Shown: positions 1 through 45,224 of the stretch, piece by piece
How the letters are laid out: every line of letters starts with the position of its first letter
Numbering within the stretch: the first letter of the stretch is position 1
NCBI GenBank assembly: GCA_017516485.1
Contig: JAFXCH010000006.1
Coordinates: forward strand, 1 to 45,224
Length of the DNA stretch: 45,224 nucleotides
Direction: 5' to 3'
Source: Clostridia bacterium
GTDB lineage: Bacteria; Bacillota; Clostridia; Oscillospirales; Acutalibacteraceae
Translations under genes and position numbers: made by a program
The notes under the pieces: generated by a model
Told to the model about the DNA's origin: nothing
Seen by the model: the letters and a program-made list of their open reading frames with translations, nothing else
Database searches by the model: none

Positions 1-1
1 C

Positions 2-3000
2 TACGAGGCAGCTTACAACGCAGCTAAGGCAGTCGCTCGTGATATGATCGCTGATGAAGACGGTGTAAACCAGACAATCATCAACGATGCAGAAGAAGCT
101 CTTACTAACTACGTTCTTAAAGAAATCGTACTTGATTACACAGCATGGAACGCAGCAGAAGCTAAGGTTCCCGCTGACACTTCCGCATACACACCCAACT
201 CCGTAGCAGCATATGAGGCAGCTAAGACTGCAGCTCAGGCAGCTAAGGACGCAGCAGTTGCAGCATACGATCAGGCAGCTCTCGACGCAGCAGCAGCAGA
301 TCTTGAAGATGCTATCGCTCTTCTCAAGAATCAGGCTGACAAGGCAGCTCTTGTAGCAGCTATCGCTCGTGCAACAGCTCTTAATGCAGACGCATACACA
401 CCCGATTCATGGGCAGCAGCAGATCTCGCAACAGTTCTGGCAGCAGCTAACGAAGTAAATGCAGATGCTAACGCTGAACAGGACGCTGTTAACGATGCAG
501 TTGCAGCTATCGAGACAGCTGAGGCTAAGCTTGTTAAGAAGGCTGACAAGTCAGCTCTTGAAGCAGCTATCGCAGCAGCAAAGGCTCTTGATCAGGATGA
601 TTACACACCCGATTCCTGGACAGCAGCAGACCTTGCAGCAGTTATCGCAGCAGCAGAGACAGTTTACGACGATGCTAACGCAACAGATGCAGCAGTAACA
701 GATGCTATCGCAGCTCTTGAAGCAGCAGCAGCTAAGCTCGCTGAGAAGGCTGACAAGACAGCTCTTAAGGCAGCTATCGATACACTTCCCGATGTTGCTG
801 AGGATGAAGCTACATCCGCAACATGGGCAGCATACGAGGAAGAACTTGCTAAGGCAAATGAAGTATATGCAGATGACAACGCAACTCAGGACGCTGTAAA
901 CGCAGCAGAGTCCGCACTTCTTGCAGCTATCGCAGGTGTTAAGGCTCTCGGCGAATGCGATTACACAAAGCTTGAGGAAGCTCTTAATCTTGAACCCGAA
1001 TACGATGAAGCGTACTACGATGCAGAAGCATGGGCAGCATATCAGGATGCTCTTGTAGCAGCTGATAACATCGATCGCGATATGCTTGCTGACGAAGCAG
1101 GTGTAAACCAGGCTAAGATCGACGCAGCAGCTGAGGCTCTTACAGATGCTTACAACGCACTTGGCGATCCCAAGTTTGTTGACAGAACAGCTCTTGAAGA
1201 AGCACTTGCACTCACACCCGAATACAGTGAAGAGTACTATGTTGAAGACACATGGGCAGCATGGGAAGAAGCTGTAACAGCAGGTAACGACACATACGAA
1301 GGTGTCGACGGCGAACCTGATACAGAAAACTACCGCGAAGAAGTAGCAAATGCAGCAGCAGCTATTAACGATGCATTTGCAGCTCTCAAGCTCAAGGCAG
1401 CTGACTACTCAGCAGTTGATGCAGCTAAGGATGCAGCAGCAGCTATCGATGCAGACAAGTACACAGCAGCTTCTGTTAAGGCTGTTAACGATGCAGTAGC
1501 AGCAGTTGTTGAAGGCTACGACATCACAAAGCAGGCTGAGGTTGACGCAATGGCTAAGGCTATCAACGATGCTATCGCAGCTCTCGTTGAGCTTGGCAAC
1601 TGTGACTACACAGCTCTCGATGCAGCTATCGCTGACTACGAGGCAAAGGTTGCAGATAAGGATCTCTACACTAACTGGGCAGACTACGAGGCAGCTTACA
1701 ACGCAGCTAAGGCAGTCGCTCGTGATATGATCGCTGATGAAGACGGTGTAAACCAGACAATCATCGACGATGCAGCAGAAGCTCTCGCAGCAGTTGTTCT
1801 CACTTATAAGGATGCTGATTACTCAGCAGTTGAAGCAGCTAAGGCTACAATTCCTGCTGACCTCAGCACATACACAGATGATTCCGTTAAGGCAGTTAAC
1901 GATGCTGTAGCAGCAGTTGTTGAAGGCCTCGACATTACAAAGCAGGCTGACGTTGATGCAATGGCAGCAGCTATCGAAGATGCTGTTTCCAAGCTCCAGA
2001 AGAAGGGCGCTGATTACTCCGCACTTGAAGCAGCTATCGCAAGAAAAGATGCTCTCAATGCAAACGATTGGACACCCGAAACATGGGCAGATGTAGTTGA
2101 TGCTTACACAGCAGCAACAGGCATCGCTAAGGATCTCACAATTGACGATCAGGCTACAATCGATGCAGCAGCTAAGGCTCTTAACGACGCTATCGATGCT
2201 CTCGAGGAAGCTCCCAAAGACGCAATTGTTACTAAGGTTACACCCAAGCAGGAATACTTCAAGGTCGGCGATACAGTTGAGTACGATTTCCTCTGCTCAG
2301 TAACAGGCGTTACAAAGCTCCAGGTAGTATACTCAAGCGGTACAACATCAACCTTTACCCGTACACACAGCTCAGTTACTAAGATCACTGATAACGGCGA
2401 CGGTACAGAAACATGGACAATCGCTGTAAGGATCATCGCTGATACTACACCGGCAACAGCTAAGGCTAAGCTCGGCAAGGTATGGGAGAAGGAAGGCTAT
2501 CCCTTCGTATTCCAGACAAAGCAGGATCCCGCTACACTTGAGGATAAGGAAATCAAGTCAGCTGAGGTTATCAACGCTAACGGCGATGTTGTTACAGAGT
2601 TCAAGGCTAAGGAAACAGTTACACTCAGAATCGTAGCTGGTCCCGATACACTCAGAATCAGATTTGTCTCTGAGGGTGGCTCAACATCAACATACACACG
2701 TACTAGCGCATACCAGAATGCTGACGGTAACTGGGTATGGGAGATCAAGACAAGCAAGACAACTCTTAAGACATACAAGTTCGACCTCTACACAGCAGGC
2801 AAGAACAACAAGCTTACTGATGAAGGTACAGACCTTGTTTACACAGTAGTATCCGCTACACCTCCTGCAGGTCCGTCCACAGGCAACGCAGCAGATATCG
2901 TTGTATCTGCAACAGTTGCTAAGGCACGTCTCCTCGTTGGTGACAAGCAGACAGTTACAGTTGTAACAGACAAGAAAGCTCTTGGTGTAAAAATTGCTGA

Positions 3001-3190
3001 CGCTAATGGCAGCGTTTACTACCATACAAAGGATACTTCTATCGCTGTTGATAATGGCGACGGTACCCTTACATGGACATTCGACATTAGTTGTACATAC
3101 GCAGCTACATATACCTTTAATGTAGAGGCTCTTTACAGCAACCAGTGGATGAACAACGGCACAACAATAACTTACAGAGTTGTTTATTAA
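2..3190 (+). CDS. Large secreted FIVAR-repeat surface protein, 3' part (5' end outside window)
   Basis: The frame is open from base 2, so the gene begins upstream; the ATG at 44 is internal. The visible 1062 residues hold about ten Ala-rich helical repeats of 65-75 residues. They follow a pattern like DY-[ST]-ALEAAIA...YTPDSWAA...DAVNDAIAALE, which resembles FIVAR-type three-helix repeats of Gram-positive surface proteins. Three beta-rich domains of about 100 residues follow (roughly 2220-2530, 2540-2850 and 2880-3187), each with a GD-TV...NGDGT-TWT-style pattern. It stops at TYRVVY with no LPXTG motif, sorting tail or C-terminal membrane helix, so cell-wall attachment, if any, is non-covalent or N-terminal. 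Bases 1-82 recur exactly at 1684-1765, showing recent internal duplication. Function probably adhesive or a spacer stalk; this is inferred from family and composition. A T-tailed terminator follows. Confidence 0.8.
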   Translation, partial: YEAAYNAAKAVARDMIADEDGVNQTIINDAEEALTNYVLKEIVLDYTAWNAAEAKVPADTSAYTPNSVAAYEAAKTAAQAAKDAAVAAYDQAALDAAAADLEDAIALLKNQADKAALVAAIARATALNADAYTPDSWAAADLATVLAAANEVNADANAEQDAVNDAVAAIETAEAKLVKKADKSALEAAIAAAKALDQDDYTPDSWTAADLAAVIAAAETVYDDANATDAAVTDAIAALEAAAAKLAEKADKTALKAAIDTLPDVAEDEATSATWAAYEEELAKANEVYADDNATQDAVNAAESALLAAIAGVKALGECDYTKLEEALNLEPEYDEAYYDAEAWAAYQDALVAADNIDRDMLADEAGVNQAKIDAAAEALTDAYNALGDPKFVDRTALEEALALTPEYSEEYYVEDTWAAWEEAVTAGNDTYEGVDGEPDTENYREEVANAAAAINDAFAALKLKAADYSAVDAAKDAAAAIDADKYTAASVKAVNDAVAAVVEGYDITKQAEVDAMAKAINDAIAALVELGNCDYTALDAAIADYEAKVADKDLYTNWADYEAAYNAAKAVARDMIADEDGVNQTIIDDAAEALAAVVLTYKDADYSAVEAAKATIPADLSTYTDDSVKAVNDAVAAVVEGLDITKQADVDAMAAAIEDAVSKLQKKGADYSALEAAIARKDALNANDWTPETWADVVDAYTAATGIAKDLTIDDQATIDAAAKALNDAIDALEEAPKDAIVTKVTPKQEYFKVGDTVEYDFLCSVTGVTKLQVVYSSGTTSTFTRTHSSVTKITDNGDGTETWTIAVRIIADTTPATAKAKLGKVWEKEGYPFVFQTKQDPATLEDKEIKSAEVINANGDVVTEFKAKETVTLRIVAGPDTLRIRFVSEGGSTSTYTRTSAYQNADGNWVWEIKTSKTTLKTYKFDLYTAGKNNKLTDEGTDLVYTVVSATPPAGPSTGNAADIVVSATVAKARLLVGDKQTVTVVTDKKALGVKIADANGSVYYHTKDTSIAVDNGDGTLTWTFDISCTYAATYTFNVEALYSNQWMNNGTTITYRVVY

Positions 3191-3211
3191 TCCTACCCCT
3201 TAAAACAAACG

Positions 3212-3241
3212 GCAGGTGCGGTTTTCCGCACCTGCTTTTTT
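3212..3241 (+). terminator. Intrinsic terminator of the FIVAR-repeat protein gene
   Basis: A perfect 10-bp GC-rich stem (3212-3221 with 3226-3235), TTTT loop and a run of T after it, 21 bases past the stop codon. Confidence 0.92.
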
Positions 3242-3242
3242 G

Positions 3243-3460
3243 TGCGAAGCGCACACAGAATACCTCAATTAAGTGCATATATGCAAGCACAGCGCGGCCA
3301 CGAGAAAAGTGTAAAACACAGAATGAAGCTGCGAAGCGCACACCGAATACCTCAATTAAGTGCATATATGCAAAGACATAGCAGCTACGAGAAAAAGCTT
3401 AAGTCACAGAGAAAAGATGCGAAACGCACATCAAATACTTCAGCAATAATTCTCAATTCA
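3243..3460. repeat. Two and a half tandem copies of an 87-88 bp repeat
   Basis: A 44-bp block beginning TGCGAAGCGCACAC recurs almost exactly at 3243-3286 and 3330-3373. A degenerate third copy begins at 3418. The intervening 43 bp are also related (CGAGAAAA...CACAGA). Open frames here simply read through the repeat and have no ribosome site. The rest of 3191-3624 holds two terminators and a short palindrome; I see no gene. Confidence 0.75.
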
Positions 3461-3520
3461 TAATTTGCAATTAGTTATGGGGTGGCGTCTGGTATATCGG
3501 TGAAAAATTGTTTATCGACT

Positions 3521-3545
3521 GTAGGGCAGAGGCTTGCCTCTGCCG
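3521..3545. repeat. GTAGGG-type dispersed palindrome, copy 1
   Basis: GTAGG followed by a perfect 9-bp stem (3525-3533 with 3536-3544) and TT loop. The stem is the same as the copy at 10258 and shares the GTAGGG lead-in with copies at 8554, 8612 and 16580, whose stems differ. Confidence 0.7.
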
Positions 3546-3575
3546 CGTAATTTATTTATTTGTTTTACAAAGGGC

Positions 3576-3607
3576 AAAAAAAAAGAGACGCTCAACACGA
3601 ACGTCTC
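3576..3607 (-). terminator. Terminator of the prfB / membrane-protein unit
   Basis: On the minus strand GAGACG...CGTCTC (3602-3607 with 3585-3590) is followed by nine T, just past the stop of the gene at 3625-4278. Confidence 0.85.
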
Positions 3608-3624
3608 CATTAAAAGTTTATATT

Positions 3625-4278
3625 TTATTTTGCCTGGTCGTAATTCGATATAACTATTTCGCAGTCAAAGCCTGCGGAGCTTGAGTCGCCGTACCAATAT
3701 ACGCCGAATGAACGCTCGCCGTCATATTTACTGTAAAACATCGCAACCGTTGAAGGAGCGGTGCTTGGTATATGTGCACGGTTGTTATTATCGGTAAAGC
3801 CTGCAGCTTCAAGCTTGTCGACGTAGTCGAGGTAACTGCTGTAATCAAAATTGTTAATTCTGATTATTGTTCTGTTGCCTTTGTCAGTAACATCATTAAA
3901 TGTCGAGATACCGGATGTTCTGATTTTCGGCAAACCTTCGGTCAACTCGTTGTCTTTCCAACCGTTGACTGAGTCAACACGTGTTGCGTACTCTTCGTGT
4001 TCTTTCGTTGTTTCGGGCACTCCAATAGCAGAAGAAACAGGAGCTTTGCTTGTAGTCGGTGTCAGAATCTCAGTCTGTGCATCGACAAAAGGCTTAATGG
4101 TTGTATAATCTCCGATAGGCAAGTTGTTGAAATCAACAGTTGTATTCTGTGCTGTTGTTGTGGCAGTGTCTGTCGTAACATCGGTTTCGGATTTGCCTGC
4201 AAACTTAATTCCGAGCACTGTGAGCACTGCAACAGCAACTACAGCTGAAGCTATAATTATAATCTTCGTCTTACTCAT
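3625..4278 (-). CDS. Membrane-anchored extracellular protein of unknown function, coupled to prfB
   Basis: This gene encodes 217 residues with one N-terminal membrane helix (about residues 4-26, KIIIIASAVVAVAVLTVLGI). A Thr/Ser-rich linker (about 30-100) and a compact mixed domain (about 105-215) follow, predicted outside the cell. I recognise no family and see no catalytic motif. Its ATG lies inside the last codons of prfB (8-base overlap), so translation is probably coupled. It shares the prfB promoter and ends at the terminator at 3576-3607. Why a secreted protein is tied to a release factor is unclear; the pairing may be only positional. Confidence 0.8.
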   Translation of the reverse strand: MSKTKIIIIASAVVAVAVLTVLGIKFAGKSETDVTTDTATTTAQNTTVDFNNLPIGDYTTIKPFVDAQTEILTPTTSKAPVSSAIGVPETTKEHEEYATRVDSVNGWKDNELTEGLPKIRTSGISTFNDVTDKGNRTIIRINNFDYSSYLDYVDKLEAAGFTDNNNRAHIPSTAPSTVAMFYSKYDGERSFGVYWYGDSSSAGFDCEIVISNYDQAK

Positions 4279-5395
4279 TGTTGTTCATCTTCTCAAGTGA
4301 CTGCTGCTTAAGGTAAGCGTTGATGAAGCCATCAATATCGCCATCCATAACAGCGTTTATGTTACCCATTTCAAAACCTGTGCGGTGGTCTTTTGCGAGC
4401 GTATAAGGCATAAATACATAAGAGCGGATCTGGCTACCCCATGCGATATCCTTCTGTACACCCTTAATATCCTCAATTTTGTCGAGGTGCTCACGCTCTT
4501 TGATTTCAAGCAGCTTTGACTTGAGCATACGCAGTGCAACTTCTCTGTTCTGTACCTGGCTACGCTCAACCTGGCAGGATGTTACGATACCTGTCGGTAT
4601 ATGTGTAAGACGGACTGCTGATGAGGTTTTGTTAACCTTCTGGCCGCCTGCACCGCTTGCACGGTAAACGTCCATCTTGATATCGTCCATATTGAGGTCA
4701 ATTTCGATTGTGTCGTCAATTTCGGGCATAACTTCGAGTGAAGCGAATGAAGTGTGACGTCTGCCGGATGCATCAAAGGGAGAGCAACGTACAAGTCTGT
4801 GAACACCGTTTTCGCTCTTCATATAGCCGTATGCGTTTTCGCCCTCAATGTGAAGAACAGCAGACTTGTAACCTGCCTCATCACCGTCAAGGAAGTCGGG
4901 CATTGTTACCTTGTAGCCGTTTTTTGTGCCCCACTGTGTATACATACGTACAAGCATTGAAGCCCAATCCTGAGCCTCAGTACCGCCTGCACCTGCGTGG
5001 AATGTGAGGATAGCGTTCTTGCTGTCGTATTCACCGCTGAGCAGTGTACTGAGAGTCTGCTTGTCAAGCTCTTTCTTAACAGCGTCAACACTTTCACGGC
5101 AGTCGGGGAACATGGATTCGTCCTCTTCTTCGTTAGAAAGCTCAATCATAATGAGCGCATCCTCATAGTCTGTGTTGAGCTTTTCGTATGCAGCAACCTT
5201 GTTTTTAAGTGTTGCTGTTTTCTGCAGAATTTTCTGCGAATTTTTCATATCATCCCAAAAATCGGGTGCAGCAGCCTGCTCTTCAAGTGCGGCAATTTCC
5301 TTGCGCATCTCGTTGAGTCCGAGTGCCTCTGCAAGCTCGTCAAGCGGCTTTCTGCATTCGAGTAATTCGAGACGAAGCTCTTCAAATTGAAGCAT
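4271..5395 (-). CDS. prfB: Peptide chain release factor 2
   Basis: The 374-residue class I release factor recognises UGA/UAA stop codons and triggers peptide release on the ribosome. The RF2-specific SPF tripeptide lies at residues 205-207 (RCSPFDASGRRHTSF) and the GGQ hydrolysis motif at 250-252. An N-terminal helical domain and the usual C-terminal basic region are present, and the length is normal. The first 30 codons are continuous: LDELAEALGLNEM lies where many bacteria carry the in-frame UGA of the +1 programmed frameshift, so that autoregulatory device is absent. It has its own promoter (5461-5489) and a downstream overlapping gene. Confidence 0.97.
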   Translation of the reverse strand: MLQFEELRLELLECRKPLDELAEALGLNEMRKEIAALEEQAAAPDFWDDMKNSQKILQKTATLKNKVAAYEKLNTDYEDALIMIELSNEEEDESMFPDCRESVDAVKKELDKQTLSTLLSGEYDSKNAILTFHAGAGGTEAQDWASMLVRMYTQWGTKNGYKVTMPDFLDGDEAGYKSAVLHIEGENAYGYMKSENGVHRLVRCSPFDASGRRHTSFASLEVMPEIDDTIEIDLNMDDIKMDVYRASGAGGQKVNKTSSAVRLTHIPTGIVTSCQVERSQVQNREVALRMLKSKLLEIKEREHLDKIEDIKGVQKDIAWGSQIRSYVFMPYTLAKDHRTGFEMGNINAVMDGDIDGFINAYLKQQSLEKMNNNE

Positions 5396-5460
5396 AAGTT
5401 TTCCTTTCTCGGGTCAGTATCGGTTGAGATACCCCTTAATCACATAATATAACAGTATAT

Positions 5461-5489
5461 ATTTTAATACATTTTTACTATTATGTAAA
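5461..5489 (-). promoter_or_regulatory. prfB promoter
   Basis: On the minus strand TTTACA (5484-5489), 17-bp spacer, TAAAAT (5461-5466). The leader contains a small GTATC/GATAC hairpin near 5415-5435. Confidence 0.7.
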
Positions 5490-5537
5490 GCGGCAAGCGA
5501 AAATTTATAAAACTTTAAAAATAATTATATATTTGCA

Positions 5538-5566
5538 TTGAATTTATCTGTTAAATTGTGTAAAAT
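5538..5566 (+). promoter_or_regulatory. Promoter of the RING/zinc-ribbon gene (and probably galU)
   Basis: TTGAAT (5538-5543), 17-bp spacer, TAAAAT (5561-5566), about 45 bases before the start codon at 5612. Confidence 0.72.
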
Positions 5567-5611
5567 AGTATAAGTGAAATTTTGTATATAAATCAGAAGG
5601 AGGGGAAGACA

Positions 5612-6628
5612 ATGAGATATACCGGTGAAACCTGTCCGTACTGTAAGGTTGAGTTTACCGAGCAGGACGATGTAGTTGTCTGTCCCGATTGCGGTACACC
5701 GCATCACCGTGTCTGCTGGTTTGCTCACGGTGAATGTGCCGCCGCCGATAAACACGGAGATGGCTATGTGTGGCAGAAATCTGCCGAGCCGGAGCAGCAT
5801 CAAGAAACCAAAACCGAAGAAAGACCGCACTCACATAACGAGTCCAACCTTGATGTTATATGCCCCGACTGCGGTGAAAGCTGTCCCAACGGTTCACTGC
5901 GTTGCCCGAAGTGCGGAGCAGTGTTTATTCCGTTTGTCAACCCGATGGGTGTTCCGCCCGTAGCTCAGTTTAAGCCGGGCTTTGACTCTAACGAAAATAT
6001 CAAGGGCCTCAAGTCGGGCGATATTGCTCTCTTCTGCCGTACGGCAGGTGCAAGTTATATCAAGAAGTTCCGCAAAAAATGCTCGTGGAACTGGGCGGCG
6101 TTTCTGTTTTCGCCGTACTGGTTTTTCTACCGTAAGCTTTATAAGGCAGGTGCACTGTTCTTTGCTGCGTTTATATCGCTGAATTTGCTTCTTATTCCTG
6201 CAAACAGCTTTGTGAATAACAGGTCTTCGGCATTTGTTGCAGACTGTGAAAAGTATGCGGTCGAACAACTCGGCGAGTCAGACCAAAGCTCGGCGGACTC
6301 TTATTTGGCAAAAACAGAGCTTTACGGAGAGTTTGCGATGAATAATCGGACTCGCTTTGTCAACGAAATGTTAAAACCGATGTTGTTGGTGTACGGGCTG
6401 ATATTTCTGATGCTTGTACTCAAGGTTGTAGCGGCACTTATGGCTGACAAGCTTTATTTCAAAAAAGCTTGTGCAGAAATCCGGCGTGTGCGCAGCATTT
6501 CATCTGATGAGCGTACAGTACAGCTTGAGCTTTTCCGAAAGGGCGGTACAAACATTTTCTTCGGCACAGGCTCATATCTTATAAGTGACCTTTTGATATT
6601 AGCCGCGTCAAACTTTATGACACGGTAA
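5612..6628 (+). CDS. RING-like / zinc-ribbon membrane protein (DUF2628-like)
   Basis: I start this at 5612 because AAGGAGGGG (5597-5605) sits 6 bases ahead; the earlier ATG at 5582 lies before that ribosome site. The protein has 338 residues. The N-terminal metal-binding module reads CPYC...CPDCGTPHHRVCW...C, like a prokaryotic RING finger (about residues 8-55). A second zinc ribbon (CPDCGESCPNGSLRCPKCG, about 85-105) follows. Then comes an aromatic segment WNWAAFLFSPYWFFYRKLYKAG typical of DUF2628 and two or three membrane helices. Family members are inner-membrane proteins of unknown role, and ubiquitin-like activity should not be assumed. It is followed 48 bases later by galU with no terminator between. 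Confidence 0.82.
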   Translation: MRYTGETCPYCKVEFTEQDDVVVCPDCGTPHHRVCWFAHGECAAADKHGDGYVWQKSAEPEQHQETKTEERPHSHNESNLDVICPDCGESCPNGSLRCPKCGAVFIPFVNPMGVPPVAQFKPGFDSNENIKGLKSGDIALFCRTAGASYIKKFRKKCSWNWAAFLFSPYWFFYRKLYKAGALFFAAFISLNLLLIPANSFVNNRSSAFVADCEKYAVEQLGESDQSSADSYLAKTELYGEFAMNNRTRFVNEMLKPMLLVYGLIFLMLVLKVVAALMADKLYFKKACAEIRRVRSISSDERTVQLELFRKGGTNIFFGTGSYLISDLLILAASNFMTR

Positions 6629-6676
6629 AAATAAAAAATCAATTTCAATTCTCAATACAGAAAGGACGACTTAACC

Positions 6677-7564
6677 ATGAAAATCAAAAAGGCGATTATT
6701 CCCGCAGCAGGTCTTGGTACAAGAGTTCTCCCTGCATCAAAGGCAGTTCCGAAGGAGATGCTCAACATTGTTGACAAGCCCGCAATTCAGTATATTGTTG
6801 AAGAGGCTGCAGCTGCAGGTATCGAAGATATCCTTATCATCACAAACCGCGGTAAGGGCGTAATCGAAGACCACTTCGACCATAGCTATGAGCTTGAAGA
6901 CAAGCTTAAGGATAACCCCTCAAAGAAGGACCTTTACGAGGATGTTCTTGCTTGCTCAAATATTGCTAACGTTTACTTCCTCCGTCAGAAGGAGACAAAG
7001 GGTCTCGGCCACGCTATTATGTGTGCAAAGAGCTTTATCGGCAATGAGCCTTTTGCAATCCTCTACGGTGACGACGTTATCATCAACGAAGAGTATCCCG
7101 TAACAAAGCAGCTTGTTGACGCTTACGAGAAAACAGGTAAGGGTATTGTAGGTGTCAAGGAAGTTCCGAGAAAGGATGTTTCCAAGTACTGCTCACTCGA
7201 TGTTACACCTCACGCAGACAATGCGGCTCTTATGGATGTACATAACATCATTGAGAAGCCCACAGAGGATCAGATTATGTCCTGCTTCTCAATCCTCGGC
7301 AGAGTTGTTGCTCCTCCCCAGGTGTTCGATTACCTTGCAGAGGACCTTGCAAACACACCCGAGGGCGAAGAGCTCTACTTCACAGATACACTTGCTCGTC
7401 TCGGCAAGGAAGGCAACCTTCTTGCTCTTGATTTCGACGGTATCCGTTACGATATGGGTAACAAGCTCGGTATTATGAAGGCTAACTGCGAAGTTGCTCT
7501 CAACCACAAGGAAATCGGCGACGATTTCAAGGCATACCTCAAGGAGCTTGTTAAGTCATTCTGA
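6677..7564 (+). CDS. galU: UTP--glucose-1-phosphate uridylyltransferase
   Basis: It makes UDP-glucose from UTP and glucose-1-phosphate, the donor for envelope glycolipids, polysaccharides and galactose use. At 295 residues it has the usual length. The nucleotide-binding signature AAGLGTRVLPASKAVPKEML is at the N-terminus, and YGDD (about residue 134) and the IEKP segment are in place. The ribosome site GAAAGGA precedes the ATG at 6677. It probably shares the promoter at 5538 and ends at the terminator at 7582. Codon use is GC-rich like other highly expressed genes here. Confidence 0.96.
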   Translation: MKIKKAIIPAAGLGTRVLPASKAVPKEMLNIVDKPAIQYIVEEAAAAGIEDILIITNRGKGVIEDHFDHSYELEDKLKDNPSKKDLYEDVLACSNIANVYFLRQKETKGLGHAIMCAKSFIGNEPFAILYGDDVIINEEYPVTKQLVDAYEKTGKGIVGVKEVPRKDVSKYCSLDVTPHADNAALMDVHNIIEKPTEDQIMSCFSILGRVVAPPQVFDYLAEDLANTPEGEELYFTDTLARLGKEGNLLALDFDGIRYDMGNKLGIMKANCEVALNHKEIGDDFKAYLKELVKSF

Positions 7565-7581
7565 TTCTGAATTAAACTTAC

Positions 7582-7616
7582 AAAAACAGACTGTATGAAA
7601 ATGCAGTCTGTTTTTT
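7582..7616 (+). terminator. galU terminator
   Basis: The stem AAAAACAGACTG (7582-7593) pairs with CAGTCTGTTTTT (7604-7615), 10-base loop, T tail. Confidence 0.9.
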
Positions 7617-7674
7617 GTTGCTTTTCTACAAAGGTTGAGAATACTGCGACAACTTTTTTCGTATTTAAAATTAA

Positions 7675-7703
7675 TTGAATAATACTAATATTTGTGGTAA
7701 AAT
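7675..7703 (+). promoter_or_regulatory. Promoter of the small secreted-protein gene
   Basis: TTGAAT (7675-7680), 17-bp spacer, TAAAAT (7698-7703); the same boxes as the promoter at 5538. Confidence 0.72.
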
Positions 7704-7750
7704 CTATGTGTATGTGACACTTTTATAACATTACTTTTAAGGAGGAAAAC

Positions 7751-7966
7751 ATGAAAAAACTTGGCATTGTTATTGTACTTGTTATAGCTCTTTCGTGTTT
7801 TGCAATAGCAGCGTTTGCTGTTGATATGCCGTCTCATATAGCTTCTGTTTCCACAGCTGTTTCTTTTGCCACTGTGTCAAATTTAAGCTCTTCCGCTTTC
7901 GCTGGTGCCGCGGTCGTTGTGCTTGGCCTCTCGGCTGCTTCAGTGGTCGTCCTTCGCAGGAAGTGA
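7751..7966 (+). CDS. 71-residue secreted or double-membrane-span small protein
   Basis: This small gene has a full set of signals: promoter at 7675, ribosome site AAGGAGG (7739-7745) and a dedicated terminator (7984-8011). The product starts with a signal peptide (MKKLGIVIVLVIALSCFAIAAFA, probable cleavage after AFA). A short Ser/Thr/Ala-rich segment follows, then a hydrophobic C-terminal helix ending in RRK (AGAAVVVLGLSAASVVVLRRK). That layout, signal peptide plus C-terminal helix plus positive tail, resembles processed surface peptides. There is no LPXTG or PEP-CTERM motif. Family not recognised. Confidence 0.75.
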   Translation: MKKLGIVIVLVIALSCFAIAAFAVDMPSHIASVSTAVSFATVSNLSSSAFAGAAVVVLGLSAASVVVLRRK

Positions 7967-7983
7967 GTTAAAAAGTATATTTC

Positions 7984-8011
7984 AGCCGTCGGTTTTTCCG
8001 ACGGCTTTTTT
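7984..8011 (+). terminator. Terminator of the small secreted-protein gene
   Basis: The perfect 9-bp stem AGCCGTCGG (7984-7992) / CCGACGGCT (7998-8006) is followed by a T run. Confidence 0.93.
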
Positions 8012-8016
8012 AGTGG

Positions 8017-8044
8017 TTTACAAAATAATAAATTCAGATATAAT
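8017..8044 (+). promoter_or_regulatory. Promoter of the GNAT acetyltransferase gene
   Basis: TTTACA (8017-8022), 16-bp spacer, TATAAT (8039-8044). Confidence 0.7.
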
Positions 8045-8084
8045 AAAATTGTTATTTGAAGTGCTGAAAAAGGGGGTTGAAACG

Positions 8085-8543
8085 ATGATAAGAAAAGCAA
8101 AAAGCAATGATATACCTGCAATTGCAGAATTATACCGTGAGCAGTTTTATGAAATGTCAAAGCTTATTCCCGATTTTATAAAAGAGGGTGAGCAGAGCAC
8201 AGAGTTTATTGAGAATACAATTGCTGATGAAGAATCAGATATTCTTGTTTACGAAAATGAAAGTACGGTTATCGGCTTTATTCTGCTTCAGGCAAAAACA
8301 AGACCCGATTTTGATTTTATGCTTCCCGGTAAATTCTGCTATATAATGGATGTAATCGTAACGGAATCTCACAGAAATAAAGGCTGCGGTACAGCGTTAA
8401 TGAATGCCGCAAAGACCTGGGCAAAAGAGCACAACTGTAATTTTATAAATCTCGACGTCCTCGTAAATAATCCCGGTGCAATCAAACTCTATGAAAAACT
8501 CGGTTTTATCCCTAAAGCTCAGGAGATGTATTGCAAGCTGTAA
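8085..8543 (+). CDS. GNAT-family N-acetyltransferase
   Basis: The start is set at 8085: AGGGGG precedes it, and the promoter and terminator upstream rule out the longer frame from 7905. The 152-residue protein has the acetyl-CoA binding loop RNKGCGTALM (motif A, R/QxxGxG/A) at about residues 98-107. The C-terminal half is typical (NLDVLVNNPGAIKLYEKLGF). These enzymes transfer an acetyl group from acetyl-CoA to an amine, but the substrate cannot be read from sequence. It opens a low-GC accessory stretch of small-molecule-modifying or nucleotide-binding enzymes (to 10211). Confidence 0.88.
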   Translation: MIRKAKSNDIPAIAELYREQFYEMSKLIPDFIKEGEQSTEFIENTIADEESDILVYENESTVIGFILLQAKTRPDFDFMLPGKFCYIMDVIVTESHRNKGCGTALMNAAKTWAKEHNCNFINLDVLVNNPGAIKLYEKLGFIPKAQEMYCKL

Positions 8544-8553
8544 AAACACCACC

Positions 8554-8635
8554 GTAGGGGAGACCCTGTGTGGTCTCCCGTTGTTTATCTTTAAATCAAT
8601 TTTTAAAATTTGTAGGGTCGATTCACGAATCGACC
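8554..8635. repeat. Two adjacent GTAGGG-type palindromes with different stems
   Basis: Copy 2 (8554-8580) has the stem GGGAGACC (8558-8565) / GGTCTCCC (8572-8579). Copy 3 (8612-8635) has the stem GGTCGATTC (8616-8624) / GAATCGACC (8627-8635). Both start GTAGGG but their stem sequences are unrelated, so the structure rather than the sequence is conserved. They fill the gap between the acetyltransferase and the kinase gene. Confidence 0.72.
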
Positions 8636-8688
8636 GTTTTCCATTGAAAAAAGATATGGTTAAAAGAATTTCGGATAAGGAGTTATTT

Positions 8689-9186
8689 ATGCCCAAAGTC
8701 ATTTTAATCTGCGGCAAAATCTGCTGCGGTAAAACTACATATGCACAAAAACTTTGTAACCAAAACAATGCTATATTGCTCTCTATTGATGAAATAACAC
8801 TTGCTCTTTTCGGTCAGCACCCGGGTGATAAACACGATGAATATGTGGAAAGAACAGAGAAATATCTGTTAAATAAATCTTTGGAATTTATTAATAATGA
8901 AATCAATGTTGTTCTTGACTGGGGCTTCTGGACAAAAGCAGAACGAAAAGCAGTTAAAGAGTTTTACAAATCCCGTAATATCAAATGCGAGCTTCATTAC
9001 ATTGATATAAGCGATGAAACATGGAAGTGTCGCTTGCATAAGAGAAATAACGCTGTGCTTGCAAATGAAACAAGTGCCTACTATGTTGACGATAATCTCG
9101 CCGAAAAATTCGCTTCAATATTTGAAGTGCCGAGCGAAGATGAAATAGATGTGATTTACAAGGGAGATATAAATGAGCAAATTTGA
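8689..9186 (+). CDS. AAA_33-type P-loop kinase, zeta-toxin/APH-kinase-like fold
   Basis: I place the start at 8689 (AAGGAG at 8677-8682); the longer frame from 8476 runs through the palindromes. The 165-residue protein has a Walker A loop GKICCGKTTYAQKL at the N-terminus and a DE pair (SIDEITLALFG). It also has VVLDWGFWTKAERK, which matches the D-x-[NG]-[FL]-W region of predicted small-molecule kinases (AAA_33), and a later Arg-rich LID (WKCRLHKRNN). Likely phosphorylates a small metabolite or drug; the substrate is unknown. It overlaps the next gene by 14 bases, so the two are translationally coupled. Confidence 0.82.
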   Translation: MPKVILICGKICCGKTTYAQKLCNQNNAILLSIDEITLALFGQHPGDKHDEYVERTEKYLLNKSLEFINNEINVVLDWGFWTKAERKAVKEFYKSRNIKCELHYIDISDETWKCRLHKRNNAVLANETSAYYVDDNLAEKFASIFEVPSEDEIDVIYKGDINEQI

Positions 9187-9652
9187 TTGTTTTTTGCAAA
9201 ATGCAAAAATGCTTAACGACAAGTTTAATATTGTTACGCTACTTTATGGCTCTTTGGGATTAGAAGTCTTAACAAATTCATCGTTAAATTCAGATGATAT
9301 TGATATCCTTATTCCGCAGGTGTTTGTAACAGGCGATAAGTGGAAAGATTTTAAACTATTATTGGAAAGTTACGGATATACATTAATTGATGAGCACGAG
9401 CACACATTCCATAAAGACGGTGTGGATTATTCCTATGCTTCTATTGAAGGCTTGAAGGAGTTTGCGGATATTGATATCTGCGATATTGAAATTCGCAATA
9501 TATCTGGAAATAAGTTTATGCTTTTATCGTTGGAACAATATCTGAAAGTTTATCAAAAATCTTCATTAGATGGTTACAGAATGAATGTTAAAGAAAAACA
9601 GGATAACCGGAAAATTAATTTTATAAAGCATCAAATGAATTGTGAAAAATAG
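9173..9652 (+). CDS. Nucleotidyltransferase-fold protein
   Basis: The 159-residue protein has a Pol-beta-type nucleotidyltransferase signature, LYGSLGLEVL...SDDIDILIP: a GS motif followed by D-x-D. This resembles MNT/DUF1814-like proteins that transfer nucleotides to drugs, tRNA or toxins. A third acidic residue may be in FADIDICDIEI (about 100-110). It overlaps the P-loop kinase gene upstream. The pairing of a kinase with a nucleotidyltransferase resembles modification or toxin-antitoxin modules, but this is inference. Confidence 0.72.
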   Translation: MSKFDCFLQNAKMLNDKFNIVTLLYGSLGLEVLTNSSLNSDDIDILIPQVFVTGDKWKDFKLLLESYGYTLIDEHEHTFHKDGVDYSYASIEGLKEFADIDICDIEIRNISGNKFMLLSLEQYLKVYQKSSLDGYRMNVKEKQDNRKINFIKHQMNCEK

Positions 9653-9662
9653 GAAGCATTTT

Positions 9663-10211
9663 ATGAAAACACTAATTATAAACGGTTCTCCACGCAAAAA
9701 AGGAGATACAACAGCTTTAATCAGCAAACTTACCGAGCAATTAAACGGCGAATACAAAATAGTAAATGCCTATTATTCCAATATCTCTCCCTGCATTGAT
9801 TGTCGCTATTGTTGGAACAATGAAGGCTGTTCAATTAATGATGAAATGACAGAAATATATGATTATATTGTTGGCTGTGATAACGTTGTAATTGCTTCAC
9901 CTATCTATTTCTCACAACCAACAGGCAAACTGCTTGATGTATGCAGCCGATTCCAAACATATTTTGCAGCAAAGCATTTCCGTAACCACACACCGATAAT
10001 CAAACCAAAGAAAGGTGCGGTCATCCTTGTTGGCGGCGGTGACGGCAATCCGCAAAAGGCACACGAAACTTTGAGCGGCATATTGAAGCATATAAATGTC
10101 ACAAATATTTTTAGTCTTACAGGCAGCTTCAATACAAATATAATTCCCGCAAAAGATGATGTAAAAGCCCAGGAAGATATTGATAATTTAATTAATTTTT
10201 TAAATAATTAA
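9663..10211 (+). CDS. NADPH-dependent FMN reductase / iron-sulfur flavoprotein family
   Basis: The start at 9663 is chosen because AGGAAG (9651-9656) precedes it; the GTG at 9642 lies inside the previous gene. The 182-residue flavodoxin-fold protein has the FMN phosphate loop NGSPRKKGDTTAL at the N-terminus. A Cys cluster CIDCRYCW...GC (about residues 41-52) is as in iron-sulfur flavoproteins, and ASPIYFSQPTG contacts flavin. Probable electron-transfer or quinone/azo-reductase role. It is last in the accessory run that starts at 8085. Confidence 0.86.
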   Translation: MKTLIINGSPRKKGDTTALISKLTEQLNGEYKIVNAYYSNISPCIDCRYCWNNEGCSINDEMTEIYDYIVGCDNVVIASPIYFSQPTGKLLDVCSRFQTYFAAKHFRNHTPIIKPKKGAVILVGGGDGNPQKAHETLSGILKHINVTNIFSLTGSFNTNIIPAKDDVKAQEDIDNLINFLNN

Positions 10212-10257
10212 AGTTTGGAATTTAAAACAAACATCTTTGAAATTTTATTTATCTTCT

Positions 10258-10282
10258 GTAGGGCAGAGGCTTGCCTCTGCCG
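10258..10282. repeat. GTAGGG-type palindrome, copy 4
   Basis: The stem 10262-10270 / 10273-10281 is identical to the copy at 3521. The flanking bases are shared for a few positions on each side (CTGTAGGGCAG...TGCCG). Apart from this and a terminator, 10212-10430 shows nothing that I can identify. Confidence 0.7.
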
Positions 10283-10390
10283 CCGTCACTTCGGGCGACC
10301 ACGCATAGTCGCTTCTTCGCGTTTGAGGTAAAAGATAAAAAGATGTTTTAATTTTCATCAACGCAACACTTTAATATAAATAAAAAGTCA

Positions 10391-10427
10391 AAATCCGGGC
10401 AGATAATTGTGTCTGTCCGGATTTTTT
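10391..10427 (+). terminator. Intrinsic terminator before rsfS
   Basis: The 13-bp stem (10391-10403 with 10412-10424, one G-T pair) is followed by T6. It closes the accessory unit ending at 10211. Confidence 0.88.
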
Positions 10428-10431
10428 GCAG

Positions 10432-10460
10432 TTGCAATTTGGTATTTATTGTGATATTAT
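10432..10460 (+). promoter_or_regulatory. rsfS-leuS promoter
   Basis: TTGCAA (10432-10437), 17-bp spacer, TATTAT (10455-10460), 5 bases after the upstream terminator. Confidence 0.72.
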
Positions 10461-10510
10461 ATATATTTGTAAAATTATAATAATATATAAAAGGTATAAA
10501 AAGGAGGCTT

Positions 10511-10870
10511 ATGAATATGACCTCAAAAGAAATGCTTGAAAGTATCGTAAAGGTGCTTGACGAGAAAAAGGCAGAGAATATTGTTGCAATTGAAACCGCA
10601 GGCATTACGATTGTTTCGGATTATTTCGTAATCGCATCCGCAACCTCTAACCCTCACGTTAAGGCACTTGCCGACGACCTTGAGGACGAGATGGCAAAGC
10701 TCGGTGTTTTTGCAACACATATCGAGGGTAAGGCTACAGGTTGGATTCTTATGGACTTTAACGATGTTATCGTCCACCTTTTCCTCAGCGATATGAGAGA
10801 TTACTATAATCTTGAGCGACTCTGGGCAGATGCCGCACAGGTTGATATCTCACACTTAATTACAGACTAA
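10511..10870 (+). CDS. rsfS: Ribosomal silencing factor RsfS
   Basis: It binds uL14 on the large subunit and blocks subunit joining when nutrients are scarce. The 119 residues match the family: N-terminal helix KVLDEKKAENIVAIE, central SDYFVIASATSNPHVKALAD, then EGKATGWILMDFNDVIVHLF and the C-terminal RDYYNLERLWADA. The ribosome site AAGGAGG (10501-10507) is only 3 bases from the first ATG and 9 from the second (10517), so the protein may start at MTSKEML. It is followed after 25 bases by leuS in the same unit. Confidence 0.95.
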   Translation: MNMTSKEMLESIVKVLDEKKAENIVAIETAGITIVSDYFVIASATSNPHVKALADDLEDEMAKLGVFATHIEGKATGWILMDFNDVIVHLFLSDMRDYYNLERLWADAAQVDISHLITD

Positions 10871-10895
10871 TCAAATCAGAAGGATTGATAAAATT

Positions 10896-13301
10896 ATGGC
10901 TAACTACGATTTTAAATCTGCCGAGCAGAAATGGCAGGACAAATGGGACGAGTCAGGCGTATTTCACGCTGAAGACGGCTCCGACAAAAAGAAATTCTAC
11001 GCCCTCGTAGAATTTCCCTATCCGAGCGGCGCAGGTATGCACGTCGGCCACATCAAGGCTTACTCAGGCCTTGAGGTAGTATCCCGTAAACGCAGAATGG
11101 AGGGCTACAACGTCCTCTTCCCGATAGGCTTCGATGCATACGGTCTGCCTACCGAAAACTACGCAATCAAAACAGGTATCCACCCCAGACAGGTTACCGA
11201 CAATAATATCGCAAAGTTCACTTCACAGCTTAAGCGTGTCGGCTTCTCATTCGATTGGGACAGAGTAATCGACACCACAGAAGAGGGCTACTACAAGTGG
11301 ACTCAGTGGATTTTCCTCAAGATGTTCGAAAACGGTCTCGCATTCCGTGACAAGACTCTTGTCAATTACTGCCCCTCATGTAAGGTTGTTCTTTCAAATG
11401 AGGATTCTCAGGGCGGTAAGTGCGATATCTGCCACAGCGATATTGTGCAGAAATCCAAGGATGTTTGGTACCTTCGTATCACCGAGTATGCAGATAAGCT
11501 GCTCGAGGGTCTTAACGAGGTCGATTACCTTCCCAATGTCAAGCTCCAGCAGGAAAATTGGATTGGTAAGTCAACAGGTGCTTTCGTAAACTTCACCGTT
11601 AAGAATACCGATGAAACACTCCGCATCTATACAACCCGTCCCGATACTCTCTTTGGCGTAACCTTTATGGTTATGGCTCCCGAGCATCCTATGCTTGACA
11701 AGTATAAGGATATGATTGAGAATTTCGATGAGGTCGAGAATTACAGAGCAGAGTGTGCAAAGAAAACCGAGTTTGAGCGTACACAGCTTGTCAAGGATAA
11801 GACAGGTGTCTGCCTCAAGGGCTTTGTCGGCATCAACCCCGTAAACGGCAAGGAAATTCCGATTTTCATTTCCGACTACGTTATGATGGGCTACGGCACA
11901 GGTGCTATTATGGCTGTGCCCGCACACGACCAGCGTGACTACGACTTCGCAAAGAAGTTCGGCATCGATATTATCGAGGTCATCAAGGGTGGTGACATTT
12001 CTGTCGAGGCTTACACAGGCGACGGCGAAATGGTCAACTCCGACTACCTCAACGGCTATACAGACAAGAAGTCTTCTATCGCACGCGTGCTTGAAGAGCT
12101 TGAGAAGCAGGGCATCGGCGAAAAGGGCGTTCAGTATAAAATGAAGGACTGGGCATTCAACCGTCAGCGTTATTGGGGCGAGCCGATTCCGATTGTCCAC
12201 TGTGACAAGTGCGGTATGGTTGCTGTTCCTTACGAGGAGCTTCCCCTTAAGCTTCCCAAGGTAGAAAACTTTGAGCCCGGTCAGGATGGCGAAAGCCCCC
12301 TTGCAAAGATTGATTCTTATGTCAACTGCACTTGCCCGAAGTGCGGCGGCGCAGCAAAGCGTGAGACCGATACAATGCCTCAGTGGGCAGGCTCGTCATG
12401 GTACTTCCTTCGTTATATCGACCCCCACAATACAGAGCGTTTTGCCGATATGGAAAAGCTTAAGTACTGGGGTCAGGTTGACTGGTACAACGGCGGTATG
12501 GAGCATGTAACCCGTCACCTTATCTACTCTCGTTTCTGGCACAAGTTCCTCTACGACCTTGGCGAAGTCCCCACAGCAGAGCCGTATGCAAAGCGTACAG
12601 CTCAGGGCCTTATCCTCGGTCCGGACGGCGTAAAGATGTCCAAGTCCAGAGGCAATGTTATCGACCCGAATGATGTTGTCGAGTCCTTCGGTGCCGACGT
12701 TCTCCGTACCTACGTCCTCTTTATGGGCGACTATGAGAAGGCAGCTCCCTGGTCAGAGGACAGCGTTAAGGGCTGTAAGAGATTCATCGACAGAGTATGG
12801 AATCTTCAGTCAATTCTTACCGACTCCGACGAGTATTCAAAGAAGCTCGAGTCTGCATTCCACAGAACGATCAAGAAGGTTTCTTCCGATATCGAAAATC
12901 TTAAGTACAACACTGCAATCGCCGCTCTTATGACTCTCCTTAACGAGATTTATGATGCAGGTGCTGTCACACGCAAGGAGCTTAAGACCTTTGTAACTCT
13001 TCTCAATCCCTTTGCTCCTCATGTTACTGAGGAAATCAACGAGGCTCTCGGCTACGGTATGCTCGCAAACGGTGAGTGGCCGACTTATGACGAAGCAAAG
13101 TGTGTTGATAACGAGATTGAAATCGTTGTACAGATCAACGGCAAAATCCGTGCAAAGATGATGATTGCAACAGACATCGAGGCTGCAGACGCAATCGCAC
13201 TTGCAAAGGCAGACGAAAAGATTGCCGCAGAAATCGCAGGCAAAAATATCGTCAAGGAGCTTTACGTTAAGGGCAAGCTTGTAAATATTGTTGCCAGATG
13301 A
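10896..13301 (+). CDS. leuS: Leucyl-tRNA synthetase
   Basis: This class I synthetase of 801 residues charges tRNA-Leu and edits mischarged products. The HIGH-type motif is HVGH at residues 49-52 and KMSKS lies at 580-584. The CP1 editing domain carries TTRPDTLFG. A zinc-binding pair CPSC...CDIC and a second CDKCG...CPKCG are present, and the leucine-specific segment DTMPQWAGSSWYFLRY is clear. The length is typical. RBS AAGGA (10880-10884). No T-tailed terminator follows; instead the gene runs straight into a multi-hairpin array. Confidence 0.97.
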   Translation: MANYDFKSAEQKWQDKWDESGVFHAEDGSDKKKFYALVEFPYPSGAGMHVGHIKAYSGLEVVSRKRRMEGYNVLFPIGFDAYGLPTENYAIKTGIHPRQVTDNNIAKFTSQLKRVGFSFDWDRVIDTTEEGYYKWTQWIFLKMFENGLAFRDKTLVNYCPSCKVVLSNEDSQGGKCDICHSDIVQKSKDVWYLRITEYADKLLEGLNEVDYLPNVKLQQENWIGKSTGAFVNFTVKNTDETLRIYTTRPDTLFGVTFMVMAPEHPMLDKYKDMIENFDEVENYRAECAKKTEFERTQLVKDKTGVCLKGFVGINPVNGKEIPIFISDYVMMGYGTGAIMAVPAHDQRDYDFAKKFGIDIIEVIKGGDISVEAYTGDGEMVNSDYLNGYTDKKSSIARVLEELEKQGIGEKGVQYKMKDWAFNRQRYWGEPIPIVHCDKCGMVAVPYEELPLKLPKVENFEPGQDGESPLAKIDSYVNCTCPKCGGAAKRETDTMPQWAGSSWYFLRYIDPHNTERFADMEKLKYWGQVDWYNGGMEHVTRHLIYSRFWHKFLYDLGEVPTAEPYAKRTAQGLILGPDGVKMSKSRGNVIDPNDVVESFGADVLRTYVLFMGDYEKAAPWSEDSVKGCKRFIDRVWNLQSILTDSDEYSKKLESAFHRTIKKVSSDIENLKYNTAIAALMTLLNEIYDAGAVTRKELKTFVTLLNPFAPHVTEEINEALGYGMLANGEWPTYDEAKCVDNEIEIVVQINGKIRAKMMIATDIEAADAIALAKADEKIAAEIAGKNIVKELYVKGKLVNIVAR

Positions 13302-13508
13302 CAAAATTATCTGAAGATAATTTTGTCGCGATATAAATCCCTTACGGATTTGCGATATATTGCTCCGCAATGCGATATACGCTTTGCGTGCGAGATATGC
13401 TGCGGCATACGAGGGATTATATCATATCGCAGGCGAGATTTATCGAGCCTATATCGCAATTTCAAAAGTTGAAATTATATCGCATTTGCCATATGGCAAA
13501 TATATCGC
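13301..13508. repeat. Multi-hairpin array A: four GCGATAT linkers then four ATATCGC linkers with hairpins between
   Basis: An opening 12-bp hairpin (13301-13326) is followed by linkers in one orientation, GCGATATA at 13328, 13352 and 13372 and GCGAGATAT at 13390. The reverse complement ATATCGC then appears at 13424-13430, 13451, 13477 and 13502. Between linkers lie short perfect hairpins: AAATCC/GGATTT, TTGC/GCAA, ACGC/GCGT, TATGC/GCATA, AGGCGAGAT/ATCGAGCCT with a tandem G-A mismatch, AATTTCAA/TTGAAATT and ATTTGCC/GGCAAAT. The first linker can pair with the last and so inward, giving a spine with paired side hairpins. The array begins at the leuS stop codon and ends 3 bases before the ribosome site of the GH43 gene. 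It is not a CRISPR: the repeats are 7-8 nt and inverted. Confidence 0.85.
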
Positions 13509-13522
13509 ACGGAGGAAGTCAT

Positions 13523-14602
13523 ATGCTTAAAAAATTAATTTCTGTTTTGTTAAGTATAATCCTTATGGGTGCTTGTATGATTCCTCCCGCCTACGCTTCT
13601 GATTTGGAATACCCACGCAAGCGTGAGGATATCGGCATCCGCGACCCTTGTATTCTTGTCAGCGACGGCAAATACTATATGTACGGCACCGGTGCGGCGT
13701 GGTCGGGCTACGGCTGCTACGTCAGTGAAGACCTTGAGAATTGGGCAGGTCCGTTTACGGTTTTCACCTTCCCCGAAGGTCATACGGCAGACGGTGACTA
13801 TTGGGCACCCGAATGTGTCGAGTATGAAGGCAATTTCTATCTTTTTGCCACCTATCACGACAGTGTGCTCAATCACCGAGGAACTGCGGTTTTCAAGGCT
13901 TCAAGTCCTCTCGGTCCGTTTGAGCAGATAAGCGACGGCTTTGCAACTCCGAACGATTGGGATTCGATTGACGGCACACTCTATGTCGATAACAGCGGTC
14001 AGCCGTGGATGATTTTTGTCCACGAGTGGACAAGCACCGATGACGGTATTGGCAGAATGTGCGTTGCAAAAATGAGCGATGATTTATCTTCTCTCATTTC
14101 CGAGCCGAAGGAGATTTTTCGTGCGGATGACGGTAAACGCGGTATGGACAGACAGGTTACCGACGGCCCGTATATCCACACCTGTGAGGACGGCAAGCTG
14201 ATAATGCTCTGGTCAAATGTTGCCGATAACGGCTACGCTGTCGGCATGGCAGAGAGCTATTCAATCGATGGCAAGTGGAAACAGCAATCCGGACTTCTTT
14301 TCCACAGAGACATCAGCGGTACGGATTATGACGGCGGACACGGTATGCTTTTCACCGATAACGACGGCAGACTTATGCTTTCGGTACATTCTCCGAATTC
14401 ATCGGGTGAGGGCTACCATGAAACAGCGGTTTTCCACGAGGTTGTCGAGGTTAACGGTACGTTAAGGCTCAAAACCGAGCAGGAAAAGCTCGACAAAGCA
14501 CGTGCTGTATTGAACACCGTGTTTACAAATCTCGCGAAAATAATCAGTACAATATGGAGCGTTTCAATTAAAATTATTAAAGCAATTATTAATTCAATAT
14601 AA
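13523..14602 (+). CDS. Secreted GH43-family glycoside hydrolase
   Basis: The start at 13523 follows GGAGGA (13511-13516) and gives a signal peptide (MLKKLISVLLSIILMGACMIPPAYAS). The longer frame from 13370 is the hairpin array read as protein. The 359-residue protein fits a five-bladed GH43 propeller: catalytic base Asp41 in IRDPC, Asp150 in DSIDGTLYVD as pKa modulator, and VTDGP (Asp214) where classic members have EGP for the acid. Related arabinan- or xylan-type GH43s with DGP exist, so activity is plausible but the substrate is not assigned. The C-terminal 35 residues form a hydrophobic amphipathic tail. No promoter is evident; expression may depend on read-through from leuS across the array. 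Confidence 0.85.
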   Translation: MLKKLISVLLSIILMGACMIPPAYASDLEYPRKREDIGIRDPCILVSDGKYYMYGTGAAWSGYGCYVSEDLENWAGPFTVFTFPEGHTADGDYWAPECVEYEGNFYLFATYHDSVLNHRGTAVFKASSPLGPFEQISDGFATPNDWDSIDGTLYVDNSGQPWMIFVHEWTSTDDGIGRMCVAKMSDDLSSLISEPKEIFRADDGKRGMDRQVTDGPYIHTCEDGKLIMLWSNVADNGYAVGMAESYSIDGKWKQQSGLLFHRDISGTDYDGGHGMLFTDNDGRLMLSVHSPNSSGEGYHETAVFHEVVEVNGTLRLKTEQEKLDKARAVLNTVFTNLAKIISTIWSVSIKIIKAIINSI

Positions 14603-14617
14603 AGAGGTAATTTCAAA

Positions 14618-15445
14618 ATGGCATGTAACGGTAACTGCTCAACCTGTTCATCAAACTGTGACAGCAAAGAGCAGAAGCAGGATATGCGTCTTGCACAGAA
14701 CGAATTCAGTAACGTAAAAAAAGTAATCGGTGTTGTCAGCGGTAAGGGCGGCGTAGGTAAGTCGCTTGTCACTTCTCTGCTTGCTTCCGCTTTCCAGACA
14801 AGCGGCAAGCAGACTGCTATTCTCGATGCCGACGTAACAGGCCCCTCAATCCCCAAGGCTTTCGGTGTAAAGCAGGGTATTGAGCAGAGCGCAATGGGTC
14901 TTATCCCTGCAGAGAGTAAAACAGGTATCCGCGTTATGTCGGTCAACCTTCTTCTCGAAAAAGAGGATGCTCCCGTTGTATGGAGAGGTCCCGTTATCTC
15001 GGGTATCATCCAGCAGTTCTGGAACGAGGTTGCCTGGGGCGATGTTGACTATATGTTTGTCGATATGCCTCCCGGTACAGGCGATGTTCCGCTTACCGTT
15101 TTCCAGAATCTTCCGGTTGACGGTATCGTCGTTGTCACAACTCCGCAGGACCTTGTCACAATGATTGTCAAAAAGGCATACAATATGGCAAATCTTATGA
15201 ATGTGCCGATCATCGGCCTTGTCGAGAATATGAGCTACTTTGAGTGCCCCGACTGCGGCAAGAAGCACGCTATATTCGGCGAAAGCAAGATTGAAGAGGT
15301 TTCTGCCGAGCTCGGCCTGCCCGTGCTTGCACGCCTTCCCATCAACACTAAAACCGCAAACCTTGTCGATAAGGGCGCAGTTGAGCTTGCAGGCGAGGAT
15401 GATATAAAGTCCGCCGTAGAAGCAATCGAAAAATACTTTGCATAA
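14618..15445 (+). CDS. Mrp/NBP35-family Fe-S cluster carrier ATPase
   Basis: This 275-residue P-loop ATPase has the deviant Walker A SGKGGVGKS (residues 41-49) and a C-terminal CPDC pair (Cys210, Cys213) that holds a bridging Fe-S cluster in the dimer. Additional N-terminal cysteines (Cys3, 7, 10, 14) resemble NBP35-type N-terminal cluster sites. It is thought to assemble or carry [4Fe-4S] clusters to client enzymes. It follows GH43 by 15 bases with a moderate ribosome site (AAAGAGG) and no separate promoter. Confidence 0.92.
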   Translation: MACNGNCSTCSSNCDSKEQKQDMRLAQNEFSNVKKVIGVVSGKGGVGKSLVTSLLASAFQTSGKQTAILDADVTGPSIPKAFGVKQGIEQSAMGLIPAESKTGIRVMSVNLLLEKEDAPVVWRGPVISGIIQQFWNEVAWGDVDYMFVDMPPGTGDVPLTVFQNLPVDGIVVVTTPQDLVTMIVKKAYNMANLMNVPIIGLVENMSYFECPDCGKKHAIFGESKIEEVSAELGLPVLARLPINTKTANLVDKGAVELAGEDDIKSAVEAIEKYFA

Positions 15446-15452
15446 AATAAAA

Positions 15453-15523
15453 AATGTCATTCTGAGCACGAGCGAAGAATCTTGAAAAGAGTAAAGATCC
15501 TTCGTTTCACTCAGGATGACATT
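15453..15523. repeat. Long imperfect palindrome (ATGTCATTCTGAG / CTCAGGATGACAT family), copy 1
   Basis: A 71-bp inverted repeat starts AATGTCATTCTGAGC and ends CTCAGGATGACATT, with GAAGAATCTTG/AAGATCCTTCG inside. It is related to the copy at 17527-17595. Positioned directly after the Mrp gene with a T-rich flank, it may also end transcription. Confidence 0.8.
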
Positions 15524-15554
15524 ATTTTTATATCAATGTGAAATGGTTTATCAA

Positions 15555-15622
15555 AACCTCCTTTTGAAAGGTGATTCCCCATAGTGTGTGGAAATGTCAC
15601 GAAGTGACTGAGGATTGTTAAT
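15555..15622. repeat. CCTCC...ACTGAGGATTG dispersed repeat, copy 1
   Basis: AACCTCCTTTTGAAAGG...GTCACGAAGTGACTGAGGATTGTTAAT. The reverse complement of 16713-16768 shares its two ends, and 16632-16690 has the same plan (GGCTCCCTTTGAAGGGAGC...GACTGAGGGTTG). The remainder of the 356-base gap 15446-15801 holds this repeat, the palindrome before it and the regulator's promoter. Confidence 0.65.
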
Positions 15623-15716
15623 ATAAAGAGATATCTTTCAGCATCGGATAAGCAAGTAAATCACCCCAACACTGTTCACACAAATTCACGATATTGCAAA
15701 ATTATTCCCGAAATGC

Positions 15717-15785
15717 TTGACAAATGTTAACGATTATGTTATTTTATACTTACAGATATAGCAATACTGTTAATAAACGTTAACA
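15717..15785 (+). promoter_or_regulatory. Promoter and probable operator of the DeoR-family gene
   Basis: TTGACA (15717-15722), 17-bp spacer, TATTTT (15740-15745). TGTTAACG (15725-15732) lies in the spacer and its exact reverse complement CGTTAACA (15778-15785) lies just ahead of the ribosome site. They are a likely pair of autoregulatory operator half-sites. Confidence 0.65.
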
Positions 15786-15801
15786 AGAAGGAGTAAAAAT
15801 T

Positions 15802-16572
15802 ATGTTTATCGAAGAAAGACATCAGGAAATTCTCAGAATCTTATCAGAAAAAGGAAGAATATCAAACTCCGAAATTCAGGAAATATTTCAGGTCAGCTAT
15901 GACTCGGCAAAAAGAGATTTAAGACTTCTTGAAGAAAAGGGATTACTTAAAAGAACTCATGGCGGTGCTATCCCTGCAAGACAGGTCGGTGGCAACGTAA
16001 TCAGAAATCTTTCACCGAATGAGCGTGTTGTTGAAGTCAAGGAAAATTATCTTGCAATAGCAAAAGAAGCAGTTAAGGCTATTGAAGAAAACGATGTTAT
16101 TTATATCACCAACGCAAGTGTCGGTTATCTTATGTCACAGAATATCGGAGAAGTAGCTTGTACTGTTGTTACCAATTCAATTTCTATTGCAGAAGAACTC
16201 AGAAAAAAAGAAAATATAACTGTTATTCTTGCAGGTGGCGAAATGCAGGCAAACGGTTGTTTCTATGACAGCTTTGCATTATCGTTAATCAACAGACTCC
16301 GTTTTGATAAATGCTTTATTACTTCTGCTTGTGCTTCGGCTAATTTCGGTCTTTCAATCCAGAAAGCAAGAAGTGTCGGACTGACAAACGCTGTAATAAA
16401 CAATTCAAAAACAGTTTGCGGTTTGTATCCTGTAGAAAAAATCGGCTTTGACTCTGTAATCAGCATTTGTCCTGCCAATAAGCTCGATTATCTCATTACC
16501 GACAGCGAATCTTCCGAGGATGATTTAACGTCTTTTGAGGAGCTCGGAATTAAAATTAAAATAGCTGAATAA
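15802..16572 (+). CDS. DeoR/GlpR-family transcriptional regulator
   Basis: The 256-residue repressor has the family N-terminal winged helix: RHQEILRILSEKGRISNSEIQEIFQVSYDSAKRDLRLLEEKGLLKRTHGGA. A sugar-phosphate-sensing C-terminal domain follows (YITNASVGYLMSQNI, VVTNSISIAEEL, VILAGGEMQANG). These regulators normally bind a phosphorylated sugar intermediate. No sugar operon is adjacent, so the target may be itself through the TGTTAACG/CGTTAACA pair or genes elsewhere. RBS AAGGAG (15788-15793). A GTAGGG palindrome with T tail follows the stop. Confidence 0.92.
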   Translation: MFIEERHQEILRILSEKGRISNSEIQEIFQVSYDSAKRDLRLLEEKGLLKRTHGGAIPARQVGGNVIRNLSPNERVVEVKENYLAIAKEAVKAIEENDVIYITNASVGYLMSQNIGEVACTVVTNSISIAEELRKKENITVILAGGEMQANGCFYDSFALSLINRLRFDKCFITSACASANFGLSIQKARSVGLTNAVINNSKTVCGLYPVEKIGFDSVISICPANKLDYLITDSESSEDDLTSFEELGIKIKIAE

Positions 16573-16579
16573 TTCAATC

Positions 16580-16608
16580 GTAGGGGAGGCGTTTCGCCTC
16601 CCGTTTTT
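16580..16608 (+). repeat. GTAGGG-type palindrome, copy 5, with T tail
   Basis: The stem GGGAGGCG (16584-16591) / CGCCTCCC (16595-16602) is followed by GTTTTT; it may double as terminator for the DeoR-family gene. Confidence 0.72.
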
Positions 16609-16631
16609 ATATCCCTGTAAATTCGTTAGTC

Positions 16632-16768
16632 AAAGGCTCCCTTTGAAGGGAGCTGGCGAAATCGCTTGCGATTTTGACTGAGGGTTGCTGATTAAAACAC
16701 ATCAATATTTAAATTAACAATCCTCCGTCTTTTGCTTCACAAAATCCACCTCCTTTCAAAAGGAGGTT
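16632..16768. repeat. Two inverted copies of the CCTCC/GGCTCC repeat family
   Basis: 16632-16690 (GGCTCCCTTTGAAGGGAGC, then GCGAAATCGCTTGCGATTTTGACTGAGGG) and, on the opposite strand, 16713-16768 (ends AAAAGGAGGTT). Together with the palindrome at 16580 they account for most of the 301-base gap 16573-16873. A weak promoter TTGTTT-17-TATATG near 16822-16850 may serve the next gene. Confidence 0.65.
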
Positions 16769-16873
16769 TAATCCACATCTGACTTTCAATCTTTTTACAA
16801 ATAATTAATTTGTGTTTGCCCTTTGTTTATGTTACAATTTTAGTGTATATGGTACAAAAAGGGGGGCACAAAA

Positions 16874-17557
16874 TTGTACGATAAAATTTCAGCATTTTTT
16901 TCAAAAGGCAGACACAGAAAAAATCTGTATATCGCAACGGTTGTGCTCTTTGCTTTCCTTGCTCTCGAGAAAGCTTTTTTCTGCCTGGGCATAGGTCTTA
17001 CGATGAGCGGCATTACCCTGTCGCATCAGCCCGACATCAGCGATATACTCAGCCTTTGTGTCTATACGGCGGTTACGGTACTGCTTATCGCAAAGGTGAA
17101 GCATAAATATATTTTGATTCCCGATTCGCTTTTGTTTTGCCTGAAGCTCAATGTACTTATTTCAAGTATACTCTCTTTGACAGAGCTGGCAAAGCTTGGT
17201 CTGCTTACTGAGATTTCAGTTATCGAGCATCTTGTAGAAGCGTTTTTCTTTGCACTTTTCCTCGGTATACTGTTTGCGGGTAAGCTCGTGCCCGAAACCG
17301 ATAAATTCAAGCGTATCTGTCCGTTTCTCTGCCTTGGTGCACTTGCAGTGTGTCTGCCTGCTACAATAGCGTTTGAGGCGGTTAAGGTCTTTGTAGAAGA
17401 AACAGTCTATAACTTTTCAACTGAAATTGAGGTTATGTGGTTTGTCAACGGAGTGTTGCAGGAAATGGTGCTTGACCTGCCCTATGCACTGCTTGTGCTG
17501 TTAATTTTTTTCCGGAGAAAAAGGAAATGTCATCCTGAACGCAGTGAAGGATCTTGA
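16874..17557 (+). CDS. Six-helix integral membrane protein of unknown function
   Basis: It is read from TTG at 16874, which follows GGGGGG (16861-16866) at normal spacing. The 227 residues contain about six hydrophobic helices and few loops. I recognise no family; the layout is reminiscent of YhfC-type membrane proteins, but no motif confirms it. The last residues KRKCHPERSEGS are encoded by the inserted palindromic repeat at 17527-17595. The native C-terminus has therefore been replaced or extended, and the natural protein probably ended near FFRRK. Confidence 0.7.
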   Translation: MYDKISAFFSKGRHRKNLYIATVVLFAFLALEKAFFCLGIGLTMSGITLSHQPDISDILSLCVYTAVTVLLIAKVKHKYILIPDSLLFCLKLNVLISSILSLTELAKLGLLTEISVIEHLVEAFFFALFLGILFAGKLVPETDKFKRICPFLCLGALAVCLPATIAFEAVKVFVEETVYNFSTEIEVMWFVNGVLQEMVLDLPYALLVLLIFFRRKRKCHPERSEGS

Positions 17558-17595
17558 AACAAGTAAAGATTCTTCGCTCACGCTCAGAATGACAT
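17527..17595. repeat. Long imperfect palindrome, copy 2, inside the 3' end of a gene
   Basis: A 69-bp inverted repeat runs from ATGTCATCCTGAACG to CGCTCAGAATGACAT, and is the counterpart of 15453-15523. It supplies the last ten codons and the stop of the membrane-protein gene. Confidence 0.8.
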
Positions 17596-17623
17596 ATCGA
17601 CAATTACGGTAGTTGAACTTATA

Positions 17624-17711
17624 AACATAACGACCAAATCAATGCAAAACCACCATAAACTTTGCAGGTGGCACGGTTGTTGAAGTCTTGAACATAACGA
17701 CCAAATCAATG
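17624..17711. repeat. Pair of 21-bp direct repeats
   Basis: AACATAACGACCAAATCAATG occurs at 17624-17644 and 17691-17711, with partly matching sequence ahead of each (GTTGAA...). It lies directly upstream of the SDR gene and could be a regulator site or a small duplication. Confidence 0.55.
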
Positions 17712-17746
17712 TAAATTTATAGAAGAATGTTGTTGAGGTAATAAAA

Positions 17747-18541
17747 ATGAAACAGTGTGTGGTGTTGGTAACGGGCGGCAGCTCGGGTATAGGTAAAGCA
17801 ACGGCTGAAGCCTTGCGTGATGCAGGCTGTAAGGTCTATGAAGGCTCACGCCGTGACAGCAGTATAGACGGTATAATTCATCTGACTCTTGATGTTACCG
17901 ACGAAGCTTCGGCACGCTCTGCCGTTGAGCAGATTGTGTGGGATGAAGGCAAGCTCGATATTTTAGTCAACTGTGCAGGCTCAGGTATTTCGGGTGCTGT
18001 CGAGTTTACTCCTGCGGATGAAGCAAGAAAACAGATGGATATAAACCTTTTTGGTACAGTGAATATGACAAAAGCGGCAACCGCCTGTATGCGTGAAAAC
18101 GGCGGCGGAAGAATAGTTAATATCAGCTCAGTTGCCGCAACCTTTCCTATTCCTTTTCAGGCTTACTATTCTGCATCAAAGGCGGCAATCAATGCCTGGT
18201 CGCTTGCACTTGCCAACGAATTAAAGCCTTTCGGTATCAGCGTTACGGCAGTTCAGCCGGGCGATATCAGAACGGGCTTCACCGCAGCACGTGCAAAGAG
18301 TGCGGCAGGCGACGATGTATACGGCGGACGAATCAGCCGCAGCGTTGCTAAAATGGAGCACGACGAAGAAAACGGAATGTCTGCCGAAATTGCAGGCAGA
18401 ATGATTGCAAAAATTGCACTTAAAAATCGAGTTAAGCCACTTTACACACTCGGTGTCAGTTATAAGCTTCTATGCCTTGCAGGCAAAATTATGCCTGTCA
18501 GTTTCAGCAATAAGCTCGTAGGCTTAATGTATTCAAAATAA
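17747..18541 (+). CDS. Short-chain dehydrogenase/reductase
   Basis: This 264-residue classical SDR has a Rossmann NAD(P) site TGGSSGIG near the N-terminus, the NCAG motif in DILVNCAGSG, catalytic Ser in NISSVAA and the Y-x3-K pair in AYYSASKAA. Ser-Arg-Arg after beta-2 (EGSRRDSS) suggests NADP(H). The long C-terminal part resembles acyl or steroid reductase-like members, but the substrate is not assignable. The nitroreductase-family gene follows after 19 bases, so the two are probably co-transcribed. Confidence 0.9.
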   Translation: MKQCVVLVTGGSSGIGKATAEALRDAGCKVYEGSRRDSSIDGIIHLTLDVTDEASARSAVEQIVWDEGKLDILVNCAGSGISGAVEFTPADEARKQMDINLFGTVNMTKAATACMRENGGGRIVNISSVAATFPIPFQAYYSASKAAINAWSLALANELKPFGISVTAVQPGDIRTGFTAARAKSAAGDDVYGGRISRSVAKMEHDEENGMSAEIAGRMIAKIALKNRVKPLYTLGVSYKLLCLAGKIMPVSFSNKLVGLMYSK

Positions 18542-18560
18542 AGTATAAGGGAGAGGTACC

Positions 18561-19232
18561 GTGGATATCTTAACTGCAATGAAAGAGCGTCACTCAGTGC
18601 GCAGATATAAGGAAAATCCGATTGAAAAAGAAAAGCTTGACGTGCTGTTTGCAGAGGTTGAAAAATGCAACAGCGAAAGCGGACTCAATATTCAGCTCGT
18701 AACTGATGAGCCGCGTGCCTTTACGGGTGCACTCGCAAGCTATGGGCACTTCAGCGGTGTCAGAAATTATATCGCACTTGTAGGTAAAAAGTCAGATATG
18801 CTCGGTGAAACCGCAGGCTACTATGGCGAGCGGCTTGTATTGCTTGCTCAGATGTTAGGGCTGAATACCTGCTGGGTAGCCCTCACTTTTTCAAAGCGTA
18901 AGGCAAATTTCAAGGTCGGTAAGGATGAAAAGCTCGTGTGCGTGATTTCACTCGGCTACGGTGAGTATCAGGGCAAAGCCCATAAAAACAGACCGCTTGC
19001 CGAAATATGCCCCTGCTACGGTGCTTCACCCGATTGGTTTAAGGCAGGTGTTGATGCGGCAATGCTCGCACCGACTGCAATCAATCAGCAGAAATTCACT
19101 TTTTCTTTAAGCGGCGATACAGTCACCGCTACGGCACTCAAAGGCCCCTGCAGTAAGATTGACCTCGGCATTGTGAAATATCATTTTGAGGTTGGAGCAG
19201 GCAAGGATAATTTCAAATGGGCGGATAAATAA
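18561..19232 (+). CDS. Nitroreductase-family flavoprotein
   Basis: Translation from GTG at 18561 follows GGGAGAGG. The 223-residue protein begins with the FMN-binding signature of the family (MKERHSVRRYKENPI). It has the C-terminal half ...DAAMLAPTAINQQKFTFSL and DLGIVKYHFEVGAG. The same fold is used by nitro, enone and flavin reductases, and by deiodinase-like enzymes. Next to the SDR gene it may form a small redox unit. Confidence 0.85.
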   Translation: MDILTAMKERHSVRRYKENPIEKEKLDVLFAEVEKCNSESGLNIQLVTDEPRAFTGALASYGHFSGVRNYIALVGKKSDMLGETAGYYGERLVLLAQMLGLNTCWVALTFSKRKANFKVGKDEKLVCVISLGYGEYQGKAHKNRPLAEICPCYGASPDWFKAGVDAAMLAPTAINQQKFTFSLSGDTVTATALKGPCSKIDLGIVKYHFEVGAGKDNFKWADK

Positions 19233-19284
19233 TAATTGCACAAAAATTTTTTATCAAAAAGCAAAAATAGCGGTAAAAATACTG

Positions 19285-19313
19285 TTGATTTTTGTTTAGA
19301 TATATTTTATAAT
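19285..19313 (+). promoter_or_regulatory. guaA promoter
   Basis: TTGATT (19285-19290), 17-bp spacer, TATAAT (19308-19313). The leader is about 45 bases and has no obvious riboswitch fold. Confidence 0.75.
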
Positions 19314-19366
19314 AAAACATCAAAATTTTTAATTTTGTTAATCTACTCTCAAGGAGGAAACATATA

Positions 19367-20350
19367 ATGGATTCAAACAAAAGACCCGAATCAATGGCTC
19401 GTATTACTACCGCAGAGCTTGCAAACGCTTTTATCGATGAGCAGGTTGCTCTCGTGCGTGAGCAGGTAGGTGACAAGAAGGTTCTTCTTGCGCTCTCCGG
19501 CGGTGTTGACAGCTCTGTCGTCGCAGCTCTCCTTATCAAGGCTATCGGTAAGCAGCTCGTCTGCGTTCACGTTAACCACGGCCTTATGCGTAAGGGTGAA
19601 AGCGAAAACGTAATCGAAGTTTTCCGGAATGGCCTCGATGCAAACCTTATCTATGTCGATGCTACTGACCGTTTCCTCGACAAGCTTGTTGATGTAGCAG
19701 ACCCCGAAACAAAGAGAAAAATTATCGGTAACGAGTTTATTTACCTCTTCGCTGAGGAAGCTCGAAAGCTCGCAGACGATGTTGATTTCCTTGCACAGGG
19801 CACAATCTATCCCGACATTATCGAGAGCAAGGGCGTTAAGGCTCATCACAACGTTGGCGGCCTTCCCGAGGACCTTCACTTCGGCCTCGTTGAGCCCATC
19901 AAGCTCCTTTATAAAGATGAAGTACGCGTAGTCGGCAGAGCACTCGGCCTTCCTGCAGAGATGGTCGACCGTCAGCCCTTCCCCGGCCCCGGCCTCGGTG
20001 TACGTTGCCTCGGCGCAATCACACGCGACAGACTTCACGCACTCCGTGAGGCAGACGCAATCCTTCGTGAGGAATTCGATAAGTCAGGTCTCTCAAGCCA
20101 TGTATGGCAGTATTTCATCGCTGTCCCCGATATGAAGAGTGTCGGCGTAAGAGACGGTAAGCGTTACGAGGGCTGGCCCGCAATCATCCGCGCTGTAAAT
20201 ACAACAGACGCTATGACTGCTACAATCGAGGAGATCCCCTATACTGTCCTCAATACAATCACAGCAAGAATCACAGCAGAGGTTGAAGGCATCAATCGTG
20301 TCCTCTACGACCTTACTCCCAAGCCCACAGGCACCATCGAATGGGAATAA
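19367..20350 (+). CDS. guaA: GMP synthase ATP-pyrophosphatase subunit (no glutaminase domain)
   Basis: It adenylates XMP and aminates it to GMP. The PP-loop SGGVDSS is at about residues 44-50. The VNHGLMRKGE, GTIYPDIIES, HHNVGGLPEDL, RQPFPGPGLGVRCLG and C-terminal TPKPTGTIEWE motifs are intact. At 327 residues it lacks the N-terminal class I glutaminase found in most bacterial GuaA (about 510-525 residues). It begins with its own promoter and AAGGAGGA site, so this is not a truncation by the window or a frameshift. The layout matches two-subunit archaeal-type enzymes; the glutaminase partner is not in this window. The 3' end is a known hotspot for genomic islands, and one follows here. Confidence 0.92.
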   Translation: MDSNKRPESMARITTAELANAFIDEQVALVREQVGDKKVLLALSGGVDSSVVAALLIKAIGKQLVCVHVNHGLMRKGESENVIEVFRNGLDANLIYVDATDRFLDKLVDVADPETKRKIIGNEFIYLFAEEARKLADDVDFLAQGTIYPDIIESKGVKAHHNVGGLPEDLHFGLVEPIKLLYKDEVRVVGRALGLPAEMVDRQPFPGPGLGVRCLGAITRDRLHALREADAILREEFDKSGLSSHVWQYFIAVPDMKSVGVRDGKRYEGWPAIIRAVNTTDAMTATIEEIPYTVLNTITARITAEVEGINRVLYDLTPKPTGTIEWE

Positions 20351-20373
20351 TACCATAAAATTAAAACCCACGC

Positions 20374-20425
20374 AGAATAGCCGTTTGCGGGACTTTTTCA
20401 AAGCCCGTGACAACAAAATGACAAC
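20374..20425. repeat. Island left direct repeat
   Basis: The last 22 bases (20404-20425, core CCGTGACAACAAAATGACAA) are identical to 25619-25640. 18 of the 30 bases before them also match those at 25589-25618. They bracket the island behind guaA. Confidence 0.75.
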
Positions 20426-20452
20426 ATTTTTTCAGATTTTCTAAAAATGATA

Positions 20453-20491
20453 AGAGCTAACTGATTTTTATAGTCAGTTAGCTCTTTTTTT
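20453..20491 (+). terminator. Strong intrinsic terminator after guaA, shared in both directions
   Basis: A perfect 12-bp stem (20453-20464 / 20474-20485), 9-base loop and T run. The opposing gene's stop codon (20490-20492) lies in the T run, so the hairpin may also stop its transcript. Confidence 0.88.
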
Positions 20492-20954
20492 ATTTCTCTG
20501 TTGACTTTTCTTTTTCTCTTTTTTCTCTACGAGTAGCAATCCAAGCATTTAATCCGATCTTGCCAATAGTGAGTAAAACTATAGCTATCACAGGAGCCAA
20601 GAAGGGTGCAGATGTACCCAAAACAGGAGCAAGAGCAATGGATATACCACCTACGATATAATTCTGAACAACACCCGATTCCTTAAGAATTGCAAGTCTG
20701 CTATCCTTGTACTTTTCATCTCCTGTAAAAAAAGCTTCTACTTCATCTAAGACTTTTTCGAAGAAAATAGAGGGATTATTTTGGGTTCCAAAGGGAACGT
20801 TTGTTGGAATGGTTGCGGTCAACCATTTATTCGCAACTAATTCATAATCATTAGTTTGCTCATAAAGCTGGTGGATAAGATTTTTTTGATATGTACTCAA
20901 TGTATCAATCCAAGATTCAGGATCAACACTAAAGATTTCGCCAATATCATTCAT
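20490..20954 (-). CDS. Island-borne small membrane protein
   Basis: The 154-residue protein has a soluble helical N-terminal part (about 1-95) and one long or two short hydrophobic helices (YIVGGISIALAPVLG, APVIAIVLLTIGKIG). A Lys/Glu-rich tail follows. I recognise no family. There is no ribosome site before the ATG at 20954. The frame stays open for another 17 codons upstream and reads protein-like (RQYYGFVR), so the gene may be 5'-truncated or use another start. It lies in the island, divergent from the putative defence gene. A role as accessory or membrane effector is speculation. Confidence 0.6.
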   Translation of the reverse strand: MNDIGEIFSVDPESWIDTLSTYQKNLIHQLYEQTNDYELVANKWLTATIPTNVPFGTQNNPSIFFEKVLDEVEAFFTGDEKYKDSRLAILKESGVVQNYIVGGISIALAPVLGTSAPFLAPVIAIVLLTIGKIGLNAWIATRREKREKEKSTEK

Positions 20955-20983
20955 TCTAACAAAACCGTAATATTGACGTGTTA

Positions 20984-21200
20984 TGTTATACTTGGTGAGG
21001 TGTTTTCAGAGAAAGTATGTAAGAAAACTTCCGAGCACGCGTTTTCTGAACAAGAGTTTTTTAACGCCCTTTTTATGCGCAACAATCATACGTAAGAGCT
21101 GTTTTCTGCGCATCGGTTCTTCGCTCATCGAAATAGTCTTGTTCAGAAGCTCATATAAACCAAAAGCATCCGGAGCGTTGTTTCTCCGAATGCTTTTTGT
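20984..21200 (+). other. Possible structured transcript: extended -10, nested inverted repeats, terminator
   Basis: TGTTATACT (20984-20992) is an extended -10. Then GTTTTC/GAAAAC, a 12-bp inverted repeat (21044-21055 / 21137-21148) enclosing a 7-bp one (21075-21081 / 21107-21113), and a terminator-like stem (21162-21175 / 21184-21197, one mismatch) with T5. It could be a non-coding RNA, or a remnant of a minus-strand gene, since 21006-21212 reads protein-like on that strand (GLYELLNKTISMSEEPMRRK). The 552-base gap 20955-21506 contains this and the leader of the next gene. Confidence 0.35.
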
Positions 21201-21394
21201 GTAGGACGGCACTTATCTGGTGTCCGTGTTTTGTTATCGATTTGTGTGCAGATTATACGACATTGAGGCTCAAATGCACAATATTAAACGAATTTCGGAT
21301 TTCAAAAGAATTTCAGCGACTATACAAAGGAAGAGAGTGTCTTAAAAACAATCGCTGGTAAGCCTAAAATTTGCGTGTAAATAGCCATTGTGCG

Positions 21395-21490
21395 TTGAAA
21401 ACCGAAGGGATTTATGATATACTTATTAAACGGTGGGCATTGGCCCAACCATGTCAACCGTGTGGAAAAATTCCATACGGTTTTTAATTT
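21395..21490 (+). promoter_or_regulatory. Promoter and attenuator-like leader of the STAND NTPase gene
   Basis: TTGAAA (21395-21400), 17-bp spacer, TATACT (21418-21423). The short leader holds a hairpin (21432-21450, GGGC/GCCC) and then a full intrinsic terminator: stem 21456-21466 / 21472-21482 and T-rich tail to 21490. This stands ahead of the ribosome site AGGAGG (21493-21498) and the ATG at 21507. Confidence 0.7.
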
Positions 21491-21506
21491 GCAGGAGGAT
21501 TAAAAG

Positions 21507-24500
21507 ATGACCAATCCTAATTTCACTAAATCGGATATTGGTGCACAATCTGCATGGAAAGGATTTTCATCTCAAACCCTATATATTGCACACAGATTGC
21601 TTTCGGACGATGGTGCTTACGAGTATTACCCAGAAGATATTGAAGATTTAGTTGTCAAAAAAAATGGAGTAATTCTTGAGGCGGTTCAAGTTAAAAATTC
21701 AAAAGCAGATATGTCCCTTTCAAAGCTTGCCTCTACTCATACATCAAAAGGTGGAGAAGGTTTTTTTAACCGAATGTGCAGTATTCATAAGAGTGATGAT
21801 TCTTTTTCATGCATTACAATTGTATACTTTGGTGATTTAGGACAAGAGTTCAAAGAGATAAGAGATAATGTAATTGCCACAAAAAAGAAGTTAGTAAAAA
21901 GATTAGTGGATAATCATAATTTATCTGAAGATGATGCAACTTGGTTAATAAACTCATTGAAATTTGAAAAAGCAAATATTGAGGAACTTGAAAAAAACAT
22001 TGAGAGTCAGATTAATTCTTATGTTCCTACTATGTCAGCGCCTGATTTGGCAAAAGATTTGCTTGTTCAATACATATCTAATTTATCTAAAGTTAAAGGT
22101 TTTACAACTTTAGAAATATGGAAAGAAAAGATTCATAGTATTGGAGTTAGTATTTCTACCATTGATGGTTTTTATAAAGAGTATAATAAATCTTTGGTTC
22201 GGTTGAGTGAACTTAAACTTAACGATAACTGTGAAGAATTAAAAAATGAATTCTCTCAGGGTGTTTCTGTTCATCCGACACATATTCGATATGGCTTTGA
22301 TTTCAAACGCAATTATTGGTTGGAAAAGATTCGTAATGCCATTGAATCCAAAGGGGTCGTAGTAGTCAAGGGAGTTTCAGGGCAGGGTAAGTCTGCATTG
22401 AGCTATCGCTATTTACTTGATAATTATCCCGAAGGGTGTGTATTTTGCGTTCGGACAATAACAAGCGAAACGCAGGCTCAAAACCTTGTTTCTGCGTTAG
22501 ATGGTCTTGGTAAACATAATGCGAATCTGGTCATTTATATTGACGTGCAGCCCGGAGAAACATTGTGGGCATTCGTACTTCAAGAATTGCAGTCACGTGG
22601 ATTAAACATTCCGGTACTTGTTTCAATTCGTGATGAAGATTATAACGCAACCCCATTTAATGGAAAAACAATTCAATACGAGTTGGTTGAATTAGCTCTG
22701 TCAAAAGAAGAAGCGGAACATATATATAATTCATTCACAAGCAAAACTCCGCACCCAATTTATAGGACTTTTGATGAAGCATGGATGTCTTTTGGATGCA
22801 ATGGACCATTGATTGAATTTGTATATCTGCTCACGAATAATCAAACTTTGGCTCAAAGACTAAAAACTCAAATAGATGCTCTTATCAAGGAAAAGGTATC
22901 TGACGATTGGTTGGAATTATTACTGTTAGTATGCTATGCTGGTCGATTAGGAGCTAATATAGATTTTCATGCAGCAAAAAAGACAACCCAATGTTCAACT
23001 ATGCAGTCAGCCATTCAAAGGCTTAAAGATGAATATCTTATAAGAATTGTTGATGAAAATAAAATTGAAGCTCTTCATCCAGTGCGAGCCCAAATCGTAT
23101 TCAATGAAATTTGTTCGCAAACATGCACAGATGAAAAAGACATTGTTTTCAAAACTATTGAATGCGTAGCAACAAAAAGTATTAGAGTCATTCTTATGGA
23201 CTACTTTTCTCACCAAGAATACCGTTTAAATGACATTCAAAAAATATCACAAAACACCTTCACTGATTGGGTTGGCTTTGCAAGCGTTATTAAAACAATG
23301 CTGTGGTTAGATGCAAAGCGATATGTTGATTGCAACAGAGAGTATATCCAGTTCTTGATAGAAAAAAAGGGGAAAGGTTGGCTATGTTTTTTACCGCTTG
23401 ATTTTTCCGGTATTTATCGTCGAAACGAACTCATTGCAGATGGGATAAAAGAACTTTCTTTATTTGAGGATAAAACCGTATTAAAAAATGATATTGACGA
23501 AGTAAAAAATTCGCTTTCTTCATTGACGATAGATTACCAAGCTACGGATTTTTTCCTGAAAAACTGTTCTCAACCAACTACATTACCCGAAACAGACCAA
23601 GATAAAACATCATTTGGTTATGCATTGTTTTGGTTGGCAAAACGTGGTTTTAATGTCGAGATGACCTTTGATGAAACTAAGATCCAAAAGTGCATATGCG
23701 CCGGAGAACTTCAAGCTTCTTCAGACGCTATACGTGGTCTTAGTGAGCATTCCGAGCTTTCGATGATTTATCAGTCATCTTTAAACGCTTTAATTGGCAG
23801 GCTTATTTCAGAAATGAATATTCTTAAGTTCTCTGTTAACGAAGATGAAGTCATCTGCAAGTTTATCCCGCCACTTGAAAATGAAGTGACCCTTCCAGAA
23901 AAAGTAAAAAATTCCAATCAATACTGGCGAATTAAAATGTTGGATATTCTTCAACAACTGTATCCGCAAAAAGAGTATATTGACATTGAACTGGTTGGAG
24001 TAGACCTTCTTGATGACTTGGGTATAGAGCCATTAGATTACAAACTTCGCATTCAAAAAAGCAACAGACACAACACTTGGGTTTCCGAAGTTAATGGATG
24101 GATAAAAATTAGAATTGATTATGCTCTTCGCCCATCTTCTTGGGAACAGTATGTTTTAGAAATCGATCAAATTAGAATTGAGGCAAATAAACTAATAGAA
24201 GAAACAATAAAGCTTATTGATGATATCTATAAAAAGGGAAGATATACTAAAGAACGTTGGAAACGAGTAGAAGATAAGCTTGGCTTTTTTAGAAAATATT
24301 CATTTTCAGAAAATCGCCTACCAGTCTCTGCTGTAGACCCATACTGTCTATACTCTGAAGGAACTAAAAACATACCCGTATCTGACTTTTTTACAATGCG
24401 TCAATTGCTTTCGGTTGAAAAATACAAAGTTTTCAGAAAAGAATTTAATAATGTATATACCTCATTAGATAATTTCTACAATCAGTTCGCTGATGTTCTT

Positions 24501-25538
24501 TTGGCAAGAATAAAAAGACAAGACTTAACGGATATAAAAAATCCAAGACTGGCAATGTCTAATCTGTATACTACCGCAAAAGCACTCTATAGGTTTCAAC
24601 TCGAATATGATTCTTTGTTTTCTGAGTATAGTTGTTTAGAAAAATTATTTGCGCAACAAGAATTGGAAAACACCCTTACTTTGTTGAATGTTTGGCGTAA
24701 TGTACTTGATGCTCCACCAAAAGGATATGACATTGCTTACGACGCCAAGCAAAGATATCGTAAAGGTACAACTTTTTTCAGAAACTTACTATTAAAAGTA
24801 TCTGATGCCACAGGTGGTATACTACTTGAAACGGAAAGATATGTTTATATAGTTTCAGAATACAATGCAGATGATGGCAATACATTTGAAAGTGAGTACA
24901 CCAATTTAGTATTAACGCTAAGAGAAATTTTTAAATCAGCTATTTTAGAATCAAGCGATAGATGGTACTGTGAAACGCAAAGTAACGAATTGGCATATAT
25001 CCCCATAATATCTGGGGCATATTCACCAACTGCGTTTTCAATTCCATTCTATAAGCTTTTGGATACTGATGCTTCACGAATATCAAAGCCCTTGCTTCCT
25101 TGTGAAATCGAGGCAAGCGTTAAGAATGAGCTATTTGATTACGCTGAAATAGATATATGGATAACAGCAATGCAAAAAATTCAGGAAATCAAATTGCTCC
25201 TTAAACGCTTTAATCAGATTATACAAGTAGAAATGGATGAAAATTGTATTAATGTTTTTGAGTTGTTTGCAAAAGATTTAACAAGAAAGATTCAAATATT
25301 ATGGCAAGAATTTGCTGTTTGTGAAGAATTAGTTGATCAACTCATAATAAATACTGATGGGCAAACTTTTGATATGGCGGATACATTAAAAACGTTTTTG
25401 GGTTGTAGGAATGAAATACTTGAATATATTGCGAACAGAAAAGATACAACCGAAATTATTCAGATAATTGATAATGTATCAGGAATTATGCTTTTTTTGA
25501 AACCGCTGCCAAAGACAAAACATAATAATAAAACTTAA
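21507..25538 (+). CDS. Putative antiviral STAND NTPase with N-terminal Cap4/DUF4297-like nuclease (Avs-like)
   Basis: The protein has 1343 residues. The N-terminal region (about 1-210) starts GAQSAWKGFSSQTLYIAHRLL and has an E46-D47...Q61-V-K63 pattern. That fits the restriction-like D-(E/Q)xK nuclease of Cap4/DUF4297. A STAND ATPase follows: Walker A GVSGQGKS (289-296), Walker B IYIDV (Asp346), an Arg-containing sensor strand (VLVSIRDED) and GP at 433-434. The remaining 750 or so residues are helical with no recognised family, as expected of a ligand-sensing repeat region. Nuclease-STAND-sensor order is that of Avs antiphage proteins, which detect phage proteins and then cut DNA. The codon use is much more AT-rich than guaA, consistent with transfer. 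It could instead be another DUF4297 NTPase. Confidence 0.72.
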   Translation: MTNPNFTKSDIGAQSAWKGFSSQTLYIAHRLLSDDGAYEYYPEDIEDLVVKKNGVILEAVQVKNSKADMSLSKLASTHTSKGGEGFFNRMCSIHKSDDSFSCITIVYFGDLGQEFKEIRDNVIATKKKLVKRLVDNHNLSEDDATWLINSLKFEKANIEELEKNIESQINSYVPTMSAPDLAKDLLVQYISNLSKVKGFTTLEIWKEKIHSIGVSISTIDGFYKEYNKSLVRLSELKLNDNCEELKNEFSQGVSVHPTHIRYGFDFKRNYWLEKIRNAIESKGVVVVKGVSGQGKSALSYRYLLDNYPEGCVFCVRTITSETQAQNLVSALDGLGKHNANLVIYIDVQPGETLWAFVLQELQSRGLNIPVLVSIRDEDYNATPFNGKTIQYELVELALSKEEAEHIYNSFTSKTPHPIYRTFDEAWMSFGCNGPLIEFVYLLTNNQTLAQRLKTQIDALIKEKVSDDWLELLLLVCYAGRLGANIDFHAAKKTTQCSTMQSAIQRLKDEYLIRIVDENKIEALHPVRAQIVFNEICSQTCTDEKDIVFKTIECVATKSIRVILMDYFSHQEYRLNDIQKISQNTFTDWVGFASVIKTMLWLDAKRYVDCNREYIQFLIEKKGKGWLCFLPLDFSGIYRRNELIADGIKELSLFEDKTVLKNDIDEVKNSLSSLTIDYQATDFFLKNCSQPTTLPETDQDKTSFGYALFWLAKRGFNVEMTFDETKIQKCICAGELQASSDAIRGLSEHSELSMIYQSSLNALIGRLISEMNILKFSVNEDEVICKFIPPLENEVTLPEKVKNSNQYWRIKMLDILQQLYPQKEYIDIELVGVDLLDDLGIEPLDYKLRIQKSNRHNTWVSEVNGWIKIRIDYALRPSSWEQYVLEIDQIRIEANKLIEETIKLIDDIYKKGRYTKERWKRVEDKLGFFRKYSFSENRLPVSAVDPYCLYSEGTKNIPVSDFFTMRQLLSVEKYKVFRKEFNNVYTSLDNFYNQFADVLLARIKRQDLTDIKNPRLAMSNLYTTAKALYRFQLEYDSLFSEYSCLEKLFAQQELENTLTLLNVWRNVLDAPPKGYDIAYDAKQRYRKGTTFFRNLLLKVSDATGGILLETERYVYIVSEYNADDGNTFESEYTNLVLTLREIFKSAILESSDRWYCETQSNELAYIPIISGAYSPTAFSIPFYKLLDTDASRISKPLLPCEIEASVKNELFDYAEIDIWITAMQKIQEIKLLLKRFNQIIQVEMDENCINVFELFAKDLTRKIQILWQEFAVCEELVDQLIINTDGQTFDMADTLKTFLGCRNEILEYIANRKDTTEIIQIIDNVSGIMLFLKPLPKTKHNNKT

Positions 25539-25588
25539 GAATTTGGTATAAAAGGTTATGGTTTTACTCTGAAAATTAAAGCTCATTA

Positions 25589-25640
25589 AGAGTAGTCATT
25601 TGTGAAACATTCCAGAATCCCGTGACAACAAAATGACAAC
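25589..25640. repeat. Island right direct repeat
   Basis: The 22 bases 25619-25640 equal 20404-20425, and the 30 bases before match at 18 positions. The repeat lies 80 bases past the STAND gene stop codon. Confidence 0.75.
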
Positions 25641-25741
25641 AAAAAATCGGATAGCCTATATTATAATGATAATCTGAATAGTATAGATAACTTGAGACAA
25701 AACGCCATAGCAAATACGTTTAAGGTCAAATCGATACAAAA

Positions 25742-25774
25742 GAATGGGAATAAGGCAAAGCCTTATTCCATTCG
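25742..25774. other. Candidate attachment site remnant: copy of the guaA 3' end
   Basis: GAATGGGAATAA (25742-25753) repeats the last 12 bases of guaA (20339-20350), as islands at the guaA hotspot often leave. The copy forms one arm of a hairpin with CCTTATTCCATTC (25762-25774). The rest of 25539-25965 holds the direct repeat, a terminator and a promoter; no gene is seen. Confidence 0.5.
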
Positions 25775-25858
25775 ATGAACTATGATCGTTTCGCAGAAAT
25801 GATCATATCATAACATTTGGGCGTTGTCCAAATTCATAACTCTAAACTCATAACTAAA

Positions 25859-25902
25859 ACCACGCTCACATAGATGCAGAATCTATATGGGCGTGGCTTT
25901 TT
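25859..25902 (+). terminator. Intrinsic terminator beyond the island
   Basis: CCACGC (25860-25865) pairs with GCGTGG (25891-25896), an inner CATAGAT/ATCTAT stem, then CTTTTT. It may be the original guaA terminator displaced by the island. Confidence 0.82.
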
Positions 25903-25903
25903 G

Positions 25904-25932
25904 TTGCAATGTTAAATTGAAATTGATATAAT
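25904..25932 (+). promoter_or_regulatory. Promoter of the radical SAM gene
   Basis: TTGCAA (25904-25909), 17-bp spacer, TATAAT (25927-25932). Confidence 0.75.
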
Positions 25933-25965
25933 ATATTTCATAAAATTTTATTCGTAGAGGATTTT

Positions 25966-26793
25966 ATGTACAACAAGGTCTATATCGAAATTACAAATAT
26001 ATGCAATATGAATTGTTCTTTTTGTCACGGTCACAGCCGTGTACCGCGCCGAATGAGCAAGGAAGAGTTTAAGCTTATTCTCGGTAAGCTGACACAGCAC
26101 ACAAAGTACATCTATTACCACCTTATGGGTGAGCCGCTGACTCATCCGCAGCTGCCCGATTTTATAAAGCTTGCAGGTGAGTACGGGTATAAATCGATTA
26201 TCACTACCAACGGTACGCTTCTGAGCAAACGCAAAGAAGAGCTTTTGAGTGCAGGTGTGCACAAGGTGAATATATCGCTCCACAGCTTTGAAGACGGTGA
26301 CGACGACTCTTATGTCAGCTATGTGAGCTCACTTGCAGATTTTGCAAAAGCAGCTGCAGGTGCAGGTACTGTTGTTGTTTTCCGCCTTTGGAATAAAGGG
26401 TTTGACGGCGGTAAAAACCAAACTGCTTATAACATTCTGAAAGAAAATATTGACGGAGAATGGGCAGAAAACACACGAGGTGTAAGAATACGCAATAAAA
26501 TTCACCTTGAATGGGGCGAAAGGTTTGAGTGGCCCGATAAAGGTGCCGGAATTAAGGGCAAAAAGGTGTTTTGCTACGGTCTGAAAGACCAGTTCGGTAT
26601 TCTGGTTGACGGTACGGTTGTGCCCTGCTGTCTGGATAGTGACGGTGTTATTAACCTCGGCAATATTTTTAATGAAGATATAAAAGATATTCTTTGCTCT
26701 AAAAGAGCAACGGATATGCTTGAAGGCTTTAAGTGCGGCAACGCAACCGAAGACCTTTGTAAAAGATGCGGCTATGCACAACGGTTTGTATAA
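25966..26793 (+). CDS. Radical SAM / SPASM-domain protein
   Basis: The 275-residue enzyme has the CX3CX2C motif that binds the [4Fe-4S]-SAM cluster (CNMNCSFC, residues 13-20). MGEPLTHPQ and ITTNGTLL strands of the SAM barrel follow. A short SPASM-like C-terminus has a Cys set in FCYGL, VPCCLDSDG, DILC, FKCG and LCKRCGYA. Such proteins mature peptides or modify enzymes; no precursor peptide gene is adjacent. It is monocistronic, between its own promoter and the terminator at 26793. Confidence 0.92.
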   Translation: MYNKVYIEITNICNMNCSFCHGHSRVPRRMSKEEFKLILGKLTQHTKYIYYHLMGEPLTHPQLPDFIKLAGEYGYKSIITTNGTLLSKRKEELLSAGVHKVNISLHSFEDGDDDSYVSYVSSLADFAKAAAGAGTVVVFRLWNKGFDGGKNQTAYNILKENIDGEWAENTRGVRIRNKIHLEWGERFEWPDKGAGIKGKKVFCYGLKDQFGILVDGTVVPCCLDSDGVINLGNIFNEDIKDILCSKRATDMLEGFKCGNATEDLCKRCGYAQRFV

Positions 26794-26833
26794 TCACAAC
26801 CACTGGTTCATTCAACTGTTGGTTGTGATTTTT
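26793..26833 (+). terminator. Terminator of the radical SAM gene
   Basis: The stem ATCACAACCA (26793-26802) / TGGTTGTGAT (26820-26829) has a T tail and begins at the stop codon. Confidence 0.88.
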
Positions 26834-26843
26834 ATATCTCTGC

Positions 26844-26872
26844 TTTACATTTATTCGCTGATTTGGTAAAAT
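26844..26872 (+). promoter_or_regulatory. Promoter of the GH5 gene
   Basis: TTTACA (26844-26849), 17-bp spacer, TAAAAT (26867-26872). Confidence 0.75.
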
Positions 26873-26901
26873 GTTTTTATAAAATAAAAGGAGATAATGC
26901 T

Positions 26902-28164
26902 ATGAATTCTTTTGCTAAAAAAGTTATTTCTTTTGTACTAATTGCGGCAACACTTTTTGCTTTCTGCTGTCCTGCTTTTGCTGTAGGTGAAACTGCAACC
27001 GAAGCACCGACAGGCTTTACCGCGGACGATTTTCTTACCACCGACGGTCAGAATATCGTAAACCGTAAGGGCGAAAAGGTAAGGCTCAAGGGTGTCAACC
27101 TCGGTGCGTGGATGATTTTTGAGGGCTGGCTTTGCCCTTATGAGGATGACCTCGACCACTATACCGTACTTGAGAAGCTGACAAAGCGTTTCGGTGAGGA
27201 CAAGGCCTACGAGCTTTTCAATACCTATATGGACAACTGGATTACCGAGTATGACCTTGACGAAATCAAAGCTATGGGCTTCAATTGCGTGCGTGTGCCT
27301 TTCTGGTACAGAAACTTCTACTACGACGACAACGGCAGAAAGATTCTCGATGAAAACGGCGAGTGGGATTTATCACGCCTTGAGTGGGTAGTGAGCGAAT
27401 GTGCCGAGCGTGAAATTTACGTCGTGCTCGATATGCACGGTGCAGTTGGCTACCAGAGCGATGCACCCCACAACGGCAAGGCAGATTCTGTAGGCCTTTA
27501 TGCGGATACCGAGCAGGGCGAGCGTTACCGCGAGCTTACAGACGAGCTGTGGACTGAGATTGCAACTCGCTTCAAGGATGAGCCTGCCGTTGCTATGTAT
27601 GACCTGCTCAACGAGCCGATGTGCGACGTTGAAGCAACCGAGTTTGAACGCAGAAAAAATAACGAAATGATTTATACCAGACTTTACGATACAATCCGTG
27701 CTGTCGACAGTGAGCACATCATCACAATGGAAGCTATCTGGACTGCAATCGCTCTGCCTCTTGCCTGGACAAAGGGCTGGGAAAACGTAGTATATCAGGT
27801 GCATTTCTATAACAATTCAAACTTCATTTTTAACCTCTTTGCCTGGTTTACAAAGTTTATTTACTCCGATGTGCCTATGATGATGGGTGAGTTTTATCCT
27901 CACCAGAAAACAACGTGGGACAACTGCTTCAAGACTCTCGACAAGGCAAATTACAGCTGGTTCCTCTGGACTTACAAGGCAACGGGCCACGGAATGTGGA
28001 GCTCCGACTGGTGCCTGCGAGGCAGTAAAGACGGCTTTGAACGAGTCAATGTAGATAAGGATTCTTACGAAGAAATCGCCCGTAAATGGGGCGAATGTAT
28101 CCGCACCGAAAACGGCTTCCAGGACAGCGGACACTACGACAGAGATGTAAAAGAGTTTATCTGA
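26902..28164 (+). CDS. Secreted GH5-family endo/exo-glucanase-type glycoside hydrolase
   Basis: The start at 26902 follows AAAGGAG (26887-26893); the ATG at 26863 lies inside the promoter. The 420-residue protein has a signal peptide ending AFA (about residue 27). A GH5 barrel follows: RLKGVNLGAWMIFEGWL, FNCVRVPFWYRNFY, VVLDMHGAVG, acid/base Glu238 in LLNEPM and nucleophile Glu330 in MMMGEFYP. The GVNLGAWMIFEGW start is typical of exo-beta-1,3-glucanase-like GH5. It lacks a carbohydrate-binding module or anchor. The gene is followed by multi-hairpin array B and faces the GH38 gene. Confidence 0.9.
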   Translation: MNSFAKKVISFVLIAATLFAFCCPAFAVGETATEAPTGFTADDFLTTDGQNIVNRKGEKVRLKGVNLGAWMIFEGWLCPYEDDLDHYTVLEKLTKRFGEDKAYELFNTYMDNWITEYDLDEIKAMGFNCVRVPFWYRNFYYDDNGRKILDENGEWDLSRLEWVVSECAEREIYVVLDMHGAVGYQSDAPHNGKADSVGLYADTEQGERYRELTDELWTEIATRFKDEPAVAMYDLLNEPMCDVEATEFERRKNNEMIYTRLYDTIRAVDSEHIITMEAIWTAIALPLAWTKGWENVVYQVHFYNNSNFIFNLFAWFTKFIYSDVPMMMGEFYPHQKTTWDNCFKTLDKANYSWFLWTYKATGHGMWSSDWCLRGSKDGFERVNVDKDSYEEIARKWGECIRTENGFQDSGHYDRDVKEFI

Positions 28165-28175
28165 ACAAAAAAATG

Positions 28176-28497
28176 AACTGATTTATCAGTTTAAATCATG
28201 TTGCAACGCAACAAATCATGGCGTTTACGCCAAATCGTGCGACAGCAAATCATTAAAACACAAAGACAATAGCACAAACTTTTCTCGGTGCTACCATCTG
28301 TATTTTGTGTATCAATTTTATTGAGGTATTAAAACACAAAGACAATTGCTCTGACTTTCCTCGGGGATACTGTCTTTGCTTTGTGTATCAACTTTATCGA
28401 GGCATTAAAAATGATTTGCCTTACGGCATGAATTGATTTTTAAAAAATCATGATTTGCAAAATTATATTTTGCATGATTTGTGTTTTGATAAAACAC
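28176..28497. repeat. Multi-hairpin array B: four AAATCAT linkers then four ATGATTT linkers, with a tandem repeat in the centre
   Basis: Opening hairpin AACTGAT/ATCAGTT (28176-28191). Linkers AAATCAT at 28193, 28213 and 28247 and AAATCGT at 28232; then the reverse complement ATGATTT at 28411, 28450 and 28474 and ATGAATT at 28428. Hairpins between linkers: GTTGC/GCAAC, GGCG/CGCC, TGC/GCA, TGCC/GGCA, GATTTTT/AAAAATC and TGCAAAAT/ATTTTGCA; closing hairpin GTGTTTT/AAAACAC (28481-28497). The linker count, order and inversion are the same as in array A, but the linker sequence is different. Between the two halves sits a 76-bp unit repeated twice (28253-28404). Confidence 0.85.
28253..28404. repeat. 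Two tandem 76-bp units inside array B
   Basis: Each unit starts TTAAAACACAAAGACAAT (28253 and 28329) and contains TTTTGTGTATCAA or CTTTGTGTATCAA about 50 bases later, allowing an ACACAAA/TTTGTGT stem. The middles have diverged. Confidence 0.75.
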
Positions 28498-28509
28498 ATT
28501 AAACAATTA

Positions 28510-28541
28510 GCCCCGGACTTCCGATTAAAGAAGCCCGGGGC
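28510..28541 (-). terminator. GC-rich hairpin between the convergent GH5 and GH38 genes
   Basis: 12-bp stem (28510-28521 / 28530-28541, one mismatch) with AT-rich but not pure T flanks on either side. It probably ends the GH38 transcript on the minus strand. Confidence 0.6.
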
Positions 28542-28560
28542 ATTATTATTGGTTGATATA

Positions 28561-31416
28561 TCAGCCGATGAATTTAATTGTAAGAATCTTCTTGCCTGTG
28601 ATTTCAAAGTCAACGAAGCCGTCTGCATTAACGGTGAGCGGTGCTTCATCAAGCTCTTCGAGTGTGACGAGCTTAACTTCCTTCCACTTATTGCCTGAGT
28701 ATGCGGGCAGTTCAAACTCTGCCTGCTGACGCTCAACGGGTGACTGTGCCTTTTCAATCGGAGCAATGCCGCCGTTGAGACGGATAGCGTTCTTAACAGC
28801 CTTGTCGGAGGGATTGAACAGACGTACTACCCAGCCTTCGCCGTCTTCACTTCTCTTGATTGCACTGACGTTGAGGTTTTCGTCCTTAAGCTCAAGGAAT
28901 GAGTGGTCAAGCGGATTCTTACCGTGAGCTGTGGGAGCAATCTGGCCGATTGTGAGATAGAGGTTGAAACGCTCGCTCTCCTGCCATACGTTTGCTTCTT
29001 CCCAGTTGCTCTTGTGCGGCATAAATGCATAGCGGAATGTGTTCTTGCCTATGCACTGTGAACCCTTGTCCCAATCGCTGTAGTTCTGCATATCCTTTGT
29101 AACGCAGATACGAAGCGGATATGCACGGATGAGTGAGAGGTAAAGTGTGCCTTCCTCATCGTCTGCAGCCTCATAAGCCTTGAGACCTGTGTTGAGAAGA
29201 GCTGCACCGTTTGTGCCGTCAGTAATGCTGACGAAGGAGTTCATCGGATGCTCTGTCATCGGAGGCTCATCATAGAGTGAGTAATCGGGCTTTGCAATCG
29301 GACGGGATACAACGTCAAACTGACCCTGTGAGTCTGCATACTCTGCCTTGATGCCTGTCGGGAAGCCGACCTGGAGGTAATGGTCCTCGCAGCGGTTGTT
29401 GATTGTTGTTTCAATCTCAACAAACTTTGCACCCTTGCGGAGTGTTACAAGGCTCTCGATATCAACGGGCAGCTTGTGCTCGCTTCTTGTCTTTTCGTCG
29501 AAAGCTCTCTTTTCGGGAAGCTCCCAACGCATTGCAATCTTGTATGTTGTTTCAAACTCGCCCTCACGAAGGAGAGTTACTGTTGCCTGTTCACCGAGAG
29601 TTGTGAATGTCTCGTCGATTTCGGGTGCAACATGCTGCCAGGGGTTGCCGATTTCGCCGCTGTCCTTGAAATAGCCGAGGTTCTTGAATTCCTTGCCTGT
29701 CTCTTTCTCAACAACGTTGAATGTACCGTTGTGGTTGAAGGAAACCTTGAGGTATTCGTTCTCCATAACCTGAGTTGTCTTCACAAGAGTAACGGGTGTT
29801 GTTGCACGTACATTGTAAAGAGGACGGATCTTAAGTGTCTTGTAACCCATTGCAGGTACATCTTTAACCTCAGCAGCAATAAGGTACTGCTCTGTGTGAA
29901 GAACGTTTGCAGTGTCGTTGGGGTTCTGGATAATCTGTGCGTTTGCCTTGTTTGTGGTGAGAATCTGATACTTGATCTTTTCGCCGTTTGTGTCGAGAAT
30001 TTCGAAGCTGTCAGCCTTCCACTCTGCAGGAATTTCAACGCGCATATTGACTGTCTCTGTTCTCTTGAAGGGAGCAGGGTTGAACAGTACAACTGCTACA
30101 TCGTCACGGCTGAAGGACTTGAGGTCGATATCGCCTGCAATATCCATAAATGCACGCTCAAATACGCACATTGAAAGCTCTCTGGACTGTCTGTAACGGG
30201 ACATAACGTCCTCGTAAACAACGTCACGTCCGCAAGCACCGATACTGTCGTGACCGTGGTTCTGAAGAAGGTAGTTGTATGAAAGGTCGATAAAATTCTG
30301 GGGATAGGGTGCACCTGAAAGTGATGCGAAAACAGACATAGGCTCAGCGTAGTTGATGAGTCTGCGCTCTGTGTCAAAGTTCTCCTGCTTGATGTATGTA
30401 CGTGCTGAAAGAATCCAGCCGCAAAGCTCGCTTACGCTGCCCTTTGTGTAGGGGTCGCGCATTTCGCCCTTGAGTACGGGTGAATCGGGCTTGAAGTTGT
30501 CGATGATGCCCTGCTCCATCTCTTTAAGTGTGCTGTGGAAAACCTCAGCCTCGGGAAGTGCTGCATCAAGGTCCTTGATAAGCTGTACCTCACGTGCATC
30601 GGGGCAGGATGAGTCGTGACCTGCTGACCAGAAACGGTGCTGTGTAGTCCAGTCCTTGTCCTGTTCTCTTACAGCCTGCTCAGCTCTTTCCTGAACGTTT
30701 TCGCTGTGATACTCGTAGAAGGGATGTGTGTACTGGTAGTCGAGCTTCCAGTCACGATCAATCAGCTTGAATACACCGTTGTTGTCGTTCCAGAGCATAT
30801 CACGGTTGTTTTCGTCAGCCTGGTTGAAGTATACGGGACGCTGTACAACGTACCAGATGTTGTAACGGGGACGCTTTGCCAGACGGGATGCGTAGATGCG
30901 TGTGCCGTCGGGGCTCTCCCAATAGAATTCGGAGTTGGGTGCCTTGTATTCGTTGATACCTCTGTAGAAAGAAGCAAAGTGAATACCGAAGCCTGAGTAA
31001 ATCTGGGGAAGCTGTGAAATCTGACCCCAGCCGAAGGGTGAGTAGCCTGTCTTGCTGATGCCGCCCATCTCCTTGCCGATCTTGTGGCCGAGAAGGAGGT
31101 TACGGATGAGAGCCTCACTGCCTACTGTGAATTCATCGGGCAGACAGAACCAGGGGCCTACTGCGATGCGGCCTTCCTGAATGTACTTCTGAAGCTTTTC
31201 TTTCTTCTCGGGGTATACCTCAAGATAATCCTGAATGGGCATTGTCTGTGAGTCGAGGTGGAAATGTCTGTAATCGGGGTATCTGTCGAGAATGTCAAGC
31301 AGCATATCGAGCATATAGCCGAGCATATACTGCGTGCGGCGTGCAGAAAAACGCCACTCTCTGTCCCAGTGTGTGTTTGATATAAAGTGACACTGGAGCT
31401 TTTCTTTATTTTCCAT
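28561..31416 (-). CDS. GH38 alpha-mannosidase-like protein, nucleophile position altered
   Basis: The 951-residue cytosolic GH38 homologue has the N-terminal zinc motif HWD (residues 16-18 in NTHWDREW) and DSQT (55-58). Middle and C-terminal mannosidase beta domains follow. At the nucleophile loop it reads TGYSPFGWGQISQLPQ, with Ser126 where the paralogue at 32505 has Asp in FDPFG. Catalysis may therefore use another residue or differ in reaction. It lies 12 bases behind the HAD gene and is co-transcribed with it. GH38 enzymes usually trim alpha-mannosides from glycans taken into the cell. Confidence 0.85.
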   Translation of the reverse strand: MENKEKLQCHFISNTHWDREWRFSARRTQYMLGYMLDMLLDILDRYPDYRHFHLDSQTMPIQDYLEVYPEKKEKLQKYIQEGRIAVGPWFCLPDEFTVGSEALIRNLLLGHKIGKEMGGISKTGYSPFGWGQISQLPQIYSGFGIHFASFYRGINEYKAPNSEFYWESPDGTRIYASRLAKRPRYNIWYVVQRPVYFNQADENNRDMLWNDNNGVFKLIDRDWKLDYQYTHPFYEYHSENVQERAEQAVREQDKDWTTQHRFWSAGHDSSCPDAREVQLIKDLDAALPEAEVFHSTLKEMEQGIIDNFKPDSPVLKGEMRDPYTKGSVSELCGWILSARTYIKQENFDTERRLINYAEPMSVFASLSGAPYPQNFIDLSYNYLLQNHGHDSIGACGRDVVYEDVMSRYRQSRELSMCVFERAFMDIAGDIDLKSFSRDDVAVVLFNPAPFKRTETVNMRVEIPAEWKADSFEILDTNGEKIKYQILTTNKANAQIIQNPNDTANVLHTEQYLIAAEVKDVPAMGYKTLKIRPLYNVRATTPVTLVKTTQVMENEYLKVSFNHNGTFNVVEKETGKEFKNLGYFKDSGEIGNPWQHVAPEIDETFTTLGEQATVTLLREGEFETTYKIAMRWELPEKRAFDEKTRSEHKLPVDIESLVTLRKGAKFVEIETTINNRCEDHYLQVGFPTGIKAEYADSQGQFDVVSRPIAKPDYSLYDEPPMTEHPMNSFVSITDGTNGAALLNTGLKAYEAADDEEGTLYLSLIRAYPLRICVTKDMQNYSDWDKGSQCIGKNTFRYAFMPHKSNWEEANVWQESERFNLYLTIGQIAPTAHGKNPLDHSFLELKDENLNVSAIKRSEDGEGWVVRLFNPSDKAVKNAIRLNGGIAPIEKAQSPVERQQAEFELPAYSGNKWKEVKLVTLEELDEAPLTVNADGFVDFEITGKKILTIKFIG

Positions 31417-31428
31417 TATGTATTCACC

Positions 31429-32424
31429 TTACCCTTTAATAATTTTCATTATTTCTTCAAAGTTGTTGCAGAAGTGTGAGCATACAGCCTTTGTACCGCT
31501 GGACTCAATGTTGCCGCCTGCAATACCGATTGTGGTGTAGCCTGCAAGACGTACGGAGCAAGCACCTGCACCGGAGTCCTCAATACCGACAACTCTGCTT
31601 CTGTCTGCAAAAGCTTCACCGAGGCCGACTATTGAGGTCTCGCTGTAGAGCCACGGGTGGGGCTTGGGTGAAAGCTCACCGAGTGTGCCTACGCTGCCCT
31701 TACGCAGCGGGAAACCTGCAGATATAATTGCATCGTAAAAATCCTTGGGGTCGCCCATACCGAGCGTCTTGAATGCGGAAAGGATTTCGGGCCATGCCTT
31801 TTCGTAAAGACCTGATGTGACAAGACCGATTTTGATGCCCATGCTTTTAAGCTCAAGAAGGAAATCCTTGACACCCTGAGTAGGTGTAAAAGCGCCGTCC
31901 TTACCTCTGCCTGCCATAATTTCTTCCATCTCTCTGTGAGTGTGCTCAAAGTAGAAGTTACGAGCCTTCTCGAGAGATTCACCGGGGCAGTACTTGTCGA
32001 TACAGTACTGAAGGTGCTCGCTTACGCTGTGACCCGATACGAAGGGAAGGTCAGCATCCTCAAGCTCAAACTTCGGGTTGCCGAGCATACTTGCGGTGCT
32101 CATCTGGATAATCCATACCCAGAAATCCTCGCTGCGTACAGTTGTGCCGTCAAGGTCCATAAGTACGGCGTTGAGCGGATACTCAGTCTTAACCGGGTAT
32201 ACGGGGTAGTAAACGGGGTATGCAATTGCGGATTTGACACAAGCGAGTGAGTGTGAGCCGAAGGACACAAACTCAACCTTTTTGTCGCCCGTTGCAACGA
32301 TGCAGTCGACGCCGTTTTTGCCTGTGATAAACTTGCCGTCTTCTGTTGTTTCGAGAAGATGGAAGCCGCTGTCAGGGCCGATAACACCGAGGTCGGGTAT
32401 GTTTACATTCTTGTCAAGAATCAT
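31429..32424 (-). CDS. HAD-superfamily sugar-phosphatase/phosphoglucomutase-like hydrolase with N-terminal extension
   Basis: The 331-residue protein has about 85 N-terminal residues of unknown fold, then a HAD domain. This carries nucleophile motif LMDLDGTTV (about 88-96), motif II LVTSG, the KPHP lysine and VGIEDSGAGA as motif IV. The cap insertion lies between motifs I and II, as in beta-phosphoglucomutase or small sugar phosphatases. Its place between two mannosidase-type genes suggests work on a mannose-derived phosphate, by inference. Start ATG at 32424 with AAAGGA upstream. Confidence 0.85.
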   Translation of the reverse strand: MILDKNVNIPDLGVIGPDSGFHLLETTEDGKFITGKNGVDCIVATGDKKVEFVSFGSHSLACVKSAIAYPVYYPVYPVKTEYPLNAVLMDLDGTTVRSEDFWVWIIQMSTASMLGNPKFELEDADLPFVSGHSVSEHLQYCIDKYCPGESLEKARNFYFEHTHREMEEIMAGRGKDGAFTPTQGVKDFLLELKSMGIKIGLVTSGLYEKAWPEILSAFKTLGMGDPKDFYDAIISAGFPLRKGSVGTLGELSPKPHPWLYSETSIVGLGEAFADRSRVVGIEDSGAGACSVRLAGYTTIGIAGGNIESSGTKAVCSHFCNNFEEIMKIIKG

Positions 32425-32462
32425 AACATTTGTTTCCTTTCAGGTTAAAATATAATCACTAT

Positions 32463-32491
32463 ATTCTAACATACTAATTACAATAAGTAAA
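32463..32491 (-). promoter_or_regulatory. Promoter of the HAD-GH38 unit
   Basis: On the minus strand TTTACT (32486-32491), 17-bp spacer, TAGAAT (32463-32468), in the 80-base gap after the upstream GH38 gene. Confidence 0.65.
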
Positions 32492-32504
32492 TAAAAAATT
32501 TTGT

Positions 32505-34922
32505 TCAGAATATATCCGATGCGGTAAATCTGCCGTCAGAATAAATATATGTCTGTATTTCAAACGCACCCATATCAACATTTATTTTTTTACCGCTGAA
32601 TTCAAGAGTCGCCTTTTCGGGTTTGTCGGTTGAGTTAAACAACCTTATCAGTGTGCCCTTATCGGTTTTGCAGAGTCTTGTCATAATAACATCAGGGTTG
32701 TTGATTTCAACAGTTGTCTGATTCTTTTCGCCAAGACCTGACGGGAAGAATGAGAGTGCAATACAAGGCTGATTGTAAACTTCCGCCTGCATATCCGGCT
32801 GTGTGTTGTCCGCAGTAATTCTGTACTCAAACTCACGCTCACCTATGTCAATGTGGTCGTGCGCACGGTCAGTGTCGGCAAGAGGTCTGTCATTTATCGG
32901 GTGAGCAGAGTATACGGGTGTGCGAAGCAGAGAAATGCCAAGCGCATTTTTATCAAGACTTCCGCCGTATGTACCTTTGTTGAGTACGGTTATACCGTCA
33001 CCGTTTTCGTAAACACCGCACCATTTTTGGTAAACAGCTTCTTCACCTTCTGTGCGGAGCTTCTCTGTGCCGAATGCGGTCTGACCCCAAAACTCGGGTG
33101 ATTCGGTTGCTGTGTTGAGGTTTAGCTTGTAAAATCTGTTGTTGTCGTTTGACAGCATCTTAATTTTTATATCAATAAAGTTGCCGTTTTTCGGCAGAGT
33201 GTAGGTCACAACCGCAAACGATTTGCCGCAGCCGAATATCGCCTGAAGCTTTGTGCGTACCGCACCGTTTTCTATGACTCTGACATTAGGCGTTTTTTCA
33301 TCGGGATAACCGTTGAAAGCGTTTGCTTCACTGTCGCTGAGCAGAGTAAATTCTCCCACAGTATCGTTAAAGCTGTCAACCGTCATTCCCCACGGGTCCT
33401 CATTGTCTTTTGCGGCGGTGATTTTTGCACTGCCTGCCTTCAACATATCTTTACCGTTATATTTATAGCTGTCAATAAGTCCCGTCTGCTTGTTTATTGT
33501 TGCCTGCATTATGCCGTTATCAAAAGTAAAGTGCGTTTGAGTTTCGTCGCACGGCTCAATTTTACGCTTAGGATAATTCTCAACGTAAAGCTCGCAGTCA
33601 AAGCGGTTTATACTCATCGGCTCAAGCTCTGCCCTGAAGCACACACGCTTTCGCCAATCAAGGCTGAATGTGCAAGCCTCTTTTTCGTTCTGCGAGGGCA
33701 GGTACTTGCCGTACTTATCACGCACCTTAACAAGCGTTACCTCGTTTTCGTTCCAGTTCTGGTCCTGAAGCTGGAATTCAACCTCAACATCCTGCGTAAT
33801 TTTGTACGGATGCGGATTGAACACAAGTACGGGTATTTCGCCGTCCTTTGCCTTGGGCTGACCTTCACAGAGTTTGAAAAAAGCCTTTGTCTTATATCTG
33901 TCCGCAATCTCACTGCCGTATGAAAGCAAACGCAGGCAGTCATCCTCTGCCGCCTTTATACTCGAGCCCGGCAATATATCGTGAAATTCACAGAACAGCA
34001 GAGCTTTTTCAGCCTTTTCAAGCTCTTTTTTATCGTATGAAGCACCGCTGAGCACAAGCATCTTTTCGCAGACGGCAAGGTCATTTTCAAGCTTGCGGTG
34101 TGCCTGCTTTATGCGTGCCATAGATGTATAGCAGCCGACCATTGTGTAATTGAGCGACTCGTCAAACACTGCAAGATTTGATTTGTCTATACGCCCAAAG
34201 TAATTTTCACACCACGAGTGTCTGATACAGTATTCCGGGTGAGTGAGCATCGTTTCTTCTATTGTTTTCAGGTCCTCTCTTGAAGGACCGCCGCCGTGGT
34301 TGCCGATGCCCCAGAATGTCATATTGATTCCGTCGCCGTATTCACGCTCAAGTGCAAGATTGATTTTGTTCATCACCTTGCCCTTGCCCGAGTTGTAGCC
34401 GCCGCTGAGCTTGTGAGCGATTATTTCGCTGCCGTCAAATCCGCGCCATATAAAATCGTGTTCGGCTTCAACCCACGCAGGACGCATAAATACGTACGAA
34501 TCGTAGCCGCTCTTTTTAAGTATCTGCACAAGACCTTTCGTGTGACCGAAGGGGTCAAAATTGATTGCGGTTGTCGGTGTCACGCCGAATTTTTCTTTGA
34601 AATATTTTCTTCCCGTTTCAATCTGACGGATGAAGCTTTCGCCGCAGGGCATAACGCAGTCGGGCTGTAAATACCAGCCGCCCATTATGCGCCATTTGCC
34701 TTCCTTTACAAGCCGCTGTATGCGTGCAAAAAGCTCGGGCTCGTTTTCCTCAACCCATTCGTAGAGTACGGATTCGTTGTGATTAAAAATAAATCCGTCA
34801 AATTCTTCGCAGAAGTCTGCCGCAACACGGAATGTCGATATGGCTTCGGCAATACCCTCGGGCTTCTGCCAAAGCCATACGGGGTCAAGGTGAGCGTTGC
34901 ATATCATATGCAGTTCTTTCAT
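32505..34922 (-). CDS. GH38 alpha-mannosidase
   Basis: This 805-residue canonical member has zinc ligands HLD (residues 11-13 in NAHLDPVWLW) and the nucleophile Asp123 in INFDPFGHTKG. WGIGNHGGGPS and a C-terminal beta-sandwich region are also present. It hydrolyses terminal alpha-mannosides; no signal peptide is seen, so it acts in the cytosol. The ribosome site AGAAGG precedes the ATG at 34922. It is the first gene of a run with the HAD protein and the second GH38, though those also have their own promoter. The gene is divergent from the zinc-ribbon gene at 35079. Confidence 0.93.
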   Translation of the reverse strand: MKELHMICNAHLDPVWLWQKPEGIAEAISTFRVAADFCEEFDGFIFNHNESVLYEWVEENEPELFARIQRLVKEGKWRIMGGWYLQPDCVMPCGESFIRQIETGRKYFKEKFGVTPTTAINFDPFGHTKGLVQILKKSGYDSYVFMRPAWVEAEHDFIWRGFDGSEIIAHKLSGGYNSGKGKVMNKINLALEREYGDGINMTFWGIGNHGGGPSREDLKTIEETMLTHPEYCIRHSWCENYFGRIDKSNLAVFDESLNYTMVGCYTSMARIKQAHRKLENDLAVCEKMLVLSGASYDKKELEKAEKALLFCEFHDILPGSSIKAAEDDCLRLLSYGSEIADRYKTKAFFKLCEGQPKAKDGEIPVLVFNPHPYKITQDVEVEFQLQDQNWNENEVTLVKVRDKYGKYLPSQNEKEACTFSLDWRKRVCFRAELEPMSINRFDCELYVENYPKRKIEPCDETQTHFTFDNGIMQATINKQTGLIDSYKYNGKDMLKAGSAKITAAKDNEDPWGMTVDSFNDTVGEFTLLSDSEANAFNGYPDEKTPNVRVIENGAVRTKLQAIFGCGKSFAVVTYTLPKNGNFIDIKIKMLSNDNNRFYKLNLNTATESPEFWGQTAFGTEKLRTEGEEAVYQKWCGVYENGDGITVLNKGTYGGSLDKNALGISLLRTPVYSAHPINDRPLADTDRAHDHIDIGEREFEYRITADNTQPDMQAEVYNQPCIALSFFPSGLGEKNQTTVEINNPDVIMTRLCKTDKGTLIRLFNSTDKPEKATLEFSGKKINVDMGAFEIQTYIYSDGRFTASDIF

Positions 34923-35078
34923 TTTTTACGCCTTCTTTCGGGTACAGGCTTTATCAGCCACGGTTCAGTTATGCCGTTATCATACCACAGTGGCAACAAA
35001 AAGTATATATTGAAATAAATTTTTCAGTGTGATAATATGAACGCATAGGATAAAATAAAATTTGAGGAGAGATAAAAG

Positions 35079-37064
35079 ATGCGTTTTTGTCCGGTATGCG
35101 GAAGTGAATTAACACCTGAAGCAGTAAACTGCCCGATATGCGGTGCTGCGGTTACGGCTCAGTCAACACAGCAGCCTGTAAATACTGAGCTGCCAAAGAA
35201 GGCAAAAAAGAAGAAAAAGAATCTCGGCATTAAAATAACTGCAGCAGTGCTTGCCGTTGTTATATTGGCAGTCAGCGGTCTTTTCATCGCCGACAACATT
35301 ATGTATAAAAAAGAAATCGAAGCCGAAGAATACATAACCGATTTCCCCGTGCTCAAGACAGAAACGGATTTTGTCGTTTTTGATGAAGAGGATTTCCCGT
35401 CAACAGATTACAGCATCAAGGTTGAGCGTGTGCTCTACGGCGGAATTCTCAAGAGCGAGCTTTTCAAGCAGACAAAAATCATAATTGACGATACATCAAC
35501 AGACCCCGTCTACCATATCGATTTCGAGAAAGACGGCGAATACATAATCACACTCGAAGACAATACTGACGAAGACGAAAACACAACGCAGGCTGATAAC
35601 GAAACCGATTCCGATGATGACAAGGATAAAGACGCACCGTCAAAGGTTGTTATCAATGTAACCGTTGACGACGATGACGACGAGGCAATCGGCTCTGTTG
35701 ACCTCGATTCAAAGCCCGGTGACGACCCCGTTGAAATTCCGTCAGACTATAAGGACACCGTAACAGATTCCGAGAATTTCATTGAAGCAACTGACGCAGA
35801 TTTTGCAAAATTCCAAAAATTTGCCTCCGGTATGTATTGGCTTTCTTTCCAAGGAATGGAAAATATTGAATATAACAGCAAGACTTCTTCGGCTCAGTTT
35901 GTTGTTGATAACCTGATTTTTGATCCTTTCAAAAAAGGTTACAGTGCATTTTATACCGTCGATGAAGATATTGTCTGGCAGGCAGGCGACCCTTTATTAA
36001 AATTCAACGGTGCATATTGTATACCCGAAGAATATGTCAAATGGATATGCGAAAACATATATAACGTCAAGTATGAAAACTTAGCAGAAGGCGAGTTTAC
36101 CGATTCGCAGACAGATTATATGTGGCATTATCTTTACGACGGAAACTATTATCATAACGATGCACCTATAGGTGAGCCTCTGGATTGGGCAGTTGCGGTT
36201 ACAGGCGCAAAGCTTGTTAATAACAGATATGAATTTACTGTAGAAAGCTGTGCGAATTCTTTTGAAGAAGGTATGGTTTTCAGCTGCACAAAAACAGTTA
36301 CTGCCGCAATCAAAGAGATTGACGGCGAAAGATACTGGTCAATCTACAGCATAGAAAATGCGGATAAGACCGAAGATAAACCCGAAAATACAGACCGTCC
36401 GACATCTGTTGACGCATACGCAAGAGATGCCGAGATTTATACAGCTTACCTTACAGGCGGTGAGCTTGACAGCTTGACAGCGGATATGAACAAATCTTAT
36501 GTAGTAGCCGAAAGCTGTATAGCAGACTTTGACGGTAACGGTACGTATGAGCTTCTTCTTGTAATCAGAGACGAAGAGTATTGCGGCCCCAGAGGTTATT
36601 ATACTATTTCTGCTGTATATACGATAACCGACGGTGCTGTTTCCGCAATGGGTCTGGTTGAAAATTTCGGCGGCACAGGTGGCGGTGACAATTTCTATAT
36701 AAAATACGATACAAAAACCAATAAGCATATAGTTATGAAAACATCACTCGGACGTGATGGCGTATGGGCATTCGATTATAACCGCACAGCTTATACCGTA
36801 AGCGGCGGACAGCTCAATGAATACTTAAAAATTACTACTGTTTTCAGAAGCTTTGATAACACAGTTTACGGATCAACAGCAGAACAGATTAAAGAAGAAG
36901 TTCCTTTAAGTTATGAAGATAACGACGGAATATACTATCACGAGATAAACGACAACTATGTTTCTAAAGAAGAGCACGACGAAGCAGAAGCACGTTTCAT
37001 CGAACCTACCGACAGTGCTTATCAGATGAAAACGGGTACATACTCCAACCCCCTCGGCATATAA
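35079..37064 (+). CDS. Zinc-ribbon, single-span membrane protein with large extracellular region
   Basis: The 661-residue protein begins with a zinc ribbon (CPVCGSELTPEAVNCPICG, residues 4-22), a Lys-rich stretch and one membrane helix (about 49-72). An acidic low-complexity linker (about 155-205, rich in D/E) and a globular region follow. It contains DFDGNGTYELLLV, a calcium-loop-like Asp-rich motif, and FGGTGGGDNFYIKYD. The family is common in gut Clostridia but has no assigned role that I know. RBS GAGGAG lies just before the ATG. Ends at the terminator at 37076. Confidence 0.82.
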   Translation: MRFCPVCGSELTPEAVNCPICGAAVTAQSTQQPVNTELPKKAKKKKKNLGIKITAAVLAVVILAVSGLFIADNIMYKKEIEAEEYITDFPVLKTETDFVVFDEEDFPSTDYSIKVERVLYGGILKSELFKQTKIIIDDTSTDPVYHIDFEKDGEYIITLEDNTDEDENTTQADNETDSDDDKDKDAPSKVVINVTVDDDDDEAIGSVDLDSKPGDDPVEIPSDYKDTVTDSENFIEATDADFAKFQKFASGMYWLSFQGMENIEYNSKTSSAQFVVDNLIFDPFKKGYSAFYTVDEDIVWQAGDPLLKFNGAYCIPEEYVKWICENIYNVKYENLAEGEFTDSQTDYMWHYLYDGNYYHNDAPIGEPLDWAVAVTGAKLVNNRYEFTVESCANSFEEGMVFSCTKTVTAAIKEIDGERYWSIYSIENADKTEDKPENTDRPTSVDAYARDAEIYTAYLTGGELDSLTADMNKSYVVAESCIADFDGNGTYELLLVIRDEEYCGPRGYYTISAVYTITDGAVSAMGLVENFGGTGGGDNFYIKYDTKTNKHIVMKTSLGRDGVWAFDYNRTAYTVSGGQLNEYLKITTVFRSFDNTVYGSTAEQIKEEVPLSYEDNDGIYYHEINDNYVSKEEHDEAEARFIEPTDSAYQMKTGTYSNPLGI

Positions 37065-37075
37065 AAACAACAAAA

Positions 37076-37116
37076 ACGGCACGCTCTCAACTTAGCGAGA
37101 GTGTGCCGTAATTTTT
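37076..37116. terminator. Bidirectional terminator between the zinc-ribbon gene and upp
   Basis: A 13-bp stem (37076-37088 / 37097-37109), T6 on the plus side and an A-rich flank that gives T-rich RNA on the minus side. It serves the two convergent genes. Confidence 0.88.
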
Positions 37117-37124
37117 TATTGATT

Positions 37125-37766
37125 TTATTTTGTGCCGAAAAGTCTGTCGCCTGCATCGCCGAGGCCGGGCAGGATATAGCCGTTTTCGTTGAGGCATCTG
37201 TCAAGAGTTGAAACGTAGATGTCTACATCAGGGTGTGATTCAGCTACCCTTGAAACACCTTCTGGTGCACCGATTATTGCCATAAATTTAATGTTTTTAC
37301 AGCCCTTGTCTTTAAGCAGCTGTATTGCGTCGCAGGCACTGCCGCCTGTAGCAAGCATCGGGTCAACAATAAGCACCAGCTTGTCCTCAATGCCTGCAGG
37401 GAGCTTGCAGTAATAGGTTTCGGGCACAAGTGTTTCTTCGTTTCTGTACATACCGATGTGACCTACTCTTGCTGACGGGAAAAGCACGTGTACACCGTTT
37501 ACCATACCCAGACCTGCGCGGAGAATCGGCACGATAACAATTGAGTTATCGGCAACAACTGTCTGTGTGCAGGTTTCGAGAGGAGTCTTGACCTCAATTT
37601 CGGTTGTAAGTACACCGTCTTTAAGGCTTTCGTATGTCATAAGCGTGGTGATTTCCTCAACCAGCTCACGGAATTCCTTCATACTTGTACGCTCGTCACG
37701 CAGTATTGCGATTTTATGACGAATCAGCGGATGGTCGAAGATAACAACGTTATCGTAATTTTTCAT
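37125..37766 (-). CDS. upp: Uracil phosphoribosyltransferase
   Basis: It converts uracil and PRPP to UMP. At 213 residues it has the usual length, with the PRPP loop LIVDPMLATGGSA, VPILRAGLGM and the C-terminal GYILPGLGDAGDRLFGTK. I choose 37766 as start because AAGGA lies about 9 bases away, whereas it directly abuts the ATG at 37775. The gene is 14 bases behind uraA and forms a salvage operon with it. Confidence 0.95.
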   Translation of the reverse strand: MKNYDNVVIFDHPLIRHKIAILRDERTSMKEFRELVEEITTLMTYESLKDGVLTTEIEVKTPLETCTQTVVADNSIVIVPILRAGLGMVNGVHVLFPSARVGHIGMYRNEETLVPETYYCKLPAGIEDKLVLIVDPMLATGGSACDAIQLLKDKGCKNIKFMAIIGAPEGVSRVAESHPDVDIYVSTLDRCLNENGYILPGLGDAGDRLFGTK

Positions 37767-37780
37767 ATTATTCATTCCTT

Positions 37781-39160
37781 TTATTTTTTGTTCTTTTTTG
37801 ATTTGTTAAGGACGATATTTGTAATTATACCGAGTATAAGTGCGCAGGCAATGTTTGTGATTGTAACCTTACCGATTGCAATAGCCATACCGCCTATACC
37901 GCAGATAAGAATTACGGAAACAGTGAAGAGGTTTGCGCTGTTTTCAAGGTCAACCTTCTGAATCATCTTCAGACCCGAAACCGCAATAAAGCCGTAAAGA
38001 GTGACGCAAACGCCGCCCATAACACAGCCGGGAATTGAATCGAGGAAAGCAATAAACGGAGAGATAAAGGAAATAAGCACAGCCATAACAGCTGTTGTTG
38101 TGATTGTTGCAACAGATGCGTTGCGTGTGATTGCAACACAGCCTACGGATTCGCCGTATGTTGTGTTCGGGCAACCGCCGAATACTGCACCGACAGCAGA
38201 ACCGATACCGTCACCGAGAAGTGTACGGTGAAGACCGGGGTCCTCAAGCAGGTCTTTGTCGATAATGCTGGAAAGATTCTTGTGGTCTGCAATATGCTCT
38301 GCAAACACAACAAATGCAACGGGGATATATGCAACAGCTACCGTTACAAGGTAGTTTACGTCAAAATCTTTAATTCCTTTGAAAGCCTCAAGGAATGTGA
38401 ATTCGGGTACGGAGAAGAATGTTTTGAGTGTTACACCGTCTGAAACAAGAGCGGTAAAGGGTGCAAAGTCAATAACCTTAAGTGCATCATTGCCGATTGA
38501 GTAGCCTATAACGGTGAATAACAAAGCTACCGCATAGCCTGCAAGCACACCGATAATGAAGGGAATGAGCTTGATTTTTTGGCTGCCGTAGGTTGAGCAG
38601 AGTACAACTACGAAGAGTGTAACAAGCGCGCAGATAAGTGAAACCCAGATGTTAGCGGTCATAATAAATGAACCGTTGCTGTCCTGAGGACCGTAAGAGA
38701 AAACATCTTTTACGGCAGCAGAAGCGAGGGAAAGACCAATGAGAGCAACTGTCGGGCCGATAACTGCGGCAGGCATAAGCTTATTGATCCAGCCGACGCC
38801 TACAAATTTAACGATAATTGCGAGTACGACGTAAACAAGGCCTGCAAAAGCAGCACCGAGAATAAGGCCGATGTAGCCGAGCGACATAGATGCGGCACCT
38901 GCAAAAGCTGCACACATTGAGCCGATAAACGCAAAGGATGAGCCGAGGAATACGGGGCTGCGGAACTTAGTGAAAAGCTGATAAACGATAGTACCTACAC
39001 CTGCACCGAAAAGAGCGGCAGATATTGACATTCCGTTGCCGACGATTGCCGGTACTGCGATTGTTGCCGCCATAATTGCGAGCAATTGCTGGAATGCAAA
39101 AACAAGCATTTGGTTGAATTTTGGTTTGTCGTGAATGTCGTAAACAAGATTTTTAGCCAT
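37781..39160 (-). CDS. uraA: Uracil permease (NCS2 family)
   Basis: The 459-residue integral membrane protein with about 12-14 helices has the NCS2 features FQQLLAIMAATIAVP, the Glu in VVFAEHIADHKNL and GGCPNTTYGESVGCVAITR. It takes up uracil by proton symport and delivers it to Upp, encoded next in the same unit. RBS GGAG precedes the ATG at 39160. No pyrimidine attenuator is obvious in the roughly 150-base leader. Confidence 0.94.
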   Translation of the reverse strand: MAKNLVYDIHDKPKFNQMLVFAFQQLLAIMAATIAVPAIVGNGMSISAALFGAGVGTIVYQLFTKFRSPVFLGSSFAFIGSMCAAFAGAASMSLGYIGLILGAAFAGLVYVVLAIIVKFVGVGWINKLMPAAVIGPTVALIGLSLASAAVKDVFSYGPQDSNGSFIMTANIWVSLICALVTLFVVVLCSTYGSQKIKLIPFIIGVLAGYAVALLFTVIGYSIGNDALKVIDFAPFTALVSDGVTLKTFFSVPEFTFLEAFKGIKDFDVNYLVTVAVAYIPVAFVVFAEHIADHKNLSSIIDKDLLEDPGLHRTLLGDGIGSAVGAVFGGCPNTTYGESVGCVAITRNASVATITTTAVMAVLISFISPFIAFLDSIPGCVMGGVCVTLYGFIAVSGLKMIQKVDLENSANLFTVSVILICGIGGMAIAIGKVTITNIACALILGIITNIVLNKSKKNKK

Positions 39161-39263
39161 GCCCGATTCTCCGATCTTAATATAAGTTTTTTGATAATAA
39201 TTCGTTTTTTACTACCTTTTTTATTCTATATACTTTTTTATAAAAAGTCAACTTTAAAAACTA

Positions 39264-39296
39264 TAAAAAAGGAACTGTCGGAATGACAGTTCCTTT
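39264..39296 (-). terminator. Terminator of the VUT transporter-SDR unit
   Basis: A perfect 12-bp stem (39285-39296 / 39268-39279), 5-base loop and T run on the minus strand. Confidence 0.9.
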
Positions 39297-39314
39297 GCAA
39301 AAGAATATGATTAT

Positions 39315-39968
39315 TTAATCTTTCCAGACGAAATTATAGTTAATTGATTCTCCGCCGTCTACTAAAATACTCTGACCTGTGCAGAATGTGTTGGTTACTG
39401 TCAGGAAGTATGCCCACTCTGCAATTTCTTCGGGTGTTGCCCATTTCTTAAGCGGAGTTTCGTTCATTATCTCTGCCCAAAGCTTCGGGTCGTCCATTAC
39501 ACATTTGTTAAGCTCGGTTGTAACGCCGCCGGGGTCAAGGCTGTTGCAGGTAGCGTTAAAGGGCGCAACACGCAGTGCAACGTTTTTTGTGTACGCCAGA
39601 ATACCTGCCTTGCTTGCACAGTATTCGGGGAATTCCGCACCCGTATGTGCACTTGCTGAGCCGATGCTGAGAATCGAATGTATATTTTTCTGAATGCCGT
39701 ATTTTTCAGTGATGTGAATAAGCGCCTTCAGATTTGTATCAATATCCTGCTCATTTTGTGTGCCTGCGTTGTTGATTAGTATGTTTATGTCGTCAAGCTC
39801 GGGCAGATTTTCATAGTCCCTTATATCGCATTGGCAGTGAGTGTAGTTTTCGTCGGTAATGCTTGCACTCTGTCTGTCTATACCGATTACGGTGTGCTTT
39901 TCGTTTAAGAATTTTTCGGCTATAGCCTTGCCAATGCCCTGCGATGTACCTGTTATCAGAATTTTCAT
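39315..39968 (-). CDS. Short-chain dehydrogenase/reductase, coupled to the VUT transporter
   Basis: The 217-residue SDR has the N-terminal TGTSQGIG site, ILINNAG, SIGSASA for the catalytic Ser, the YCASK catalytic pair and a C-terminal GQSILVDGG. The Asp after beta-2 (GIDRQS) suggests NAD(H). Its ATG overlaps the stop of the transporter gene by 4 bases (ATGA), so translation is coupled. The substrate may relate to the transported compound; this is inference. Confidence 0.9.
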   Translation of the reverse strand: MKILITGTSQGIGKAIAEKFLNEKHTVIGIDRQSASITDENYTHCQCDIRDYENLPELDDINILINNAGTQNEQDIDTNLKALIHITEKYGIQKNIHSILSIGSASAHTGAEFPEYCASKAGILAYTKNVALRVAPFNATCNSLDPGGVTTELNKCVMDDPKLWAEIMNETPLKKWATPEEIAEWAYFLTVTNTFCTGQSILVDGGESINYNFVWKD

Positions 39969-40714
39969 ATCTTACCTCCGTTAATAAACTGAAGATATTG
40001 TTCACCGACTTTTTGCTTTTTCCATTTTTTTATGATTGAGTAACCAATTGGTGAAAAAATTATTTCCATAATAAGCTCTGCAACCGCACCCGTCAGCGCA
40101 CACATTGAGCACTGCAGGAAAGTCCAGCAGAAACCGTCCCAGTATATCGGCGCAAACAGCATAAATACAATAACAGAGAATATAAGGTTATCCAGAAACT
40201 GACCGATAAAAGTTGATATGTAGCATTGTGCAATAAATGCAGCTTTGCCGTCGGGATTTTTACTGAAAGCTTTGCCGATAAACCAATTTAAAAAATTGTT
40301 TATCAGTGCGGATATAAGAAACGCAACCGTACTGCCGAGCAGAATAAACCACGAGCCGCCCAAAACAGAGTTAAGTGCCGTGTAGTCGTTTGCATCGGAC
40401 GGGATAGCAGCGGCAATATAGAATATAAGGCAGGTGAGCAGATTGATTGACGAAGCGAGTACCGCAATTTTTGTCGATGCCTTCGGGCCGAAATATTTTG
40501 TGATTATATCCATACACATAAAAGACAGCCAGGATATAAGAATACCGCCGTCAAGTGCAATAATCTCGTTCTGAACAAGTGTCTTGTTTGCAAGCAGATT
40601 CATACATATAACGCTTACAACAAACAGCGACACTACTGTTGACGGAATACTCCTGAGCAGAAGCGTTGTTTCTTCACGCTCGTGTCTGATTTTAGTTTTG
40701 ATATTTGTTTTCAT
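39965..40714 (-). CDS. VUT-family (YhhQ-like) queuosine-precursor transporter
   Basis: The 249-residue protein has about six helices and the family pattern: LLANKTLV, DIITKYFGPKAS, INNFLNWFIGKAF and CYISTFIGQFLDNLIF. Members take up 7-cyano- or 7-aminomethyl-7-deazaguanine for tRNA queuosine. Here the C-terminal LMEIIFSPIGY segment is also typical. The start ATG at 40714 follows GGAG (40720-40723), which lies inside the T tail of a terminator hairpin, so initiation and elongation may be controlled together. Confidence 0.85.
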   Translation of the reverse strand: MKTNIKTKIRHEREETTLLLRSIPSTVVSLFVVSVICMNLLANKTLVQNEIIALDGGILISWLSFMCMDIITKYFGPKASTKIAVLASSINLLTCLIFYIAAAIPSDANDYTALNSVLGGSWFILLGSTVAFLISALINNFLNWFIGKAFSKNPDGKAAFIAQCYISTFIGQFLDNLIFSVIVFMLFAPIYWDGFCWTFLQCSMCALTGAVAELIMEIIFSPIGYSIIKKWKKQKVGEQYLQFINGGKI

Positions 40715-40723
40715 TTTGTCTCC

Positions 40724-40871
40724 AAAAAATAAAAGCGACTTTACGCAAAACGCAAAGCCGCCATCATTACAATAAATATTTGTGATAAGCAGTCCTGGTT
40801 TTGTTTAACGACAGGATGGTACAAACGAACTGTCGGTTTGATAATTATATCATATTCAAATAAAAAAGCAA
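40724..40871 (-). promoter_or_regulatory. Promoter and terminator-bearing leader of the transporter gene, candidate riboswitch
   Basis: On the minus strand TTGCTT (40866-40871), 16-bp spacer, TATAAT (40844-40849). The leader of about 120 bases has a CGACAG/CTGTCG stem, an alternative CAGTTC/GGACTG pairing and an 11-bp intrinsic terminator (40751-40761 / 40735-40745) with a T-rich tail just before the ribosome site. A CCATC segment could pair with GATGG adjoining the terminator. It does not match the preQ1-I or preQ1-II patterns I know. Confidence 0.55.
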
Positions 40872-40890
40872 GAGGGGGTTATAGTTAGCC

Positions 40891-42780
40891 TTAATTAAGC
40901 ACATCGGCGTTAAAATCTATATTTCCTCCGCACATAGCACATTTCATTAAACGTGATTTGTGATTATTCTTTGTTTCGACATCTACAATGTAGCCACAGT
41001 ATTTACACTTAACTTTGAAATTGCTGACTTCAACATCTTCAATATTACCAATATTTTTTAGTTTCTCACGGCTGTCTTTATAGTTCTGAAGTCCTTTGAA
41101 AGCTTTATAAGCATTATTAATTTCACCTTTTTGTACAAGCTCAAGACCTAATTGATACAATTCTTCCTGCAGTTGTGATTTTTGCGCGCTTTTTTTAGTT
41201 GCGTTTTCTTTGGCAATGTTTCTTTGCTGTGTTCTTTTTTCTTCAATCAGTCTGCTCTTTTTCCATTGAAGTGTTTTTTTGAGCTTTGATAACTCTTCGG
41301 TTTCCTTATCGATTTTTGTTTGAAGATCAGCTTTTTCTTTCTTTTTGAAAAATCCGAGGGAATTCAATTCGGAATAAAGATTTTTGATTAATAATTCTTT
41401 TTCGGTTGTTTCGTCAGCTAATTCTTTTTCTATTTTCAAAATGAATTTATTTGAAACCTTTTCTGCACCGGTTATATCGTTTGCCATTTCTTTTGTCAAA
41501 TTGTCTATTGCCGATAATTTTTGGTTAACCTTATTTCGGTTAGCTTCAATTTTGTTTATAGCTTCAAATAAATCGTCAAATTGATTTAATATTTTTTCGT
41601 CGCCGTAACGCTTTATTTTGATGTAGTTTTCGTTTTCCGAAATTTGTTTTTTAGTAACACTGACTAAAGCTTCAATTTTTGTTTTTTTGTAATCGCATAA
41701 TAATTTACATAAATAGGCGTCAGCGTTTTTAGGTTCTATATCAAGAACCTTTTCGCAATATTCGTTTGCGCTTTCCCATTTTCTGTCCTCAAGGAATATG
41801 AATGCTCTTTCGAGTAACGGAGCAATGCTGTTGTTTTGTGTCTGAACAGGTGAGGCGGTTGCATTTGCAGTAATGGTTTCACTTTTGTTACCGATTATTT
41901 TTTCAACACCTCTTACAAGATCCTGCATAAATCCGATTTTACTCATATCCTGTGCCTGAAGTGCTTTGAATTCTTTGGGTAAATCATAAGCATCCATATC
42001 TTTATAACAAGGGATAAGAATTTTAGATTTATCCTTCGCTATAAGTTTTAAAAATCTTGACCACTCATTTTTTACCCACACAGCATGGAAATATTCATAT
42101 TTGGTGCCAATGGCCAATAACACTTTTGCGCTGTTGAGAGCTGCAAAAATGTATGGTTCGTACATTTGCCCCAGCTTGTCTTCAAGCGTAATTCTCGCAA
42201 AGAAAACTTTCATTCCCTTTGCCGTAAGTGCGTCATAAATATCCTGTGCGAGTACGCTGTCGATGGTCCTTTCGCCATTGTCATCAGTTTCTTTATAGCA
42301 GATGAAAACATCATAAGGTTTTTCATTTTTGCTGATTGAAAGAATCTCATCCATGATGCGGTCTATTTTTCTTGCCTCATCACGATAAAATTTCTGCACT
42401 ATAAGATCTGAATATTCCAATGCCATATTAAAATTTTCATCATCTGAAAGTTTTTCAAACGACGCACGGTGGCATGTGGGGATTTTTTTTGCTGTTGCAG
42501 GGTCATCTACATATTCTATACCGTAATTGCAAAGGCAAAGCCCCCAATACGCTTCTGCTTCTTCTGTAAATTCTGCAATTATACTCTCGTAAATTCCTGT
42601 CGCTTTGTCAAACTCGCCGTTTAAACGAAGTCTATTTGCTCTGTTGAAAAGATTTACTTTCTTTTCATTATTTAAGTCGGGTATAGTCTGCTTAGTGCCG
42701 CAATGCTCACATTCGAAAATTTTTAAATCAGTGTCAATGTTTAGGTCTCCGCCACATATTTTACATTTTAAAACTGCCAT
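40891..42780 (-). CDS. TIR-domain protein flanked by zinc ribbons, with TPR and coiled coil
   Basis: The 629-residue protein opens with a zinc ribbon (CKICG...CEHCG, residues 6-27) and TPR-like helices. A TIR domain follows (about 155-300): YDVFICYKE, SVLAQDIYDALTAKGMKVFFAR, VLLAIGT and WVKNEWSRFL. Glu239 lies where the catalytic Glu of NAD-cleaving TIRs (SARM1 WVHKE) is found. A second TPR-like region (about 325-390), a charged coiled coil (about 410-560) and a closing zinc ribbon (CKYCG...CAMCGG) complete it. Probably an NADase or nucleotide-signalling protein, perhaps defence-related. RBS GAAGGTG, promoter at 42817. Confidence 0.85.
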   Translation of the reverse strand: MAVLKCKICGGDLNIDTDLKIFECEHCGTKQTIPDLNNEKKVNLFNRANRLRLNGEFDKATGIYESIIAEFTEEAEAYWGLCLCNYGIEYVDDPATAKKIPTCHRASFEKLSDDENFNMALEYSDLIVQKFYRDEARKIDRIMDEILSISKNEKPYDVFICYKETDDNGERTIDSVLAQDIYDALTAKGMKVFFARITLEDKLGQMYEPYIFAALNSAKVLLAIGTKYEYFHAVWVKNEWSRFLKLIAKDKSKILIPCYKDMDAYDLPKEFKALQAQDMSKIGFMQDLVRGVEKIIGNKSETITANATASPVQTQNNSIAPLLERAFIFLEDRKWESANEYCEKVLDIEPKNADAYLCKLLCDYKKTKIEALVSVTKKQISENENYIKIKRYGDEKILNQFDDLFEAINKIEANRNKVNQKLSAIDNLTKEMANDITGAEKVSNKFILKIEKELADETTEKELLIKNLYSELNSLGFFKKKEKADLQTKIDKETEELSKLKKTLQWKKSRLIEEKRTQQRNIAKENATKKSAQKSQLQEELYQLGLELVQKGEINNAYKAFKGLQNYKDSREKLKNIGNIEDVEVSNFKVKCKYCGYIVDVETKNNHKSRLMKCAMCGGNIDFNADVLN

Positions 42781-42816
42781 AAAAACACCTTCACAGAATT
42801 GTACTTATTTTTTTCA

Positions 42817-42857
42817 ATTATACTGCTAAAAAACAAAAAAAGCAAGGCAAGCCTTGC
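42817..42857 (-). promoter_or_regulatory. Promoter of the TIR gene, its -35 box in a terminator-like hairpin
   Basis: On the minus strand TTGCTT (42840-42845), 17-bp spacer, TATAAT (42817-42822). The -35 box lies at the foot of the hairpin GCAAGGC/GCCTTGC (42842-42857) and its T7 tail. Confidence 0.62.
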
Positions 42858-42945
42858 GAAGAACTTTTTCACTATTCACTGTTACTTTTTACTTCCAAAA
42901 AAATTCCTTCGAGAAATCCAAGTGAAGAGTAAAAAGTGAAAAGGT

Positions 42946-42985
42946 AAAAAAATATCCCAAGTCAAACGACTTGGGAATTTTTTTG
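42946..42985. terminator. Bidirectional terminator
   Basis: CCCAAGTC (42956-42963) / GACTTGGG (42968-42975), loop AAAC, with T-rich RNA on either strand. It ends the small membrane-protein gene on the minus strand. Confidence 0.85.
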
Positions 42986-43022
42986 GCAAGTTGTATTGAT
43001 TTAGATATAGGCATAAAACAAA
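42983..43022. repeat. 38-40 bp repeat shared with 43560-43598
   Basis: TTGGCAAGTT...GATTTAGATAT.GGCATAAAACAA occurs here and at 43560-43598, each time behind a minus-strand gene. About five bases differ. Confidence 0.7.
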
Positions 43023-43045
43023 GTGACAGACATTAATTTGTCTAA

Positions 43046-43375
43046 TCAAAAGATGCCTTTGTTATATTTAATCATTGCACGAAAACTTATAACAAGTCCT
43101 GCAACAAGGGTGGCAATTAAAAGTGCGGTTCCAATCAAAACAAAAGCGTTGTTTTCGGTATATTGCGTTATAGCAGATAAAATACTGAATACAATTATAC
43201 CGATGCCAATAATAATTGTACCCAAGCCAACTTGTTTTCCAAACGGTATCCGATCCTCTTCGGAAACCCTGTTTCTATGATATGAGTGTAACGATGAGAT
43301 ATTGCCTTTCATATTTGAGATACCAAGAACAATGAATATAACACCTACAAGAAAAGTAACAATATTAATTGCCAT
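43046..43375 (-). CDS. Small three-helix membrane protein
   Basis: The 109-residue protein has a hydrophobic N-terminal helix, then a polar segment NISSLHSYHRNRVSEEDRIPFGKQVGLG that is characteristic of a DUF3784-like small-membrane-protein group. Two more helices follow. Function unknown. A minus-strand TATAAT lies near 43410 (GATATAATTGG) with a weak TGGAAA -35, and GGAG precedes the ATG. Terminator at 42956. Confidence 0.75.
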   Translation of the reverse strand: MAINIVTFLVGVIFIVLGISNMKGNISSLHSYHRNRVSEEDRIPFGKQVGLGTIIIGIGIIVFSILSAITQYTENNAFVLIGTALLIATLVAGLVISFRAMIKYNKGIF

Positions 43376-43534
43376 AATATTATCTCCGATAAATTTTTCT
43401 TTTACAAACCAATTATATCATAAAATTTAAGTTTTTCCACTAAATGCTTTAAGTTTTAGCTCAAGTCTTCCCGAAAGTTATTTTGGGTGGAAGATATCTG
43501 TAAAATCAATTGTAAAAAAGCATAAAGAAAAATT

Positions 43535-43598
43535 CCGATATATAAATCGGTTTACATTGTTGGCAAGTTACACCGATTTAGATATCGGCATAAAACAA
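43535..43598. repeat. 17-bp inverted repeat enclosing the second copy of the 38-bp repeat
   Basis: CCGATATATAAATCGGT (43535-43551) pairs with ACCGATTTAGATATCGG (43572-43588) with one mismatch and a 20-base loop. Each arm is itself nearly palindromic. Located right behind the MerR-family gene stop on the minus strand. Confidence 0.7.
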
Positions 43599-43614
43599 TT
43601 CGATAAATTGGAAT

Positions 43615-44337
43615 TTACTTGCGGCAATAGACTTCTATTGCTTCACAGATAAACGCTGCTGTACCATCAGCGTGCTTATCAATGTTGTTCTTAAAACGCT
43701 CATCTGCAACATACATCTGACCGAGACATGCTAAAATTTCGTTAGTACAAAGATAGTAATTCTCGGTGATATGGTTCTGTAGTAATTTTACGAGGATCTG
43801 TGCCACGGCGGAATCAGGCGTTTCATCCTTTCTCATACAGAGGGCAAACTCAGCCATAATGTGATCCATTCCTGCGGCAAGGTCATTCCACTTTTGCTTG
43901 GAGTAATTCTTTGTACGCTGAGCATGTTCCTTGTACGCGTCCGTTTCGCCCCATTTTTCCTTGGCTTCCCTCTTATAGTTTTCAAACTCGCTGTTGTCAA
44001 ACGCTTTCATAACAATTTCTCCCTTCACGGCACCATCAATGGCAGAGATTAACCGCTCTAACCGCTCTTTTTTGAGTGTGAGAAGGTGTTTTTGCTCTTT
44101 CAGTGCCTTGTTTTTATCATAATTCGGAGATGACAAAATCTCACCGATGCTTTTTAAGGAGAAGTCAAGTTCACGGTAAAAGAGAATCTCTTGCATACGA
44201 AGAAGAGAATTTTCATCGTAAAAACGATAGCCTGTAGACCGGTCAACAAAGGCTGGCGTCAACAATCCTATTTCATCGTAATAATGCAGTGTGCGTACAC
44301 TTACACCCGTAAATTCGGCAAAATCTTTAATCTGCAT
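43615..44337 (-). CDS. MerR-family regulator with TipAS-like C-terminal domain
   Basis: The start at 44337 is chosen because the probable transcription start is near 44357 and GAGGTG lies between them; the longer frame to 44430 precedes the promoter. The 240-residue protein has the MerR helix-turn-helix and wing (MQIKDFAEFTGVSVRTLHYYDEIGLLTPAFVDRSTGYRFYD). A dimer helix and a TipAS-like domain follow (ENYKREAKEKWGETDAYKEH...), which in relatives binds thiopeptide or other hydrophobic drugs. Promoter with a 19-bp spacer suggests autoregulation by DNA twisting. Confidence 0.9.
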   Translation of the reverse strand: MQIKDFAEFTGVSVRTLHYYDEIGLLTPAFVDRSTGYRFYDENSLLRMQEILFYRELDFSLKSIGEILSSPNYDKNKALKEQKHLLTLKKERLERLISAIDGAVKGEIVMKAFDNSEFENYKREAKEKWGETDAYKEHAQRTKNYSKQKWNDLAAGMDHIMAEFALCMRKDETPDSAVAQILVKLLQNHITENYYLCTNEILACLGQMYVADERFKNNIDKHADGTAAFICEAIEVYCRK

Positions 44338-44363
44338 GTTCAATTTCATCACCTCACAAGGAG

Positions 44364-44394
44364 AGCATACACTATAACGGAGCGTGAGAGTCAA
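44364..44394 (-). promoter_or_regulatory. MerR-type promoter with 19-bp spacer
   Basis: On the minus strand TTGACT (44389-44394), 19-bp spacer (44370-44388), TATGCT (44364-44369). Spacers of 19 bp are the hallmark of promoters activated by MerR proteins. The spacer has CTCACG...TATAGTG, a partial dyad suited to an operator. Confidence 0.75.
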
Positions 44395-44468
44395 TACCTT
44401 TTTTGAAAAATATTGATTGGCGTTCGACACATTCTTATTTTCCTAACTGTTCGACCTATTGGAATTTG

Positions 44469-44981
44469 TCAATCGTTTCTTCCTGTGCCGTCAAATGCGT
44501 TTCTCTCAACATAAGCCATCATTGTATTATTTCTCCAAGCGTGTCCTACCAAAAGCAACAACATAGCGGCTGAAACGAGAATAGGTAAGCTTAAAATAAT
44601 GCCCACTACGAGAGCTGTGATAATTCCTATGCCCCAGCAACACATGGCTGCAATATGTTCTTTCAACCACTTTTTCTTATAAAATGCTATCTTTTCCTTA
44701 AGGGTAAAGCTGCTCGCTTTAACGACTTGCCTAAGATTTTCTTCTGCTGCGATTTTGTACTCGTCTTGAGTTAGTCTTTTTCCACTCAAAAGTTCGTTAA
44801 TAGTAACATGAAATAGGTTGCTCATAGATACCAGCATTTCTGCCGGTGGTAAATATGTTCCTGTTTCCCAGCGTGATATTGTTTTGTTCGTTACGCCTAA
44901 CATTTCACCCAACTTTTCTTGAGAAAACCCGTGTTCTTTTCTAAGTTGCGCTATAAACTTTCCTATCTGAACTAAATCCAT
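44469..44981 (-). CDS. XRE-family transcriptional regulator with C-terminal membrane helices
   Basis: The ATG at 44981 follows GGAGGTG; the frame's earlier start at 45014 lies in the promoter. The 170-residue protein has an N-terminal helix-turn-helix (IGKFIAQLRKEHGFSQEKLGEMLGVTNKTISRWETGTYLPPAEML). A linker and two membrane helices follow (GIGIITALVVGIILSLPILVSAAMLLLLVG), so it is a membrane-tethered regulator. The signal is unknown. A TATAAT -10 lies at 45001-45006 on the minus strand with an AAGACA -35. Confidence 0.88.
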   Translation of the reverse strand: MDLVQIGKFIAQLRKEHGFSQEKLGEMLGVTNKTISRWETGTYLPPAEMLVSMSNLFHVTINELLSGKRLTQDEYKIAAEENLRQVVKASSFTLKEKIAFYKKKWLKEHIAAMCCWGIGIITALVVGIILSLPILVSAAMLLLLVGHAWRNNTMMAYVERNAFDGTGRND

Positions 44982-45147
44982 TTGATTCACCTCCAAGAAC
45001 ATTATAGCAAACATTTACCTTCATGTCTTTACCATAAATAGCGAATGATTAGACATTACATTTGAAATCGCTATTTGTTTTGTAAATTCTTATTTGTATA
45101 ACTCATTATACCATGCCCCCGTCCTATCAAGAAACGAGGGCAGATCT

Positions 45148-45222
45148 TTAGTCTTTATTATCCTTGTCTGCAATATAATTGCAAATACACATCACGACCG
45201 GAAATAAAACACCACCAACGGC
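45148..45222 (-). CDS. C-terminal end of a membrane protein, cut by window edge
   Basis: On the minus strand an open frame enters from the window edge and ends at TAA (45148-45150), giving AVGGVLFPVVMCICNYIAD and a short polar end. Hydrophobic followed by a charged tail fits a small membrane protein. A hairpin (around 45113-45141) without T tail follows. Too short to name. Confidence 0.4.
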   Translation of the reverse strand, partial: AVGGVLFPVVMCICNYIADKDNKD

Positions 45223-45224
45223 GA

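Follow-up and report, generated by a model that had tools for sequence, protein, structure and literature searches.

At positions 28172–28500 of the DNA analysed here (45,224 nucleotides in full, called the window below), the word AAATCAT alternates with hairpins and is followed, beyond a central segment, by its reverse complement ATGATTT, which again alternates with hairpins. A second array at 13300–13508 has the same plan and other words. The locus raises the question of what kind of sequence the two arrays belong to, and whether it is as DNA or as RNA that their hairpins matter. Sequences of this type are dispersed in many copies, differ between genomes at orthologous sites in presence, orientation or type, and lie mostly at gene 3′ ends or terminators. 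Their hairpins vary freely yet are almost entirely Watson–Crick paired, and their words are homogeneous in most elements and swapped en bloc. We tentatively interpret both arrays as copies of one dispersed, non-autonomous mobile class, for which we use the term linked-hairpin element, built from DNA hairpins and a protein-specific word; we would put this at somewhat below an even chance.

Anatomy of the two elements

The AAATCAT element consists of the following parts:

28172–28174, + strand: left flank AAT, common to nearly all AAATCAT copies and a possible target half-site
28175–28192, + strand: h1, the outermost left hairpin, GAACTG..CAGTTT
within 28193–28253, + strand: left arm, with AAATCAT at 28193, hairpin GTTGC..GCAAC, AAATCAT at 28213 and hairpin GGCG..CGCC
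within 28193–28253, + strand: rest of the left arm, with AAATCGT at 28232, hairpin GCGACAGC and AAATCAT at 28247
28254–28410, + strand: 157-nt centre
within 28411–28480, + strand: right arm, with ATGATTT at 28411, hairpin GCCTTACGGC, ATGAATT at 28428 and hairpin GATTTTTAAAAAATC
within 28411–28480, + strand: rest of the right arm, with ATGATTT at 28450, hairpin GCAAAAT..ATTTTGC and ATGATTT at 28474
28481–28497, + strand: h8, the outermost right hairpin, GTGTTTTGATAAAACAC, followed by ATT (28498–28500)

The GCGATAT element consists of:

13300–13327, + strand: h1, which begins within the stop codon (13299–13301) of leucyl-tRNA synthetase
13328–13396, + strand: left arm, with words at 13328, 13352, 13372 and 13390 (GCGAGAT) and three hairpins
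13397–13423, + strand: centre
13424–13508, + strand: right arm, with ATATCGC at 13424, 13451, 13477 and 13502 and three hairpins

An earlier note on this DNA had described four AAATCAT and four ATGATTT words, one variant in each set, with hairpins between them. The word positions confirm this, with three exact words and one variant in either arm; hairpins occupy all six gaps between words, and h1 and h8 stand outside the word arrays. The description was incomplete in that the centre contains two 76-nt units, 80% identical, at 28252–28327 and 28328–28403. The 4+4 plan that it also assigned to positions 13301–13508 is present there, with the words GCGATAT and ATATCGC and the single variant GCGAGAT. 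The h1 hairpin of the AAATCAT element starts 10 nt past the stop codon (28162–28164) of a GH5-type gene. By eye, GGGATTATATC in the centre of the GCGATAT element complements, one base short, the end of word 1 and the 5′ arm of h2, GATATAAATCCC. Single-strand folding is strong for both elements, with z = −5.5 for 28168–28499 folded as RNA (0 of 100 shuffles as stable) and z = −6.8 for 13299–13520 folded as DNA (0 of 200).

The generalised AAATCAT element reads AAT, h1 (GAATTG..CAATTC), four AAATCAT words with three hairpins, the centre, four ATGATTT words with three hairpins, h8 (GCGTTTT..AAAACGC) and ATT. Its centre varies among copies from about 10 nt up to several units of the 76-nt type. 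Parsing by script recovered a left AAT in 32 of 40 elements and a right ATT in 34 of them, where 4 of the left and 2 of the right misses are, by eye, parsing failures. The generalised GCGATAT element has h1 at a stop codon and four words with three hairpins (h2 being AAATCCC..GGGATTT), then a centre holding one more hairpin along with GGGATTTATATC, which complements word 1 and the h2 5′ arm, and then the inverted arm.

Two further features concern the AAATCAT family. The 76-nt-type unit, central to many of its elements, also stands in tandem beside one of them (locus L110, about 3770–3990) and looks like an independent repeat. A hairpin variant with tandem G.A mismatches, xGAGC..GCGAx, is conserved in the first or second hairpin slot, where the motif GCGAAGC, an unusually stable DNA mini-hairpin, also occurs.

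Copies, orthologous sites and gene context

The possibility that a genome-wide survey would show only these two loci was not borne out. The genome of the window (G000, 2.17 Mb) contains 77 matches to the AAATCAT pattern and 9 to the GCGATAT pattern, compared with 0 for the reversed-pattern control in each case. Clusters of at least three copies of a 7-mer followed by at least three reverse complements number 14 in 545,224 bases of G000 and 0 in a Markov control, and all 14 use AAATCAT or GCGATAT words, some shifted by one base. A word-free de novo search of 971,957 bases gave 54 clusters (Markov control 0), 50 of them built on the two words already described; following up the remaining four brought to light TGATAT, GTGATAT and TGAAAT arrays and one cluster resembling coding repeats. 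Of the 77 AAATCAT matches, 42 are on a single 111.5-kb contig, C9 (L030–L034, L181), and its ortholog in genome G001 (C33) is likewise rich in them.

The AAATCAT pattern occurs in 3 and the GCGATAT pattern in 8 of the 11 genomes of the genus. At the level of the family, the AAATCAT pattern matches 35 of 200 genomes (control 6 genomes); among the matches listed, nearly all those beyond the genus lack hairpins by eye, with G082:C132 and G066:C4 as possible exceptions. The CGATAT pattern matches 64 of 300 family genomes (48 of 135 genera; reversed control 14), many of the matches having clear hairpins and others being coding-like. A stricter AAATCAT pattern returned one record from a named genome collection, the roe-deer-colon Clostridia MAG RGIG4155, 8 kb of which gave only short matches (76–82% over 140–180 nt) to the examined stretches of G000, G001 and G007. 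A phage origin of the AAATCAT element was rejected, as 28160–28560 had no match in phage records.

Orthologous sites were compared among G000, G001 and G007, and the comparison is unpolarised for the direction of change. The window's AAATCAT element is missing from G001, where other REP-like hairpins occupy the orthologous site. The element at C9:33914 of G000 is inverted in G001, and at one site the elements of G000 and G007 point in opposite directions, G001 having CAATATTAAA there with diverged flanks. At C9:59626 and C9:61008 an AAATCAT element in G000 corresponds to a GCGATAT element in both G001 and G007, and the correspondence at C9:78812 is the same, within a gap of 471/304 nt. The empty sites in close strains for which the earlier note had called do exist in near-clean form, but neither is exact at both ends: TGTACAATATTAATCGG in G000 corresponds to a filled site in G001 C5 where the element is accompanied by some 8 and 6 additional nt, and TTATAAATATTACGCC in G000 to a filled site in G001 C3 with 5 additional nt at one end. 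AATATT lies within both, as insertion of AAT- and ATT-flanked copies into AAT^ATT would predict, and no target-site duplication is visible at these two sites, inexact as they are. Because of the extra nucleotides at both, an AAT^ATT insertion rule is put forward only as a proposal.

Recent spread is seen in genome G003, where near-identical GCGATAT copies lie beside different genes: the h1–word–h2 junction is matched exactly seven times and once with 2 mismatches, six of the seven exact matches being within 170 bp of a contig end. These copies have matching inverted ends, AAATTACAGTTT and AAACTGTAATTT, the left ones on other contigs than the right ones, while the inverted ends of AAATCAT copies are limited to AATG/CATT and the inverted words.

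In the GCGATAT type, h1 starts −2 to +4 nt from the last base of the upstream stop codon in 14 of 21 elements; some of these are orthologs of one site (L048, L121 and L126), and the denominator keeps outliers in which h1 is misplaced or which come second in a tandem pair. Such a distance is found for just 1 of 92 terminator-like hairpins, 71 of which have a stop codon upstream. An upstream stop faces h1 within 300 nt in 30 of 40 AAATCAT elements and within 10 nt in 13 of 40. By crude gene calls, the 78 elements that could be classed comprise 58 in codirectional, 12 in convergent and 8 in divergent regions, leaving aside 13 that fall within a called ORF and any whose locus is short or lacks one of the two neighbours. 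The background is 334, 126 and 120 of 580 intergenic regions, so that divergent regions are under-used (8/78 vs 120/580, p = 0.03 by Fisher’s exact test). TGAAAT elements adjoin terminator-like hairpins, and several follow a tRNA gene directly with such a hairpin in between; these tRNA genes were found by Rfam next to L157, L173 and L183 and by eye at L276, L278 and L279.

Words, hairpins and the relation to Gut-1

A search of the genus for the h2 hairpin gave 29 loci that were read, of which 22 held arrays; the others gave no script match (L158, L165, L170) or unrelated sequence (L151, L159, L161, L172). NCGATAT is the word in 18 of the 22 arrays, including L178 with TCGATAT in all seven words, whereas two carry GTGATAT, with one arm seen (L155, L156), and two carry TGAAAT in both arms (L157, L173). 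The scaffold is constant and the word is swapped throughout (GCGATAT, TCGATAT, GTGATAT or TGAAAT), and the linkers thus change en bloc. Within elements, the variable first base of NCGATAT agrees at a rate of 0.72 between words in the same direction and 0.66 between words in opposite directions, compared to 0.61 in within-genome shuffles (0 of 2000 in each case), for 91 elements from 15 genomes from which only identical cores were removed and in which near-identical copies were kept. The claim that linkers are homogenised within an array and different between arrays is therefore supported by both the agreement rates and the word swaps, with one counter-example, L282, where three GTGATAT words make up one arm but the opposite arm uses ATTTCA/ATTTCG.

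The same cannot be said of the idea that selection keeps the left and right words paired. In ten mixed 4+4 elements, a sample of low power, agreement is no higher between partner words (24/40) than between words that are not partners (66/120); this analysis skipped 22 of 125 distinct AAATCAT segments, tandem G.A hairpins included, and 2 of 283 NCGATAT segments. One-armed arrays also exist: 27 of 41 NCGATAT clusters in other genera fail to show at least two words in each direction, though some may have a second arm that uses a different word. Pairing of the trunk as the maintained feature is not supported by the partner comparison. A recognition word repeated in inverted arms would account for the complementarity just as well. 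For the words we regard en-bloc change with homogenisation as the general pattern, but do not accept pairing as its demonstrated cause. Non-Watson–Crick trunk cells number 44 of 980 in AAATCAT and 36 of 420 in GCGATAT elements, compensated double changes falling outside the count. A post hoc observation, on which nothing here is based, is that the words fit NYGAWWT in one orientation, yet AAATCAT then points outward and the others inward.

The hairpins are close to perfect. Among 277 distinct NCGATAT segments, 255 are complementary in their outer 3 nt, with 24 different arm sequences, whereas shuffling gives a mean of 26.8 and a maximum of 42; for the outer 4 nt the figure is 216 of 249 (52 arm sequences). 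On the h1-first strand, 1487 of 1505 pair cells are Watson–Crick, 6 are G.T, 1 is A.C and 11 are other; tandem G.A hairpins are left out of the pair-cell and trunk counts. Among distinct element hairpins 105 of 111 have no non-Watson–Crick pair (the exceptions being 3 G.T, 0 A.C and 3 other), compared with 52 of 92 terminator-like hairpins outside elements in G000 that have one (29 G.T, 17 A.C, 6 other). The difference is significant with p of about 1e-16 by Fisher’s exact test, for hairpins with at most one non-Watson–Crick pair in both sets and arms of 7–12 nt in the terminator-like and at least 4 nt in the element set, so that tandem G.A and other hairpins with more than one such pair fall outside it. 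As element hairpins are far poorer in G.T than terminator-like hairpins of the same genome, the comparison favours a requirement or a repair process at the level of DNA. The stems do covary as those of a single functional structured RNA would, but G.U, which such an RNA would tolerate, is rare (3/111 vs 29/92). The AAATCAT elements show on the h1-first strand an excess of G.T over A.C (18 vs 9 in the trunk; 20 vs 10 with stems added, p = 0.10), a weak lean towards RNA; the GCGATAT trunk has 5 vs 7. Ortholog alignments gave 39 pairs with 63 double Watson–Crick changes, 36 single G.T and 41 single A.C, but they include poor alignments and inverted elements, are unoriented, and are kept out of the argument.

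One arm of the GCGATAT/TGAAAT type corresponds to the Rfam family Gut-1 (RF01706), a non-coding RNA rated “certainly” an RNA and listed as “Human gut only” in the table of its original report (Weinberg et al. 2010, PMC2864571). Positions 13326–13401 match the Gut-1 model over 1–77 of 77 with 39.0 bits and E = 2e-6, below the gathering score of 50. Of the 20 loci searched with the model, five score above it: L183 (78.7 bits), L157 (76.0) and L173 (61.2) with TGAAAT, L155 (55.9) with GTGATAT and L137 (51.7) with GCGATAT; L150, L131 and L133 score below. The model matches 53 of 120 family genomes, 42 of them over the cut-off, in 52 of 119 genera, with one sub-threshold hit in 14 control genomes. 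A second, inverted arm is found in 13 of 13 TGAAAT-type loci read (L273–L282, L157, L173 and L183), that of L279 being cut by a contig end and that of L282 having a different word. It follows that part of the element class had already been named, and the earlier note, which knew of no named repeat family with this behaviour, holds only for AAATCAT: its element at 28176–28497 has no Gut-1 match at E ≤ 1 (four hits are to other families, at most 21 bits and E ≥ 0.41), and the whole window has no Rfam match at gathering scores. In the literature searched, which covered few subscription papers, the phrase “Gut-1 RNA” was not found and RF01706 occurred in one paper; the papers listed for similar repeats concerned REP sequences, none with the two-armed architecture of words and hairpins.

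Possible nature of the elements and comparison with known systems

The interpretation as a mobile class draws on the copy number, the occurrence in other genomes of the genus, the G003 copies, the differences at orthologous sites, the perfection of the hairpins, the words and the placement. Counting against it are the failure to find a transposase, none of the Y1-type ORFs read being directly flanked by arrays, the inexact empty sites, the two words of L282, the orientation of the GCGATAT h1, which faces the upstream gene as a DNA-only element would not need, the restriction of matching ends to G003, on different contigs, and the verdict of “certainly” an RNA that its discoverers gave Gut-1 (PMC2864571); the G.T lean of AAATCAT elements counts weakly. 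The hairpins would act as DNA, single-stranded or extruded, so that mispairing would matter on both strands. A recombinase or other DNA-binding protein acting in trans would make its sequence-specific contact with the word that separates the hairpins, and copies would have to follow the specificity of that protein. Insertion would be into AT-rich DNA close to the ends of genes, perhaps at AAT^ATT in the AAATCAT family, and the enzyme that mobilises the copies in trans may be encoded elsewhere. Template-switch repair of short palindromes probably helps keep the arms perfect. We are more doubtful of the wider proposal that this is a distinct class of mobile DNA in gut Clostridia, with ends made of single-strand hairpin arrays and an exchangeable address word that is rewritten throughout the element as the mobilising protein changes, Gut-1 being one arm.

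A linked mobiliser was sought among Y1 transposases and rejected. PF01797 is present in 7 of the 11 genus genomes, and the 16 Y1-type ORFs examined, mostly with at least about 1 kb of sequence to either side, resemble RAYT or IS200 TnpA. Arrays directly flank none of them, the nearest case being an AAATCAT element some 1.1 kb downstream of one. The PF01797-negative genomes G006, G008, G009 and G010 have no AAATCAT arrays, which carries no weight because the PF01797-positive G002–G005 have none either. RAYT-like Y1 transposase ORFs occur in genus genomes at L257, L259–L266, L268–L270 and L272. By eye, the upstream frames of L261 and L263 seem to traverse GTAGGGGCG-type REP sequence, which suggests that RAYTs of this type serve that separate REP family, a family also present at the window's orthologous site in G001. 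Hairpins of the form TGTAGGGGCG..CGCCC, likewise REP-like, are a separate repeat in these genomes.

Among the alternatives, the arms could be structured RNA modules in the 3′ region of upstream transcripts (a stabiliser, a processing signal or a protein sponge), with the words as single-stranded protein-binding sites. This would account for the match of an arm to an sRNA family of Rfam, the GCGATAT h1 at the stop codon of the upstream gene (14/21), the strong folding, the under-use of divergent regions (8/78 vs 120/580) and the mild G.T over A.C excess in AAATCAT elements. We nevertheless consider it unlikely, as G.T pairs are far rarer than in the terminators of G000, either strand of a two-armed element bears the word in one arm only, and AAATCAT elements stand in both orientations at one site. 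Less probable again is a largely neutral origin by template switching, a published mechanism (PMC8794818 and PMC8604942), by which palindromes would beget perfect palindromes, words would homogenise through slippage or strand switching, and ordinary duplication and recombination would spread them. Orthologous h1 hairpins at G000 C9:84081 and G001 C18:26187 do, by eye, have different stems that are nearly perfect in each genome, and h1 near G001 C33:93300 overlaps the final codons of the adjacent gene (by eye), as such a process might produce. It leaves unexplained why the 4+3 / 4+3 layout recurs in many genera, why the AAT/ATT flanks are almost invariant, and how G003 acquired recent copies at several loci. 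That the arrays are chromosome-structure sites, bound by gyrase or a nucleoid protein like BIMEs and spread as 3′-end repeats, is very improbable despite their gene-3′-end placement and the 42/77 AAATCAT matches on one contig, as nothing links the words to a host protein and the words differ between close species, whose host proteins presumably do not.

Gut-1, an orphan RNA family known since 2010, gains a genomic identity from these elements, which suggest that it is no simple sRNA gene but part of a mobile unit with two arms and hairpins that are perfect as DNA. An address word that is exchanged en bloc while its hairpin scaffold stays constant would document, in natural genomes, the co-evolution of a repeat with its protein, and nearly wobble-free hairpins offer a quantitative means to tell DNA-level from RNA-level palindromes in genomes. 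A directed recombination system, as yet unnamed, is indicated by elements that are inverted at one site or exchanged from species to species, and the class may be a little-known kind of mobile element.

Several known systems share part of this description. The ends of IS200/IS605 elements bear hairpins, their targets are AT-rich and they make no target duplication. The linked-hairpin elements resemble them in bearing hairpins and may do so in the other two respects, but have many hairpins in two arms rather than one per end, AAT/ATT flanks on both sides and no linked Y1 gene among the 16 Y1-type ORFs read. They are short, non-coding, multi-copy and dispersed, as are MITEs, and may share their inverted ends, which match in G003 but on different contigs. 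They differ from MITEs in having hairpin–word arrays instead of plain ends and perhaps in target-site duplication, none being visible at the two empty sites, of which neither is exact at both ends. Like REP, BIME and REPIN sequences they are dispersed palindromes near gene 3′ ends, often in inverted pairs. REP/REPIN palindromes are described as presumably mobilised in trans by RAYT (TnpA-REP; PMC3733652), whereas the RAYT-like ORFs that exist here are not directly flanked by arrays; moreover, the GTAG/CGTC tag was not seen in copies by eye, words adjoining the hairpins instead, and an element has up to eight hairpins with words between them. Gut-1 is matched by one arm, with four words (consensus UGAAAU) and three hairpins. 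However, the Rfam model covers 77 nt and the elements are two-armed, the word may also be GCGATAT, TCGATAT or GTGATAT while the AAATCAT family is unmatched, and a structure reported from the human gut only is found here across one bacterial family.
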